A DNA stretch of 39,954 nucleotides. Source: Marmoricola sp. (GTDB lineage: Bacteria; Actinomycetota; Actinomycetes; Propionibacteriales; Nocardioidaceae). Both the position numbers and the translations under genes were made by a program. Of this stretch, positions 1-39,954 are shown one piece after another; the first letter of the stretch is position 1, and every line of letters starts with the position of its first letter. Location: positions 1-39,954 of the forward strand of contig JAOPXD010000054.1 of the NCBI GenBank assembly GCA_025965315.1, read 5' to 3'. The notes under the pieces are model-generated. The model had not been told where the DNA came from, did not search any database, and saw only the letters and a program-made list of their open reading frames with translations.

Positions 1-1
1 G

Positions 2-77
2 TGGTGGAGCCTAGGGGACTCGAACCCCTAACCCCCTGCTTGCAAAGCAGGTGCGCTACCAATTGCGCCAAGGCCCC
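2..77 (-). tRNA. tRNA-Ala (anticodon UGC)
   Basis: On the minus strand the segment folds as a standard cloverleaf. The 7-bp acceptor pairs GGGGCCT (ending at 77) with AGGCTCC, the discriminator base is A, and the 3' CCA is encoded (positions 4-2). The anticodon stem CCTGC/GCAGG encloses the loop TTTGCAA, whose middle triplet TGC lies at 44-42 and reads alanine GCN codons. The T arm contains GGTTCGAGTCC. It is the last gene of a tRNA-Ile / DLW-39 / tRNA-Ala group downstream of gyrA. Confidence 0.97.
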
Positions 78-89
78 CGATGGAGTGGA

Positions 90-215
90 TCAGGCTTTGG
101 TGACCGGGTCGGTCGCCTGCTGCCAGAGATCCTGCTCGTTGCGGCCTTCGTCGATCTTCTTCCTGACGAAGATGCCGGCGACGGCGGCCACGGCGATGAA
201 CAGGATCTTCTTCAT
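90..215 (-). CDS. DLW-39 family small membrane peptide
   Basis: This 41-residue protein begins MKKILFIAVAAVAGIFV and carries the diagnostic segment EQDLWQQATDPV near its C-terminus. That motif is typical of the actinobacterial DLW-39 family, named for a conserved Asp-Leu-Trp and usually found near gyrA. Residues 3-17 form one hydrophobic segment, followed by a basic patch RKK and a polar tail, so it is probably a single-pass membrane peptide. The start is fixed by GGAGG five bases upstream of the ATG. The gene lies between tRNA-Ile and tRNA-Ala; its stop codon is only 12 bases from the 5' end of the tRNA-Ala sequence. The function of the family is unknown. Confidence 0.85.
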   Translation of the reverse strand: MKKILFIAVAAVAGIFVRKKIDEGRNEQDLWQQATDPVTKA

Positions 216-240
216 TCCGACCTCCATGGTCGATTGCGGG

Positions 241-314
241 TGGGCCTAAGAGGACTTGAACCTCTGACCTCTTCCTTATCAGGGAAGCGCTCTAACCGTC
301 TGAGCTATAGGCCC
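241..314 (-). tRNA. tRNA-Ile (anticodon GAU)
   Basis: On the minus strand the acceptor GGGCCTA pairs with TAGGCCC, with discriminator A at 241. The D arm contains AGCTCAGACGGTTAGAGC, and the anticodon stem CTTCC/GGAAG encloses CTGATAA with GAT at 280-278. The T arm reads AGAGGTTCAAGTCCTCT. The 3' CCA is not encoded (the following bases read CCC), unlike the neighbouring tRNA-Ala. The order gyrA - DUF3566 - tRNA-Ile - tRNA-Ala is standard in Actinobacteria. Confidence 0.97.
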
Positions 315-320
315 GTGTGA

Positions 321-336
321 TCAGCAGGGCTGCTGA
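321..336 (-). other. Inverted repeat in the tRNA-Ile leader
   Basis: TCAGCAG (321-327) and CTGCTGA (330-336) are perfect inverted repeats separated by two bases. On the minus strand this lies between the candidate promoter and the tRNA-Ile 5' end. It could be a structured pre-tRNA leader or a weak terminator for the gyrA-DUF3566 transcript. Confidence 0.4.
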
Positions 337-346
337 CCGACAGCGA

Positions 347-376
347 AGATTACCCCATCGTCAACGGGGGTCACAA
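347..376 (-). promoter_or_regulatory. Candidate promoter of tRNA-Ile
   Basis: Minus strand: the -35 hexamer TTGTGA (376-371) is separated by 18 bases from the -10 hexamer TAATCT (352-347). Transcription would start near 340, giving a leader of about 25 bases before the tRNA. Identified by eye only. Confidence 0.5.
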
Positions 377-405
377 AACGAGTCCGGGACGCCGGTCGGG
401 CCGGC

Positions 406-945
406 TTACCTGTCCTCGGCGAAGGTGACCTCGATGCCCCCGACCAGGGTGGCGGCGAGGTTGTAGAGGAATGCTCCAAGGGTCGCGATCGCAGTGATCA
501 GGATGACGTCGGCGACGGCGACGATCATGGTGAAGCCGAGGATCCGCGAGGTGCCCAGGTACTTCTGGATCTCGAACGGTGCACCGTTGGTGTCACCGAT
601 GGAATCGCGCACGATCGAGTTCACCGAGTCCCACAGACCGGCTGCTCCGAGCACTCCCCAGACGATCCCGACGGCGACGACGGTGACGATCCCGACGGCG
701 ACCGAGAGCAGGAACGCCGCCTTCATCACCGACCAGGGCTCGATCTGGACGAGACGCAGCCGCGCCTGCCGGACAAGTCGCTGGTGGGCCTCGTTGGGAC
801 CGGCCAACGGCGCCGGCGCGGTCGCACGCTCGGGACGGCGGAACCGGGAGGCCAGTGACGGCCGCTCCGGTGGGGCGTCGGTCGCGGTCGATCCCGCCAA
901 CGTGCGAGCCGGCGCGATCGGTGAGAGGTCGCCTCGCTCGGACAT
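406..945 (-). CDS. DUF3566 family membrane protein
   Basis: This 179-residue protein corresponds to the DUF3566 protein found directly after gyrA in most Actinobacteria (Rv0007 position in M. tuberculosis). Residues 1-55 are polar and rich in Pro, Ala and Arg, and probably cytoplasmic. The conserved part begins near ARLRLVQIEPWSVMKAAFLLS, the usual start of the DUF3566 domain. Two hydrophobic segments follow, at about residues 75-100 and 133-165, separated by an outer segment. The ATG overlaps the gyrA stop codon by one base (TGATG), so translation is coupled to gyrA. In mycobacteria the equivalent gene has been linked to envelope or division functions, but no biochemical activity is established. 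Confidence 0.9.
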   Translation of the reverse strand: MSERGDLSPIAPARTLAGSTATDAPPERPSLASRFRRPERATAPAPLAGPNEAHQRLVRQARLRLVQIEPWSVMKAAFLLSVAVGIVTVVAVGIVWGVLGAAGLWDSVNSIVRDSIGDTNGAPFEIQKYLGTSRILGFTMIVAVADVILITAIATLGAFLYNLAATLVGGIEVTFAEDR

Positions 946-3650
946 CAGCCCTCCTCGGTCGGTTCGTCGTCGGTGTCGTCGGTCGTGGTGGCGTCGATTG
1001 TTGCACCCTCGTCCTCAACCACCGACTCCTGGACGACCTCACCGTCGACGACCGGGCCGTCGACGGCCTCGCCCTCGGTCGCCTCGTCGTCCTCGGTCAC
1101 CTTCTCGACGCTGCGCGCGACCACAGCCACCGAGTCGCCGCTCTTCGGAGTGACGAACTTGACGCCCATCGTGGAGCGCCCGGTCGCCCGGAAGTTCTCG
1201 TTGATGGGGCTGCGCACGACCTGGCCACCCGAGGTGATCGACAGGATCTCGTCCCCCTCGACGACGATGAACGCGCCCACCAGACCGCCGCGGTCCTCGT
1301 TCGCCAGCGACATCGCCTTGATGCCGATACCGCCACGGGACTGGATCCGGTAGTCGGAGATCCGGGTGCGCTTGGCAAAACCGCCGTCGGTGATCGTGAA
1401 GACGTACTGGAGCTTGACCTCGGTCTCGCCGCCCGCAGCGTCATCCATCTCCTCGACTGCCACCTGGTCGGCACGGATGACCGACATCGAGAGCACCGAG
1501 TCGCCCTCGCGGAACTTCATCCCCTGGACGCCGGACGTGGCCCGGCCCATCGGGCGAAGCTGGCTGTCGTCCGCCGGGAACCGGATCGCCTGGCCCTTGC
1601 GGGAGACCAGCAGGATGTGGTCCTCGGAGTCGACCAGCTCGGCGCCGATCAGCTCGTCGTCGTCCTCGCGGAAGTTGATCGCGATGACGCCCGCCTGGCG
1701 CGGGCTGTTGTAGTCGCCGAGCCGGGTCTTCTTGACCAGACCGTTGCGGGTGGCGAGGACCAGGTACGGCGACTGCTCGTAGTCGCGGATCGCCAGCACC
1801 TGGGCGATGTTCTCGTCGGGCTGGAAGCTGAGCAGCCCGGCGACGTGACCGCCCTTGGCGTCGCGCTGCGCCTCCGGCAGGTTGTACGCCTTGGTCCGGT
1901 AGACGCGACCGGCCGTGGTGAAGAACAGCAACCAGTGGTGGTTCGACGTCGAGATGAAGTGGTCCACCACGTCGTCGCCGCGCAGGGTCGCACCCCGCAC
2001 GCCCTTGCCGCCCCGCTTCTGGGTCCTGTACTGGTCGGCCCGGGTCCGCTTGGCGTAGCCGCCGCGGGTGATCGTGACGACGAGCTCCTCATCGGGGATG
2101 AGGTCCTCCATCGACAGGTCGCCGTCGGCCGCGATGATCTGGGTACGCCGGTCGTCGCCGTACTTCTCGACGATCGCCGCGAGCTCCTCGGAGATGATCG
2201 AGCGCTGGCGGGTGACGTTGGCCAGGATGTCGTTGAGGTCGGCGATCTCGAGCTCGATCTCGGCCAGGTCGTCGATGATCCGCTGGCGCTGCAGCGCGGC
2301 CAGCTGACGCAGCTGCATGTTCAGGATCGCGTCGGCCTGGAGCTCGTCGATGTCGAGGAGCGCGATCAGGCCCTCGCGGGCGTCGTTCGCGTCCGGCGAA
2401 CGGCGGATCAGCGCGATCACCTCGTCGAGCGCATCCAGGGCCTTGACCAGGCCGCGCAGGATGTGGGCCCGCTCCTCGGCCTTGCGCAACCGGTAGGCGG
2501 TCCGCCGCTGGATGACCTCGATCTGGTGCTCGACCCAGTTGGAGATGAACTGGTCGACGGTCAGCGTGCGCGGAACGCCGTCGACCAGCGCCAGCATGTT
2601 CGCGGAGAAGTTCGTCTGCAGCTCGGTGTGCTTGAGCAGGTTGTTGAGCACGACCCGGGCGACCGCGTCGCGCTTGAGCACGACGACGAGCCGCTGGCCG
2701 GTCCGGCCCGAGGAGTCATCGCGGACGTCCGCGATCCCCTGGACCCGGCCGGAGTCGGCGAGCTCGGCGATCTTCAGCGCCAGGTTGTCCGGGTTCACCA
2801 TGTACGGGAGCTCGGTGATGGACAGGCAGGTCCGGCCCTTGTTGTCCTCGTCGATCTCGATGACCGCACGCTGGGTCACCGAGCCGCGGCCGGTGCGGTA
2901 GGCCTGCTCGATGCCCTGGTGGCCGACGATCAGCGCACCGTTGGGGAAGTCCGGTCCCTTGATCCGCTCGATGAGCGCGTCCTGGAGCTCCTCGCGGGTG
3001 GCGTCCGGGTGCTCCAGCGCCCACTGCGCGCCGTCGGCGACCTCGCGCAGGTTGTGCGGCGGGATGTTGGTCGCCATCCCGACCGCGATCCCGGCCGAGC
3101 CGTTCACCAGCAGGTTCGGGTACCGCGCGGGCAGCACGGTCGGCTCCTCGGAACGACCGTCGTAGTTCGGCTGGAAGTTGACGGTCTCCTCGGTGATGTC
3201 GCGGACCATCTCCAGCGCGAGCGGCGCCATCCGGCACTCGGTGTACCGCATCGCCGCCGCGGAGTCGTTTCCCGGCGAACCGAAGTTGCCCTGGCCGTGG
3301 ATCAGCGGCGCGCGCATCACCCAGGGCTGGGCGAGCCGGACCAAGGTGTCGTAGATCGCGGTGTCGCCGTGCGGGTGGTACTGACCCATCACGTCACCGA
3401 CGACGCGCGAACACTTGGAGAAGCCGCGGTCGGGGCGGTACCCGCCGTCGTACATCGCGTAGAGCACGCGGCGGTGCACCGGCTTGAGACCGTCGCGTAC
3501 GTCGGGCAGCGCCCGGCCGACGATGACCGCCATCGCGTAGTCGATGTACGCGCGCTGCATCGAGGTCTGCAGCTCGATCGGCTCGATCCGGCCGCCGGGG
3601 CCCGGCCCGTCGCCAGTTCCGCCGGTGCTGTCCGTGGGGGTCTCAGTCAT
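945..3650 (-). CDS. gyrA: DNA gyrase subunit A
   Basis: GyrA is the DNA-breaking and rejoining subunit of the A2B2 type II topoisomerase that adds negative supercoils. At 901 residues it is slightly longer than usual because of an acidic C-terminal tail (about residues 860-901). The winged-helix region contains the catalytic tyrosine Y136 in RYTECR. The quinolone-region segment [10 protein letters not shown] has Thr97 at the position of E. coli Ser83. The C-terminal beta-pinwheel contains the GyrA box as TQKRGGKG, required for DNA wrapping. The gene follows gyrB after 47 bases, without a strong ribosome binding site, and overlaps the DUF3566 start. Identity is certain. Confidence 0.99.
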
Positions 3651-3697
3651 GTGCTCTTACTTTCGTTCGCAGAGGTCAGGAGTCGGGGCGTCGAGGA

Positions 3698-5830
3698 CTA
3701 GATGTCCAGGAACCTGACGTCCTTGGCGTTGCGTTGGATGAAGGACCTGCGCAGCTCGACGTCCTCGCCCATCAGCGTGGAGAACACCTCGTCGGCCTGG
3801 GCCGCGTCGTCGAGGGTGACCTGGAGCATCAGCCGCGCGTCCGGGTTCATGGTGGTGTCCCACAACTCCTCGGCGTTCATCTCACCGAGGCCCTTGTAGC
3901 GCTGGACCGGGTTCTCCTTGGGGAGCTTCCTGCCCTGGGCCAGACCGTCGTTCATCATCGCGTCGCGCTCGGCGTCGGAGTACACAAACTCGTGCTCGGC
4001 CGGCTTGTTCCAGCGCAGCCGGTACAACGGCGGCTGGGCCATGTAGACGTAGCCGTGCTCGATCAGCGGCTTCATGAACCGGAACAGCAGGGTCAGCAGC
4101 AGCGTGTTGATGTGGTGGCCGTCGACGTCGGCGTCAGCCATCAGCACGACCTTGTGGTACCTGAGCTTCTCGAGGTTGAACTCCTCGTGGATGCCCGTCC
4201 CCAGCGCGGAGATGATCGCCTGGACCTCGGTGTTCGCGAGGACCTTGTCGATCCGGGCCTTCTCGACGTTGAGGATCTTGCCGCGGATCGGCAGGATCGC
4301 CTGGACCCGCGGGTCGCGGCCCTGGCGTGCCGAGCCACCGGCGGAATCGCCCTCGACGATGAAGACCTCGCACTCCTCGGGGTTCGTCGACTGGCAGTCC
4401 GACAGCTTGCCGGGCAGGCCGCCGCCGCCGAGCAGGCCCTTGCGGTTGCGGGCGAGGTCGCGCGCCTTGCGGGCCGCCATCCGGGCCGACGCAGCTGCCT
4501 GCGACTTGCGGATGATCTCCTTGCCCTCGGCCGGGTTCTCCTCGAGCCACGCACCGAGCTGGTCGTTGACGATCCGCTGCACGAAGCCCTTGGCCTCGGT
4601 GTTGCCGAGCTTGGTCTTGGTCTGGCCCTCGAACTGCGGTTCGCCGAGCTTGATCGAGATGATCGCGGTCAGGCCCTCGCGGATGTCGTCGCCCGAGACC
4701 CGGTCCTCGCGCTTCTTGATCAGGCCCCACTCCTCGCCCCAGCTGTTGACCAGGGTGGTGAGCGAGGCTCGGAAACCCTCTTCGTGGGTGCCGCCCTCGT
4801 GGGTGTTGATCGTGTTGGCGAAGGTGTGCACCGACTCGTTGTACGAGGTGTTCCACTGCATCGCGAGCTCGAGGCTCATGTGGTTCTCGGTGCCCGCAGG
4901 CGTCTCCGCCTCGAAGCTGATGATGGTCTGGTTCGCGACCACCTTGCGGCGGTTCAGGTGCTCGACGTAGTCGACGAGTCCGCGGTCGTACTTGAACCGG
5001 CGCTCCAGCGCTCCGCCCTGGCGCTCGGGCGCGGCGATGTCGTCGACGTCATCGGTCATCGGGTCGACCTGGGCGTCCGGGTCCTCGAACTTGTCCTGGT
5101 CGTCGTTCTGCATCGGGTCGTCGAGGATGTCCTCGAGTCCCTCGGCCACCGGGCGCTCGTCGCGGACGATGATCTCGAGACCCTTGTTGAGGAAGGCCAT
5201 CTCGCGGATCCGGTTGGTCACCGTCTCCAGGTTGTACGTCGTGGTCTCGAAGATCTGCTCCGAGGCGTAGTACGTGATCGTGGTCCCGGTGCGCTCGCCC
5301 GGCTCCATCGGCCGGACCTCGGCGAGGTCGGCGTCGGGGACACCGATGGTGAAGGTCTGGCGCCAGAGGTGCCCGCGGTTCTTGACCTCCGCGATGACCG
5401 TGCTGGAGAGCGCGTTCACCACCGAGATACCGACTCCGTGGAGTCCACCAGAGACCTTGTACCCGCCGCCGCCGAACTTGCCGCCGGCGTGCAGCATCGT
5501 CAGCGCCATCGTCAGCGCCGAGATGCCCTCGGTCGGATGGATGTCGGTCGGGATGCCACGACCGTTGTCCTCGACCCGGACCCCGCCGTCGGCCTGGAGC
5601 GTCAGGATGATCTTGTCGCAGTGGCCGGCGAGGGCCTCGTCGACCGAGTTGTCGACGACCTCCCAGATCAGGTGGTGCAGGCCGCGCTCGCCGGTCGAGC
5701 CGATGTACATGCCCGGACGCTTGCGAACTGCTTCGAGCCCCTCAAGGACCTGGATGGCGCTGGCGTCGTAGTTGCCCTCTTCGACAGCGGAGCCGCTGGT
5801 GCCTACGTCGGTCTGCTCTGCGTCAGCCAC
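3698..5830 (-). CDS. gyrB: DNA gyrase subunit B
   Basis: GyrB is the ATPase subunit of gyrase. With the GTG start at 5830 it has 710 residues; GAGGA lies about five bases upstream. The open frame extends further to 5935, but that part (MGPLTGRL...) does not resemble GyrB. The GHKL ATPase motifs are present as [19 protein letters not shown] and [13 protein letters not shown]. The TOPRIM domain contains EGDSAGGS and DADVDGHH, and the C-terminus is the conserved [11 protein letters not shown]. An Asp/Glu-rich insertion of about 40 residues (segment [14 protein letters not shown] onward) lies between the ATPase and transducer parts. Mycobacterial GyrB also carries an insert here, so this is lineage variation rather than damage. 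Confidence 0.99.
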
Positions 5831-6103
5831 GGTTTCCTCTTCATTTGGTGGTGCGAAACGGTGTGAACGGCGCGCTGTGGAACTGGGCGCGCACGTCGGA
5901 CAACCGGCCGTCAGTCTACCCGTCAGGGGCCCCAAAGCACGGGTACCGAACTTTGATTGGGGATAACTTCGCTGAAATTCGGCCCGGAGAGGGCTCAGGG
6001 AGCCTCTTCAGCCCCATTTCAGGGGTCCGGATGAGGTCCAGTACCACCGTGACCGCCGCAGATCGCGTCTGACGGCGTCCGGGCCGGGCGCGAGGGACCG
6101 CAC
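5831..6103 (-). promoter_or_regulatory. gyrB upstream region with candidate promoter and DnaA-like box
   Basis: This 273-base gap between dciA and gyrB contains no gene. On the minus strand TAGACT (5918-5913) fits a TANNNT -10 hexamer about 85 bases before the gyrB start; no convincing -35 hexamer accompanies it. TTATCCCCA (5966-5958) differs from the DnaA box TTATCCACA at one position. A clear dciA terminator was not seen. Confidence 0.35.
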
Positions 6104-6634
6104 TCAGCCGTAGGTGTCGCGGGGCCCGCGGCCCTTCACCCGGAAGCGGCCGCTGGTCCAGCGCGGGACGTGCGGACCGAGAATGTCGATCACCTCGATG
6201 GTGCCGTCGCCAAGCTCCTCGTTCAGCCGTCGGACGACGGACCCGGCCAGCAGCTTCATCTGGGTGGCCCAGGCGGTCGAGTCGGTCCGGACGACCAGTC
6301 GCCCGTCGGCGTACGACTCCGGGGTGACGTGGTCGGCCACGTCGCGACCGACGATCACGGCCCAGCGGGTGAAGACGCCGTGCACCCGGAGCTCGGTCTG
6401 CCAGCCCTGGTCGACCACGAACCTGCCGACCGTCGCATCGAGGGTCTGCGGGTCCCGGTCGTCGGGGTGGGCCGAGCTCGCCTGGGGAAGAACCCGTCGG
6501 GGCGCCTTCAGCCGACGTCGCAGCGGGCCGGTCCGACCGGCGAGGCCGCGGGCGATGCTGCGCGCCAGGTCGAGCCCGGTCTCGTCGTGCGGTGGCTGGC
6601 CGTCGTCCTGGTCCTGGACGTCCTCCTCACTCAT
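6104..6634 (-). CDS. dciA: DciA-type replicative helicase loader (DUF721)
   Basis: This 176-residue protein has an acidic, disordered N-terminus, a basic stretch ([13 protein letters not shown]) and a C-terminal DUF721/DciA domain from about residue 65. Conserved elements include [24 protein letters not shown] and [17 protein letters not shown]. DciA is the ancestral bacterial partner that helps load the DnaB helicase. In actinobacterial origins the gene sits between recF and gyrB, as here. Its ATG overlaps the recF stop by eight bases, so translation is coupled to recF. The N-terminal region is typical of actinobacterial members. Confidence 0.9.
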
Positions 6635-7751
6635 CGAGCGTCACCGCCCCGGCGGCGACGGTGAACCGCCGACCGTGCAGCTGGGCCGGGATGTCCTCGG
6701 GCACTGCGGCGGTGATCAGCACCTGCTCCGCGTGCGCGACCAGGTCGGCGAGCTGCGCACGGCGACCGGTGTCCAGCTCGGCGAAGACGTCGTCGAGGAT
6801 CAGCACCGGGTCGTCGCCACCAGCACGCAGCAGGTCGTACGACGCGAGTCTCAGCGCCAGCGCGAAGGACCACGACTCGCCGTGACTGGCATAGCCCTTG
6901 ACGGGTAGGTCCCCCAGGGCGAGCACGATGTCGTCGCGGTGCGGGCCGACCAGCGTGAGCGCCCTGTCGAGCTCCTCGGTCCGCCGACGTACGAGCTCCG
7001 CCAGGATCGCGTCCTCGAGGGATCCTTCGGGCATCTCGAGGCTCGGTCGGTAGGTCAGCACCGCGTCATCACGGGTGGCGCCGCGGGCGACCGCCTCGTA
7101 GGCCTTGCCGACGAGCGGCGTGAGGTCCTCGACGAGCTGGATCCGGCTCCGCATGATCTCGGCCCCGAGCTCCGCCAGGCGTGAGTCCCACACTGCGAGG
7201 GTGGACAGCAGGGTCTCGTCGGCGTCACGCCCCCGCCGGTTGGACCTGGCCGTCTTCAGGAGCGAGTTGCGCTGCTTGAGCACCCGCTCGTAGTCGGCAC
7301 GGGTTCCCGCGAAGCGGGGCGACAGCTGGACGAGCAGGTCGTCGGCGAAGCGGCGGCGCTCCGAGGGGTCGCCCTTGACCAGGGACAGGTCCTCGGGCGA
7401 GAACACCACGGTCCGGACCAGCCCGAGCAGCTCGCGTGCCTTCGGCAGCGGGGACTTGTTGATCCGGGCGCGGTTCGACTTGCCGGGGTTGATCTCGATC
7501 TCGAGGATCGCGCGCCGCTCGTCCCGCACCACCGCGGCACGGATGATCGCCTGGACCGCTCCCTGGCGCACGAGCGGTGCGTCCGAGGCGACCCGGTGCG
7601 AGGAGAGGCTCGAGAGGTAGTCGATCGCCTCGACCAGGTTGGTCTTGCCCTGGCCGTTGCGACCGACGAACGCCGTCACGCCGGGCCCGATCTCCACCTC
7701 GACCGCCGGGTAGGACCGGAAGTCGTGGAGCGAGAGGTGGGCGACGTACAC
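6627..7751 (-). CDS. recF: DNA replication and repair protein RecF
   Basis: RecF is an SMC/ABC-type ATPase that, with RecO and RecR, loads RecA onto gapped DNA at stalled forks. The 374-residue protein has the Walker A motif [15 protein letters not shown] near residue 30. The C-terminal half has a signature-like [20 protein letters not shown] and the Walker B segment [13 protein letters not shown]. The length is normal for the family. The GTG start at 7751 follows the gnd stop by seven bases, with no separate ribosome binding site, suggesting coupled translation in the dnaN-gnd-recF-dciA run. Confidence 0.98.
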
Positions 7752-7758
7752 GGGAGAG

Positions 7759-8658
7759 CTAGGAAGCGTCTCCGCCGGCGGGCGGTTCGGTGTGCAGAGC
7801 GTGGCCGCCGAACTGGTTGCGCATCGCGGCGACCGCCTTCATCGCCGGGCTGTCGTCCTGGCGCGAGACGAAGCGTGCGTACAGCGCCGCGGTGATCGCC
7901 GGAGTGGCGACCGCGTTCTCGATACCGGCCTCGACGGTCCAGCGCCCTTCACCGGAATCGTCCGCGTAGCCGCGGATGCCTTCGAGGCCGGGCTTCTCGT
8001 CCAGGGCTGCGACCAGGAGGTCGAGGAGCCAGGAACGGATGACCGTCCCTTCCTTCCAGGAGCGGAAGACGTCGGTGACGTTCTCGACCATGTCGACGGT
8101 CTCGAGCAGCTCCCAGCCCTCGGCGTACGACTGCATGATCGCGTACTCGATGCCGTTGTGAACCATCTTCGAGAAGTGCCCGGCGCCGACCTTGCCCGCG
8201 TGCACCCAGCCGAAGTCGCCCTCGGGCTTGAGGGTGTCGAAGACCGGTTGCACCTTCGCGACGTCCTCGGCCTTGCCGCCGGCCATCAGCGCGTAGCCGT
8301 TCTCCAGGCCCCAGACACCACCGGAAACGCCGCAGTCGACGAACCCGATGCCCTTGCCCGCGAGCATCTCGGCGTGCCGGATGTCCTCGGTCCACCGGGA
8401 GTTGCCGCCGTCGACGATCAGGTCGCCCTCGCCGAGCAGTCCGGCGAGCTCGTTCACGGTGTCATCGGTGGGTCCGCCGGCCGGCACCATCACCCAGACC
8501 ACCTTCGGACTGGGGAGCTTCTCGACCATGTCGGCCAGGCTCGTCGAGTCGGAGAGGTCCTGGTTGCGGTCGTAGCCCACGACGGTGTGGCCACCGTTGC
8601 GCAGCCGGGTGCGCATGTTGCCACCCATCTTGCCGAGTCCGACGAGTCCGAGGTGCAT
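7759..8658 (-). CDS. gnd: 6-phosphogluconate dehydrogenase, decarboxylating (short GndA type)
   Basis: The enzyme converts 6-phosphogluconate to ribulose 5-phosphate and CO2 in the pentose phosphate pathway. At 299 residues it belongs to the short class (about 300 residues, often NAD-dependent) rather than the 470-residue NADP type. The Rossmann motif [12 protein letters not shown] is at residues 4-15. The substrate motif [22 protein letters not shown] and the helix [16 protein letters not shown], with the catalytic Lys and substrate-contacting His-Asn, follow. Aspartate in VVGYDRN at the end of the second strand fits NAD preference; that is inference. GGAAGGA precedes the ATG, and dnaN ends 24 bases upstream. 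Location between dnaN and recF is common in Streptomyces and Nocardioides relatives. Confidence 0.95.
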
Positions 8659-8682
8659 GCGCGTGCTTCCTTCCGATCGAGG

Positions 8683-9846
8683 TCAGGAGAGCAGGCGGCG
8701 GGGCATCAAGAGGTACTTGAAGCTGGAGTCCGTCGCGCTGCCGGCCGCATCGAGCGAGTCGACTCCGGAGAGGACGACGGGCTTCGACGAGGTCGTGAAT
8801 GCGAGCTCGACGAACGGTGACTCCAGGGCGGAGAGTCCGTCGAGCAGGAACTGCGGGTTGAATCCAGTGGTGAGGTCGTCGCCGGTGATGACTGCCTCGA
8901 TCGACTCGCTCGCCATCGCCTCCTCGCCCGAACCTGCGTCGAGGGTCAGCACCCCGTCGGCGAAGGCGAGCTGGACGGCGGTGTTGCGCTCGGCGACCAG
9001 GGCGACCCGCTTGACCGCGTCGATCAGCACCGAGCGGTCCACCCGGGCCAGGGTGAGGTGCTCGTTCGGGAACAGCGAGCGGACCTTGGGGAACTCACCG
9101 TCGAGCAGCCGGGTCGTCGTACGACGGATGCCGCCACCGGCGGAGCCCTCGAAACCGATGATGCCCTCGCCGATGCCCGAGGTGGACAGGGCGATCGAGA
9201 TCTCGGCGCCACCGGTCAGGGACTTGGCAGTGTCGGCCAGCACCTTGGCCGGGACCAGCGCTGCCGCGGACAGGTCCGGCGTCCCGGGATCCCACTCGAG
9301 CTCGCGCTGGGAGAGCCGGAACCGGTCGGTGGCGAGCATCGAGATCGACGAGCCGTCGAGCTCGATCCGGACCCCGGTCAGCACCGGCAGCATGTCGTCG
9401 CGACCGGCGGCGGTGACGGCCTGGCCGACGGCGTGGGCGAAGAGCTCGCTGCGGACCTTGCCGCGGGACTCGGGCATCGGCGGGAGCGACGGGTAGTCCT
9501 CGACCGGCATCGTCTGCAGGCTGAAGCGCGCCGAACCGCAGGTCAGCGTGACCTTGGCGCCCTCGATCGACATCTCCACCGGCTTGTTCGGCAGGCTGCG
9601 GCAGATGTCGGCGAGCAGACGACCGGAGACCAGGGCGCGACCCTCGATCGACACGTCGGCGTTGAGCGTCGCCCGGGCCGAGGTCTCGTAGTCGAACGTG
9701 GAGAGCTGGAGGCCGTCGGCTCCATCGATGTTGCCGGCTTCGATGAGGAGCCCGGCGAGGACAGGTGCACTGGGACGCAAGGGGAGAGCGCGGGCCGTCC
9801 ATGCGACGGCATCGGCGAGGACATCGCGCTCGACGCGGAACTTCAC
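8683..9846 (-). CDS. dnaN: DNA polymerase III beta sliding clamp
   Basis: DnaN forms the ring-shaped processivity clamp. The 387-residue protein begins MKFRVERDVLADAVAWTARA, matching the usual N-terminus, and contains the three clamp folds. It ends with a short tail (LMPRRLLS) after the final domain; the classical C-terminus is LMPMR. The GTG at 9846 was chosen because AGGAGG lies seven bases upstream and because protein similarity begins there; the frame stays open to 9930 without similarity. The gene directly borders the origin and heads the gnd-recF-dciA run. Confidence 0.98.
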   Translation of the reverse strand: MKFRVERDVLADAVAWTARALPLRPSAPVLAGLLIEAGNIDGADGLQLSTFDYETSARATLNADVSIEGRALVSGRLLADICRSLPNKPVEMSIEGAKVTLTCGSARFSLQTMPVEDYPSLPPMPESRGKVRSELFAHAVGQAVTAAGRDDMLPVLTGVRIELDGSSISMLATDRFRLSQRELEWDPGTPDLSAAALVPAKVLADTAKSLTGGAEISIALSTSGIGEGIIGFEGSAGGGIRRTTTRLLDGEFPKVRSLFPNEHLTLARVDRSVLIDAVKRVALVAERNTAVQLAFADGVLTLDAGSGEEAMASESIEAVITGDDLTTGFNPQFLLDGLSALESPFVELAFTTSSKPVVLSGVDSLDAAGSATDSSFKYLLMPRRLLS

Positions 9847-9997
9847 GGGTGTTGCCTCCTGCGGGTCTGCCTCAAGGACTGGGGATTCATGCCTTGGGAC
9901 TGGGCATCCTGCCACGCTCACGCGGTGCACGGGGAGTTGTCCCCAGCGAGGGTGGTTTCCGGTTGTTGTACGACGAAGGATCTATCTGGAAATTCAG

Positions 9998-10031
9998 TAG
10001 TAGTAGTAGGGGCGGTGGACACTGTGGAGAA
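9998..10031 (+). other. Putative basal unwinding module: DnaA-trios plus two DnaA boxes
   Basis: Four consecutive TAG triplets (9998-10009) are followed by a GC spacer GGGC and two abutting DnaA-box-like nonamers, 10014-10022 and 10023-10031. Read 3' to 5', this gives boxes, GC-rich spacer, then GAT repeats, the order described for the Bacillus subtilis basal unwinding system in which DnaA loads onto one strand. The flanking sequence ATCTATCTGGAAATTC is AT-rich for this genome and would be the first region to melt. Confidence 0.6.
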
Positions 10032-10146
10032 CTGATGTAACTGCAGGTCACCGACACTTTTCGGATCCCCAGGCCCTGTGGACGGACCTGGGAGGAACTA
10101 CAGCTTCCTGTGGTCTTGGAACCTTGCTGTGCGTCGAGGTGTCCGC

Positions 10147-10155
10147 TTGTCCACA
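10147..10155 (+). promoter_or_regulatory. Perfect DnaA box in oriC
   Basis: TTGTCCACA exactly matches the high-GC actinobacterial DnaA box. It lies 61 bases from the end of dnaA. Confidence 0.85.
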
Positions 10156-10215
10156 GGTCCTCCCGGGTGACTCCACGACAATTCGTGTGCCCACCCACAG
10201 GCGAACCCGCGGCCG

Positions 10216-11715
10216 CTAGGGCTGCTTGGCCTGCTGCTTGATCCGCATGGTGAGCTCGTTGACCGTCTTGTACGTCGTCTGGCGCTCGGCCAGGTCCTTG
10301 CGGATCCGGCGCTCGGCGTTCATCACCGTGGTGTGGTCACGACCGCCGAACTGCTGGCCGATCTTCGGCAGCGAGAGATCGGTGAGCTCACGGCACAGGT
10401 ACATCGCGATCTGACGAGCCGTCACCAGGGCACGGGTCCGGCTCGGTCCGCACAGGTCCTCGATGCTGAACGAGTGGTACGACGCGGTCTGGGCGATGAT
10501 CAGGCCGGCGGTGACCTGCGGCTCTCCGCCTTCGGGGATGAGGTCCTTGAGCACGATCTCGGCCAGGGTCATGTCGACTTCCTGGTGGTTGATGCTCGCG
10601 AAGGCGGTGACCCGGATCAAGGCACCCTCGAGCTCGCGGATGTTCGTCTGGATCCGGCTGGCGATGAACTCGAGCACGTCGGCCGGCGCGTGCAGCCGGT
10701 CGGCAGCGGCCTTCTTGCGGAGGATCGCGATCCTGGTCTCCAGGTCGGGCGGCTGTACGTCGGTCAGCAGGCCCCACTCGAAACGGTTGCGCAGCCGGTC
10801 CTCGAGCTGGGTGAGGCGCTTCGGCGGCCGGTCCGAGCTGATCACGATCTGCTTGTTCGCGTTGTGCAGCGTGTTGAACGAGTGGAAGAACTCTTCCTGC
10901 GTCTGCTGCTTGCCCTCGAGGAACAGGATGTCGTCGATCAGCAGGACGTCGACGTCGCGGTACCGGCGCTGGAGCTCGGAGGTGTTCGCGTCCTTGATCG
11001 CGTTGATGACGTCGTTCGTGAACGCCTCGGACGAGACGTACCGGATCTTGGCGCCGGTGTAGAGGCTGCGGACGTAGTGGCCGATCGCGTGCAGCAGGTG
11101 CGTCTTGCCCAGGCCCGAGTCGCCGTAGACGACCAACGGGTTGTAGGCCTTGCCCGGTGCTTCGGCGACAGCGACGGCGGCTGCGTGCGCGAACCGGTTC
11201 GAGGATCCGATGACGAAGGTCTCGAACGTGTACCGCGGGTTGAGCGGACTGTCCGGGATGCCAGTGGACAGGGAATTACCGCCCTGGATATTTGTCGACA
11301 AAGAACCTTGTGGATTGAACGATGAAAGGTTTTGCGGTGCGTAGCTGAGCGTCCCGGACGGCGTGAAGGGTGCCTCGGCGGCCGGCGGCGGCGGAGCGGT
11401 CTGGGTGAGCGTGGGCACATCGGCGATCAGCCCGCCCAGGGGGAAGTCGCCCGGGGACAGGGTCTCGTCGACGCTGACCGCGATCCGGATCGGCCTGTTC
11501 AGGCTGTCGCTGAGGGCGTCCTCGAGCCGGGTTCGTAGTCGTCCCTCGAGCTGGGTGCGGGTGAACTCGTTCGGTACGGCGATGACGGCCGTCGACTCGG
11601 CGAGCATCACCGGCTTGCTCGAGGCGAGCCAGACGCGCTGGTTCGGGGCGAGGCTGTCCAGGATGGCGGGCCACAACGCGTCAAGCTCTCGACCGTTGCC
11701 TGCAGGTGACTCCAC
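10216..11715 (-). CDS. dnaA: Chromosomal replication initiator DnaA
   Basis: DnaA binds origin boxes, opens the duplex and recruits the helicase. With GTG at 11715 it has 499 residues. Domain I aligns from [11 protein letters not shown] with the N-terminal region of actinobacterial DnaA, followed by a linker rich in Asn, Ser and Pro. Domain III has Walker [16 protein letters not shown], Walker [13 protein letters not shown] and the segment [20 protein letters not shown]. Domain IV has the DNA-binding motif [21 protein letters not shown] lies 12 bases before the GTG, a little far; GTG at 11805 is an in-frame alternative but lacks a well-spaced binding site. The gene is transcribed toward the origin. 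Confidence 0.98.
11291..11302. repeat. 12-bp perfect palindrome TTTGTCGACAAA inside dnaA
   Basis: TTTGTCGACAAA is a perfect palindrome in the AT-rich part of dnaA encoding the domain II linker. Its core is one mismatch from the DnaA box TTGTCCACA. The 11-mer TGTCGACAAAG found here (11293-11303) recurs at 12517-12527 and 17390-17400. Confidence 0.5.
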
Positions 11716-11809
11716 GTGCGCTTCGCGCTCCCCTCGTTCGGACGTCCTGCGCGCCTGGCTGGCGTTGGTGGTTGCGTCTGGGTTGATCTGGTTGGTCCGA
11801 TCCACACCT

Positions 11810-11818
11810 TTGTCCACA
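11810..11818 (+). promoter_or_regulatory. Perfect DnaA box in the dnaA leader
   Basis: TTGTCCACA lies downstream of the candidate dnaA promoter, between it and the start codon, where bound DnaA could block transcription. Confidence 0.75.
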
Positions 11819-11890
11819 GGTTGTGCAGGGTGCGCGAGGCGCACTTCCGTGCTCGAGCTGCAGCGTGTACACGAGTGGGCCGGTGAGCGG

Positions 11891-11920
11891 ACGCTAACAA
11901 CACAGGGCACGTTGGATCAA
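11891..11920 (-). promoter_or_regulatory. dnaA promoter
   Basis: Minus strand: -35 hexamer TTGATC (11920-11915), an 18-base spacer, and -10 hexamer TAGCGT (11896-11891), a good match to actinobacterial housekeeping promoters. The leader to the GTG start is about 170 bases. Confidence 0.6.
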
Positions 11921-11924
11921 CCGG

Positions 11925-11933
11925 TTGTCCACA
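11925..11933 (+). promoter_or_regulatory. Perfect DnaA box beside the dnaA -35 hexamer
   Basis: TTGTCCACA ends five bases from the -35 hexamer of the candidate dnaA promoter. This placement suits autoregulation by DnaA. Confidence 0.75.
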
Positions 11934-12031
11934 GGTTCGAGTGATTCGTCGGCGTGTCGCCATGATTATGGTGAGCTGAGGGTGCAGGCTCGTTTCTTTT
12001 GGCCTCCCGTGGTCGTTCGGTGCGGTTCGAA

Positions 12032-12061
12032 TTGACCGTGAACCGGCCTCACACGTACCGT
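12032..12061 (+). promoter_or_regulatory. rpmH-rnpA promoter
   Basis: -35 hexamer TTGACC (12032-12037), an 18-base spacer and -10 hexamer TACCGT (12056-12061) on the plus strand. This is the best housekeeping-type promoter seen upstream of rpmH. Confidence 0.6.
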
Positions 12062-12186
12062 TGGCAGGTCGAAACCGGTTCGACCGGTGCCGCATGTCCA
12101 CGACCGGGCCCTGCCAGGGTCCATCGCGCGGGCAGGCGGTGCCAGTTGTGACTCTGACTGGCGGCGTTCTGCGTCGTGCGACCCGG

Positions 12187-12195
12187 TGTGGACAC
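12187..12195 (-). promoter_or_regulatory. Near-perfect DnaA box in the rpmH leader
   Basis: TGTGGACAC is one mismatch from the reverse DnaA box TGTGGACAA. It lies about 60 bases before rpmH. Confidence 0.5.
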
Positions 12196-12253
12196 GTCCC
12201 ACAGAGCCGTTCCCAACACAGGCATTCCCCAACAGAAGCGCGTGGAGATTTTC

Positions 12254-12391
12254 ATGAGCAAGCGTACTTACCAGCCGAACAACCGCCGTCGTCACAAGGT
12301 GCACGGGTTCCGTCTTCGGATGCGTACCCGCGCCGGGCGCGCGATCCTGTCCAGCCGTCGCCGCAAGGGCCGCAACAGCCTCGCCGTCTGA
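12254..12391 (+). CDS. rpmH: 50S ribosomal protein L34
   Basis: This 45-residue, strongly basic protein matches L34 throughout: [19 protein letters not shown] at the N-terminus and [19 protein letters not shown] thereafter. L34 binds 23S rRNA in the large subunit. The ATG at 12254 has GGAG seven bases upstream; the open frame runs further upstream to 12176 but that part is unrelated to L34. The gene directly precedes rnpA, the near-universal arrangement next to dnaA. Confidence 0.98.
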
Positions 12392-12397
12392 GGCCGC

Positions 12398-12748
12398 TTG
12401 CTGGATGTGCTGTCCTCAAGCAATCGCCTGACCGCTGCCGACGAGTTCCGGCAGACGGTCCGTCGGGGTCGCCGATCTGGCGGCCCGCTGATGGTCGTAC
12501 ATCTAGTGGTGCCGAATGTCGACAAAGCGACAAGTGAACCCTCTCGTGTGGGGTTCGTCGTCGCCAAGTCGGTCGGCCCGGCCGTGACGCGGAATCGCGT
12601 GAAGCGACGCCTACGCCATCTGATGCGGGAGCGGATCGACCAGCTCCCGGGCGGGAGCATGCTCGTCGTACGGGCGCTCCCGGATTCAGCCAGTGCCTCC
12701 TTCGGGGATCTTGCCGGGGCTCTCGATCGTTGTCTGGGTCGGGCATGA
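12398..12748 (+). CDS. rnpA: Ribonuclease P protein component
   Basis: RnpA binds the RNase P RNA and helps it cut 5' leaders from pre-tRNAs. The protein of 116 residues (from TTG at 12398) has the signature RNR motif in [15 protein letters not shown], the N-terminal NRLTAADEF(R) segment and the central [12 protein letters not shown] at 12398 has GAGG four bases upstream. GTG at 12407 gives MLSSSNRL, closer to the usual N-terminus, so the true start may be three codons later. It ends just before yidD. Confidence 0.96.
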
Positions 12749-12776
12749 GCACGGCCACGGGGACGGAGGGTCAGGG

Positions 12777-13052
12777 ATGAAGTGGATCCTGATCGCCCTC
12801 CTCAGGGCCTACCGCTTCGCCATCAGCCCGCTCTACGGTCAGGTGTGCCGTTACCACCCGACCTGTTCGGCGTACGCGCTCGAGGCCGTGACGGTCCACG
12901 GGGCGTTCAAGGGAAGCTGGCTCGCTGCACGCCGGGTCGGCCGGTGCCACCCCTGGGCCGCCGGCGGGTACGACCCGGTGCCGTCCAAGCCTTCCCAGCC
13001 TCAATCTTCCCAGCAGCTGCTGGGCCATGTGAACACGACTCAAGGAGTCTGA
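12777..13052 (+). CDS. yidD: Membrane protein insertion efficiency factor YidD
   Basis: This 91-residue protein has the YidD (formerly DUF37) core: an amphipathic N-terminus [18 protein letters not shown], then [15 protein letters not shown] and [18 protein letters not shown] with the conserved cysteines. YidD assists YidC-dependent insertion of membrane proteins. GGAGGG seven bases before the ATG supports this start, although the frame is open upstream. The C-terminal 20 residues are Gln- and Ser-rich and variable. yidC starts directly at its stop codon. Confidence 0.96.
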
Positions 13053-14054
13053 GTGGGTTTCCTCGGCCAGATCGGCCACTTCATCATCACGCCGCTGTAC
13101 TACCTGGTCTCGGCGGTCCTGCTCGGCTGGCACCACGTGTTCAGCCTGGTGTTCGGCTCGGCCTCGGGTGCGTCCTGGGCCTTGTCGATCGTCTTCCTGA
13201 CGCTCACGATCAGGGTCTGCCTGATCCCGCTCTTCGTGAAGCAGATCAAGTCCAGCCGGAACATGCAGCTGTTGCAGCCCAAGGTGAAGGAGCTGCAGAA
13301 GAAGTACGGCCACGACCGGGAGCGGCTGACCCAGGAGACGATGGCGCTGTACAAGGAGACTGGAACGAATCCGTTCTCCTCGTGCCTGCCGTTGATCGTG
13401 CAGATGCCGATCTTCCTGTCGCTGTTCCGGATCCTCAGCAAGGCTGCCAAGAGCCAGGGCCATGGTCTGCTGACCAAGTCCGACGCGATCGCGTTCGCCC
13501 ACGCGCCGTTCTTCGGTGGCACCCTGTCGTCGAGCTTCGTGAAGTCGGACGGTCACGAGGTCGTCAAGATCATCGCGATCTTCCTGGTGCTCGCGATGAC
13601 GCTCACGACGTTCCTGACCCAGCGTCAGCTGATGAGCAAGAACATGCCCGACGATGCACTCTCGGGCCCGTACGCGCAGCAGCAGAAGATGCTGCTGTAC
13701 GTGCTGCCGCTGGTCTTCGCCGTCGGTGGTATCGCGTTCCCGATCGGTGTCCTGATGTACTGGACGACCTCGAACCTGTGGACCATGGGCCAGCAGTTCT
13801 ACGTGATCCGCAACAACCCCGCACCGAACACGGAGGCGTTCCGCGCCAAGCAGCGCCGTGATTCCGCGAAGGGCATCGTCAAGAGCGACCCGGTCAGCGG
13901 ATCCACCGCGATTGCCGTCGAGAGCGTCGAGCAGGACCGTCGTCCGGCTCAACGTCAGCAGCCCCGGAAGCAGACGCGAGAGCAGCGTCGCGCCCAGGCC
14001 CCCAAGAACCCTTCGCCGAATGGCGACAGCATCGATCAGGGAGAAGACAGTTGA
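13053..14054 (+). CDS. yidC: Membrane protein insertase YidC (Oxa1 family)
   Basis: YidC inserts and folds inner-membrane proteins alone or with SecYEG. The 333-residue protein has the short Gram-positive-like layout without the large periplasmic domain of E. coli. The core runs from WALSIVFLTLTIRVCLIPLF, with the conserved Arg in the membrane groove, through the cytoplasmic hairpin KQIKSSRNMQLLQPKVKELQ and SSCLPLIVQMPIFLSLFRIL to the last segments near VLPLVFAVGGIAFPIGVLMYW. The C-terminal 80 residues are basic and Gln-rich, suited to ribosome contact. AAGGAG lies five bases before the GTG start; the frame abuts yidD and overlaps jag. Confidence 0.98.
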   Translation: MGFLGQIGHFIITPLYYLVSAVLLGWHHVFSLVFGSASGASWALSIVFLTLTIRVCLIPLFVKQIKSSRNMQLLQPKVKELQKKYGHDRERLTQETMALYKETGTNPFSSCLPLIVQMPIFLSLFRILSKAAKSQGHGLLTKSDAIAFAHAPFFGGTLSSSFVKSDGHEVVKIIAIFLVLAMTLTTFLTQRQLMSKNMPDDALSGPYAQQQKMLLYVLPLVFAVGGIAFPIGVLMYWTTSNLWTMGQQFYVIRNNPAPNTEAFRAKQRRDSAKGIVKSDPVSGSTAIAVESVEQDRRPAQRQQPRKQTREQRRAQAPKNPSPNGDSIDQGEDS

Positions 14055-14632
14055 CCGAGAGTATTGAGGCAGAAGCAGTCGAGCCGGACACGGAGCTCGA
14101 GACCGACGCGGACGTCGAAGCCGAGAACGAGGGCGACGAGGTCGAAGGTTCGGACGGCGCGCCGCGTCCGCCCCGGACCAAGCGTCTGGAGCAGGAAGGC
14201 GAGATCGCCGCGGACTACCTGGAGGAGCTGCTCGAGATCGCAGATCTCGACGGTGACCTGGACATGGATGTCGAGGGCGATCGGGCCACCGTGTCCATCG
14301 TGGGCGCCAACCTTCCCCAGCTGGTCGGCGACAACGGCGAGGTGCTCGAGGCCCTTCAGGAGCTCACCCGTCTGGCGGTGTACCGGGAGACCGGGGAGCG
14401 CTCACGGCTGATGCTCGACGTGTCAGGTCACCGTGCCGCGCGCCGGACCGAGCTCGAGGAGGAGGCGGCCGGTGTGGTTGCCCGGGTCAAGGAATCAGGT
14501 GAGCCGGTGTCGTTGGCCCCGATGTCCCCGTTCGAGCGCAAGGTGATCCACGACGTCGTCGCGGCCAGCGGTCTGAAGTCCGAGTCCGACGGTGTCGAGC
14601 CGCGACGTCACGTGGTGGTTCTGCCGGCGTGA
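14051..14632 (+). CDS. jag: KhpB/Jag RNA-binding protein (KH and R3H domains)
   Basis: This 193-residue protein has a very acidic N-terminus (about residues 1-45), a KH-II-like domain (about 55-120, with IVGANLPQLVGDNGEVLEALQ) and a C-terminal R3H domain (about 130-190, ERKVIHDVVAASG and EPRRHVVVLPA). It lacks the N-terminal Jag-N domain of Firmicutes members. The family binds RNA and affects cell elongation and division genes in Gram-positive bacteria. The TTG start overlaps the yidC stop (TTGA), so translation is coupled, and its own stop overlaps the rsmG start. Confidence 0.93.
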   Translation: MTESIEAEAVEPDTELETDADVEAENEGDEVEGSDGAPRPPRTKRLEQEGEIAADYLEELLEIADLDGDLDMDVEGDRATVSIVGANLPQLVGDNGEVLEALQELTRLAVYRETGERSRLMLDVSGHRAARRTELEEEAAGVVARVKESGEPVSLAPMSPFERKVIHDVVAASGLKSESDGVEPRRHVVVLPA

Positions 14633-15291
14633 CCGACCGTGTTTCACGTGAAACATCGATCGTGTCGATGACACCCTCCGCGCCCGACGTGGCGCGGAGG
14701 GTGTTTTCGGATGCGCTCCCCAAGGCCGTCCGGTTCGCCGAGCTCCTGGCGACAGAGGCGACGGTGCGGGGCCTGATCGGCCCCCGCGAGGTTCCGAGGC
14801 TCTGGGACCGCCATCTGCTCAACTGCGCTCTGGTCACCGACCTGGTCGCCCCCGACGCGTCGGTCTGCGACGTCGGATCCGGAGCCGGACTCCCGGGATT
14901 GGTGATGGCGATCAGGCGCCCCGATCTCGACGTGACGCTGGTCGAGCCGCTGCTGCGGCGTACGACATTTCTGGAGGAGGTCGTGGCCGAGCTCGGTCTC
15001 GACAACGTCCAGGTACGTCGTGCGCGAGCCGAAGAGGTGCACGGTTCGGCACTGTTCGACGTGGTGACGTCCCGTGCGGTAGCCCCGATGGAGCGACTGA
15101 CTCGCTGGTCTTTGCCTTTGGTGAGGTCTGGCGGGTCGTTCCTGGCCATGAAAGGCTCGTCCGCGCAGGAGGAGCTTGCTGTCGCAGGGCGCGTACTCCA
15201 GCGCGAGGGTGGACGTCTCCAGGGCGTCATCGAGCTGGGGGCGGATCTTCTCGAGCACTCGGTTCGCGTCGTCCATGTGCTGAAATCGTGA
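14629..15291 (+). CDS. rsmG: 16S rRNA (guanine527-N7)-methyltransferase RsmG
   Basis: RsmG (GidB) methylates N7 of G527 in 16S rRNA using S-adenosylmethionine; loss gives low-level streptomycin resistance. The 220-residue protein contains LWDRHLLNCALV, the SAM-binding motif CDVGSGAGLPGLVMAI and VTSRAVAPMERL. The GTG at 14629 overlaps the jag stop (GTGA). Codons 4-9 lie inside a perfect parS site, so the N-terminal VSRET is dictated by that site. ATG at 14668, giving MTPSAPD, is an alternative start. Confidence 0.96.
   Translation: MTDRVSRETSIVSMTPSAPDVARRVFSDALPKAVRFAELLATEATVRGLIGPREVPRLWDRHLLNCALVTDLVAPDASVCDVGSGAGLPGLVMAIRRPDLDVTLVEPLLRRTTFLEEVVAELGLDNVQVRRARAEEVHGSALFDVVTSRAVAPMERLTRWSLPLVRSGGSFLAMKGSSAQEELAVAGRVLQREGGRLQGVIELGADLLEHSVRVVHVLKS
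14640..14655. promoter_or_regulatory. parS site 1 (within rsmG)
   Basis: TGTTTCACGTGAAACA is a perfect 16-bp palindrome identical to the bacterial parS consensus, the ParB loading site. It lies in the first codons of rsmG. Confidence 0.95.
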
Positions 15292-15371
15292 TGCGAGAGC
15301 GTTCAGCACGGCCGTTTTGATTCTTACCCGTGAAAAGTTTTCCACCGGTACTGGTGGGTCTCTGAGCGGGG

Positions 15372-15401
15372 ATATCCACAGATCAGCCCTAGTTATCCAC
15401 A
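15372..15401 (+). promoter_or_regulatory. Pair of DnaA boxes upstream of parA
   Basis: TTATCCACA (15393-15401) is identical to the E. coli consensus DnaA box, and ATATCCACA (15372-15380) differs by one base. They share orientation, with starts 21 bases apart, about two helical turns, so bound DnaA molecules would lie on the same face. Confidence 0.65.
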
Positions 15402-15412
15402 GACACCACGTC

Positions 15413-15428
15413 TGTTTCACGTGAAACA
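15413..15428. promoter_or_regulatory. parS site 2 (upstream of parA)
   Basis: TGTTTCACGTGAAACA, a second perfect copy, lies 18 bases before the parA start and 773 bases from site 1. Confidence 0.95.
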
Positions 15429-15446
15429 TCGTCTCAGGAGCAAAGC

Positions 15447-16424
15447 GTGACCGAGCACCACACGACACCCGACGAGAGTGCGCCGACGATGATCAAGACG
15501 GCCGCAGATCTCGATGCAGCCCCCCCGGCGTACAGCGACACCAGTACGCCGCTGGCCCGAGCGATCGAGGCCGAGCTCCGCGCGAGGGAGCGGGCCAACT
15601 TCAGCGATCCGCTGCCCCGCCCACCGCGCACGCGGGTGATGGTGGTCGCCAACCAGAAGGGTGGCGTCGGCAAGACGACCTCCACCGTGAACCTGGCGGT
15701 GGCGCTCGCCCAGGGTGGCCAGCGGGTTCTGGTGGTCGATCTCGACCCGCAGGGAAACGCATCCACCGCGCTCGCGGTGGATCACCGCCGTGGAACGCCG
15801 TCGTCGTACGACATGCTCGTCGACGGCTTGTCGGTGGCCGAGGTCGTCCAGGAGCACCCGGAGATCCCCGGCCTGTACGTCGTCCCGGCAACGATCGACC
15901 TCGCCGGCGCCGAGATCGAGCTGGTCAGCGTGGTCGCCCGCGAGAGCAGGCTCCGCAAGGCCCTTGCTGCCTACGAGCTGATCGGTACCGGGGCCGGTGA
16001 GGAGCGCCTGGACTACGTGCTGATCGACTGCCCGCCCTCCTTGGGGCTGCTGACCCTGAACGCCCTGGTGGCCGGCGAGGAGATGCTCATCCCGATCCAG
16101 GCCGAGTACTACGCCCTCGAGGGTCTCGGCCAGCTGATCGAGACCGTCGAGATGGTCAAGGCGCACCTGAACCAGGACCTGTTCATCTCCACGATCCTGA
16201 TCACCATGTTCGACTCCCGGACCAATCTCGCCTCAGCGGTTGCCGACGAGGTCCGCGAGCACTTCAAGGACCAGGTGCTCCGGACGGCGATCCCGAGGTC
16301 GGTGCGCGTCTCGGAGGCCCCCAGCTACGGCCAGAGCGTGATCACCTACGATCCAGGATCGCCGGGAGCACTCAGCTACCTGGAAGCAGCGCGCGAGATG
16401 GCAATCAAGGGAGCAGGGGCATGA
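15447..16424 (+). CDS. parA: Chromosome partitioning ATPase ParA
   Basis: ParA is a deviant Walker ATPase that binds DNA non-specifically and moves ParB-parS complexes apart. In this 325-residue protein the deviant Walker A motif KGGVGKTT is at residues 71-78, with the signature lysine. [11 protein letters not shown] and [14 protein letters not shown] (Walker B) follow. The N-terminal 60 residues are an acidic, variable extension typical of actinobacterial ParA. AGGAG six bases before the GTG start supports it. parB overlaps its stop by four bases. Confidence 0.98.
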
Positions 16425-17368
16425 GCGAGAAGCGACGCGGACTCGGTCGGGGACTGGGTTCCCTGATCCCCACCCAGCCCGAGGCAGCCGAGGCCGCAGC
16501 AGCGAACGAGGGCGGGATCGCCGTCGCGGACCAACCGGCTCCGGTTGCCGGCGCCTACTTCGCCGAGCTGCCGATCACCGCGATCACCCCGAACAGCCGA
16601 CAGCCCCGGACCGCCTTCGACGAGGAGGCGATGGCAGAGCTCGTGCACTCGATCAAGGAGATCGGCCTTCTCCAGCCGATCGTGGTCCGGAAGGTCGACA
16701 CCGATCGCTACGAGCTGATCATGGGCGAGCGGCGATGGCGTGCTACCACCGAGGCCGGCCTGACGACCATCCCGGCGATCGTTCGCGAGACCCAGGACGA
16801 CGACATGCTCCGGGACGCCCTCCTGGAGAACCTGCACCGGTCCCAGCTGAACGCGCTCGAGGAGGCCGCGGCGTACCAGCAGCTCCTGGACGACTTCGGG
16901 TGCACCCATGAAGAGCTGTCGGCGCGGATCGGCCGAAGCCGTCCGCAGATCAGCAACACGCTGCGCCTGCTGAAGCTCTCGCCAGCGGTCCAGCGCCGGG
17001 TCGCAGCAGGGATCCTCTCGGCCGGCCACGCCCGGGCGCTGCTCGGAGTCAGTGACGCCGGGGCCCAGGACCGGCTGGCTGCGCGGGTGGTCGCCGAGGG
17101 CATCTCGGTGCGGGCCCTGGAGGAGATCGTGGCCGTCGGTGACGTCGACTCCGACGACGGTGAGACGGTCAGGTTCAAGGCGAACCGGCCCACCGCACCG
17201 GGTCTGACGGACCTCAACGAGCGTCTCTCCGATCGCCTCGACACCCGGGTCAAGGTGACCCTGGGCAAGGCCAAGGGACGGATCGCGATCGAGTTCGCGT
17301 CACTCGCCGACCTCGAGCGGATCGTCGGAGTCATCGATCCACGCAACCGTGAAGACCGGCCCATGTAG
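16421..17368 (+). CDS. parB: Chromosome partitioning protein ParB
   Basis: ParB is a CTP-dependent clamp that loads at parS and spreads along DNA. The 315-residue protein begins with a ParA-interacting segment ([14 protein letters not shown]). The N-terminal nuclease-like CTPase domain carries GERRWRA at residues 102-108 and the [14 protein letters not shown] region. A helix-turn-helix follows ([20 protein letters not shown]) and then a C-terminal dimer domain (about 265-310). The ATG overlaps the parA stop (ATGA). Perfect parS sites are present nearby. Confidence 0.98.
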
Positions 17369-17457
17369 TGCTCTATCGCTCTAGGTATATGTCGACAAAG
17401 CAATAAAGTAACTCATCGACAAAATGCTCTGACCTGCAGGTATGCCACCCGAAGGGG
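17369..17457. other. AT-rich convergent parB-plsC intergenic region
   Basis: This 89-base gap is between two converging genes and is unusually AT-rich for the window. It contains ATGTCGACAAAGC (17389-17401), repeated exactly in rnpA at 12516-12528, and a related ATCGACAAAA at about 17414. TGACC/GGTCA arms (17430-17434, 17456-17460) could form only a weak stem; no typical terminator was seen. Confidence 0.45.
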
Positions 17458-18222
17458 TCAGCTGCTCTTCTTGGCACGACGCTGAGCACGCTGACGACGC
17501 TCTTCGGCGTACATCGCCGCGGCCTCGTCCGGGGTGGGCGCGGAGCCGCCGTGCGATGCCGGCAGCCACCAGGAACCGGCCGGCTGCTCGTCGGCGGGAT
17601 ACCCCTTGATCAGCCGGTCGAGGCTTGCTTCCATCCGTCGCTGGAGCTCGGCGGTGACCAGGTTGGGGTTGTCCTCCGTGGTCGGGTGCATCGGTTCACC
17701 GACCTCGATGCTGATGGTCTTGTGGCGACCGAAGTCGCGCGGCTTGCCCTTGGTCAGGAACCGCTGCGTGCCCCACAGCACCACCGGGATCAGCGGCACG
17801 CCGGCGGCAGCCGCGATCCGGACGGCACCGGTCTTCAGGGGCTGGAGCTCGAAGCTGCGGGAGATGGTGCCTTCGGGGAAGATCCCGACGAGCTCGCCCG
17901 CGTCGAGGTACCGCCGGGCCTCGTCCATGCCGCCCTGGCCGGAGTCGCGGTCGATCGCGATGTGGTGGAAGGAGCGCATCACCGGGCCGCCGATGCGGTG
18001 CTCGAAGACCTCCTTCTTCGCCATGAAGCGGGTCAGCCGTCCGCGTTCGGCGGCCGGGTACCCGGCCAGCACGTAGTCGACGAAGGAGAGGTGGTTCACG
18101 GCGACCAGCGCCGGGCCCGAGGTCGGGATGTGCTCCTGGCCGGTCATGGTGATCTTCACGTCACCGAGACGGAACCAGGTCCGGGCCGCCGCGATCACGG
18201 CGGGATAGACGATATCGCGCAT
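17458..18222 (-). CDS. 1-acyl-sn-glycerol-3-phosphate acyltransferase family protein (PlsC-like)
   Basis: This 254-residue protein has the glycerolipid acyltransferase signatures: the catalytic H(X4)D in NHLSFVD (His44, Asp49) and the substrate motif FPEGTIS (115-121), followed by PLIPVVLWGTQ. Such enzymes transfer a fatty acyl group to lysophosphatidic acid or a similar acceptor at the membrane. The C-terminal 40 residues are charged and variable (RRQRAQRRAKKSS). The gene converges with parB and diverges from the aminotransferase. Its start codon follows a -10-like TAGTGT by six bases, suggesting a leaderless transcript. The exact acceptor is not evident. Confidence 0.9.
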   Translation of the reverse strand: MRDIVYPAVIAAARTWFRLGDVKITMTGQEHIPTSGPALVAVNHLSFVDYVLAGYPAAERGRLTRFMAKKEVFEHRIGGPVMRSFHHIAIDRDSGQGGMDEARRYLDAGELVGIFPEGTISRSFELQPLKTGAVRIAAAAGVPLIPVVLWGTQRFLTKGKPRDFGRHKTISIEVGEPMHPTTEDNPNLVTAELQRRMEASLDRLIKGYPADEQPAGSWWLPASHGGSAPTPDEAAAMYAEERRQRAQRRAKKSS

Positions 18223-18228
18223 GTGCCA

Positions 18229-18234
18229 ACACTA
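18229..18234 (-). promoter_or_regulatory. -10 hexamer for a leaderless plsC-like transcript
   Basis: TAGTGT (minus strand) ends six bases before the ATG, the spacing typical of actinobacterial leaderless promoters. Confidence 0.5.
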
Positions 18235-18258
18235 CGGGCCAGCGGTCGCTGCTCGACA

Positions 18259-18277
18259 GCCTGCGTTAACCGCAGGC
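18259..18277. repeat. Inverted repeat between divergent plsC-like and aminotransferase genes
   Basis: GCCTGCG and CGCAGGC are perfect 7-base arms around TTAAC. The site lies 25-43 bases upstream of the proposed plsC -10 hexamer, overlapping the -35 zone edge, and 34 bases before the aminotransferase start. It could be an operator. Confidence 0.35.
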
Positions 18278-18310
18278 GCCGGCCCGGTGGCTTCTGCGAG
18301 ACTGGGGCCC

Positions 18311-19528
18311 ATGCGCCGCATCGTCCAGAGCCGCAAGCTCCAGCACGTCCGTTACGACGTCCGTGGTCCGATTCTCGTCGAGGCGCAGCGCCTGGAGGCA
18401 GAGGGCCACAAGATCCTGAAGCTGAACATCGGGAACCCGGCCCCGTTCGGGTTCGAGGCACCCGAGGCGATCGTGGCCGACATGGTGCACAACCTGCCCG
18501 AGGCCCAGGGCTACTCGGACTCCCGCGGGATCTACTCGGCACGGACCGCGGTCGCCCAGTACTACCAGCAGCGCGGACTGACCGACACCCAGGTGGACGA
18601 CGTCTTCATCGGCAACGGCGTCTCCGAGCTGATCAGCCTGGTGCTGCAGGCGTTCCTCGACGACGGCAACGAGATCCTGGTGCCTGCGCCGGACTACCCG
18701 CTGTGGACCGGCGCGGTCACGCTGTCGGGCGGTACGCCGGTGCACTACCGCTGCGACGAGGAGAACGGCTGGAACCCCGATCTCGCCGACATCGAGGCGA
18801 AGATCACCGAGAACACCCACGGGCTGGTGATCATCAACCCGAACAACCCGACCGGCGCGGTCTACAGTGAGGCGGTCGTGCGGGGTCTGGTCGACATCGC
18901 CCGGCGCCACGACCTGGTCGTCTTCAGCGACGAGATCTACGAGAAGATCCTGTTCGACGACGCCGTCCACCTGCACAGCGCGACGTACGCGGCCGACGAC
19001 GTGCTCTGCCTGACCTTCAGCGGGCTGTCCAAGGCGTACCGGGTCTGCGGCTACCGGGCCGGCTGGGTGATGGTCTCCGGACCGAAGCACCTGGCCGAGG
19101 ACTTCCTGGAGGGCCTGACCCTGCTGGCGAACATGCGGATGTGCTCGAACGTCCCCGCCCAGCACGCGATCCAGACCGCGCTGGGCGGCTACCAGTCGAT
19201 CAGCGAGTACATCGGGCCCGGGGGGCGCTTCTACGAGCAGAGCAAGCTCGCCTGGAAGCTGCTCAACGAGATCGACGGCGTGACCTGCGTCGAGCCGCAG
19301 GGAGCCTTGTACTGCTTCCCGAAGCTGGACACCGAGATGTTCGGGATCACCGACGACGAGAAGTTCGTGATCGAGCTGCTGCGGGCCAAGAAGATCCTGG
19401 TCACCCACGGGACCGGGTTCAACTGGTTCGAGCCGGACCACTTCCGCCTGGTCACGCTGCCCGACGTCGACCTGCTCACCGAAGGCATCGGTCGGATCGC
19501 GGACTTCCTCGGCACCCTGCGTAGCTGA
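18311..19528 (+). CDS. alaA: Pyridoxal phosphate aminotransferase, alanine type (AlaA-like)
   Basis: The 405-residue protein resembles E. coli AlaA (also 405 residues) over its full length. Matching landmarks are LKLNIGNPAPFGFEAPEAI, VPAPDYPLW, IINPNNPTGAVY, the lysine segment SGLSKAYRVCGYRAGW and ANVPAQHAIQTALGGYQSI. AlaA makes alanine from pyruvate and glutamate. The ATG at 18311 was chosen because similarity starts there, although the frame is open from 18221. No strong ribosome binding site precedes it; GAGACT seven bases upstream is a weak -10, so it may be leaderless. Related actinobacterial enzymes act on alanine or valine. Confidence 0.93.
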   Translation: MRRIVQSRKLQHVRYDVRGPILVEAQRLEAEGHKILKLNIGNPAPFGFEAPEAIVADMVHNLPEAQGYSDSRGIYSARTAVAQYYQQRGLTDTQVDDVFIGNGVSELISLVLQAFLDDGNEILVPAPDYPLWTGAVTLSGGTPVHYRCDEENGWNPDLADIEAKITENTHGLVIINPNNPTGAVYSEAVVRGLVDIARRHDLVVFSDEIYEKILFDDAVHLHSATYAADDVLCLTFSGLSKAYRVCGYRAGWVMVSGPKHLAEDFLEGLTLLANMRMCSNVPAQHAIQTALGGYQSISEYIGPGGRFYEQSKLAWKLLNEIDGVTCVEPQGALYCFPKLDTEMFGITDDEKFVIELLRAKKILVTHGTGFNWFEPDHFRLVTLPDVDLLTEGIGRIADFLGTLRS

Positions 19529-19539
19529 GGCCACGGACG

Positions 19540-19545
19540 TACGCT
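19540..19545 (+). promoter_or_regulatory. -10 hexamer for a leaderless GNAT transcript
   Basis: TACGCT lies six bases before the ATG at 19552. Confidence 0.5.
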
Positions 19546-19551
19546 GGACGC

Positions 19552-20244
19552 ATGGCTCGCAAGGTCGACCGCCTCACGCTCGACAACCTCGCCCACCTTC
19601 CGGGTGGGTGCTCGGCCTGCACGTTCTGGGAGTTCGATCCGGTACGGCGCGGCCAGATCCGCGGGCACGAAGCCGAGGAGAAGGCCGCCTGGGTGTCCTC
19701 GATGCTGCGCGACTGGGGCTCGGTGGGCCGGGTGATCAGCGTCGACGACCGGGTCGTCGGCCACCTGCTGTGGGCGCCCGCGCTGCACCTGCCCGGCGGG
19801 GACGGGTTCGCGACCGCTCCGGTGAGCACCGATGCCGTGCTGGTCTCGTGCGGCTACATCGACCCCGGCCACCGCGGCCAGGGCCTGGCACGGGTGCTGA
19901 TCCAGTCGATGGCCAAGGACCTGATCCGGCACGGCGGCGTCGGGGCCGTGGAGGCGTTCGGTGCGCACCGACGACTGCCCGGGCCGTTGGCCGGACCGTG
20001 CACGCTGCCCGTCGACTTCCTGCTGGCGGTCGGGTTCCGGACCCACCGCGCACACGCGCGGCACCCCCGGATGCGGATGGACCTGCGGACGACGCTCACC
20101 TGGCGCGAGGAGTTCGAGGCCGCCGCCGAGAAGCTGCTCGGCGGCCTGAAGCGCCCGGTGCCGCGGCTGGCGCCGCAACCTCTGCCGCACGGCGCCGAAG
20201 CCAGCGACGCCACAGCTCCGCCGAGGTCAGTGCGCCGGTTGTGA
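19552..20244 (+). CDS. GNAT family N-acetyltransferase
   Basis: This 230-residue protein has a GNAT fold; the acetyl-CoA loop is GYIDPGHRGQGLARVLIQSM (about residues 101-120), preceded by the strand VISVDDRVVGHLLW. The first 35 residues carry a cysteine motif CSACTFWE. A gene of this family lies between parB and cwlM in Mycobacterium as well (Rv3916c position), so it is part of the conserved neighbourhood. The substrate is unknown. The last 18 bases overlap the end of the convergent cwlM-type gene. A -10 hexamer six bases upstream suggests a leaderless mRNA. Confidence 0.88.
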   Translation: MARKVDRLTLDNLAHLPGGCSACTFWEFDPVRRGQIRGHEAEEKAAWVSSMLRDWGSVGRVISVDDRVVGHLLWAPALHLPGGDGFATAPVSTDAVLVSCGYIDPGHRGQGLARVLIQSMAKDLIRHGGVGAVEAFGAHRRLPGPLAGPCTLPVDFLLAVGFRTHRAHARHPRMRMDLRTTLTWREEFEAAAEKLLGGLKRPVPRLAPQPLPHGAEASDATAPPRSVRRL

Positions 20245-21396
20245 GCCCAGGGCCGCGCGCAGCTCGCTGAGCCGCAGGATCCCCGTGTGCGCATCGGACT
20301 CGGGGCTCAGGTAGAACCGCTGGACCGCGACCACGACGGCCTCGGCCAGGACGTCGCGGAACCCCGGGTCGGCCAGTCGTCGGGCATCGCCGGGGTTCGA
20401 CAGGTAGCCGGCGTCGAGCTGGACCGCGGGCATCCGGGTCCGGCGCAGGAAATCCCAGGCCTTGGCATGGGTGCGCAGGTCGACGAGGTCGGTACGGGCG
20501 ACGATCTCGCGCTGCACCAGGCCCGCGAACCGCTCGCCGGTCGAGGACCGGGTGTTGTGCTTCTCGGACCCGAAGAAGTAGGTCGCGACCCCGCAGGCGT
20601 CCGGGTTGCTCGAGGCGTCGACCGCCAGCGAGATGCAGAGGTTCGCGTTGGCGCGGTTGGCGAAGGTCGCCCGCTCGAACTCCTCGGCCTGGTCGCCGTC
20701 GGAGGCCTCGGCCGCCCGGTGCCGCCCGGTGCGCGACGCCGTCAGGAACGCCTGGACCCCGGTCGCGACCAGCCTACCCTCGATCCGGGCCGCCAGGTCG
20801 TGGACGATCTCGGCGGCCGGCTCGGCGTAGACGTCGGGCAGGTGCTGGCCCCGGGACGGGTCGATCACCACGATCTTGCCGCCGAGCTGGGGGCCGGCGT
20901 CGCGGATCCGCTCCTGGGCGCGCATCGCGTTCGGGGCACCGCCGCTGACCATCGGCGCCAGCTGCGCGAGCATCTTGAGGGTGAACGGCCCGCAGGTGCC
21001 GTCCGGGGTGACGCCGACGTTGCGCTGGAACTCCCGGAGACCGGCTTCGGTCTCGGGCCCGAAGTAACCGTCGACCCGGCCGACCTTGAAGCCCAGCTCG
21101 AGCAACCGTCGCTGCAGGGTGAAGACGTCGTCACCGGTCATCAGGTTGCCGGGCAGGTGCGTGAGGATCCGGTCTCCCAGGTTCCAGCTGGCCTCGTCGA
21201 GACGGCGGAAGGTGGCGTGCCCGACGACACCGTCGACGTGCAGCCCGCACTGCTGCTGGAAGGCGCGCACCGCGAGCTCGACCCGGGCGTCGTACGACGT
21301 CGGGAGCTCGTCGTCGAGGAGGCCGGCCCGGCGCAGCAAGCCGATGATCTGAGTCACGGCCGTGCCCGAGTCGCCGGTCCGGAAGATCGTGCTCAC
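20227..21396 (-). CDS. cwlM: CwlM-type regulatory pseudo-amidase
   Basis: This 389-residue protein has two peptidoglycan-binding type 1 repeats (about residues 7-68 and 88-146) and a C-terminal amidase_3 fold (about 173-362). It has no signal peptide and is likely cytoplasmic. The zinc motif DPGHGG is DPSRGQ (179-184; Arg182 for His), the second His site is SLAVDA (Ala258), and the catalytic Glu near the end is Asp328 in QLDAGYLSN. It should therefore be enzymatically inactive. In mycobacteria CwlM, phosphorylated by PknB, activates MurA and contacts MurJ. Thr371 in the C-terminal tail is a possible phosphosite (inference). The GTG start follows GGAAGG. Confidence 0.88.
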   Translation of the reverse strand: MSTIFRTGDSGTAVTQIIGLLRRAGLLDDELPTSYDARVELAVRAFQQQCGLHVDGVVGHATFRRLDEASWNLGDRILTHLPGNLMTGDDVFTLQRRLLELGFKVGRVDGYFGPETEAGLREFQRNVGVTPDGTCGPFTLKMLAQLAPMVSGGAPNAMRAQERIRDAGPQLGGKIVVIDPSRGQHLPDVYAEPAAEIVHDLAARIEGRLVATGVQAFLTASRTGRHRAAEASDGDQAEEFERATFANRANANLCISLAVDASSNPDACGVATYFFGSEKHNTRSSTGERFAGLVQREIVARTDLVDLRTHAKAWDFLRRTRMPAVQLDAGYLSNPGDARRLADPGFRDVLAEAVVVAVQRFYLSPESDAHTGILRLSELRAALGSQPAH

Positions 21397-21472
21397 TCCA
21401 GGTCCCTTCCTCGGCGGCGGGTGCGGGGCGGGCCTCGCAGGACAAACTCAGGTGCAGCACCACTCAAACAGA

Positions 21473-21508
21473 CTGCACGCCCGGAACCAAGTGGCTCCGG
21501 GCGTGCAG
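21473..21508 (-). terminator. Rho-independent-type terminator after trxA
   Basis: CTGCACGCCCGGA and TCCGGGCGTGCAG form a perfect 13-bp GC-rich stem with a 10-base loop. On the minus strand it lies 19 bases beyond the trxA stop and is followed by TCTGTTTGAG. It should end the sigM-trxB-trxA transcript before cwlM. Confidence 0.85.
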
Positions 21509-21527
21509 CGCGTGCCGAGCGCGGTTC

Positions 21528-21854
21528 TCAGCCGATGATGTCGGCAAGCTCGCGCAGCAGCGCAGCCTTGGGCTTCGCGCCGACGATCTGCTTGACGACC
21601 TCGCCGCCGACGTACACGTTGAGCGTCGGGATGCCCGTCACCCGGTACGTCGCCGGGGTGATCGGGTTCTCGTCGACGTTCATCTTCACCAGGCGCAGCT
21701 TGTCGCTGTGCTCCTTGGCGATCTCGTCGAGGATCGGGGCGACCTGGCGGCACGGGCCGCACCACTCGGCCCAGAAGTCCACGAGAACGGGGGTCTCGGA
21801 CTTGAGGACCTCGGCCTCGAAGTCGGCGTCGGTGACGGCCTGCAGGTCGGCCAT
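21528..21854 (-). CDS. trxA: Thioredoxin
   Basis: This 108-residue thioredoxin reduces protein disulfides. The active site WCGPC is at residues 31-35, preceded by VLVDFWAE; the cis-proline loop GIPTLNVYVGG is present. GAGGAG six bases before the ATG supports the start. It follows trxB by 90 bases and ends before a strong terminator. It corresponds to TrxC at this position in M. tuberculosis. Confidence 0.98.
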   Translation of the reverse strand: MADLQAVTDADFEAEVLKSETPVLVDFWAEWCGPCRQVAPILDEIAKEHSDKLRLVKMNVDENPITPATYRVTGIPTLNVYVGGEVVKQIVGAKPKAALLRELADIIG

Positions 21855-21944
21855 GATTTCTCCTCGGTTGGTTCGGGTGGGTGTGACAGTAAGCAGAACA
21901 GTGCAGCGCGGGCGATGATTCCCCGGGGATCCCGTCGCGGTGCC

Positions 21945-22919
21945 TCAGACGGTAGCGGCGACCGCCGACGATGCGGCGTACTCGAGGTCGGCCAGGAAGC
22001 GCTCGGCGTCCAGCGCCGCGGCGCAGCCGCTCCCGGCAGCCGTGATCGCCTGGCGGTAGGTGTGGTCGACGAGGTCACCGCACGCGAAGACCCCGACCAG
22101 GTTGGTCCGGGTGCTGCGCTCCTCGACGAGTACGTAACCCTCGTCGTCCAGGTCGACCTGGCCACCGAGCAGCTCCGAGCGCGGGTCGTGACCGATCGCG
22201 ATGAACAGGCCGGTCGCGTCGAGCTCGCGCGTCTCTCCGGTGACGGTGTCCTTCAAAGTCACGCCGGTGAGCTTGTCGTCGCCGTGGATCGCCTCGATCG
22301 CGGAGTTCCAGGCGATCTCGATCTTCGGGTCGGCGAACGCGCGGTCGGCCATGATCTTCGAGGCGCGCAGCTCGTCGCGGCGGACGATCAGGGTGACCTT
22401 GGAGCCGAAGCGCGACAGGAAGGTCGCCTCCTCGACCGCGGAGTCGCCACCACCGACGACGGCGATGTGCTGCTCGCGGAAGAAGAATCCGTCGCAGGTC
22501 GCGCACCACGAGACGCCGTGGCCCGAGAGCCGGTCCTCGTCGGGGTTGTCGAGCTTCTTGTAGCCCGACCCCATCGCCAGGATGACGGCCTTCGCGGTGA
22601 AGGTGCCCTCCTCGGTACGGACGACCTTGATGTCACCGGTCAGGTCGACCTCGATCACGTCGTCGGCGATCAGCTCGGCACCGAACCGCTCGGCCTGGGC
22701 ACGCATCTCGTCCATCAGCGCCGGGCCCTGGATGCCGTCACGGAAGCCCGGGAAGTTCTCGACCTCGGTGGTGTTCATCAGGGCACCACCGGCCGTCACC
22801 GCGCCCTCGAAGATCAGCGGCGCCAGGTTCGCGCGCGCGGCGTACACCGCGGCGGTGTATCCCGCCGGTCCCGAGCCGATGATGATCACGTTTCGGGTCT
22901 CGCTGGTCGCCTCGGACAT
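21945..22919 (-). CDS. trxB: Thioredoxin-disulfide reductase
   Basis: This 324-residue NADPH-dependent flavoenzyme regenerates reduced thioredoxin. FAD binding is shown by [18 protein letters not shown] at residues 12-29 and [14 protein letters not shown] near the end. The redox-active site CATC is Cys139-Cys142, and the NADPH motif is [12 protein letters not shown]. The length is standard for the low-molecular-weight type. A TAGGAT -10-like hexamer (22964-22959) lies in the 81-base gap after the anti-sigma gene, so the gene may have its own promoter. Confidence 0.98.
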
Positions 22920-22958
22920 GTCGTTGCCTGCTCTGTAGTGGGTCTGGTGACAGAACAG

Positions 22959-22964
22959 ATCCTA
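22959..22964 (-). promoter_or_regulatory. Candidate trxB -10 hexamer
   Basis: TAGGAT on the minus strand would give a leader of roughly 33 bases. No clear -35 hexamer was found; SigM-dependent transcription of trxB is also conceivable. Confidence 0.3.
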
Positions 22965-23000
22965 GGCATGCGCCATTCCCGCACGCGCGACCAGGAGCGG

Positions 23001-23795
23001 TCAGCGCGGGACCGACGTGGTGGCGAGCTCGGTGGAGCCGTCGCAGGACCAGGCCTGGACGACCCGCGACCCTCCCTGGGCGCGGTGCTGCACCAGCACC
23101 GCCGGGGCCCCGTCGAAGGTGATCGGGACGCTGGTGGTCTCCGGCAGGTCCGGACCCACGCAGAGGGGGCCCGATGCGGAGCCGAGCTCGGCCTCGGTAC
23201 CGGTGGTCGCAGGCGGGACATGCTGGGTCGGGTTTGGCGCAGGGCCAGCGTCGGGCGACCGGACGGTGTCGCCGCCGGTGCTCCCGGTCGCGTCCTTCTG
23301 GGAGTTCTCGGCGCCGTTGAGCAGGCTGCTGTAGCCGGTGGGAGCGTCCTCGAACGCTGCTGCCTGCCGGGCGAAGCCGGCGGTGGTGAAGACAGGCAGG
23401 GCACTGGTCGGGGCGGTCGACCCGTTCGTTCCCGCGCCCGGGGTTGATGCGAGCGCGGGAGGTTGCGCGCTGGGGACCCTTCCGGCGCTCGGGCTCGTCG
23501 CCAGGGAGTCGGCCGTGTTCGAGTCGTGGCTCCGGACGAGCTGGGTGATCCCGACGCCACCACCGGCGACCAGTACCACCGCAGCTGCTGCCGCGAGCAG
23601 CCGCGGACCGCGTCTGGACCGCAGCGGGACCACCTCGGCGAGCACCTCGTCGTCGGGGACCGGGGCAGCCGGGCTGACCCCGGTGAGCCCGGCCAGGGTC
23701 GCGTCCAGGCGCGCTGCGACCTCCGTGGGGATCGGGTCGACCGCACGCGCGTCGTGCAGGAGCCGGCGGATCGCGTCGTCGTTCTCGTCGGTCAT
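23001..23795 (-). CDS. Probable anti-sigma factor for SigM (RsmA-like)
   Basis: This 264-residue protein starts with a short charged cytoplasmic segment (DAIRRLLHDARAVDPIPTEV). One membrane helix follows at about residues 65-83 (LLAAAAAVVLVAGGGVGI), then an extracytoplasmic Ser/Thr/Pro-rich region and a C-terminal part. Its ATG overlaps the sigma-factor stop (ATGA). Position and topology match the anti-SigM protein of mycobacteria (Rv3912). A conserved zinc motif HxxxCxxC is not present, so the link rests on context and topology. Confidence 0.75.
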   Translation of the reverse strand: MTDENDDAIRRLLHDARAVDPIPTEVAARLDATLAGLTGVSPAAPVPDDEVLAEVVPLRSRRGPRLLAAAAAVVLVAGGGVGITQLVRSHDSNTADSLATSPSAGRVPSAQPPALASTPGAGTNGSTAPTSALPVFTTAGFARQAAAFEDAPTGYSSLLNGAENSQKDATGSTGGDTVRSPDAGPAPNPTQHVPPATTGTEAELGSASGPLCVGPDLPETTSVPITFDGAPAVLVQHRAQGGSRVVQAWSCDGSTELATTSVPR

Positions 23796-24484
23796 CGTGC
23801 CGCTCCTCTCGCGGGTGTCGGGTCCAGGGGGTCTCGGGAATGGGACGTCTCCGAGGCGCCCGCGGTTCCGGTGACCTCGGTCTCACCCCGGTCCCCGGTG
23901 CGCTGATCAGCCAGGAGCTCGGCCAGGCGGCGGCGGCCGCGGGCGCACCGGCTCTTCACGGTTCCGGTCGGACAGCCGAGGATCCGGCCGACCTCCTCGA
24001 CGGGGTACCCCTCCATGTCGACCAGCACCAGAGCTGCCTTCTGGTCGGCCGGCAGGGCGTTCAGCGCAGCCAGGACGCGGGCGCGCTGGTCCGCGTCGAG
24101 GGCCGCCTTCTCCGGGTCGTCGGGCTCGCTGGCCGAGGCGACCACGGCGCCGCGACCGGCGTACTCCTCGAGGTCGTCGGGCAACGGCTGGGCGGCCCGG
24201 ACCTTGTTGCGGCGCAGCCGGTCGAGGCTGGCGTTGACGACGATCCGGTGCAGCCAGGTCGTCACCTGGGCGTCACCGCGGAAGCTGCCGAGACGCTGGT
24301 ACGCCGAGATCATCGCCTCCTGCAGGGCATCCGCGGCGTCCTCGGGATTCCCGGTGGTACGCAGCGCGACCGCCCACAGCCGGTCCCGGTGCCGGGTGAA
24401 GAGCACCCCGAACGCGGCGGGATCGCCGTCGCCGTGGGCCAGGACGAGGGCCTGGTCGTCGAGCTCGGACAGCGAGCCGGTCAC
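23792..24484 (-). CDS. sigM: ECF RNA polymerase sigma factor (SigM type)
   Basis: This 230-residue sigma factor has region 2 (about residues 25-90; GNPEDAADALQEAMISAYQ and TWLHRIVVNASLDRLRR) and region 4 (about 145-195; LPADQKAALVLVDMEGYPVE then VGRILGCPTGTVKSRCARG). It should redirect RNA polymerase to envelope or redox stress genes. The GTG start overlaps the pseudokinase stop (GTGA). The frame is open far upstream, but only this start gives a normal length. The last 30 residues are an extra Thr/Ser/Asp tail. In M. tuberculosis sigM lies at the same place. Confidence 0.92.
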   Translation of the reverse strand: MTGSLSELDDQALVLAHGDGDPAAFGVLFTRHRDRLWAVALRTTGNPEDAADALQEAMISAYQRLGSFRGDAQVTTWLHRIVVNASLDRLRRNKVRAAQPLPDDLEEYAGRGAVVASASEPDDPEKAALDADQRARVLAALNALPADQKAALVLVDMEGYPVEEVGRILGCPTGTVKSRCARGRRRLAELLADQRTGDRGETEVTGTAGASETSHSRDPLDPTPARGAAR

Positions 24485-26343
24485 TTCCGGACCGTGATCT
24501 CGTCGATCTCGCCGCGGTAGCCCTTCGCGAACGCCGGCAGCTTCGTCAGCCAGATCACCAGGAAGCGGGTGCGCACCGCGGGCGCGAACGGAACAACGGC
24601 CGAGGTGCCGGCGCCGGTGACCGTCTTCAGCAGGTGGGTGTCCGCCAGCTCGGTCGGGGCGTCGGTGACCCCGGGGGCGGTCGCCCAGACCTGGAGATCG
24701 GTCGGGGTCCGGCCGAGGGCGAGCTGGACCGAGGAGACCGGCTGGTCCGAACCGAGGTCGACGATCAGGCCGACGCCGCTCTTGATGCCGCCGAGGCTCG
24801 GGCTGCCGCGGTAGGTCAGGGTGTGCCATCCCGTTGCCGGGTTGCCGTCGTAGGCCCGGGACACCTCGTCGGGGTTCTCCCGGGGCGGGTTGCCCTCGGG
24901 ATCGAAGTCCGCGGCGCCGACGATCGTGATCGGTGTCCCGGTCGGGGTGGTCGCCGGTGGCGTCGAGGACGTGTCGCTCGGCGACGGGCTGGTGCTCGAT
25001 CCCGGTGCCGGTGAACCGCTCGGCGAGTCGTTGCCGCGGCCGGCGTTGAAGGCGTAGAACATCGCCACCACCACGGCGATCGCGACGGCGACGACCAGGG
25101 CGATGCGGAGCCAGCGACGACCGCCGTCGTAGTCCGGCTCGAGGTCGGGCTCGCGGTCCTCGAAGGGCCACTGGTCCGGCGCCGGGCTCGGCGGCGGGGT
25201 GGCCAACGGCCTCGGCGGAGGTTCGGCGACCGGGGGTGCGACCGGAGCGTCCGCGGGGACCCGGCGCTCGGTCTCGGCGAAGAGCGGCCGGTCCGTCGGT
25301 TGCTCGAACGGCGGTGGTGGAGCTGCCGGGGCCCAGACCTCGGGCTCGAGGAACTCGATCCCCACGGCTTCGTACGGCGGCGCCGACGCCATCGTGGCGT
25401 CCGGGTCGACCACCGCGGCCGGCGCCGGTTCCGAGTTTGGGGCAGGCGCCGTTTCGGGGGTCGGGTCGGGATCCAGGAGGTAGGAGTCGATGTCCGGCTC
25501 GGGTGGCGGCTCGGGATCCGCGTGCATGCTCGGCAGGTCCGCCGGCGCCACCGCAGCCGGGTCGCCGACGAAGTCGCTCAGGGCGGCTGCGACCTCGTAC
25601 GCGGTCTCGATCGGCATCGAGTGCGCGGACGCCTCCTTGTGCAGCACCCGGTCGCAGATCGCGTCGAGGGTGCGCGGCACGCCGGCCCGGACCTGCCGGG
25701 GCCGGAGCGGACGGTTGCCGTCACGGGGCGCCGGCGGTACCGAGGAGGGCGCGATCCCGGGCCAGCGACCCGTCAGGGCGGCGTACAGGATCCCGGCGAG
25801 GTCGACGACGTCCGCCTCGCGGGCACCGATCGGGCCGTAGGGGGACACGGCCGCCGCGGACCGTTCGAACGCGGCGTTGACCACGAACCCGATGATCCGC
25901 ACCGAGCCGGACGCGGTCACCAGCACGGCCTCCGGGTTCAGCCGGCCGTGGTGCACACCCTGGGCGTGCGCAGCGGCGATCGCCTCGGCCACCTCGCGGG
26001 TCAACCACGCCGCGCGCATCGGCGGCAGCGTCCCCCGCGCGAGCATCACGTCCAGCGAGACACCGTCGCCCCACTCGTTGATCACCCAGGTGATGCCGTC
26101 GACGTCGTCGCAGTCCAGCACCCGCAGGAAGTGCGGCTCGCTGACGCCTGCCGATCGTTGGGCGGCATCGAGAACCGCGGCTGCGCGCGGATCCGTGCTG
26201 GCAACGGCGTGCACCGCGACGCTGCGCTCCAGGACCGTGTCGGTCGCACGCCAGAAGCGGGCACCGTCCTGCTCGGAGAGGAGGTCCTCCAGGCGGTACC
26301 GCCCGCCGAGCACCGTGCCGGGAGTCATCGAGATCGGGGGCAC
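24481..26343 (-). CDS. Membrane pseudokinase with extracellular F5/8-type domain
   Basis: This 620-residue protein has a kinase-like domain (about residues 6-260), an acidic Pro-rich linker, one membrane helix (411-433, LRIALVVAVAIAVVVAMFYA), a Ser/Thr/Pro stalk and a C-terminal discoidin-like domain (about 471-620). Catalytic residues are gone: VAIK reads VAVH, HRDLKPEN reads HGRLNPEA, and DFG reads GFV. In M. tuberculosis the same domains are fused to the C-terminus of MurJ and recruit FhaA; here they are a separate gene 58 bases after murJ. GTG at 26343 follows AGGAGG closely; ATG at 26328 and ATG at 26373 are alternatives. Confidence 0.87.
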   Translation of the reverse strand: MPPISMTPGTVLGGRYRLEDLLSEQDGARFWRATDTVLERSVAVHAVASTDPRAAAVLDAAQRSAGVSEPHFLRVLDCDDVDGITWVINEWGDGVSLDVMLARGTLPPMRAAWLTREVAEAIAAAHAQGVHHGRLNPEAVLVTASGSVRIIGFVVNAAFERSAAAVSPYGPIGAREADVVDLAGILYAALTGRWPGIAPSSVPPAPRDGNRPLRPRQVRAGVPRTLDAICDRVLHKEASAHSMPIETAYEVAAALSDFVGDPAAVAPADLPSMHADPEPPPEPDIDSYLLDPDPTPETAPAPNSEPAPAAVVDPDATMASAPPYEAVGIEFLEPEVWAPAAPPPPFEQPTDRPLFAETERRVPADAPVAPPVAEPPPRPLATPPPSPAPDQWPFEDREPDLEPDYDGGRRWLRIALVVAVAIAVVVAMFYAFNAGRGNDSPSGSPAPGSSTSPSPSDTSSTPPATTPTGTPITIVGAADFDPEGNPPRENPDEVSRAYDGNPATGWHTLTYRGSPSLGGIKSGVGLIVDLGSDQPVSSVQLALGRTPTDLQVWATAPGVTDAPTELADTHLLKTVTGAGTSAVVPFAPAVRTRFLVIWLTKLPAFAKGYRGEIDEITVRK

Positions 26344-26401
26344 GTTCCTCCTCTGACGCCACGGGGCTTCCATCGTAGAGGCGCCCGCAGCGGCACGGGC
26401 G

Positions 26402-28057
26402 TCAGCGTCGCCCGCGTCGCCCGAGCCGTTCGGCGACGACCCGCGTGATGTCGTCCACCTCGCGGATCCGCATCAGCCGGGCCATCACGACGTAGGTCCC
26501 CATCCCGAGCGAGGAGATCACGACGAACCGGAGCAGCGCGGCCAGCTTGGCGGTGCCGGACAGGACCTGGTCGAGCGCTTCGCGACCGAGCCAGGCGACA
26601 CCGACGGCGACGACCACGACGATGCCGATCCGGATCGCGAAACGGATCAGTGACTGGGTCCCGAGCCCGCCGACGTAGACCGAGAGCTGTCGGTACGACA
26701 GTGCTGCGCCGACGGCGTACGCGATGGCGTAGGCGATCACCAGGCGGGGCGCGGTGTCGACCGGCTTGACGTGATGGGTCAGGGCTACGGCGGCGACGAT
26801 GTTCACCACCGAGATCACGCACTGGATGAAGAAGACCCGGCGGTTCTGCTCGAGCGCGTAGAAACCACGCAGCACCAGGTAGTGGCTGGTGAAGAACAGC
26901 ACGCCGAGCGAGAACAGCGACAGCGGCGGGACGAAGTGGGTGTACGTGCTCCGCGAGGCCCCCCAGCCGAAGACCAGGTTCGCGAGCGAGGGGGCCAGGA
27001 TCGGGGTCAGCGCCAGGATCGGCAGCACGAACGCGTACGTCGACCGCATCGTCTGGTTGACCACCGAGGCCAGCGAGAGCAGCCGCCCGGCCTCGGCGTG
27101 CGCGGACAGCCGGGGCAGGACCGCGGTCGCCAGCGAGACCGTGATGATCGCGTGCGGGACCATCACCAGCAGGAAGGCGTTGGAGTAGATCGTGAAGCCG
27201 GTCCCGTGCGAGCTGGTTGCGGTGCCGTGAGCAGCGAGCCGCACCACGACGACGTACGCGATCTGGTTCACCACCACGAACAGCACGGTCCAGATGCCGA
27301 GGCGGAGCGTCTGCCCCAGACCGCTGCCCCGGAAGTCGAACCGCGGCCGGTACCTGAAGCCGGACGCCTTCAGGTACGGCACCAGCACCAGGAACTGGAT
27401 CACGATCCCCAGGGTGGAACCGAGACCGAGAAGCAGCTCGGCCCCCGACGAGTAGGCGTGCGCCGAGGTACCGACCGTCACCAGGTACAGCACCAGCACG
27501 GCTACCGAGATCACGTTGTTCGCGATCGGCGCCCACATCATCGGACCGAAGTTGCCACGCGCGTTGAGGACCTGTCCGACGAGCACGAACATGCCGTAGA
27601 AGAACACCTGCGGGAGGCAGAACCGCGCGAAGGCGATGATCGCGATCCGCTCCGGCTCGAGATTGCCGGCGAAGTACTTCGGGGCGAACACGTGCATCAG
27701 CTCCGGCGCCGCGACGACCAGCAGGACCGTCACGAGCCCGAGGAACAGCGCGGCCAGGGTGATCACCCGGTTCGTGTACGCCGTGCCGCCGTCGGCGTCG
27801 TTCTTGATCGCCCGCACCAGCTGCGGGACCAGCACGGCGTTGAAGACGCCGCCGGCCAGCAGGATGTAGAGCATGTTCGGGATCGTGTTGGCGATGTTGA
27901 AGATGTCGGCGTGCAGACCGTTGCCCAGCGCCGCCGCGAGCAGCCCGGTCCGCAGGTAGCCGCTGAGCCGGGAGACCGTGGTGCCGGCTGCCATCACCGC
28001 ACTGGACCCGAGCACGCTGCCCGGCGCTGCAGGCTCCGGTTGCCGGATGTGGCTCAC
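26402..28057 (-). CDS. murJ: Lipid II flippase MurJ
   Basis: MurJ (MviN) flips lipid II, the peptidoglycan precursor, across the membrane. The 551-residue protein has about 14 membrane segments and family motifs: GTTVSRLSGYLR, ANTIPNMLYILLAGGVFNAVLVPQL and the RGFYALEQNRR region. The GTG start overlaps the DUF6049 stop (GTGA). The frame continues upstream without similarity. Unlike mycobacterial MurJ it ends after the transport domain (RVVAERLGRRGRR), the kinase-like part being a separate downstream gene. Confidence 0.97.
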   Translation of the reverse strand: MSHIRQPEPAAPGSVLGSSAVMAAGTTVSRLSGYLRTGLLAAALGNGLHADIFNIANTIPNMLYILLAGGVFNAVLVPQLVRAIKNDADGGTAYTNRVITLAALFLGLVTVLLVVAAPELMHVFAPKYFAGNLEPERIAIIAFARFCLPQVFFYGMFVLVGQVLNARGNFGPMMWAPIANNVISVAVLVLYLVTVGTSAHAYSSGAELLLGLGSTLGIVIQFLVLVPYLKASGFRYRPRFDFRGSGLGQTLRLGIWTVLFVVVNQIAYVVVVRLAAHGTATSSHGTGFTIYSNAFLLVMVPHAIITVSLATAVLPRLSAHAEAGRLLSLASVVNQTMRSTYAFVLPILALTPILAPSLANLVFGWGASRSTYTHFVPPLSLFSLGVLFFTSHYLVLRGFYALEQNRRVFFIQCVISVVNIVAAVALTHHVKPVDTAPRLVIAYAIAYAVGAALSYRQLSVYVGGLGTQSLIRFAIRIGIVVVVAVGVAWLGREALDQVLSGTAKLAALLRFVVISSLGMGTYVVMARLMRIREVDDITRVVAERLGRRGRR

Positions 28058-30216
28058 ACCTCGACCCTCCGGAACCGGTGCTCGCGCAGGCCGCGGCGGA
28101 TCCGGAGCGAGATCATCACCACCAGCAGCAGGCCGCCCGCCCCGAGCACTGCCCAGATCAGGTTGCCGACCTGGCTGGTGCGCAGGCTGAACGTCAGCGC
28201 GGTGCCGGCGACCTGGCCGTCGGAGGTCACCGGTGTCAGCGTCACCTGGGTGACGCCGATCGTGGAGGCACTGGCCTTCAGCCTGATCACGGAGCGCTGG
28301 CCGGGTGCCATCCGCACCGGCGCGATCGACTCGATCCGGACGTCGCCGGTCGAGGTGCTCGGCCGGATCCCGACGGTGATCGGTTCGTCGAGGCCGTTGA
28401 CCAGCGTCACCGCGAGCGTCCCCGAGCCGCCCGAGAGCGTCACGAAGTCGGTGCCGAGGACCTGGACCTTCGCCATCGTGGCGCGGACCGCGGAATCGGT
28501 GGCGAGCACCTGCGCCTGCGCGATCACCGAGCCGCGGCGGGCGTGGACGGAGACCGCGTCCAGCGCTGTTCCGGCCAGGTCGTGCCCGATCGTGTTCTTC
28601 GTCCGGAGCAGCTGGCTCAGCGCCGTGGAGGTCTGGGCGAGCGTCCGGGCCGCGTGCACGTTCGCGTCGGTGATCTCCTGCCGGCGGGCGTCGACCGGGT
28701 AACCGAGCGCTGCGCTGAACGTCGGTGCACCGCTGGCAGCGCCCGGGGTGAGCGCGACCAGGTTCAGCCAGGGCAGGTCGAGGCCGTTGAAGAAGTCGGC
28801 GAGCTGCCAGCCCGGACCCGGGTCCCAGGTCTGCGGGAGCTCGACGACCAGCGGCCCGTTGCCGCCCTCGCCGGCGCGCAGGGCGGCGTCCGAGACGATC
28901 CGCTGCCGCAGTGCGAGGGCATCGGTGGGGGTGGTCGGCCCGGGACCGCCGCTCTCGGTCTGGGCATCGCTGAAGACGAGGTCGGAGTCCGCGGTGGTGC
29001 GCCAACGGGTCCGCGTGCGCGGCGCGGCGTGGTCGGAGACCAGGACCATCGACTCGTGCGGGATCAAGGTCAGGGCAGCGTCGTCGAGCCAGCCGTCCGG
29101 CGGCGCGACCGTCGGTACCGCGGCGAGGTTCAGGCCGCTGAACGTCTGGCTCGAAAGCTTCGTCGCGAGCTGGAGCAGCCCGGGGCGGCGGCGTGCCAGC
29201 GCGGAGACGTCCGGGTCGGCGTACCCGAGCCCGAGGGTGGTGTGCGCACGAGCAGCCGCCAGCACCTCGGTCAGCCACGCCGAGGCGTTCGCGCGGGTGG
29301 CCGGATCAGGAGCTGCGGTGCCTGCGGCGGAGCTGCCGGAAGCCTGGTCCGAGGGGCTGGCGGACGGCGTCGGCGTCGACCGGCCGGTAGCCGACGTGCT
29401 GGTGCCCAGCGAGAGCGCCGGGTTGTTGTGGGTGATGTCGGTGACCGCGTCCAGGACGGCAGGGTCGACGAGCAGGGTGACCGGAAGGGCCCCGGCGGAC
29501 GCGAGGAACGCGCCGATCCTGCCGAGCCGGCCGTTGGGGGCCAGCGCCGCCGCCCAGTGCGCGATCCCGAGCAGGCGACCGGCCGGGTCCCGGCGTACCC
29601 GCTCCCGGATCGGTACGACGACGGCGACCGAGGTGTGCTTCGTGGCGGCGGAGACCTTCGGGATGAAGGTCCGCGCCCGGCCGTCGGCCACCGTGTCCCG
29701 CCCGGCCGCGTTCTGCCCCAGCGCGTGCACGCCGATCCAGTAGACCCCGTCGGCGCCGCTGATCGGAAGGTCCTTGACCGGGACCGCGATCCGGAACGGG
29801 GTGGTCTCCCCGGGGGCCAGGTCGCCGATGGCGGCGAAGTCGTCGGTGAGCCGCGGTCCGACGTAGGTCGCAGGATCCGAGGCCGCAGCGGTGGCCAGCT
29901 GGTCCCGGGTCGTCATCGGCTCGGCACTGATGAAGGGGTCCACGTTCACCGCGGTCCAGGTCTCGTCGGAGTCGTTGCGGACGGTGCCGGCCAGGACCAC
30001 CTTGCCGTGGGTCGGCAGCGTCGACGGACTCAGCCGGACCAGCTGCACGGTGAGCGGCGTCGCCGGCTCGGCCGCCGTCGCGGAGCGCTGGTGCGTCCCG
30101 GCCGCGTGCGCCGACGAGTCGCCGAGCAGCGGAAGCAGCAGTGCCAGCAGGATCGTGACGAGCCCGGTCACCAGCAGCCCGGAGCGGGATCCGGGCGCGA
30201 TGCGGGGCAGGGTCAC
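28054..30216 (-). CDS. DUF6049 family secreted membrane-anchored protein
   Basis: This 720-residue protein has an N-terminal signal peptide (about residues 1-38: LLVTGLVTILLALLLPLL then SSAHAAG), a large extracytoplasmic part, and a C-terminal membrane helix (IWAVLGAGGLLLVVMISL) followed by a basic tail. An Ig-like domain (about 50-170) and a probable beta-sandwich before the helix can be seen. It corresponds to Rv3909 of M. tuberculosis, always next to murJ, which suggests a role in precursor export. Its function is unknown. A TAGCAT -10 hexamer seven bases before the GTG suggests a leaderless operon transcript. No MutT4-type gene separates it from pcnA, unlike in Mycobacterium. Confidence 0.85.
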   Translation of the reverse strand: MTLPRIAPGSRSGLLVTGLVTILLALLLPLLGDSSAHAAGTHQRSATAAEPATPLTVQLVRLSPSTLPTHGKVVLAGTVRNDSDETWTAVNVDPFISAEPMTTRDQLATAAASDPATYVGPRLTDDFAAIGDLAPGETTPFRIAVPVKDLPISGADGVYWIGVHALGQNAAGRDTVADGRARTFIPKVSAATKHTSVAVVVPIRERVRRDPAGRLLGIAHWAAALAPNGRLGRIGAFLASAGALPVTLLVDPAVLDAVTDITHNNPALSLGTSTSATGRSTPTPSASPSDQASGSSAAGTAAPDPATRANASAWLTEVLAAARAHTTLGLGYADPDVSALARRRPGLLQLATKLSSQTFSGLNLAAVPTVAPPDGWLDDAALTLIPHESMVLVSDHAAPRTRTRWRTTADSDLVFSDAQTESGGPGPTTPTDALALRQRIVSDAALRAGEGGNGPLVVELPQTWDPGPGWQLADFFNGLDLPWLNLVALTPGAASGAPTFSAALGYPVDARRQEITDANVHAARTLAQTSTALSQLLRTKNTIGHDLAGTALDAVSVHARRGSVIAQAQVLATDSAVRATMAKVQVLGTDFVTLSGGSGTLAVTLVNGLDEPITVGIRPSTSTGDVRIESIAPVRMAPGQRSVIRLKASASTIGVTQVTLTPVTSDGQVAGTALTFSLRTSQVGNLIWAVLGAGGLLLVVMISLRIRRGLREHRFRRVEV

Positions 30217-30223
30217 ACGGGCG

Positions 30224-30282
30224 ATGCTAACGAGTCGGAGGCCGTTGCCCGTGCCGAGGCAGCGTCACCACCCCGATAGAGT
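30224..30282. promoter_or_regulatory. Divergent leaderless promoters for DUF6049-murJ operon and pcnA
   Basis: Minus strand TAGCAT (30229-30224) ends seven bases before the DUF6049 GTG. Plus strand TAGAGT (30277-30282) ends eight bases before the pcnA GTG at 30291. No ribosome binding site precedes either start. -35 elements are not clear. Confidence 0.55.
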
Positions 30283-30290
30283 TGGTTCTC

Positions 30291-31736
30291 GTGTCGTCCG
30301 AGCCCCTGAACATCTCGCAGGCCCAGGCCAGCGCGGTCGCCGAGCTGCTGCGGATCGCGCCCGTCATCGACGAGCTCGGTGCGCGGTTCGAGGCTGCCGG
30401 TGAACAGATCGCCCTGGTCGGCGGGCCGGTCCGGGACGCGATGCTCGGTCGGCTCCAGAACGACCTGGACTTCACCACCTCGGCACGACCCGAGGTGACC
30501 GAACGCCTGCTCAAGGGTTGGGCGGACGCGATCTGGGACATCGGCCGGGCCTTCGGGACGATCGGGTGCCGTCGCGGTGAGTGGCAGGTGGAGATCACCA
30601 CCTATCGCTCCGAGTCGTACGACGCGAGCAGCCGCAAGCCGGACGTCTCCTACGGCGACTCGCTGACCGGCGACCTCGGGCGCCGTGACTTCACCGTCAA
30701 CGCGATGGCGGTCACGCTTCCCGGACGTGAGTTCGAGGACCCGTACGGCGGGATCGTCGATCTCGCCGAGAAGGTGCTGCGTACCCCGGGCCGACCCGAG
30801 GACTCCTTCAGCGACGACCCGCTGCGGATGATGCGCGCGGCGCGGTTCGTCGCCCAGCTCGGCTTCACGGTCGCGCCCGAGGTCCGGGCGGCGATGACGG
30901 CGATGGCGGACCGGATCTCGATCATCTCGGCCGAACGCGTCCGCGACGAGCTGGTCAAGCTGATCTGCTCGCCGTACCCGCGCGAGGGTCTGCTGCTCCT
31001 GGTCGAGACCGGGCTGGCCGACCAGGTCCTGCCGGAGCTGCCGGCGCTGGCCCTCGAGCGCGACGAGCACCACCGGCACAAGGACGTCTACGAGCACACC
31101 CTGACCGTGCTCGAGCAGTCGATCGAGCTCGAGGACCGGCTGCCCGGGGGCGGGCCCGACTTCGTGTCCCGGTTCGCTGCGCTGATGCACGACGTCGGCA
31201 AGCCCCGCACGCGCCGGTTCGCCGACGACGGCACCGTCACGTTCCACCACCACGACGTCGTCGGCGCGAAGATCACCAAGAAGCGGATGCAGGCGCTGAA
31301 GTTCTCCAACGAGGAGATCGGCGACGTCGCGCAGCTGGTCGAGCTGCACCTGCGCTTCCACGGGTACGGCGACGGGCTCTGGACCGACTCCGCGGTACGT
31401 CGCTACGTGCGCGACGCCGGACCGCTGCTGAGCAGGTTGCACATCCTGACCCGGGCCGACTGCACCACCCGCAACCAGCGCAAGGCCGACCGGCTGCGGC
31501 GGACCTACGACGAGCTCGAGGAGCGGATCGAGCGGCTCTCGGAGCAGGAGGAGCTGGCCTCGATCCGGCCCGACCTGGACGGGAACCAGATCATGGAGAT
31601 CCTCGGGATCCCGGCCGGCCGCGAGGTGGGCGCGGCGTACGGGTTCCTGCTCGAGCTACGTCTGGACCACGGCCCGATGAGCTACGAGGACGCCAGGACC
31701 GCGCTGCTCGCCTGGTCCTCGTCCCGCGAGGGCTGA
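30291..31736 (+). CDS. pcnA: CCA tRNA nucleotidyltransferase / poly(A) polymerase family protein
   Basis: This 481-residue protein has an N-terminal nucleotidyltransferase head with LVGGPVRDAMLGR and the metal-binding DLDFTT (about residues 43-65). The conserved GRRDFTVNAMA and EDSFSDDPLRMMRAARFVAQ follow. A C-terminal HD domain contains HHRHKDVYEHTL and LMHDVGKP. Such enzymes add CCA to tRNA 3' ends; the actinobacterial gene is often called pcnA. tRNA-Ile in this window lacks an encoded CCA and would need this activity. Start GTG 30291 (VSSEPLN) is favoured by the leaderless -10 spacing; TTG at 30282 is an alternative. Confidence 0.95.
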   Translation: MSSEPLNISQAQASAVAELLRIAPVIDELGARFEAAGEQIALVGGPVRDAMLGRLQNDLDFTTSARPEVTERLLKGWADAIWDIGRAFGTIGCRRGEWQVEITTYRSESYDASSRKPDVSYGDSLTGDLGRRDFTVNAMAVTLPGREFEDPYGGIVDLAEKVLRTPGRPEDSFSDDPLRMMRAARFVAQLGFTVAPEVRAAMTAMADRISIISAERVRDELVKLICSPYPREGLLLLVETGLADQVLPELPALALERDEHHRHKDVYEHTLTVLEQSIELEDRLPGGGPDFVSRFAALMHDVGKPRTRRFADDGTVTFHHHDVVGAKITKKRMQALKFSNEEIGDVAQLVELHLRFHGYGDGLWTDSAVRRYVRDAGPLLSRLHILTRADCTTRNQRKADRLRRTYDELEERIERLSEQEELASIRPDLDGNQIMEILGIPAGREVGAAYGFLLELRLDHGPMSYEDARTALLAWSSSREG

Positions 31737-31760
31737 CCCGGAAGCTCCTCCGGCTCAGCC
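31731..31760. terminator. Bidirectional hairpin terminator between converging genes
   Basis: GGCTGACCCGGA (31731-31742) pairs with TCCGGCTCAGCC (31749-31760) with one mismatch and a six-base loop. The stem includes the stop codons of both pcnA and the convergent He_PIG gene. There is no U-tract, common in high-GC genomes. Confidence 0.7.
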
Positions 31761-34547
31761 TCCGTTGATGACCACCTTCAGCTGGAGCGTGACCTGGTCG
31801 GAGACCAGCCCGGTGCTGGTCTCGGTGAACTTGATCTTCACGTTGACCGTCGAGGGCAGCGGCGCGTTGCCGCTGATCACGCCGGTCGTGGCGCTGGCCG
31901 AGTAGCCCAGCGGCAGACCCTGGACGGTCCACTTGCCGACCACGGTGCCGACGGTGGTCAGCTGGAACGAGTACTGCTGCCCGGCCTTGCCCTGAGGCAA
32001 CGAGGTCGTGGCCACGATCGGCTTCGACTGGTTGATGTGCAGCGCCACGACCACGCTGGCCGCCTCGAGCCCGGTGCTGGTCTGGGTGAAGTCCAGCGTC
32101 ACGTTGGTGTCACCCGCCGTGTTCGGGATACCGGAGATGACGCCGGTGCTCGGGTCCAGGCTGAGCCCGGACGGGAGCGCCGAGGTCGACCAGGTACCCG
32201 CCGGGTTGCCGATCACGGCCAGCTGCGTGGAGTACGCGTGGAACCGGGTGCCGGCCGGGAGCGCCGTGGTGGCGATCACCGGGCGGGCTGCCTCGGCGAT
32301 GGTCAGCTGCAGCGTCTTCGGCGTGGCGGCCAGACCGGTGCTGGTCTGGGTGAACCCGATCACGACGTTGGTGGCGCCTGCTGCGGTCGGCGTACCGGAG
32401 ATGACGCCGGTGCTCGGGTCCAGGGTCAGGCCTGCCGGCAGCGGCGAGGCGGTCCAGGTACCGGCCGGGTTGCCGGTCGCGGTCAGCGTCGTCGTGTAGC
32501 CCACCGCGCGGGTGCCGTCCGGCAACCCGCTCGTGCTGATCACCGGTGCGGCTGCTTCGTTCACGGTCAGCTGCAGCGTCTTCGGCGTGGCGGCCAGACC
32601 GGTGCTGGTCTGGGTGAACCCGATCACGACGTTGGTGTCGCCGGTCGCGGTCGGCGTACCCGAGATGACGCCGGTGCTGGCGTTCAGGCTCAGGCCTGCC
32701 GGCAGCGGCGAGGCGGTCCAGGTACCGGCCGGGTTGCCGGTCGCGGTCAGCGTCGCGCTGTAGCCGGCCGTCAGGCGGGTGCCGTCAGGCAGGCTGCTGG
32801 TCGCGATCACCGGGGCGGCTGCCTCGGCGATGTGCAGCGGGATCGTCTTCGGCGTGGCGGCCAGACCGGTGCTGGTCTGGGTGAACCCGACCAGGACGTT
32901 GGTGTCGCCGGTCGCGGTCGGCGTACCGGAGATGACGCCGGTGCTGGCGTTCAGGCTCAGGCCTGCCGGCAGCGGCGAGGCGGTCCAGGTACCGGCCGGG
33001 CCACCGACGGCAGTCAGCGTCGCGCTGTAGCCGGCGGTCAGGCGGGTGCCGTCGGGCAGGCTGCTGGTCGCGATCACCGGAGCGTCGGAGTTCCCGATCC
33101 GCAGGGTCAGCGTCTTCGGGTCCGCGGACACACCGGTGTCGGTCTGGGTGAACCCGATCACGACGTTGGTGTCACCGGTCGCCGTCGGCGTACCCGAGAT
33201 GACGCCGGTGCCGGCGTCCAGGCTCAGGCCTGCCGGCAGCGGTGCGGCCGTCCAGGTACCGGCGGGGCTGCCGGTGGCGGTGAGCGTGGTGGTGTAGCTG
33301 CTGCCGACCTGGCCGGTGGGCAGCGAGGTGGTGCTGATCACCGGGGCGCCGGCCTGGTTGACCTGCAGGGTGAAGGTCTTCTGCGCGGCTGCCAGTCCGG
33401 TACCGGTCTCGGTGAACCCGACGACCACGTTGGTGTTGCCGGTGGCGGTCGGCGTACCGGAGATGACGCCGGTGGTGCTGTTCAGGCTCAGGCCTGCCGG
33501 CAGCGGGGTCGCGGTCCAGGTACCGGCCGGGTTGCCGGTGGCGGTCAGGGTGGTGCTGTACGCGGCGGTCACCTGGCCGGCGGGCAGCGAGGTCGTGCTG
33601 ATCACCGGTGCCGAGGTCTGGTTGACCCGCAGCGTGTACGTCTTCGACGCCGCCTTGAGGCCGGTGCCCTTCTGGGTGAACCCGACGACGACGTTGGAGT
33701 CGCCGGTCGTGGTGGGCGTGCCGGAGATGACCCCGGTGGTCGCGTTGATGCTCAGGCCCGCCGGCAGCGGTGCGGCGGTCCAGGTGCCGACCATCGAGCC
33801 GACCGTGGTCAGGTGCGCGGTGTACGGCGCGAAACGGGTGCCGTTGGGAAGAGTGAGGGTGCTGATCGACGGCTTGGCCACGACGATCTTGCTGGGGGTG
33901 GTGGCAGGGGCGTTGCTACCGGCGCGCGGGACCGAGACCCGGTACGTCGTGGTGACGCTCAGCGCGACGGCCTTGCTGTAGGTGCCGTTGGCGGCGAGCT
34001 TCGCGGTGGTCTGGGTCGTCCAGCCCGAGCCGTTCCAGTGCTGGACCGAGACGACGGTGTTCTTCACGAACGGGTAGACCGCACCAGCGAGCGTGGTGCT
34101 GGTTCCGGCGGTCACGGTGGTCGGCGTCGCGGTCAGCGAGGCGAAGGCCTTGGTCAGCACGGCGATCGAGATCGTCCGCGAGGTGGCTGCCTTCAGCGAG
34201 CCCTTCTTCGCTGCGAAGGCCCGGTACGCGTACGTGCCGCGGGTACCGGACACGGTGATCTTGGCCGAGTAGGCGCCGCCGGCCGAGGTGGTCTTGACCG
34301 CCTTCGCCTTGACCCAGGACTTGCCGCTCTTGCGCTGGATGACCACCGCGCTGCCCTTCGGCGACCTGGTGAGCTTGCCGGAGAAGGTGATCGAGCCCTT
34401 CGGGGCCACAGCGGTGGCCGAGGCGCCGATGCTCAGGCTGCGGCCGGTGGCCGCCGACGCGGCTCCAGGCAGTCCTGTGATCACCAGGAGGGCGGCGAGC
34501 AGTGCTGCCACCAGAGCGGAAGCGGTCCGGAAGGGGTGCACGAACAT
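31755..34547 (-). CDS. Secreted protein with eight putative-Ig (He_PIG) repeats
   Basis: This 930-residue protein has a signal peptide (about residues 1-32, ALVAALLAALLVITG then GAASAA). Two N-terminal beta-sandwich units (about 35-130 and 131-225) follow. Eight He_PIG-type repeats of 87-89 residues begin at about 226, 314, 402, 490, 579, 668, 756 and 843. Each repeat has a PVIATTSLP opening, GTWTASPLPAGLS and TGVISGTPTATG. There is no cysteine and no visible cell-wall anchor or membrane tail, so it is probably released or held non-covalently. The N-terminal half is paralogous to the upstream gene at 34646. Such repeats often occur in surface and adhesive proteins; the role here is unknown. 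Confidence 0.85.
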   Translation of the reverse strand: MFVHPFRTASALVAALLAALLVITGLPGAASAATGRSLSIGASATAVAPKGSITFSGKLTRSPKGSAVVIQRKSGKSWVKAKAVKTTSAGGAYSAKITVSGTRGTYAYRAFAAKKGSLKAATSRTISIAVLTKAFASLTATPTTVTAGTSTTLAGAVYPFVKNTVVSVQHWNGSGWTTQTTAKLAANGTYSKAVALSVTTTYRVSVPRAGSNAPATTPSKIVVAKPSISTLTLPNGTRFAPYTAHLTTVGSMVGTWTAAPLPAGLSINATTGVISGTPTTTGDSNVVVGFTQKGTGLKAASKTYTLRVNQTSAPVISTTSLPAGQVTAAYSTTLTATGNPAGTWTATPLPAGLSLNSTTGVISGTPTATGNTNVVVGFTETGTGLAAAQKTFTLQVNQAGAPVISTTSLPTGQVGSSYTTTLTATGSPAGTWTAAPLPAGLSLDAGTGVISGTPTATGDTNVVIGFTQTDTGVSADPKTLTLRIGNSDAPVIATSSLPDGTRLTAGYSATLTAVGGPAGTWTASPLPAGLSLNASTGVISGTPTATGDTNVLVGFTQTSTGLAATPKTIPLHIAEAAAPVIATSSLPDGTRLTAGYSATLTATGNPAGTWTASPLPAGLSLNASTGVISGTPTATGDTNVVIGFTQTSTGLAATPKTLQLTVNEAAAPVISTSGLPDGTRAVGYTTTLTATGNPAGTWTASPLPAGLTLDPSTGVISGTPTAAGATNVVIGFTQTSTGLAATPKTLQLTIAEAARPVIATTALPAGTRFHAYSTQLAVIGNPAGTWSTSALPSGLSLDPSTGVISGIPNTAGDTNVTLDFTQTSTGLEAASVVVALHINQSKPIVATTSLPQGKAGQQYSFQLTTVGTVVGKWTVQGLPLGYSASATTGVISGNAPLPSTVNVKIKFTETSTGLVSDQVTLQLKVVINGG
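31758..33872 (-). repeat. Tandem 264-267-bp coding repeats (eight units)
   Basis: Eight units encode the He_PIG domains. Units 4 and 5 (about 33080-32814 and 32813-32547) are nearly identical in DNA over long stretches, for example around 32601-32815 compared with 32868-33082. This points to recent duplication or gene conversion. Outer units are more divergent. Confidence 0.85.
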
Positions 34548-34645
34548 ACGAATCAGCCTCGGGTACGCGAAGTGGCAACTGGGGTGGAATCTTCAGCGTA
34601 GGCCAGCGATGCGACCTGCGCGGACAAAACAGTCACGAACGGCGA

Positions 34646-37519
34646 TCAGCCGACGACGGCGGTCGGGGTCAGCTCCATCGGCACCGCCGCCGGGGTGCTG
34701 TTGATCCCCAGCTGACCACCGTCGTTGGAGCCCCAGCACCAGACCCCGCCATCGGTCTTGACGGCACAGGTGTGGCTGCCACCGACGGAGACCGAGGTCC
34801 AGTCGGTGTCGGACCCGACCTCGACCGGGGTGCTGCGGGTGACCTGGGTGCCGTCGCCGACCTGGCCGTGGCCGTTCTCGCCCCAGCACCAGACCTCACC
34901 GGTCAGCTTCGTCGCGCAGGCGTGCCCGGTCGAGCCGGTGCCGCCGGTGCTGATCGAGCTCCAGTCCGTGTCGGTGCCCACCTTGGTCGGGACGAGCGCG
35001 TCGGTGGTGCTGTCGTTGACGGTGGTCCCGTTGGCGAGCTCGCCGCCGTTGCTCGGTCCCCAGCACCACGCGGTGCCGTCGACCTTGGTCGCGCAGCTGA
35101 AGCCGTAGCCCTGGGACACCGTCGCCCAGCTGTTGTCGGCGCCGACCTGGGTGGGCGTGCCCACGTCCGAGGTGCCGCCGTTGCCGAGCTGGCCGCGGCC
35201 GCCGAAGCCCCAGCACCACATCGTGCCGGTCGCCTTGACGGCACAGGTCCCGGTGTAGCCGGCCGAGACGCTCTCCCAGTCCGAGTCGGTGCCGACCTCG
35301 AGCGGGAGCGGGACGTCGGCGGACGGGGCCGGGGTGATCCCGAGCTCACCGAACGACGGATCGCCCCAGCAGTACAGCGCGCCTGCCGTGGTGATCCCGC
35401 AGGTGTGCGAGAACCCCGCGGAGATCGACTCCCACGTGCGGCCGCCGGCGACCACGGTCGGTGAGGTGGTGGTCGCGGCTCCGGTGCCGAGCTCGCCGTC
35501 GCCGTCGTAGCCCCAGCAGTACGCCGCGCCGCTGGTACGGATCCCGCACGCGAACGCGTGCCCGGGAAGGCTGGTGCCACTGGCCGAGATCGCGATCCAG
35601 TCGGTGGCCGTGCCGACCTTGGCCGGCTTGTTCACCGTGGTCCCGAAGGTGAGCGGACCACCCTGGCCGAGCTCGCCGCTGTCCTGGGCGCCCCAGCACC
35701 ACAGCGTCTGGTCGCTCTTGACCCGGCACCCGAACCGGCCGCCGCCGTCGTACAGGGCTGCGGTGGTGGAGCCGTTGGCGGCGACGACGTGCAGGGCGAG
35801 CTGGACCGTGGTCGCTGCGGTCCCGGTGCTGGTCTGGGTGAACCCGACCGTGATCACCTTGTCGACCACCGCTGCCGGGAGGACGTCGCTGATCACTCCG
35901 GTGCTCGCGTTGAGCTTGAACCCGGTGGGCAGTCCGGCGGCGGTCCAGGTTCCTGCCGGAGCCCCGGTGGTGGAGACCATCAGCTGGGCCGAGTACGGCG
36001 TCAGCAGCTTGCCGATCGGCAGTGACGTCGTCCGGATCACCGGAGGCGGCGGCGGGTTCACGTGCAGGCCGAGGTTCTTGGTGGCGGCTGCGACTCCGGT
36101 GGCGGTCTCGGTGAAGCCGACCACGACCGGGGTGTCGCCGCTTGCGGTCGGGGTACCCGAGATGACACCGGTGGCTGCGGCCAGGCTCAGGCCTGCGGGC
36201 AGCGGCGCGGCGGTCCAGGTACCGGCCGGGTTGCCGGTCGCGGTCAGGGTCGTGGAGTACGCCACGCCGACCTGGCCGGCGGGAAGGCTGCTGGTGGTGA
36301 TCACCGGCGCCGGCGGCAGCCCGACGTGCAGGCTGAGGGTCTTGCCGGGCGCGGACAACCCGGTGCTGGTCTGGGTGAAGCCGACCACGACCGGGGTGTC
36401 GCCGCTTGCGGTCGGGGTACCCGAGATGACGCCGGTGGCTGCGGCCAGGCTCAGGCCGGCAGGCAGCGGGGTCGCGGTCCAGGTGCCGGCCGGGTGACCG
36501 GTGGCGGCGAGCGTGGTCGAGTAGGCCATGCCACGGGTGCCGTCGGGCAGCGAGGTCGTACTGATCACCGGCGCGACGGGCGCGGTGATCTTGAGCTCGT
36601 ACTGGACCGAGGACGCCTTGTAGTGCGTGCTGGTCTGGGTGAAGCCGACGGTGACCAGGAAGGTTCCCTGCGCCGTCGGGGTGCCGGAGATGACGCCGGT
36701 GGTCGGGTTGATCCCCAGGCCACCGGGCAGCGGGGTCGCGGTCCAGGTACCGGCCGGGTTCGTGAGCGCCGACACCTTCGCCGAGTACGCCAACCCGGTG
36801 CTGCCGTTGGGCAGCACGGCGGTGGTGATCAGCGGCTTGGAGGTGACCACCCGGCCGGCGGAGACAGCGGCGGCCTTGGTCCCGTTGCGCGGCACGGTGA
36901 CCCGGTAGATGGTCGTCACGACCGGCTGGATCTGCTTGGTCCAGGCGCCGTGGCTGTCGAGGCCGGCGCTCGTGACGGTCTGCCAGGACGTGCCGACCTG
37001 CTTCTGGACGGTGACGATGCCGAAGGCGACGAACGGGTGCACCGTGCCCGACAGCGTGGTCTTCCTCGTCGTTGCGACCGTGGTCGGGGAGGCCTTGATG
37101 GTCGCGGTGACCTTGGTCAGCACGAGCACCTTGACGGTCTTGCTGGTCGCTGCCTTCAGCGCGCCCTTCGCGGCGGCGAACGCCCGGAACGAGTACGTCC
37201 CGGTCTTGGCCGGGAGCGTCACCTTGGCGGCGTACTTGCCGGCCGCGGTGGTCGTCGTCGCGGACTTCGCGGTGACCCACGAGGCGCCGCTCTTGCGCTG
37301 GATCGTGACGTGGCTCCCGGTCGGCGACTTCGACAACGTCCCCGAGATCGTGACTGCCGACTTGGTCGCGCCGGTCTTCGGGGCCGAGATGCTCAGCGCG
37401 CGGGTGGTCGCCGCCTGGCTCGCCGGGGCGAGGGCGCCGACGAGCAGCAGCGCCGCGACGAGGCCGATCAGCAGCCGGACGAGTCCGTGCCGGTGTGCGT
37501 GCCTGCGGGTGAGAGTCAC
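34646..37519 (-). CDS. Secreted protein with He_PIG repeats and a seven-blade RCC1-like propeller
   Basis: This 957-residue protein has a basic signal peptide (about residues 1-37, LVRLLIGLVAALLLVGAL then ASQAA). Two N-terminal beta-sandwich units (about 40-228) resemble those of the downstream paralogue. Four He_PIG repeats start at about 229, 317, 405 and 493. From about 585 to 950 there are seven RCC1-like repeats with WCWG and GELG/GQLG motifs. Every repeat has a C-X9-C pair (598/608, 658/668, 707/717, 759/769, 809/819, 868/878, 918/928), suggesting one disulfide per blade. No anchor is visible. AAGGGA eight bases before the GTG supports the start. Ligand and function are unknown. Confidence 0.85.
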   Translation of the reverse strand: MTLTRRHAHRHGLVRLLIGLVAALLLVGALAPASQAATTRALSISAPKTGATKSAVTISGTLSKSPTGSHVTIQRKSGASWVTAKSATTTTAAGKYAAKVTLPAKTGTYSFRAFAAAKGALKAATSKTVKVLVLTKVTATIKASPTTVATTRKTTLSGTVHPFVAFGIVTVQKQVGTSWQTVTSAGLDSHGAWTKQIQPVVTTIYRVTVPRNGTKAAAVSAGRVVTSKPLITTAVLPNGSTGLAYSAKVSALTNPAGTWTATPLPGGLGINPTTGVISGTPTAQGTFLVTVGFTQTSTHYKASSVQYELKITAPVAPVISTTSLPDGTRGMAYSTTLAATGHPAGTWTATPLPAGLSLAAATGVISGTPTASGDTPVVVGFTQTSTGLSAPGKTLSLHVGLPPAPVITTSSLPAGQVGVAYSTTLTATGNPAGTWTAAPLPAGLSLAAATGVISGTPTASGDTPVVVGFTETATGVAAATKNLGLHVNPPPPPVIRTTSLPIGKLLTPYSAQLMVSTTGAPAGTWTAAGLPTGFKLNASTGVISDVLPAAVVDKVITVGFTQTSTGTAATTVQLALHVVAANGSTTAALYDGGGRFGCRVKSDQTLWCWGAQDSGELGQGGPLTFGTTVNKPAKVGTATDWIAISASGTSLPGHAFACGIRTSGAAYCWGYDGDGELGTGAATTTSPTVVAGGRTWESISAGFSHTCGITTAGALYCWGDPSFGELGITPAPSADVPLPLEVGTDSDWESVSAGYTGTCAVKATGTMWCWGFGGRGQLGNGGTSDVGTPTQVGADNSWATVSQGYGFSCATKVDGTAWCWGPSNGGELANGTTVNDSTTDALVPTKVGTDTDWSSISTGGTGSTGHACATKLTGEVWCWGENGHGQVGDGTQVTRSTPVEVGSDTDWTSVSVGGSHTCAVKTDGGVWCWGSNDGGQLGINSTPAAVPMELTPTAVVG
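34665..35767 (-). repeat. Seven RCC1-like coding repeats
   Basis: Repeats of about 50-60 codons, each encoding a C-X9-C pair ending in CWG, form a predicted seven-bladed beta-propeller. Confidence 0.8.
35786..36835 (-). repeat. Four He_PIG coding repeats
   Basis: Units of about 264 bases. The two central ones share long identical stretches, for instance the segment encoding AGLSLAAATGVISGTPTASG. Confidence 0.8.
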
Positions 37520-37646
37520 GGTCGAAGTCCCTTGATCGATTTACGGAACCAGGCGCGAAACCCGGCGACCCAGCGTAGGACGAGCGGCGACGTAGCGGAG
37601 CCGAAACGCGTGATCAGCGCCACAGCGCCGTGCCGGCGAGCGTCGC

Positions 37647-37652
37647 TACCAT
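37647..37652 (+). promoter_or_regulatory. Candidate -10 hexamer of the SRPBCC gene
   Basis: TACCAT lies 28 bases before the ATG at 37681, giving a short leader that carries AGGAG. No -35 hexamer was assigned. Confidence 0.35.
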
Positions 37653-37680
37653 CGGCAGACCTACCTCACCAGGAGTTCGC

Positions 37681-38160
37681 ATGCCGCTCACCGACGTCGC
37701 GCCCATCTCGGCCAGCATCGACATCGACGCACCGCTGGCCACGGTCTGGGCGCTGATCTCGGACCTGCGCAACATGTCGCAGTGGAGCCCGCAGACCGCG
37801 AAGTCCTTCCTGCGCGGCGAGAACGGCCTCGGCGCCCGGTTCTTCAACGTCAACCGGATGGGCGTCCTGGTGTGGCCGACGCAGAGCAAGGTGGTCCGGT
37901 TCGACGAGCCCGGTACGGGCTCGACGGCTGAGATCGCCTGGCGCGTCAAGGAGAACTTCACGATCTGGAGCCTGCGCCTGGAGGCGACCCCGGACGGTGG
38001 CACCCGGCTGACCGAGACCCGGGAGGCGCCCCAGGGCATCTCGGACGTGTCGGTGCGGATGACCAAGGTCGCGCTCGGTGGCATCCCGAAGTTCACCGCC
38101 ACGCTGCAGTCGGACATGGGTTCGACACTCGCCAAGATCAAGGCCGCCGCGGAGAAGTAA
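37681..38160 (+). CDS. SRPBCC family protein
   Basis: This 159-residue protein has a START/Bet v1-like (SRPBCC) fold pattern. It begins with the strand ISASIDIDAPLATVWALISDLRNMSQWSP, typical of polyketide cyclase/dehydrase relatives, and ends with a long amphipathic helix (FTATLQSDMGSTLAKIKAAAEK). Members bind hydrophobic ligands or act in lipid and polyketide processes; no specific substrate can be read from the sequence. AGGAG before the ATG fixes the start. It is divergent from the propeller gene. Confidence 0.85.
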   Translation: MPLTDVAPISASIDIDAPLATVWALISDLRNMSQWSPQTAKSFLRGENGLGARFFNVNRMGVLVWPTQSKVVRFDEPGTGSTAEIAWRVKENFTIWSLRLEATPDGGTRLTETREAPQGISDVSVRMTKVALGGIPKFTATLQSDMGSTLAKIKAAAEK

Positions 38161-38167
38161 GCCGCAG

Positions 38168-38173
38168 TAGCCT
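38168..38173 (+). promoter_or_regulatory. -10 hexamer for a leaderless desulfhydrase-like transcript
   Basis: TAGCCT ends seven bases before the GTG start at 38181. The SRPBCC stop codon overlaps nothing here, leaving only 20 bases between the genes. Confidence 0.45.
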
Positions 38174-38180
38174 CGGCCAG

Positions 38181-39167
38181 GTGAGTGCGCCCCGGGAACC
38201 GTTGCTGCTGCGCCGCTGGCCCGGCCTGGACCTCGGCCACGTGCCGCTGGGCACGGCTCCCACGCCGGTACGACGCCTCGAGGGCCTCGTCGACGACGTG
38301 GACCTGTGGATGAAGGACGAGAGCCGGTTCGGCGACGGCGCGTGGGCCGGCAACAAGGTCCGCAAGCTCGAGTGGATCATCCCCGAAGCAGCGCGTCGTC
38401 GTACGAACACCGTCTTCACGGTCGGCGGGATCGGGACCCACTGGGGCCTGGCCTGCGCGCTCTACGGACGCGAGCACGGGCTGCGGACCGTGCTCGGCCT
38501 GGTCGACCAGCCCGTCGACGACCACGTCCGCCAGCAGCTGGCACGCCTCGAGGCGTCCGGCGCCACGATCCACCGCTACCCGACGGCCCGGCAGCTGCGG
38601 GTGGCAGCACCGTGGCTGATCGCGACCAACATCCGGCGTGGCAAGGTGCCCTGGTACCTGCCCGCGGGCGGCTCGAACGCCGTCGGGACCCTGGGGTACG
38701 TCGAGACCGCCCTCGAGATCGCCGAGCAGGTCGAGCGCGGCGAGCTGCCGGAGCCGAGCACGATCGTGGCCGCGGTGGGATCCGGCGGCACGGCCGCGGG
38801 CCTCGTCCTCGGGCTGCGGCTCGCGGGACTGTCGACCCGGGTGTTCGGCGTGGTCGTCAACGACTCGTTCGCCCTCGACGCCCCGGTGATCGCCGGCCTT
38901 GCCACGAAGACCGCCGAGCTGCTGTCGTCACGCGGAGCCACCGAACTCCCGGTGATCGGGGCCGCGGACCTGGACACCGCGGACGACTGGCTGGGCCGGA
39001 CCTACGGCGATCCGACGCCGGCCTCGGTCGCGATGGTGGCGAAGGGCGCTGCCGCCGGCCTCGAGCTGGAGCCCGTCTACACCGGCAAGGCCCTCGCCGC
39101 GATCAGCGACCTGGCGCCGACGCTGGACGGTCCGGTCCTGTGGCTGAACACCCACGGGCCCCGCTGA
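38181..39167 (+). CDS. PLP-dependent ACC deaminase / D-cysteine desulfhydrase family protein
   Basis: This 328-residue fold-type II PLP enzyme has the lysine motif AGNKVRKLE (Lys59 expected to bind PLP), a serine/glycine-rich phosphate loop VGSGGTAAGL and TVGGIGTHWGLACAL. The usual Ser in the SNH-type motif is replaced by Thr in GTHWG. Relatives cleave 1-aminocyclopropane-1-carboxylate to 2-oxobutyrate and ammonia, or D-cysteine to pyruvate and sulfide. Which reaction applies here is not decided by the sequence. The start follows a possible leaderless -10 by seven bases. Confidence 0.87.
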   Translation: MSAPREPLLLRRWPGLDLGHVPLGTAPTPVRRLEGLVDDVDLWMKDESRFGDGAWAGNKVRKLEWIIPEAARRRTNTVFTVGGIGTHWGLACALYGREHGLRTVLGLVDQPVDDHVRQQLARLEASGATIHRYPTARQLRVAAPWLIATNIRRGKVPWYLPAGGSNAVGTLGYVETALEIAEQVERGELPEPSTIVAAVGSGGTAAGLVLGLRLAGLSTRVFGVVVNDSFALDAPVIAGLATKTAELLSSRGATELPVIGAADLDTADDWLGRTYGDPTPASVAMVAKGAAAGLELEPVYTGKALAAISDLAPTLDGPVLWLNTHGPR

Positions 39168-39175
39168 GCTGCTCG

Positions 39176-39901
39176 TCAGGCCGCGGCGGGAACGCGCAAC
39201 CGGTAGCGCTCGGTCTGCGCCAGCAGCACCGTCGGCACCGCGACGAACAGGCCGATGCCGATGCAGAGGAGTCCGAGCAGCAGCACCCCGGTGCTGCGCA
39301 GCGCGAACCCGGCCTCGCGGGTGACGTCGGAGAACACCAGGGCGGCGCTGCCGCGCAGCGAGGCGAGCACGCCGACCTTGCGGTCCACCGAGATCAGCAC
39401 CGCGTACCGCAGCGCGAACGCCGCGACCAGCCCCGGAACCAGGCAGACGACGGCACCGAGCGTGATCGCGCCGGCGACCGCAGCCGCGGTGGGCAGCACC
39501 TGGACCACGCTCCAGCCGGAGAAGGGCCCGCGCACCGGAGCGCCGTCGATCGCATCGAGGGTGGCCCGGCTCATCCCGGCAGCGAACAGCTGACCGATCA
39601 CCAGGAACACGAAGAGACCGAGCAGGAACGCCAGCTGGCCGCGGTGCACCGTGGGACCGCACGTGGTGGCCAGCGGCTTCCCGGCGAAGACCCGCAGGCA
39701 GCCCTCGCTTCCCGCGACGGTCAGACCGATCAGGGTCTGCCCGAGGACCTGGGCGGTGAGGGCACCGGCGGTCAGCACGATCGCCGGGACCAGGAACCGG
39801 TCCGGCGTACGCACCAGCCGGCGCCGGGCCCGGCCCAGCACGCCCCGGACCGCGAGCGGCGCAACGAGCTGGATCGGGGGACCGGCGCTGTAGCTGGCCA
39901 T
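39176..39901 (-). CDS. Multi-pass membrane protein of unknown function
   Basis: This 241-residue protein has hydrophobic segments at about 38-62, 89-110, 132-168 (probably two helices) and 204-230. Between the first two there is a loop with two cysteines (SEGCLRVFAGKPLATTC) that may form a disulfide outside the cell. The N-terminus is basic (RGVLGRARRRLVR). I do not recognise a family with confidence. It converges with the PLP enzyme (eight bases apart) and follows another minus-strand gene by one base, so it is probably the last gene of an operon that extends beyond the window. Confidence 0.7.
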   Translation of the reverse strand: MASYSAGPPIQLVAPLAVRGVLGRARRRLVRTPDRFLVPAIVLTAGALTAQVLGQTLIGLTVAGSEGCLRVFAGKPLATTCGPTVHRGQLAFLLGLFVFLVIGQLFAAGMSRATLDAIDGAPVRGPFSGWSVVQVLPTAAAVAGAITLGAVVCLVPGLVAAFALRYAVLISVDRKVGVLASLRGSAALVFSDVTREAGFALRSTGVLLLGLLCIGIGLFVAVPTVLLAQTERYRLRVPAAA

Positions 39902-39902
39902 G

Positions 39903-39954
39903 TCAGACCGCGGGACTGACGGGCTCGTTGTGCAGCATCCGGAACGTGTACGCC
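39903..39954 (-). CDS. C-terminal end of a truncated gene
   Basis: The minus strand ends an open frame with AYTFRMLHNEPVSPAV and a TGA at 39905-39903, one base before the ATG of the membrane-protein gene. The close spacing suggests an upstream operon partner cut by the window edge. Too short to identify. Confidence 0.45.
   Translation of the reverse strand, partial: AYTFRMLHNEPVSPAV

Follow-up and report, generated by a model that had tools for sequence, protein, structure and literature searches.

Whether an actinobacterial chromosomal origin carries the basal unwinding system (BUS) published for B. subtilis (PMC6669920, PMC8287927, PMC10721633), and in what form its DnaA-trios are kept in this phylum, are questions raised by a 39,954-nucleotide stretch of a Marmoricola sp. 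contig (JAOPXD010000054.1; the whole stretch is hereafter called the window). The contig belongs to a 4.07-Mb assembly of 217 contigs, and by DnaN its nearest named relatives belong to Nocardioides/Marmoricola, namely the MAG Marmoricola sp. RYN_197 (96% identity) and N. marmoriginsengisoli (94%). Gene names in the neighbourhood were assigned by reading translations, which gave the reverse-strand order parB, parA, rsmG, jag, yidC, dnaA, gap, dnaN, gnd, recF, DUF721, gyrB, gyrA, where the gnd-like (6-phosphogluconate dehydrogenase) gene between recF and dnaN occupies 7759–8658 on the minus strand. The gap between dnaA and dnaN is the usual site of actinobacterial oriC. Here it is 369 bp long and contains the trio block, which accordingly lies in a putative chromosomal origin beside dnaA (gyrA-gyrB-recF-dnaN-dnaA-yidC-parAB context). 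A plus-strand open reading frame at 9058–10035, antisense to dnaN, was considered as a coding explanation and judged spurious, and an Rfam search of 9000–13000 returned no RNA family. Feature coordinates are collected in Table 1.

Table 1. Features of the dnaA–dnaN gap and its flanking genes (positions in the window).
Feature	Position	Strand	Basis or remark
dnaN (sliding clamp)	8683–9846	minus	GTG start 9846
Inverted DnaA-box-like TTGTCCCCA	9937–9945	plus	49 bp beyond trio 5
Predicted first melting stretch (DUE), least stable and most AT-rich	9976–10009		stability and AT calculation
Five DnaA-trios (3'-GAT four times, then GAC, away from the boxes)	9995–10009	plus	sequence; register kept in relatives
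GC spacer GGGC, box 2 to trio 1	10010–10013		sequence
Weak DnaA box GTGTCCACC (plus strand GGTGGACAC)	10014–10022	minus	sequence; counterpart of B. subtilis box 7
Strong DnaA box TTCTCCACA (plus strand TGTGGAGAA)	10023–10031	minus	counterpart of B. subtilis box 6
Conserved TGACCTGC element	10043–10050	minus	T 22 bp upstream of the strong-box TCCAC core
Weak DnaA box CCGTCCACA	10077–10085	minus	
Perfect DnaA box TTGTCCACA	10147–10155	plus	opposite orientation to the tandem pair
dnaA	10216–11715	minus	GTG start ~11715, inferred

A first-pass annotation had described four TAG triplets, a short GC spacer and two abutting DnaA-box-like nonamers in this gap, arranged in the order of the Bacillus BUS. 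All of these elements are present and the proposed order was supported, as every BUS property that can be tested at sequence level was found, including order, polarity, spacer and DnaA residues. The plus strand at 9998–10009 reads TAGTAGTAGTAG, i.e. TAG four times, with a fifth in-register triplet, CAG (3'-GAC-5'), at 9995–9997. The two nonamers abut exactly and are co-oriented, the upstream one (TTCTCCACA, followed by GTGTCCACC) being nearer to consensus, and 13 bp separate the better box (10023) from the first trio (10009), so that five trios stand where the BUS definition asks for at least three of the form 3'-NAN-5' within 16 bp of a DnaA box. The trio strand has its 3' end at the boxes (plus strand 5'-TAGTAGTAGTAG-GGGC-boxes-3'), the polarity of a filament running 3' to 5' away from them. 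Read from dnaA towards dnaN, the block is TGACCTGC-AGTTACATCAG-TTCTCCACA-GTGTCCACC-GCCC-CTA-CTA-CTA-CTA-CTG-AATTT. Outside the gap, two further perfect TTGTCCACA boxes were observed upstream of dnaA at 11810–11818 and 11925–11933 (plus strand), with a possible role in autoregulation or as the second half of a bipartite origin, and TTATCCACA occurs at 15393–15401 (plus strand) between rsmG and parA.

Chance occurrence of this arrangement was assessed by dinucleotide shuffling of the 369-bp gap, repeated 4000 times. Four consecutive CTA triplets arose in none of them and three in only 2, and not even two CTA triplets were ever obtained within 16 bp of a DnaA box (0/4000). The loose published rule of three 3'-NAN-5' was satisfied by 2.6% of shuffled gaps when up to one box mismatch was allowed and by 28% when up to two were allowed; this rule is therefore weak on its own, and the strength of the case rests on the GAT run, the tandem boxes and their conservation. 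The 4.07-Mb assembly contains just 7 occurrences of TAGTAGTAG, and a run of four only at the trio block. By nearest-neighbour energy the least stable 30-mer of 9601–10500 was 9980–10009, comprising the TAG run and its AT-rich neighbour, and this 30-mer was also the most AT-rich of the gap, sharing that rank with those starting at the neighbouring positions 9976 and 9979. The earlier suggestion that the element lies next to the most AT-rich stretch was thus correct, and the two actually overlap.

This coincidence with the least stable stretch would also be expected if the TAG run were a mere AT-rich DUE edge or a chance triplet repeat (microsatellite) with the boxes alone functional, and the exact run of four TAG triplets was absent from all relatives in one set examined, which fits the same explanation. 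Relatives differ from the window, however, by point changes in register (CTA to CGA) and not by repeat number. A microsatellite was rejected on the basis of these in-register changes and of the lack of a second run of four TAG triplets in the window's own genome.

Conservation within the genus was measured over 22 genomes, in which the mean major-base frequency was 0.875 for 9995–10031 compared with 0.626 for all gap positions outside 9995–10050; one other short block, 9901–9915, was equally conserved. Among 80 named Nocardioides-group loci the block was present in 79 at a loose score and in 74 at a strict score. A typical relative reads TTNTCCACA-GNATCCACC-GSCC-CTA-CTA-CTA-CGA-CTA, in which the triplet register is kept and some central adenines of the trio strand are replaced by cytosine (CGA on the dnaA to dnaN strand). 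Later trios decay in the wider Nocardioides group, with CTC, CCT and others common at trios 3–5. The first-pass annotation had tied its claim to conservation of the TAG run among relatives; the block and its triplet register are indeed conserved, but the exact run is not.

Regions upstream of dnaN from 141 sequences, including the window, and representing 73 families were then scored for the phylum with a block profile trained on 55 clear cases, with 1410 shuffled sequences as a control. Shuffled sequences never scored above 6.3 bits, while 113 of the 141 sequences and 53 of the 73 actinobacterial families reached at least 10 bits, and 32 of these 53 families had contributed no training sequence. 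Given that the block ranks with the best-conserved parts of the gap in the genus and recurs in 53 of the 73 families, the proposal is not overturned on grounds of non-conservation. At 20 bits or more, 29 of the 35 families in the window's class were retained compared with only 8 of 38 families from other classes, which makes the window's own class the one for which the case is firmest. One sequence (L225, genome G437) carries the entire unwinding block in reverse orientation with respect to dnaA–dnaN, scoring 28.3 bits on the minus strand at about 413–465 of the last 860 bases.

The triplet code was derived in a manner that avoided circularity, by using only the box cores (TCCAC-n4-TCCAC) to choose sequences, with each of 27 families represented once. 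A core-to-core spacing of 9 occurred in 68 sequences of these 27 families, and no other spacing between 5 and 15 in more than 16. Downstream of the cores, and beyond a spacer often C-rich among the 27 family representatives, there are five triplets with C or T at base 1, T or G in the middle and A at the third base, the trio-strand equivalent being 3'-[G/A]-[A/C]-T-5'. Over positions 19–33 of this set the third base was A in 109 of 135 cases and the middle base T or G (A or C on the trio strand) in 121 of 135; in 20000 within-sequence permutations the maxima were 62 and 76, respectively, and none reached the observed values. In the 91 profile-selected sequences a trio-strand middle A or C was found in 90 at trio 1, a count from a set partly selected for CTA there, and in 88 at trio 2 (jointly 178/182), with 69, 73 and 78 of 91 at trios 3, 4 and 5. 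The strict central adenine (3'-NAN-5') seen in the window does not hold across Actinobacteria, where A and C are about equally frequent at trio 2. The conserved unit of the phylum is five triplets of 3'-R-[A/C]-T-5' and not TAG four times. Even where the origin is GC-rich, the third A and middle T or G stay at a constant spacing to the boxes, with a third base that does not track GC content; taken with the in-register changes, this makes a mere DUE edge or chance repeat very unlikely.

Cytosine can replace the central trio adenine in B. subtilis, as both bases bear the amine read by Asn187 (2023; PMC10721633), and the same structure-based study suggested that other DnaA proteins might use a central cytosine. 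The actinobacterial A/C rule is what an amino-group reading through Asn187, a residue conserved here, would predict. Asn187, Ile190, Glu228 and Arg264 were invariant in the sampled actinobacterial DnaA proteins, with Ile, Leu or Val at position 193, and the window DnaA has equivalents of Asn187, Ile190, Ile193, Glu228 and Arg264, the arginine finger. All base-capture residues of the BUS are thus conserved save Arg202, which contacts guanine O6 in B. subtilis and is replaced by Gln in the window DnaA and by Q, K, R or H elsewhere in Actinobacteria. From these alignments we infer that the relaxed triplet code is functional, the middle A or C presumably serving through the amino group that the Asn187-equivalent residue would contact.

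Two additional parts accompany the boxes and triplets. In the core-only set TGACCTG at the 22-bp offset had a mean match of 4.4/7 compared with 1.2 to 2.4 at 19 other offsets, and many actinobacterial families keep TGACCTGC at a constant spacing. Among 394 genomes of the class, 53 carry a single copy of the exact composite TGACCTG-n15-TCCAC-n4-TCCAC, and none carries its reversed control. Our literature search of open-licence papers found no description of TGACCTGC or TGACCTG at oriC; the motif may be an extra low-affinity DnaA contact or a site for another factor. Its TGACC could also pass as a promoter -35 and the block lies upstream of dnaN, which would allow the block to be mainly regulatory (a dnaN promoter or repressor site) instead of an unwinding element. 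This we hold to be extremely improbable, as no -10-like hexamer lies 17–18 bp from TGACC, on which ground the -35 assignment was rejected, the conserved GTGGCAGGAT at 9906–9915 is a likelier dnaN -10 region, and regulation leaves the triplet periodicity unexplained. GTGGCAGGAT (minus strand), located 60 bp upstream of dnaN, itself ranks with the best-conserved short blocks of the gap and probably represents the -10 region of the dnaN promoter.

On the far side of the trios, 28 of 89 sequences have an inverted box of the form TGKGGANAA 46–50 bp past the last trio and one more has it at 36 bp, and none has it in the other orientation. It may, speculatively, bound the melted region or serve in loading of a second helicase. 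We favour, with rather modest confidence, the interpretation that all of these parts form a single fixed actinobacterial block (TGACCTG, 22 bp, two boxes in 9-bp register, five 3'-R-[A/C]-T-5' triplets, about 48 bp and an inverted box), in which the relaxed code would be a natural confirmation of middle-base amino reading and TGACCTG an undescribed origin element. If this is true, TGACCTG would either be contacted additionally by DnaA or be bound by a further actinobacterial initiation factor.

Overall, the trio block is very probably the basal unwinding system of oriC, as judged from the order and spacing of its parts, their conservation, the triplet register with its A/C rule and the conserved DnaA residues. 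DnaA binding, filament growth, first melting and helicase loading at the block are predictions of this reading. Domain IV of DnaA would bind the strong box (10023–10031) and then the abutting weak box (10014–10022), and the pair would position the AAA+ domains over the adjacent duplex. An ATP-DnaA filament could then extend on the plus strand from 10009 to 9995, one protomer per triplet, each capturing the first two bases of its trio and together opening the AT-rich 9976–10009 for helicase loading. The site of first melting and the choice of the plus strand by DnaA, both put forward by the first-pass annotation, stand as predictions.

The main conflict with the BUS reading comes from M. tuberculosis, also an actinobacterial dnaA–dnaN origin, where oriC was opened by DnaA and ATP and permanganate mapping placed the opening at -500 to -518 from dnaN (PMC2607554). 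In comparison, a BUS-like block lies near -308 in one probable mycobacterium (L141), a different genome from the mapped M. tuberculosis. A primer from that study had no match in 198, and then in 393, Mycobacterium genomes, and no other actinobacterial permanganate map was found. The M. tuberculosis opening would suit an E. coli-like process in which bending loops DnaA back onto single-stranded DNA, melting occurs at another AT-rich site and the trio block is a relic. Phylum-wide conservation and a fixed box–triplet spacing are not expected of a relic, and we give this possibility slightly less credence than the already very small share allowed to a DUE edge or repeat. The BUS reading directs experiments in Streptomyces or mycobacterial laboratory models to a precisely defined site.

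The window holds a clear example of the already described DnaA-trio element. Box cores are 8 bp apart in B. subtilis but 9 bp apart in the window and in 27 families; Actinobacteria also have five triplets with a middle A or C throughout the phylum, with TGACCTG placed 22 bp before the boxes and an inverted box some 48 bp past the trios as additions. The window otherwise resembles the B. subtilis incC BUS (DnaA-box#6/7 and DnaA-trios; PMC6669920, PMC10721633) in its two co-oriented boxes with the strong one distal, its trio run beyond the boxes, its chromosomal origin beside dnaA and its conserved key DnaA residues. Of 2070 bacterial origins, 85% were predicted to contain a BUS (PMC8287927), and DnaA-trio annotation is built into Ori-Finder (PMC10225481). 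The window satisfies the published search rule (three or more 3'-NAN-5' no further than 16 bp from a box), and its 13 bp fits the published spacer peak of 10–13 bp. As this rule demands a central A, many of the actinobacterial runs in the present alignments (CTA TGA CGA ...) would be missed or read in another register, and the A/C rule supplies a corrected search rule for actinobacterial origins. Only one report found in the literature on DnaA-trios and Actinobacteria concerned an actinobacterial origin, that of Kocuria rhizophila Noodlococcus (PMC12500396), which likewise notes DnaA-trio motifs in a dnaA–dnaN gap; the portions of that report available to us treat a single genome, without comparative analysis, upstream motif or A/C rule. 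Our alignments suggest that Actinobacteria use the central cytosine in origin after origin, and what appears to be new is this actinobacterial version of the system, with its 9-bp box register, relaxed five-triplet 3'-R[A/C]T-5' code, fixed TGACCTG and inverted box.

Follow-up and report, generated by a model that had tools for sequence, protein, structure and literature searches.

Tandem genes for apparently exported He_PIG-repeat proteins beside pcnA in Marmoricola sp., one ending in a predicted RCC1-type propeller with a cysteine pair in every blade

BLIP-II is a secreted protein, inhibitors of its type bind class A beta-lactamase tightly, and the staphylococcal adhesin SraP possesses a serine-rich region as well as a wall anchor. 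Eukaryotic RCC1 acts as exchange factor for Ran, binding Ran and nucleosomes in the nucleus. For the plant CR4 receptors, the part of PMC4617170 devoted to their repeats counts seven of these, each with the conserved motif C(X~10)CWG, and holds disulfides stabilizing the extracellular propeller to be likely, and the regularly spaced cysteines are described there as absent from the BLIP-II and RCC1 templates. In bee-associated Bifidobacterium, passages of PMC4449606 count 7–24 RCC1-repeat genes per genome, mostly arranged in tandem clusters and encoding LPxTG motifs and about seven repeats per domain, which evolve by duplication and divergence. An RCC1 protein is also mentioned among the vesicle proteins of Myxococcus xanthus in a section of PMC4158809, whereas PMC3482391 was discarded as a source on RCC1, its sole RCC1 match being the name of a virus.

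The window analyzed here, i.e., the whole stretch of 39,954 nucleotides from Marmoricola sp., carries two adjacent open reading frames, A and B, exactly where an earlier note on this DNA had placed them (Table 1). As proposed there, both gene products start with a candidate signal peptide (basic start, hydrophobic core and AXA-type site, read by eye) and have the N-terminal pair and the subsequent repeats in common, with identities of 51% in the pair and 61% in the first two He_PIG repeats. The repeat numbers of eight in A and four in B were reproduced by Pfam with all families above the curated cut-off, the He_PIG (PF05345) scores being 190.3 bits for A and 72.7 bits for B at a cut-off of 24. 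Besides the four He_PIG repeats, B gives seven RCC1 and six RCC1_2 stretches, with an RCC1 score of 148.7 bits versus a cut-off of 21.7, while no family scored above cut-off in the NCBIfam scan of A and B. As domains, orthologues and predicted fold agree, chance or a coding artefact is ruled out. Repeats 4–6 of A share 85–91% DNA identity. Mutual homogenization of A and B is unsupported, their N-terminal regions falling on opposite sides of one branch (support 49/86; 47% of bootstrap trees). Elsewhere in the same genome lies another He_PIG gene whose product resembles them in its N-terminal part (L031, G000:C188, matches at 11241–13706).

Table 1. Genes and protein parts at the pcnA site of the window (residue ranges refer to the respective protein).
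Feature	Position	Strand	Basis
Gene B, He_PIG/RCC1 protein, 957 aa, GTG start	34646..37519	-	ORF and Pfam
B signal peptide, about residues 1–36, basic start, hydrophobic core, ASQA|A site	37412..37519	-	by eye; aligned with relatives
B N-terminal beta-sandwich pair, about residues 37–228, common to A	36836..37411	-	alignment and model
B four He_PIG Ig-like repeats, about residues 229–580	35780..36835	-	Pfam and model
B seven-blade RCC1 propeller, residues 585–957, seven C-X9-C pairs	34649..35767	-	Pfam, AF2 and fold match
Gene A, He_PIG protein, 930 aa, without propeller, without cysteine	31755..34547	-	ORF and Pfam
A signal peptide, about residues 1–32, ASA|A	34452..34547	-	by eye
A N-terminal beta-sandwich pair, about residues 33–225	33873..34451	-	alignment to B (model for B only)
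A eight He_PIG repeats	31767..33872	-	Pfam
pcnA, poly(A) polymerase/CCA-adding family, convergent with A, stop codons 18 bp apart	30282..31736	+	
Flanking SRPBCC/polyketide-cyclase-type gene	37630..38160	+	

The seven-blade RCC1-like propeller postulated for the C-terminal part of B was borne out by Pfam, by structure prediction, which the earlier note had suggested as a check, and by fold matching. The AF2 model of residues 571–957, calculated with 31 aligned sequences, reached a pLDDT of 92.3 and a pTM of 0.90 and consists of 28 strands with one three-residue helix. Its best Foldseek match is UVR8 (E 2.5e-33, TM 0.84/0.88), with VIA-align giving a Z of 53.8 and an rmsd of 2.3 over 351 residues. 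HERC2, HERC1, RPGR and RCC1 rank below UVR8 among the solved folds, and lower matches were obtained with BLIP-II (Z 27.5–27.7) and the plant proteins CR4 (Z 25.7) and ACR4 (Z 25.0). Across four B orthologues the propeller is about 50% identical, with the blade core conserved at 93% (both cysteines) and 100% (tryptophan and glycine), while offsets 21–33 after the first cysteine are only 14–50% identical when counted irrespective of differing blade lengths.

With the bacterial RCC1/RCC1_2 proteins (PF00415, PF13540) B shares sequence family and fold, many members of these families also showing the same cysteine pair and CWG, but B adds the N-terminal sandwich pair and the He_PIG repeats, the latter being joined to propellers elsewhere in the family Nocardioidaceae as well. 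The ectodomain of plant CRINKLY4/ACR4 (PDB 7a0j, 7a0k) is likewise an extracellular seven-repeat RCC1-like propeller with a cysteine pair and CWG per repeat, and the cysteine-pair rule in bacterial propellers parallels this plant ectodomain, the spacing given in the repeat description of PMC4617170 being C(X~10)CWG versus C-X9-CWG in B. However, CR4 possesses TNFR-like, transmembrane and kinase parts that B lacks, and the folds match only at Z 25–26. The Pfam scan of B revealed no kinase after the propeller, just past which the protein ends. A special kinship to plant CR4 was also dismissed, as two bacterial sequences match UVR8 and HERC2 far better (best ACR4 E 3.1e-9). Like the bee-gut Bifidobacterium surface proteins, as far as they are portrayed in the cited passages, A and B are actinobacterial and encoded in tandem, with about seven repeats per propeller domain, a repeat domain preceding the propeller and gene turnover, whereas the LPxTG anchors, the Flg_new repeats and the two to four propellers per protein described there are not found in A or B. 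BLIP-II (PDB 1jtd, 3qhy) also has an RCC1-type propeller and binds a protein, but its solved chain is without Ig-like stalk, it is less similar to B and, according to the template comparison in PMC4617170, it is devoid of the paired cysteines. The beads of SraP (PDB 4m00, 4m03) match the profile of the He_PIG stalk; unlike B, the ligand-binding region of SraP includes no RCC1 propeller.

The hint in the earlier note that such a propeller would be unusual in bacteria did not hold, as cysteine-paired RCC1 propellers are widespread and a plant counterpart is in print, in the CR4 part of PMC4617170. Rarity of the cysteine form is ruled out by homology searches in the family, in Actinomycetota and in wider contigs together with the blade survey described below; paired propellers were found in Nocardioidaceae, other Actinomycetota, Myxococcota, Chloroflexota and more. 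Relatives of the B propeller occur in 73 of 197 genomes of the family, and PF00415 in 58 of 396 Actinomycetota genomes. The genome-contig scan yielded 90 relatives among 103 candidate stretches, 80 of which were kept, from Myxococcales, Chloroflexi, Deltaproteobacteria, Gammaproteobacteria, Actinomycetota, Gemmatimonadota and others; the scan employed cysteine- and tryptophan-containing peptide patterns, inflating the share of paired proteins. B belongs to a broad group of bacterial propellers with paired cysteines, in which it is ordinary, and is not a new kind. Among the best open-access matches, no paper on the bacterial C-X9-C form was found by title and start of abstract, which does not show the form to be unpublished. 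Of the 147 proteins surveyed, nine combine the propeller with He_PIG-like repeats, i.e., B, three from the genus and five from a second genus of the family (g2; L190, L191, L196–L198), in which the combination of He_PIG and RCC1 thus recurs. A tenth such protein is the relative from congener G005, the full open reading frame of which has three repeats (a truncated copy is in the 147-protein set). Three proteins from Thermoflexus and Roseiflexaceae (L095, L087 and L092) show 25 C-X9-C matches each, probably corresponding to several propellers per chain.

In agreement with the earlier note, all 14 cysteines of B reside in seven C-X9-C pairs (598/608, 658/668, 707/717, 759/769, 809/819, 868/878 and 918/928). 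A is free of cysteine. When 14 cysteines were randomly placed in 387 residues, at least four such pairs resulted in 9 of 20,000 trials, which is a weak null model as blades arise by duplication. In 7/7 blades of the model the cysteines are on consecutive strands, with the pair centre at most 0.5 residue away from the hairpin centre. For surveying the pairing, a blade profile with the cysteines masked was run on the open reading frames of the collected loci, excluding loci from the window itself. Among 1,192 scored blades from 147 non-redundant proteins (B of the window included), 1,028 carry the pair, 160 lack both residues and four retain only one, although blades within one protein are not independent and a few of the retained Chloroflexota proteins share identical blades. 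The survey omitted 90 of 1,384 aligned blades with gapped cysteine columns; from 172 proteins, 11 were removed due to redundancy and 14 because fewer than four of their blades were scored. The spacing is nine residues in 944 of the 1,028 paired blades, and paired blades occur side by side with blades devoid of the two cysteines in nine of the 147 proteins, among them the B relative of congener G020 with six paired blades and one unpaired. The genus and family sets had been found by similarity to a paired query, and only the Actinomycetota set chosen by PF00415 alone (best-scoring loci) is free of this bias; the 26 proteins of the latter split into 12 all-paired and 14 all-unpaired ones, and none of their 186 blades is one-sided. 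Within the genus, eight of 13 proteins with at least four blades are all-paired, one is mixed and four are unpaired. As these four do without any pair and unpaired RCC1 proteins also look exported, a protein of this type does not depend on the pairs. Strand register and joint presence or absence support a single cysteine pair in each blade that behaves as a unit, and this nearly complete coupling over 1,192 blades provides a simple, testable rule for many bacterial propellers of unknown function.

Judged from sequence pattern and model, a disulfide within each blade would best explain why the cysteines behave as a unit, the joint absence of both residues fitting a bond within the blade. A two-thiolate metal or redox site would also be compatible with cysteines present or absent together, and the blade consensus often shows a histidine two positions ahead of the first cysteine, together with a turn aspartate. 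This histidine, however, is found in only three of the seven B blades and also in the cysteine-free blades of UVR8, hence it does not go with the cysteines, and the plant version is modeled as disulfides in the pertinent part of PMC4617170, making metal or redox sites very improbable. Oxidative folding in Actinobacteria is treated in print, e.g., in PMC9974433. In the genome of Marmoricola sp. one VKOR gene was detected (E 8.1e-26), the same search being positive in three of 14 control genomes, including that of Corynebacterium glutamicum. On the basis of VKOR presence and the signal peptides, A and B are apparently exported, and the signal peptide argues against a role like that of eukaryotic RCC1. 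Cysteine pairs as such could not be established as a mark of exported proteins, since a hydrophobic stretch precedes the first blade in 76 of 82 paired and 12 of 14 unpaired complete proteins, as obtained with a permissive rule (a hydrophobic run of 11 residues anywhere ahead of the first blade suffices; first possible start codon) after excluding 27 N-truncated ones from 123 proteins; of the six paired proteins missed by this rule, three start at the first blade or within it.

Residues 1–600 of B were modeled as a string of beta-sandwiches (pLDDT 84.5, pTM 0.48), for which Foldseek gave multi-Ig chains such as titin as best, albeit loose, matches (TM 0.27), with SraP among the matches; the profile of the same residues matches SraP at E 1.7e-13. 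Protein anatomy and this profile match fit the stalk-plus-head idea of the earlier note, and a putative binding head on an Ig-like stalk is probably the role of the B propeller. The motif search revealed no sortase-type wall anchor, with LPxTG, hydrophobic stretch and basic tail, at the C-termini of A and B, the only sortase-like motifs of B being internal; a surface rather than a released form of B is therefore not supported. That the propeller might instead be a secreted inhibitor or antagonist of a competitor's enzyme in the manner of BLIP-II, with the Ig-like part as a mere spacer, would be in line with the common fold type, a profile match at E 1.9e-16 and the source of BLIP-II being a Streptomyces (stated in the template passage of PMC4617170), but this profile match is far weaker (63 bits) than that to UVR8 (239 bits) and no beta-lactamase is among the scanned flanking genes (pcnA, SRPBCC-type, PALP, DUF6049 and one without Pfam match), so that such a function appears unlikely. 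Slightly less unlikely are A and B as structural matrix or envelope-spacer proteins with the propeller as a sturdy cap lacking a specific ligand, considering the headless genes without propeller gene at the sites of G013, G011 and, as far as its contig reaches before ending inside the cluster, G019, as well as the headless protein of 2,112 aa encoded by G020. The combination of about 50% identity, near-invariant core and variable stretches in between is what would be expected of a binding scaffold, yet this is a weak counterargument, as a cap would keep its core too and core conservation does not distinguish between the two.

With the propeller as binding head, A and B would be exported by their signal peptides, each forming a flexible rod of Ig-like beads that starts with the N-terminal pair and continues with the He_PIG repeats. 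At the far end of B, opposite to an end presumably facing the cell, the seven-blade RCC1-type propeller would have every blade braced by one disulfide between neighboring strands, formed outside the cytoplasm via a VKOR-type oxidative folding route. Its fixed core and the more variable stretches between blades would make up the binding head, with A as a headless paralogue, and the locus may gain and lose such genes and repeats through duplication and recombination.

The placement of A and B in the origin region, as given in the earlier note, is corroborated by gyrA, gyrB, dnaA and a gene for a RecF/SMC-type protein within the window. The accompanying claim that the pair interrupts otherwise conserved genes stood only in part. 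It agrees with short gaps between pcnA and its neighbor in four congeners, as deduced from tblastn matches: in G006 a PALP (ACC-deaminase-like) match begins 30 bp past that of pcnA, and in G008, G023 and G001 an SRPBCC match begins after 75–206 bp. However, in 5/20 informative congeners (G016, G012, G004, G003 and G018) neither neighbor was matched by tblastn in the stretch examined, so the neighborhood is not fixed in the genus. Among 24 genomes of the genus, including the one that bears the window, 22 have pcnA; of the 21 relatives possessing it, G015 ends within the gene, leaving 20 informative congeners. In six of these, genes like A or B are present beside pcnA: G017 has B and A, G013 has A without B, G020 has B plus two headless genes, G005 has B, and both G011 and G019 have headless genes, the G019 contig ending inside the cluster. 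The pcnA site near dnaA is thus a variable insertion site for headed and headless He_PIG genes in the genus.

G017 and G013 encode A proteins with 95–96% identity in the parts compared. Between both genomes, strong identity on the A side begins just past the stop codon of B, and on the SRPBCC side it extends over about 70 bp; B was therefore gained or lost as a unit. For A of these two close relatives, dN/dS is 0.27 compared to 0.006 for pcnA, indicating fast evolution, while positive selection on A was not seen at this value from one pair. The locus adds another case to the rapidly changing actinobacterial genes that encode exported repeat proteins. It is decidedly doubtful whether the site might even be a diversity-generating recognition locus, in which headed and headless He_PIG paralogues would be gained, lost and recombined among closely related genomes and a disulfide-locked scaffold with specificity-changing variable stretches would serve kin, surface or phage recognition. 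Elsewhere in the origin region, two open reading frames on the minus strand (24481–26373 and 12771–13952) gave no Pfam match at 1e-5, the second of which may not be a gene. In G016, an RCC1 protein with four cysteines but no C-X9-C is encoded about 13 kb from pcnA (L138, 15771–17501). The headless 2,112-aa relative in G020 comprises 18 repeat motifs and is encoded beside pcnA on the minus strand (L028, 6352–12690).
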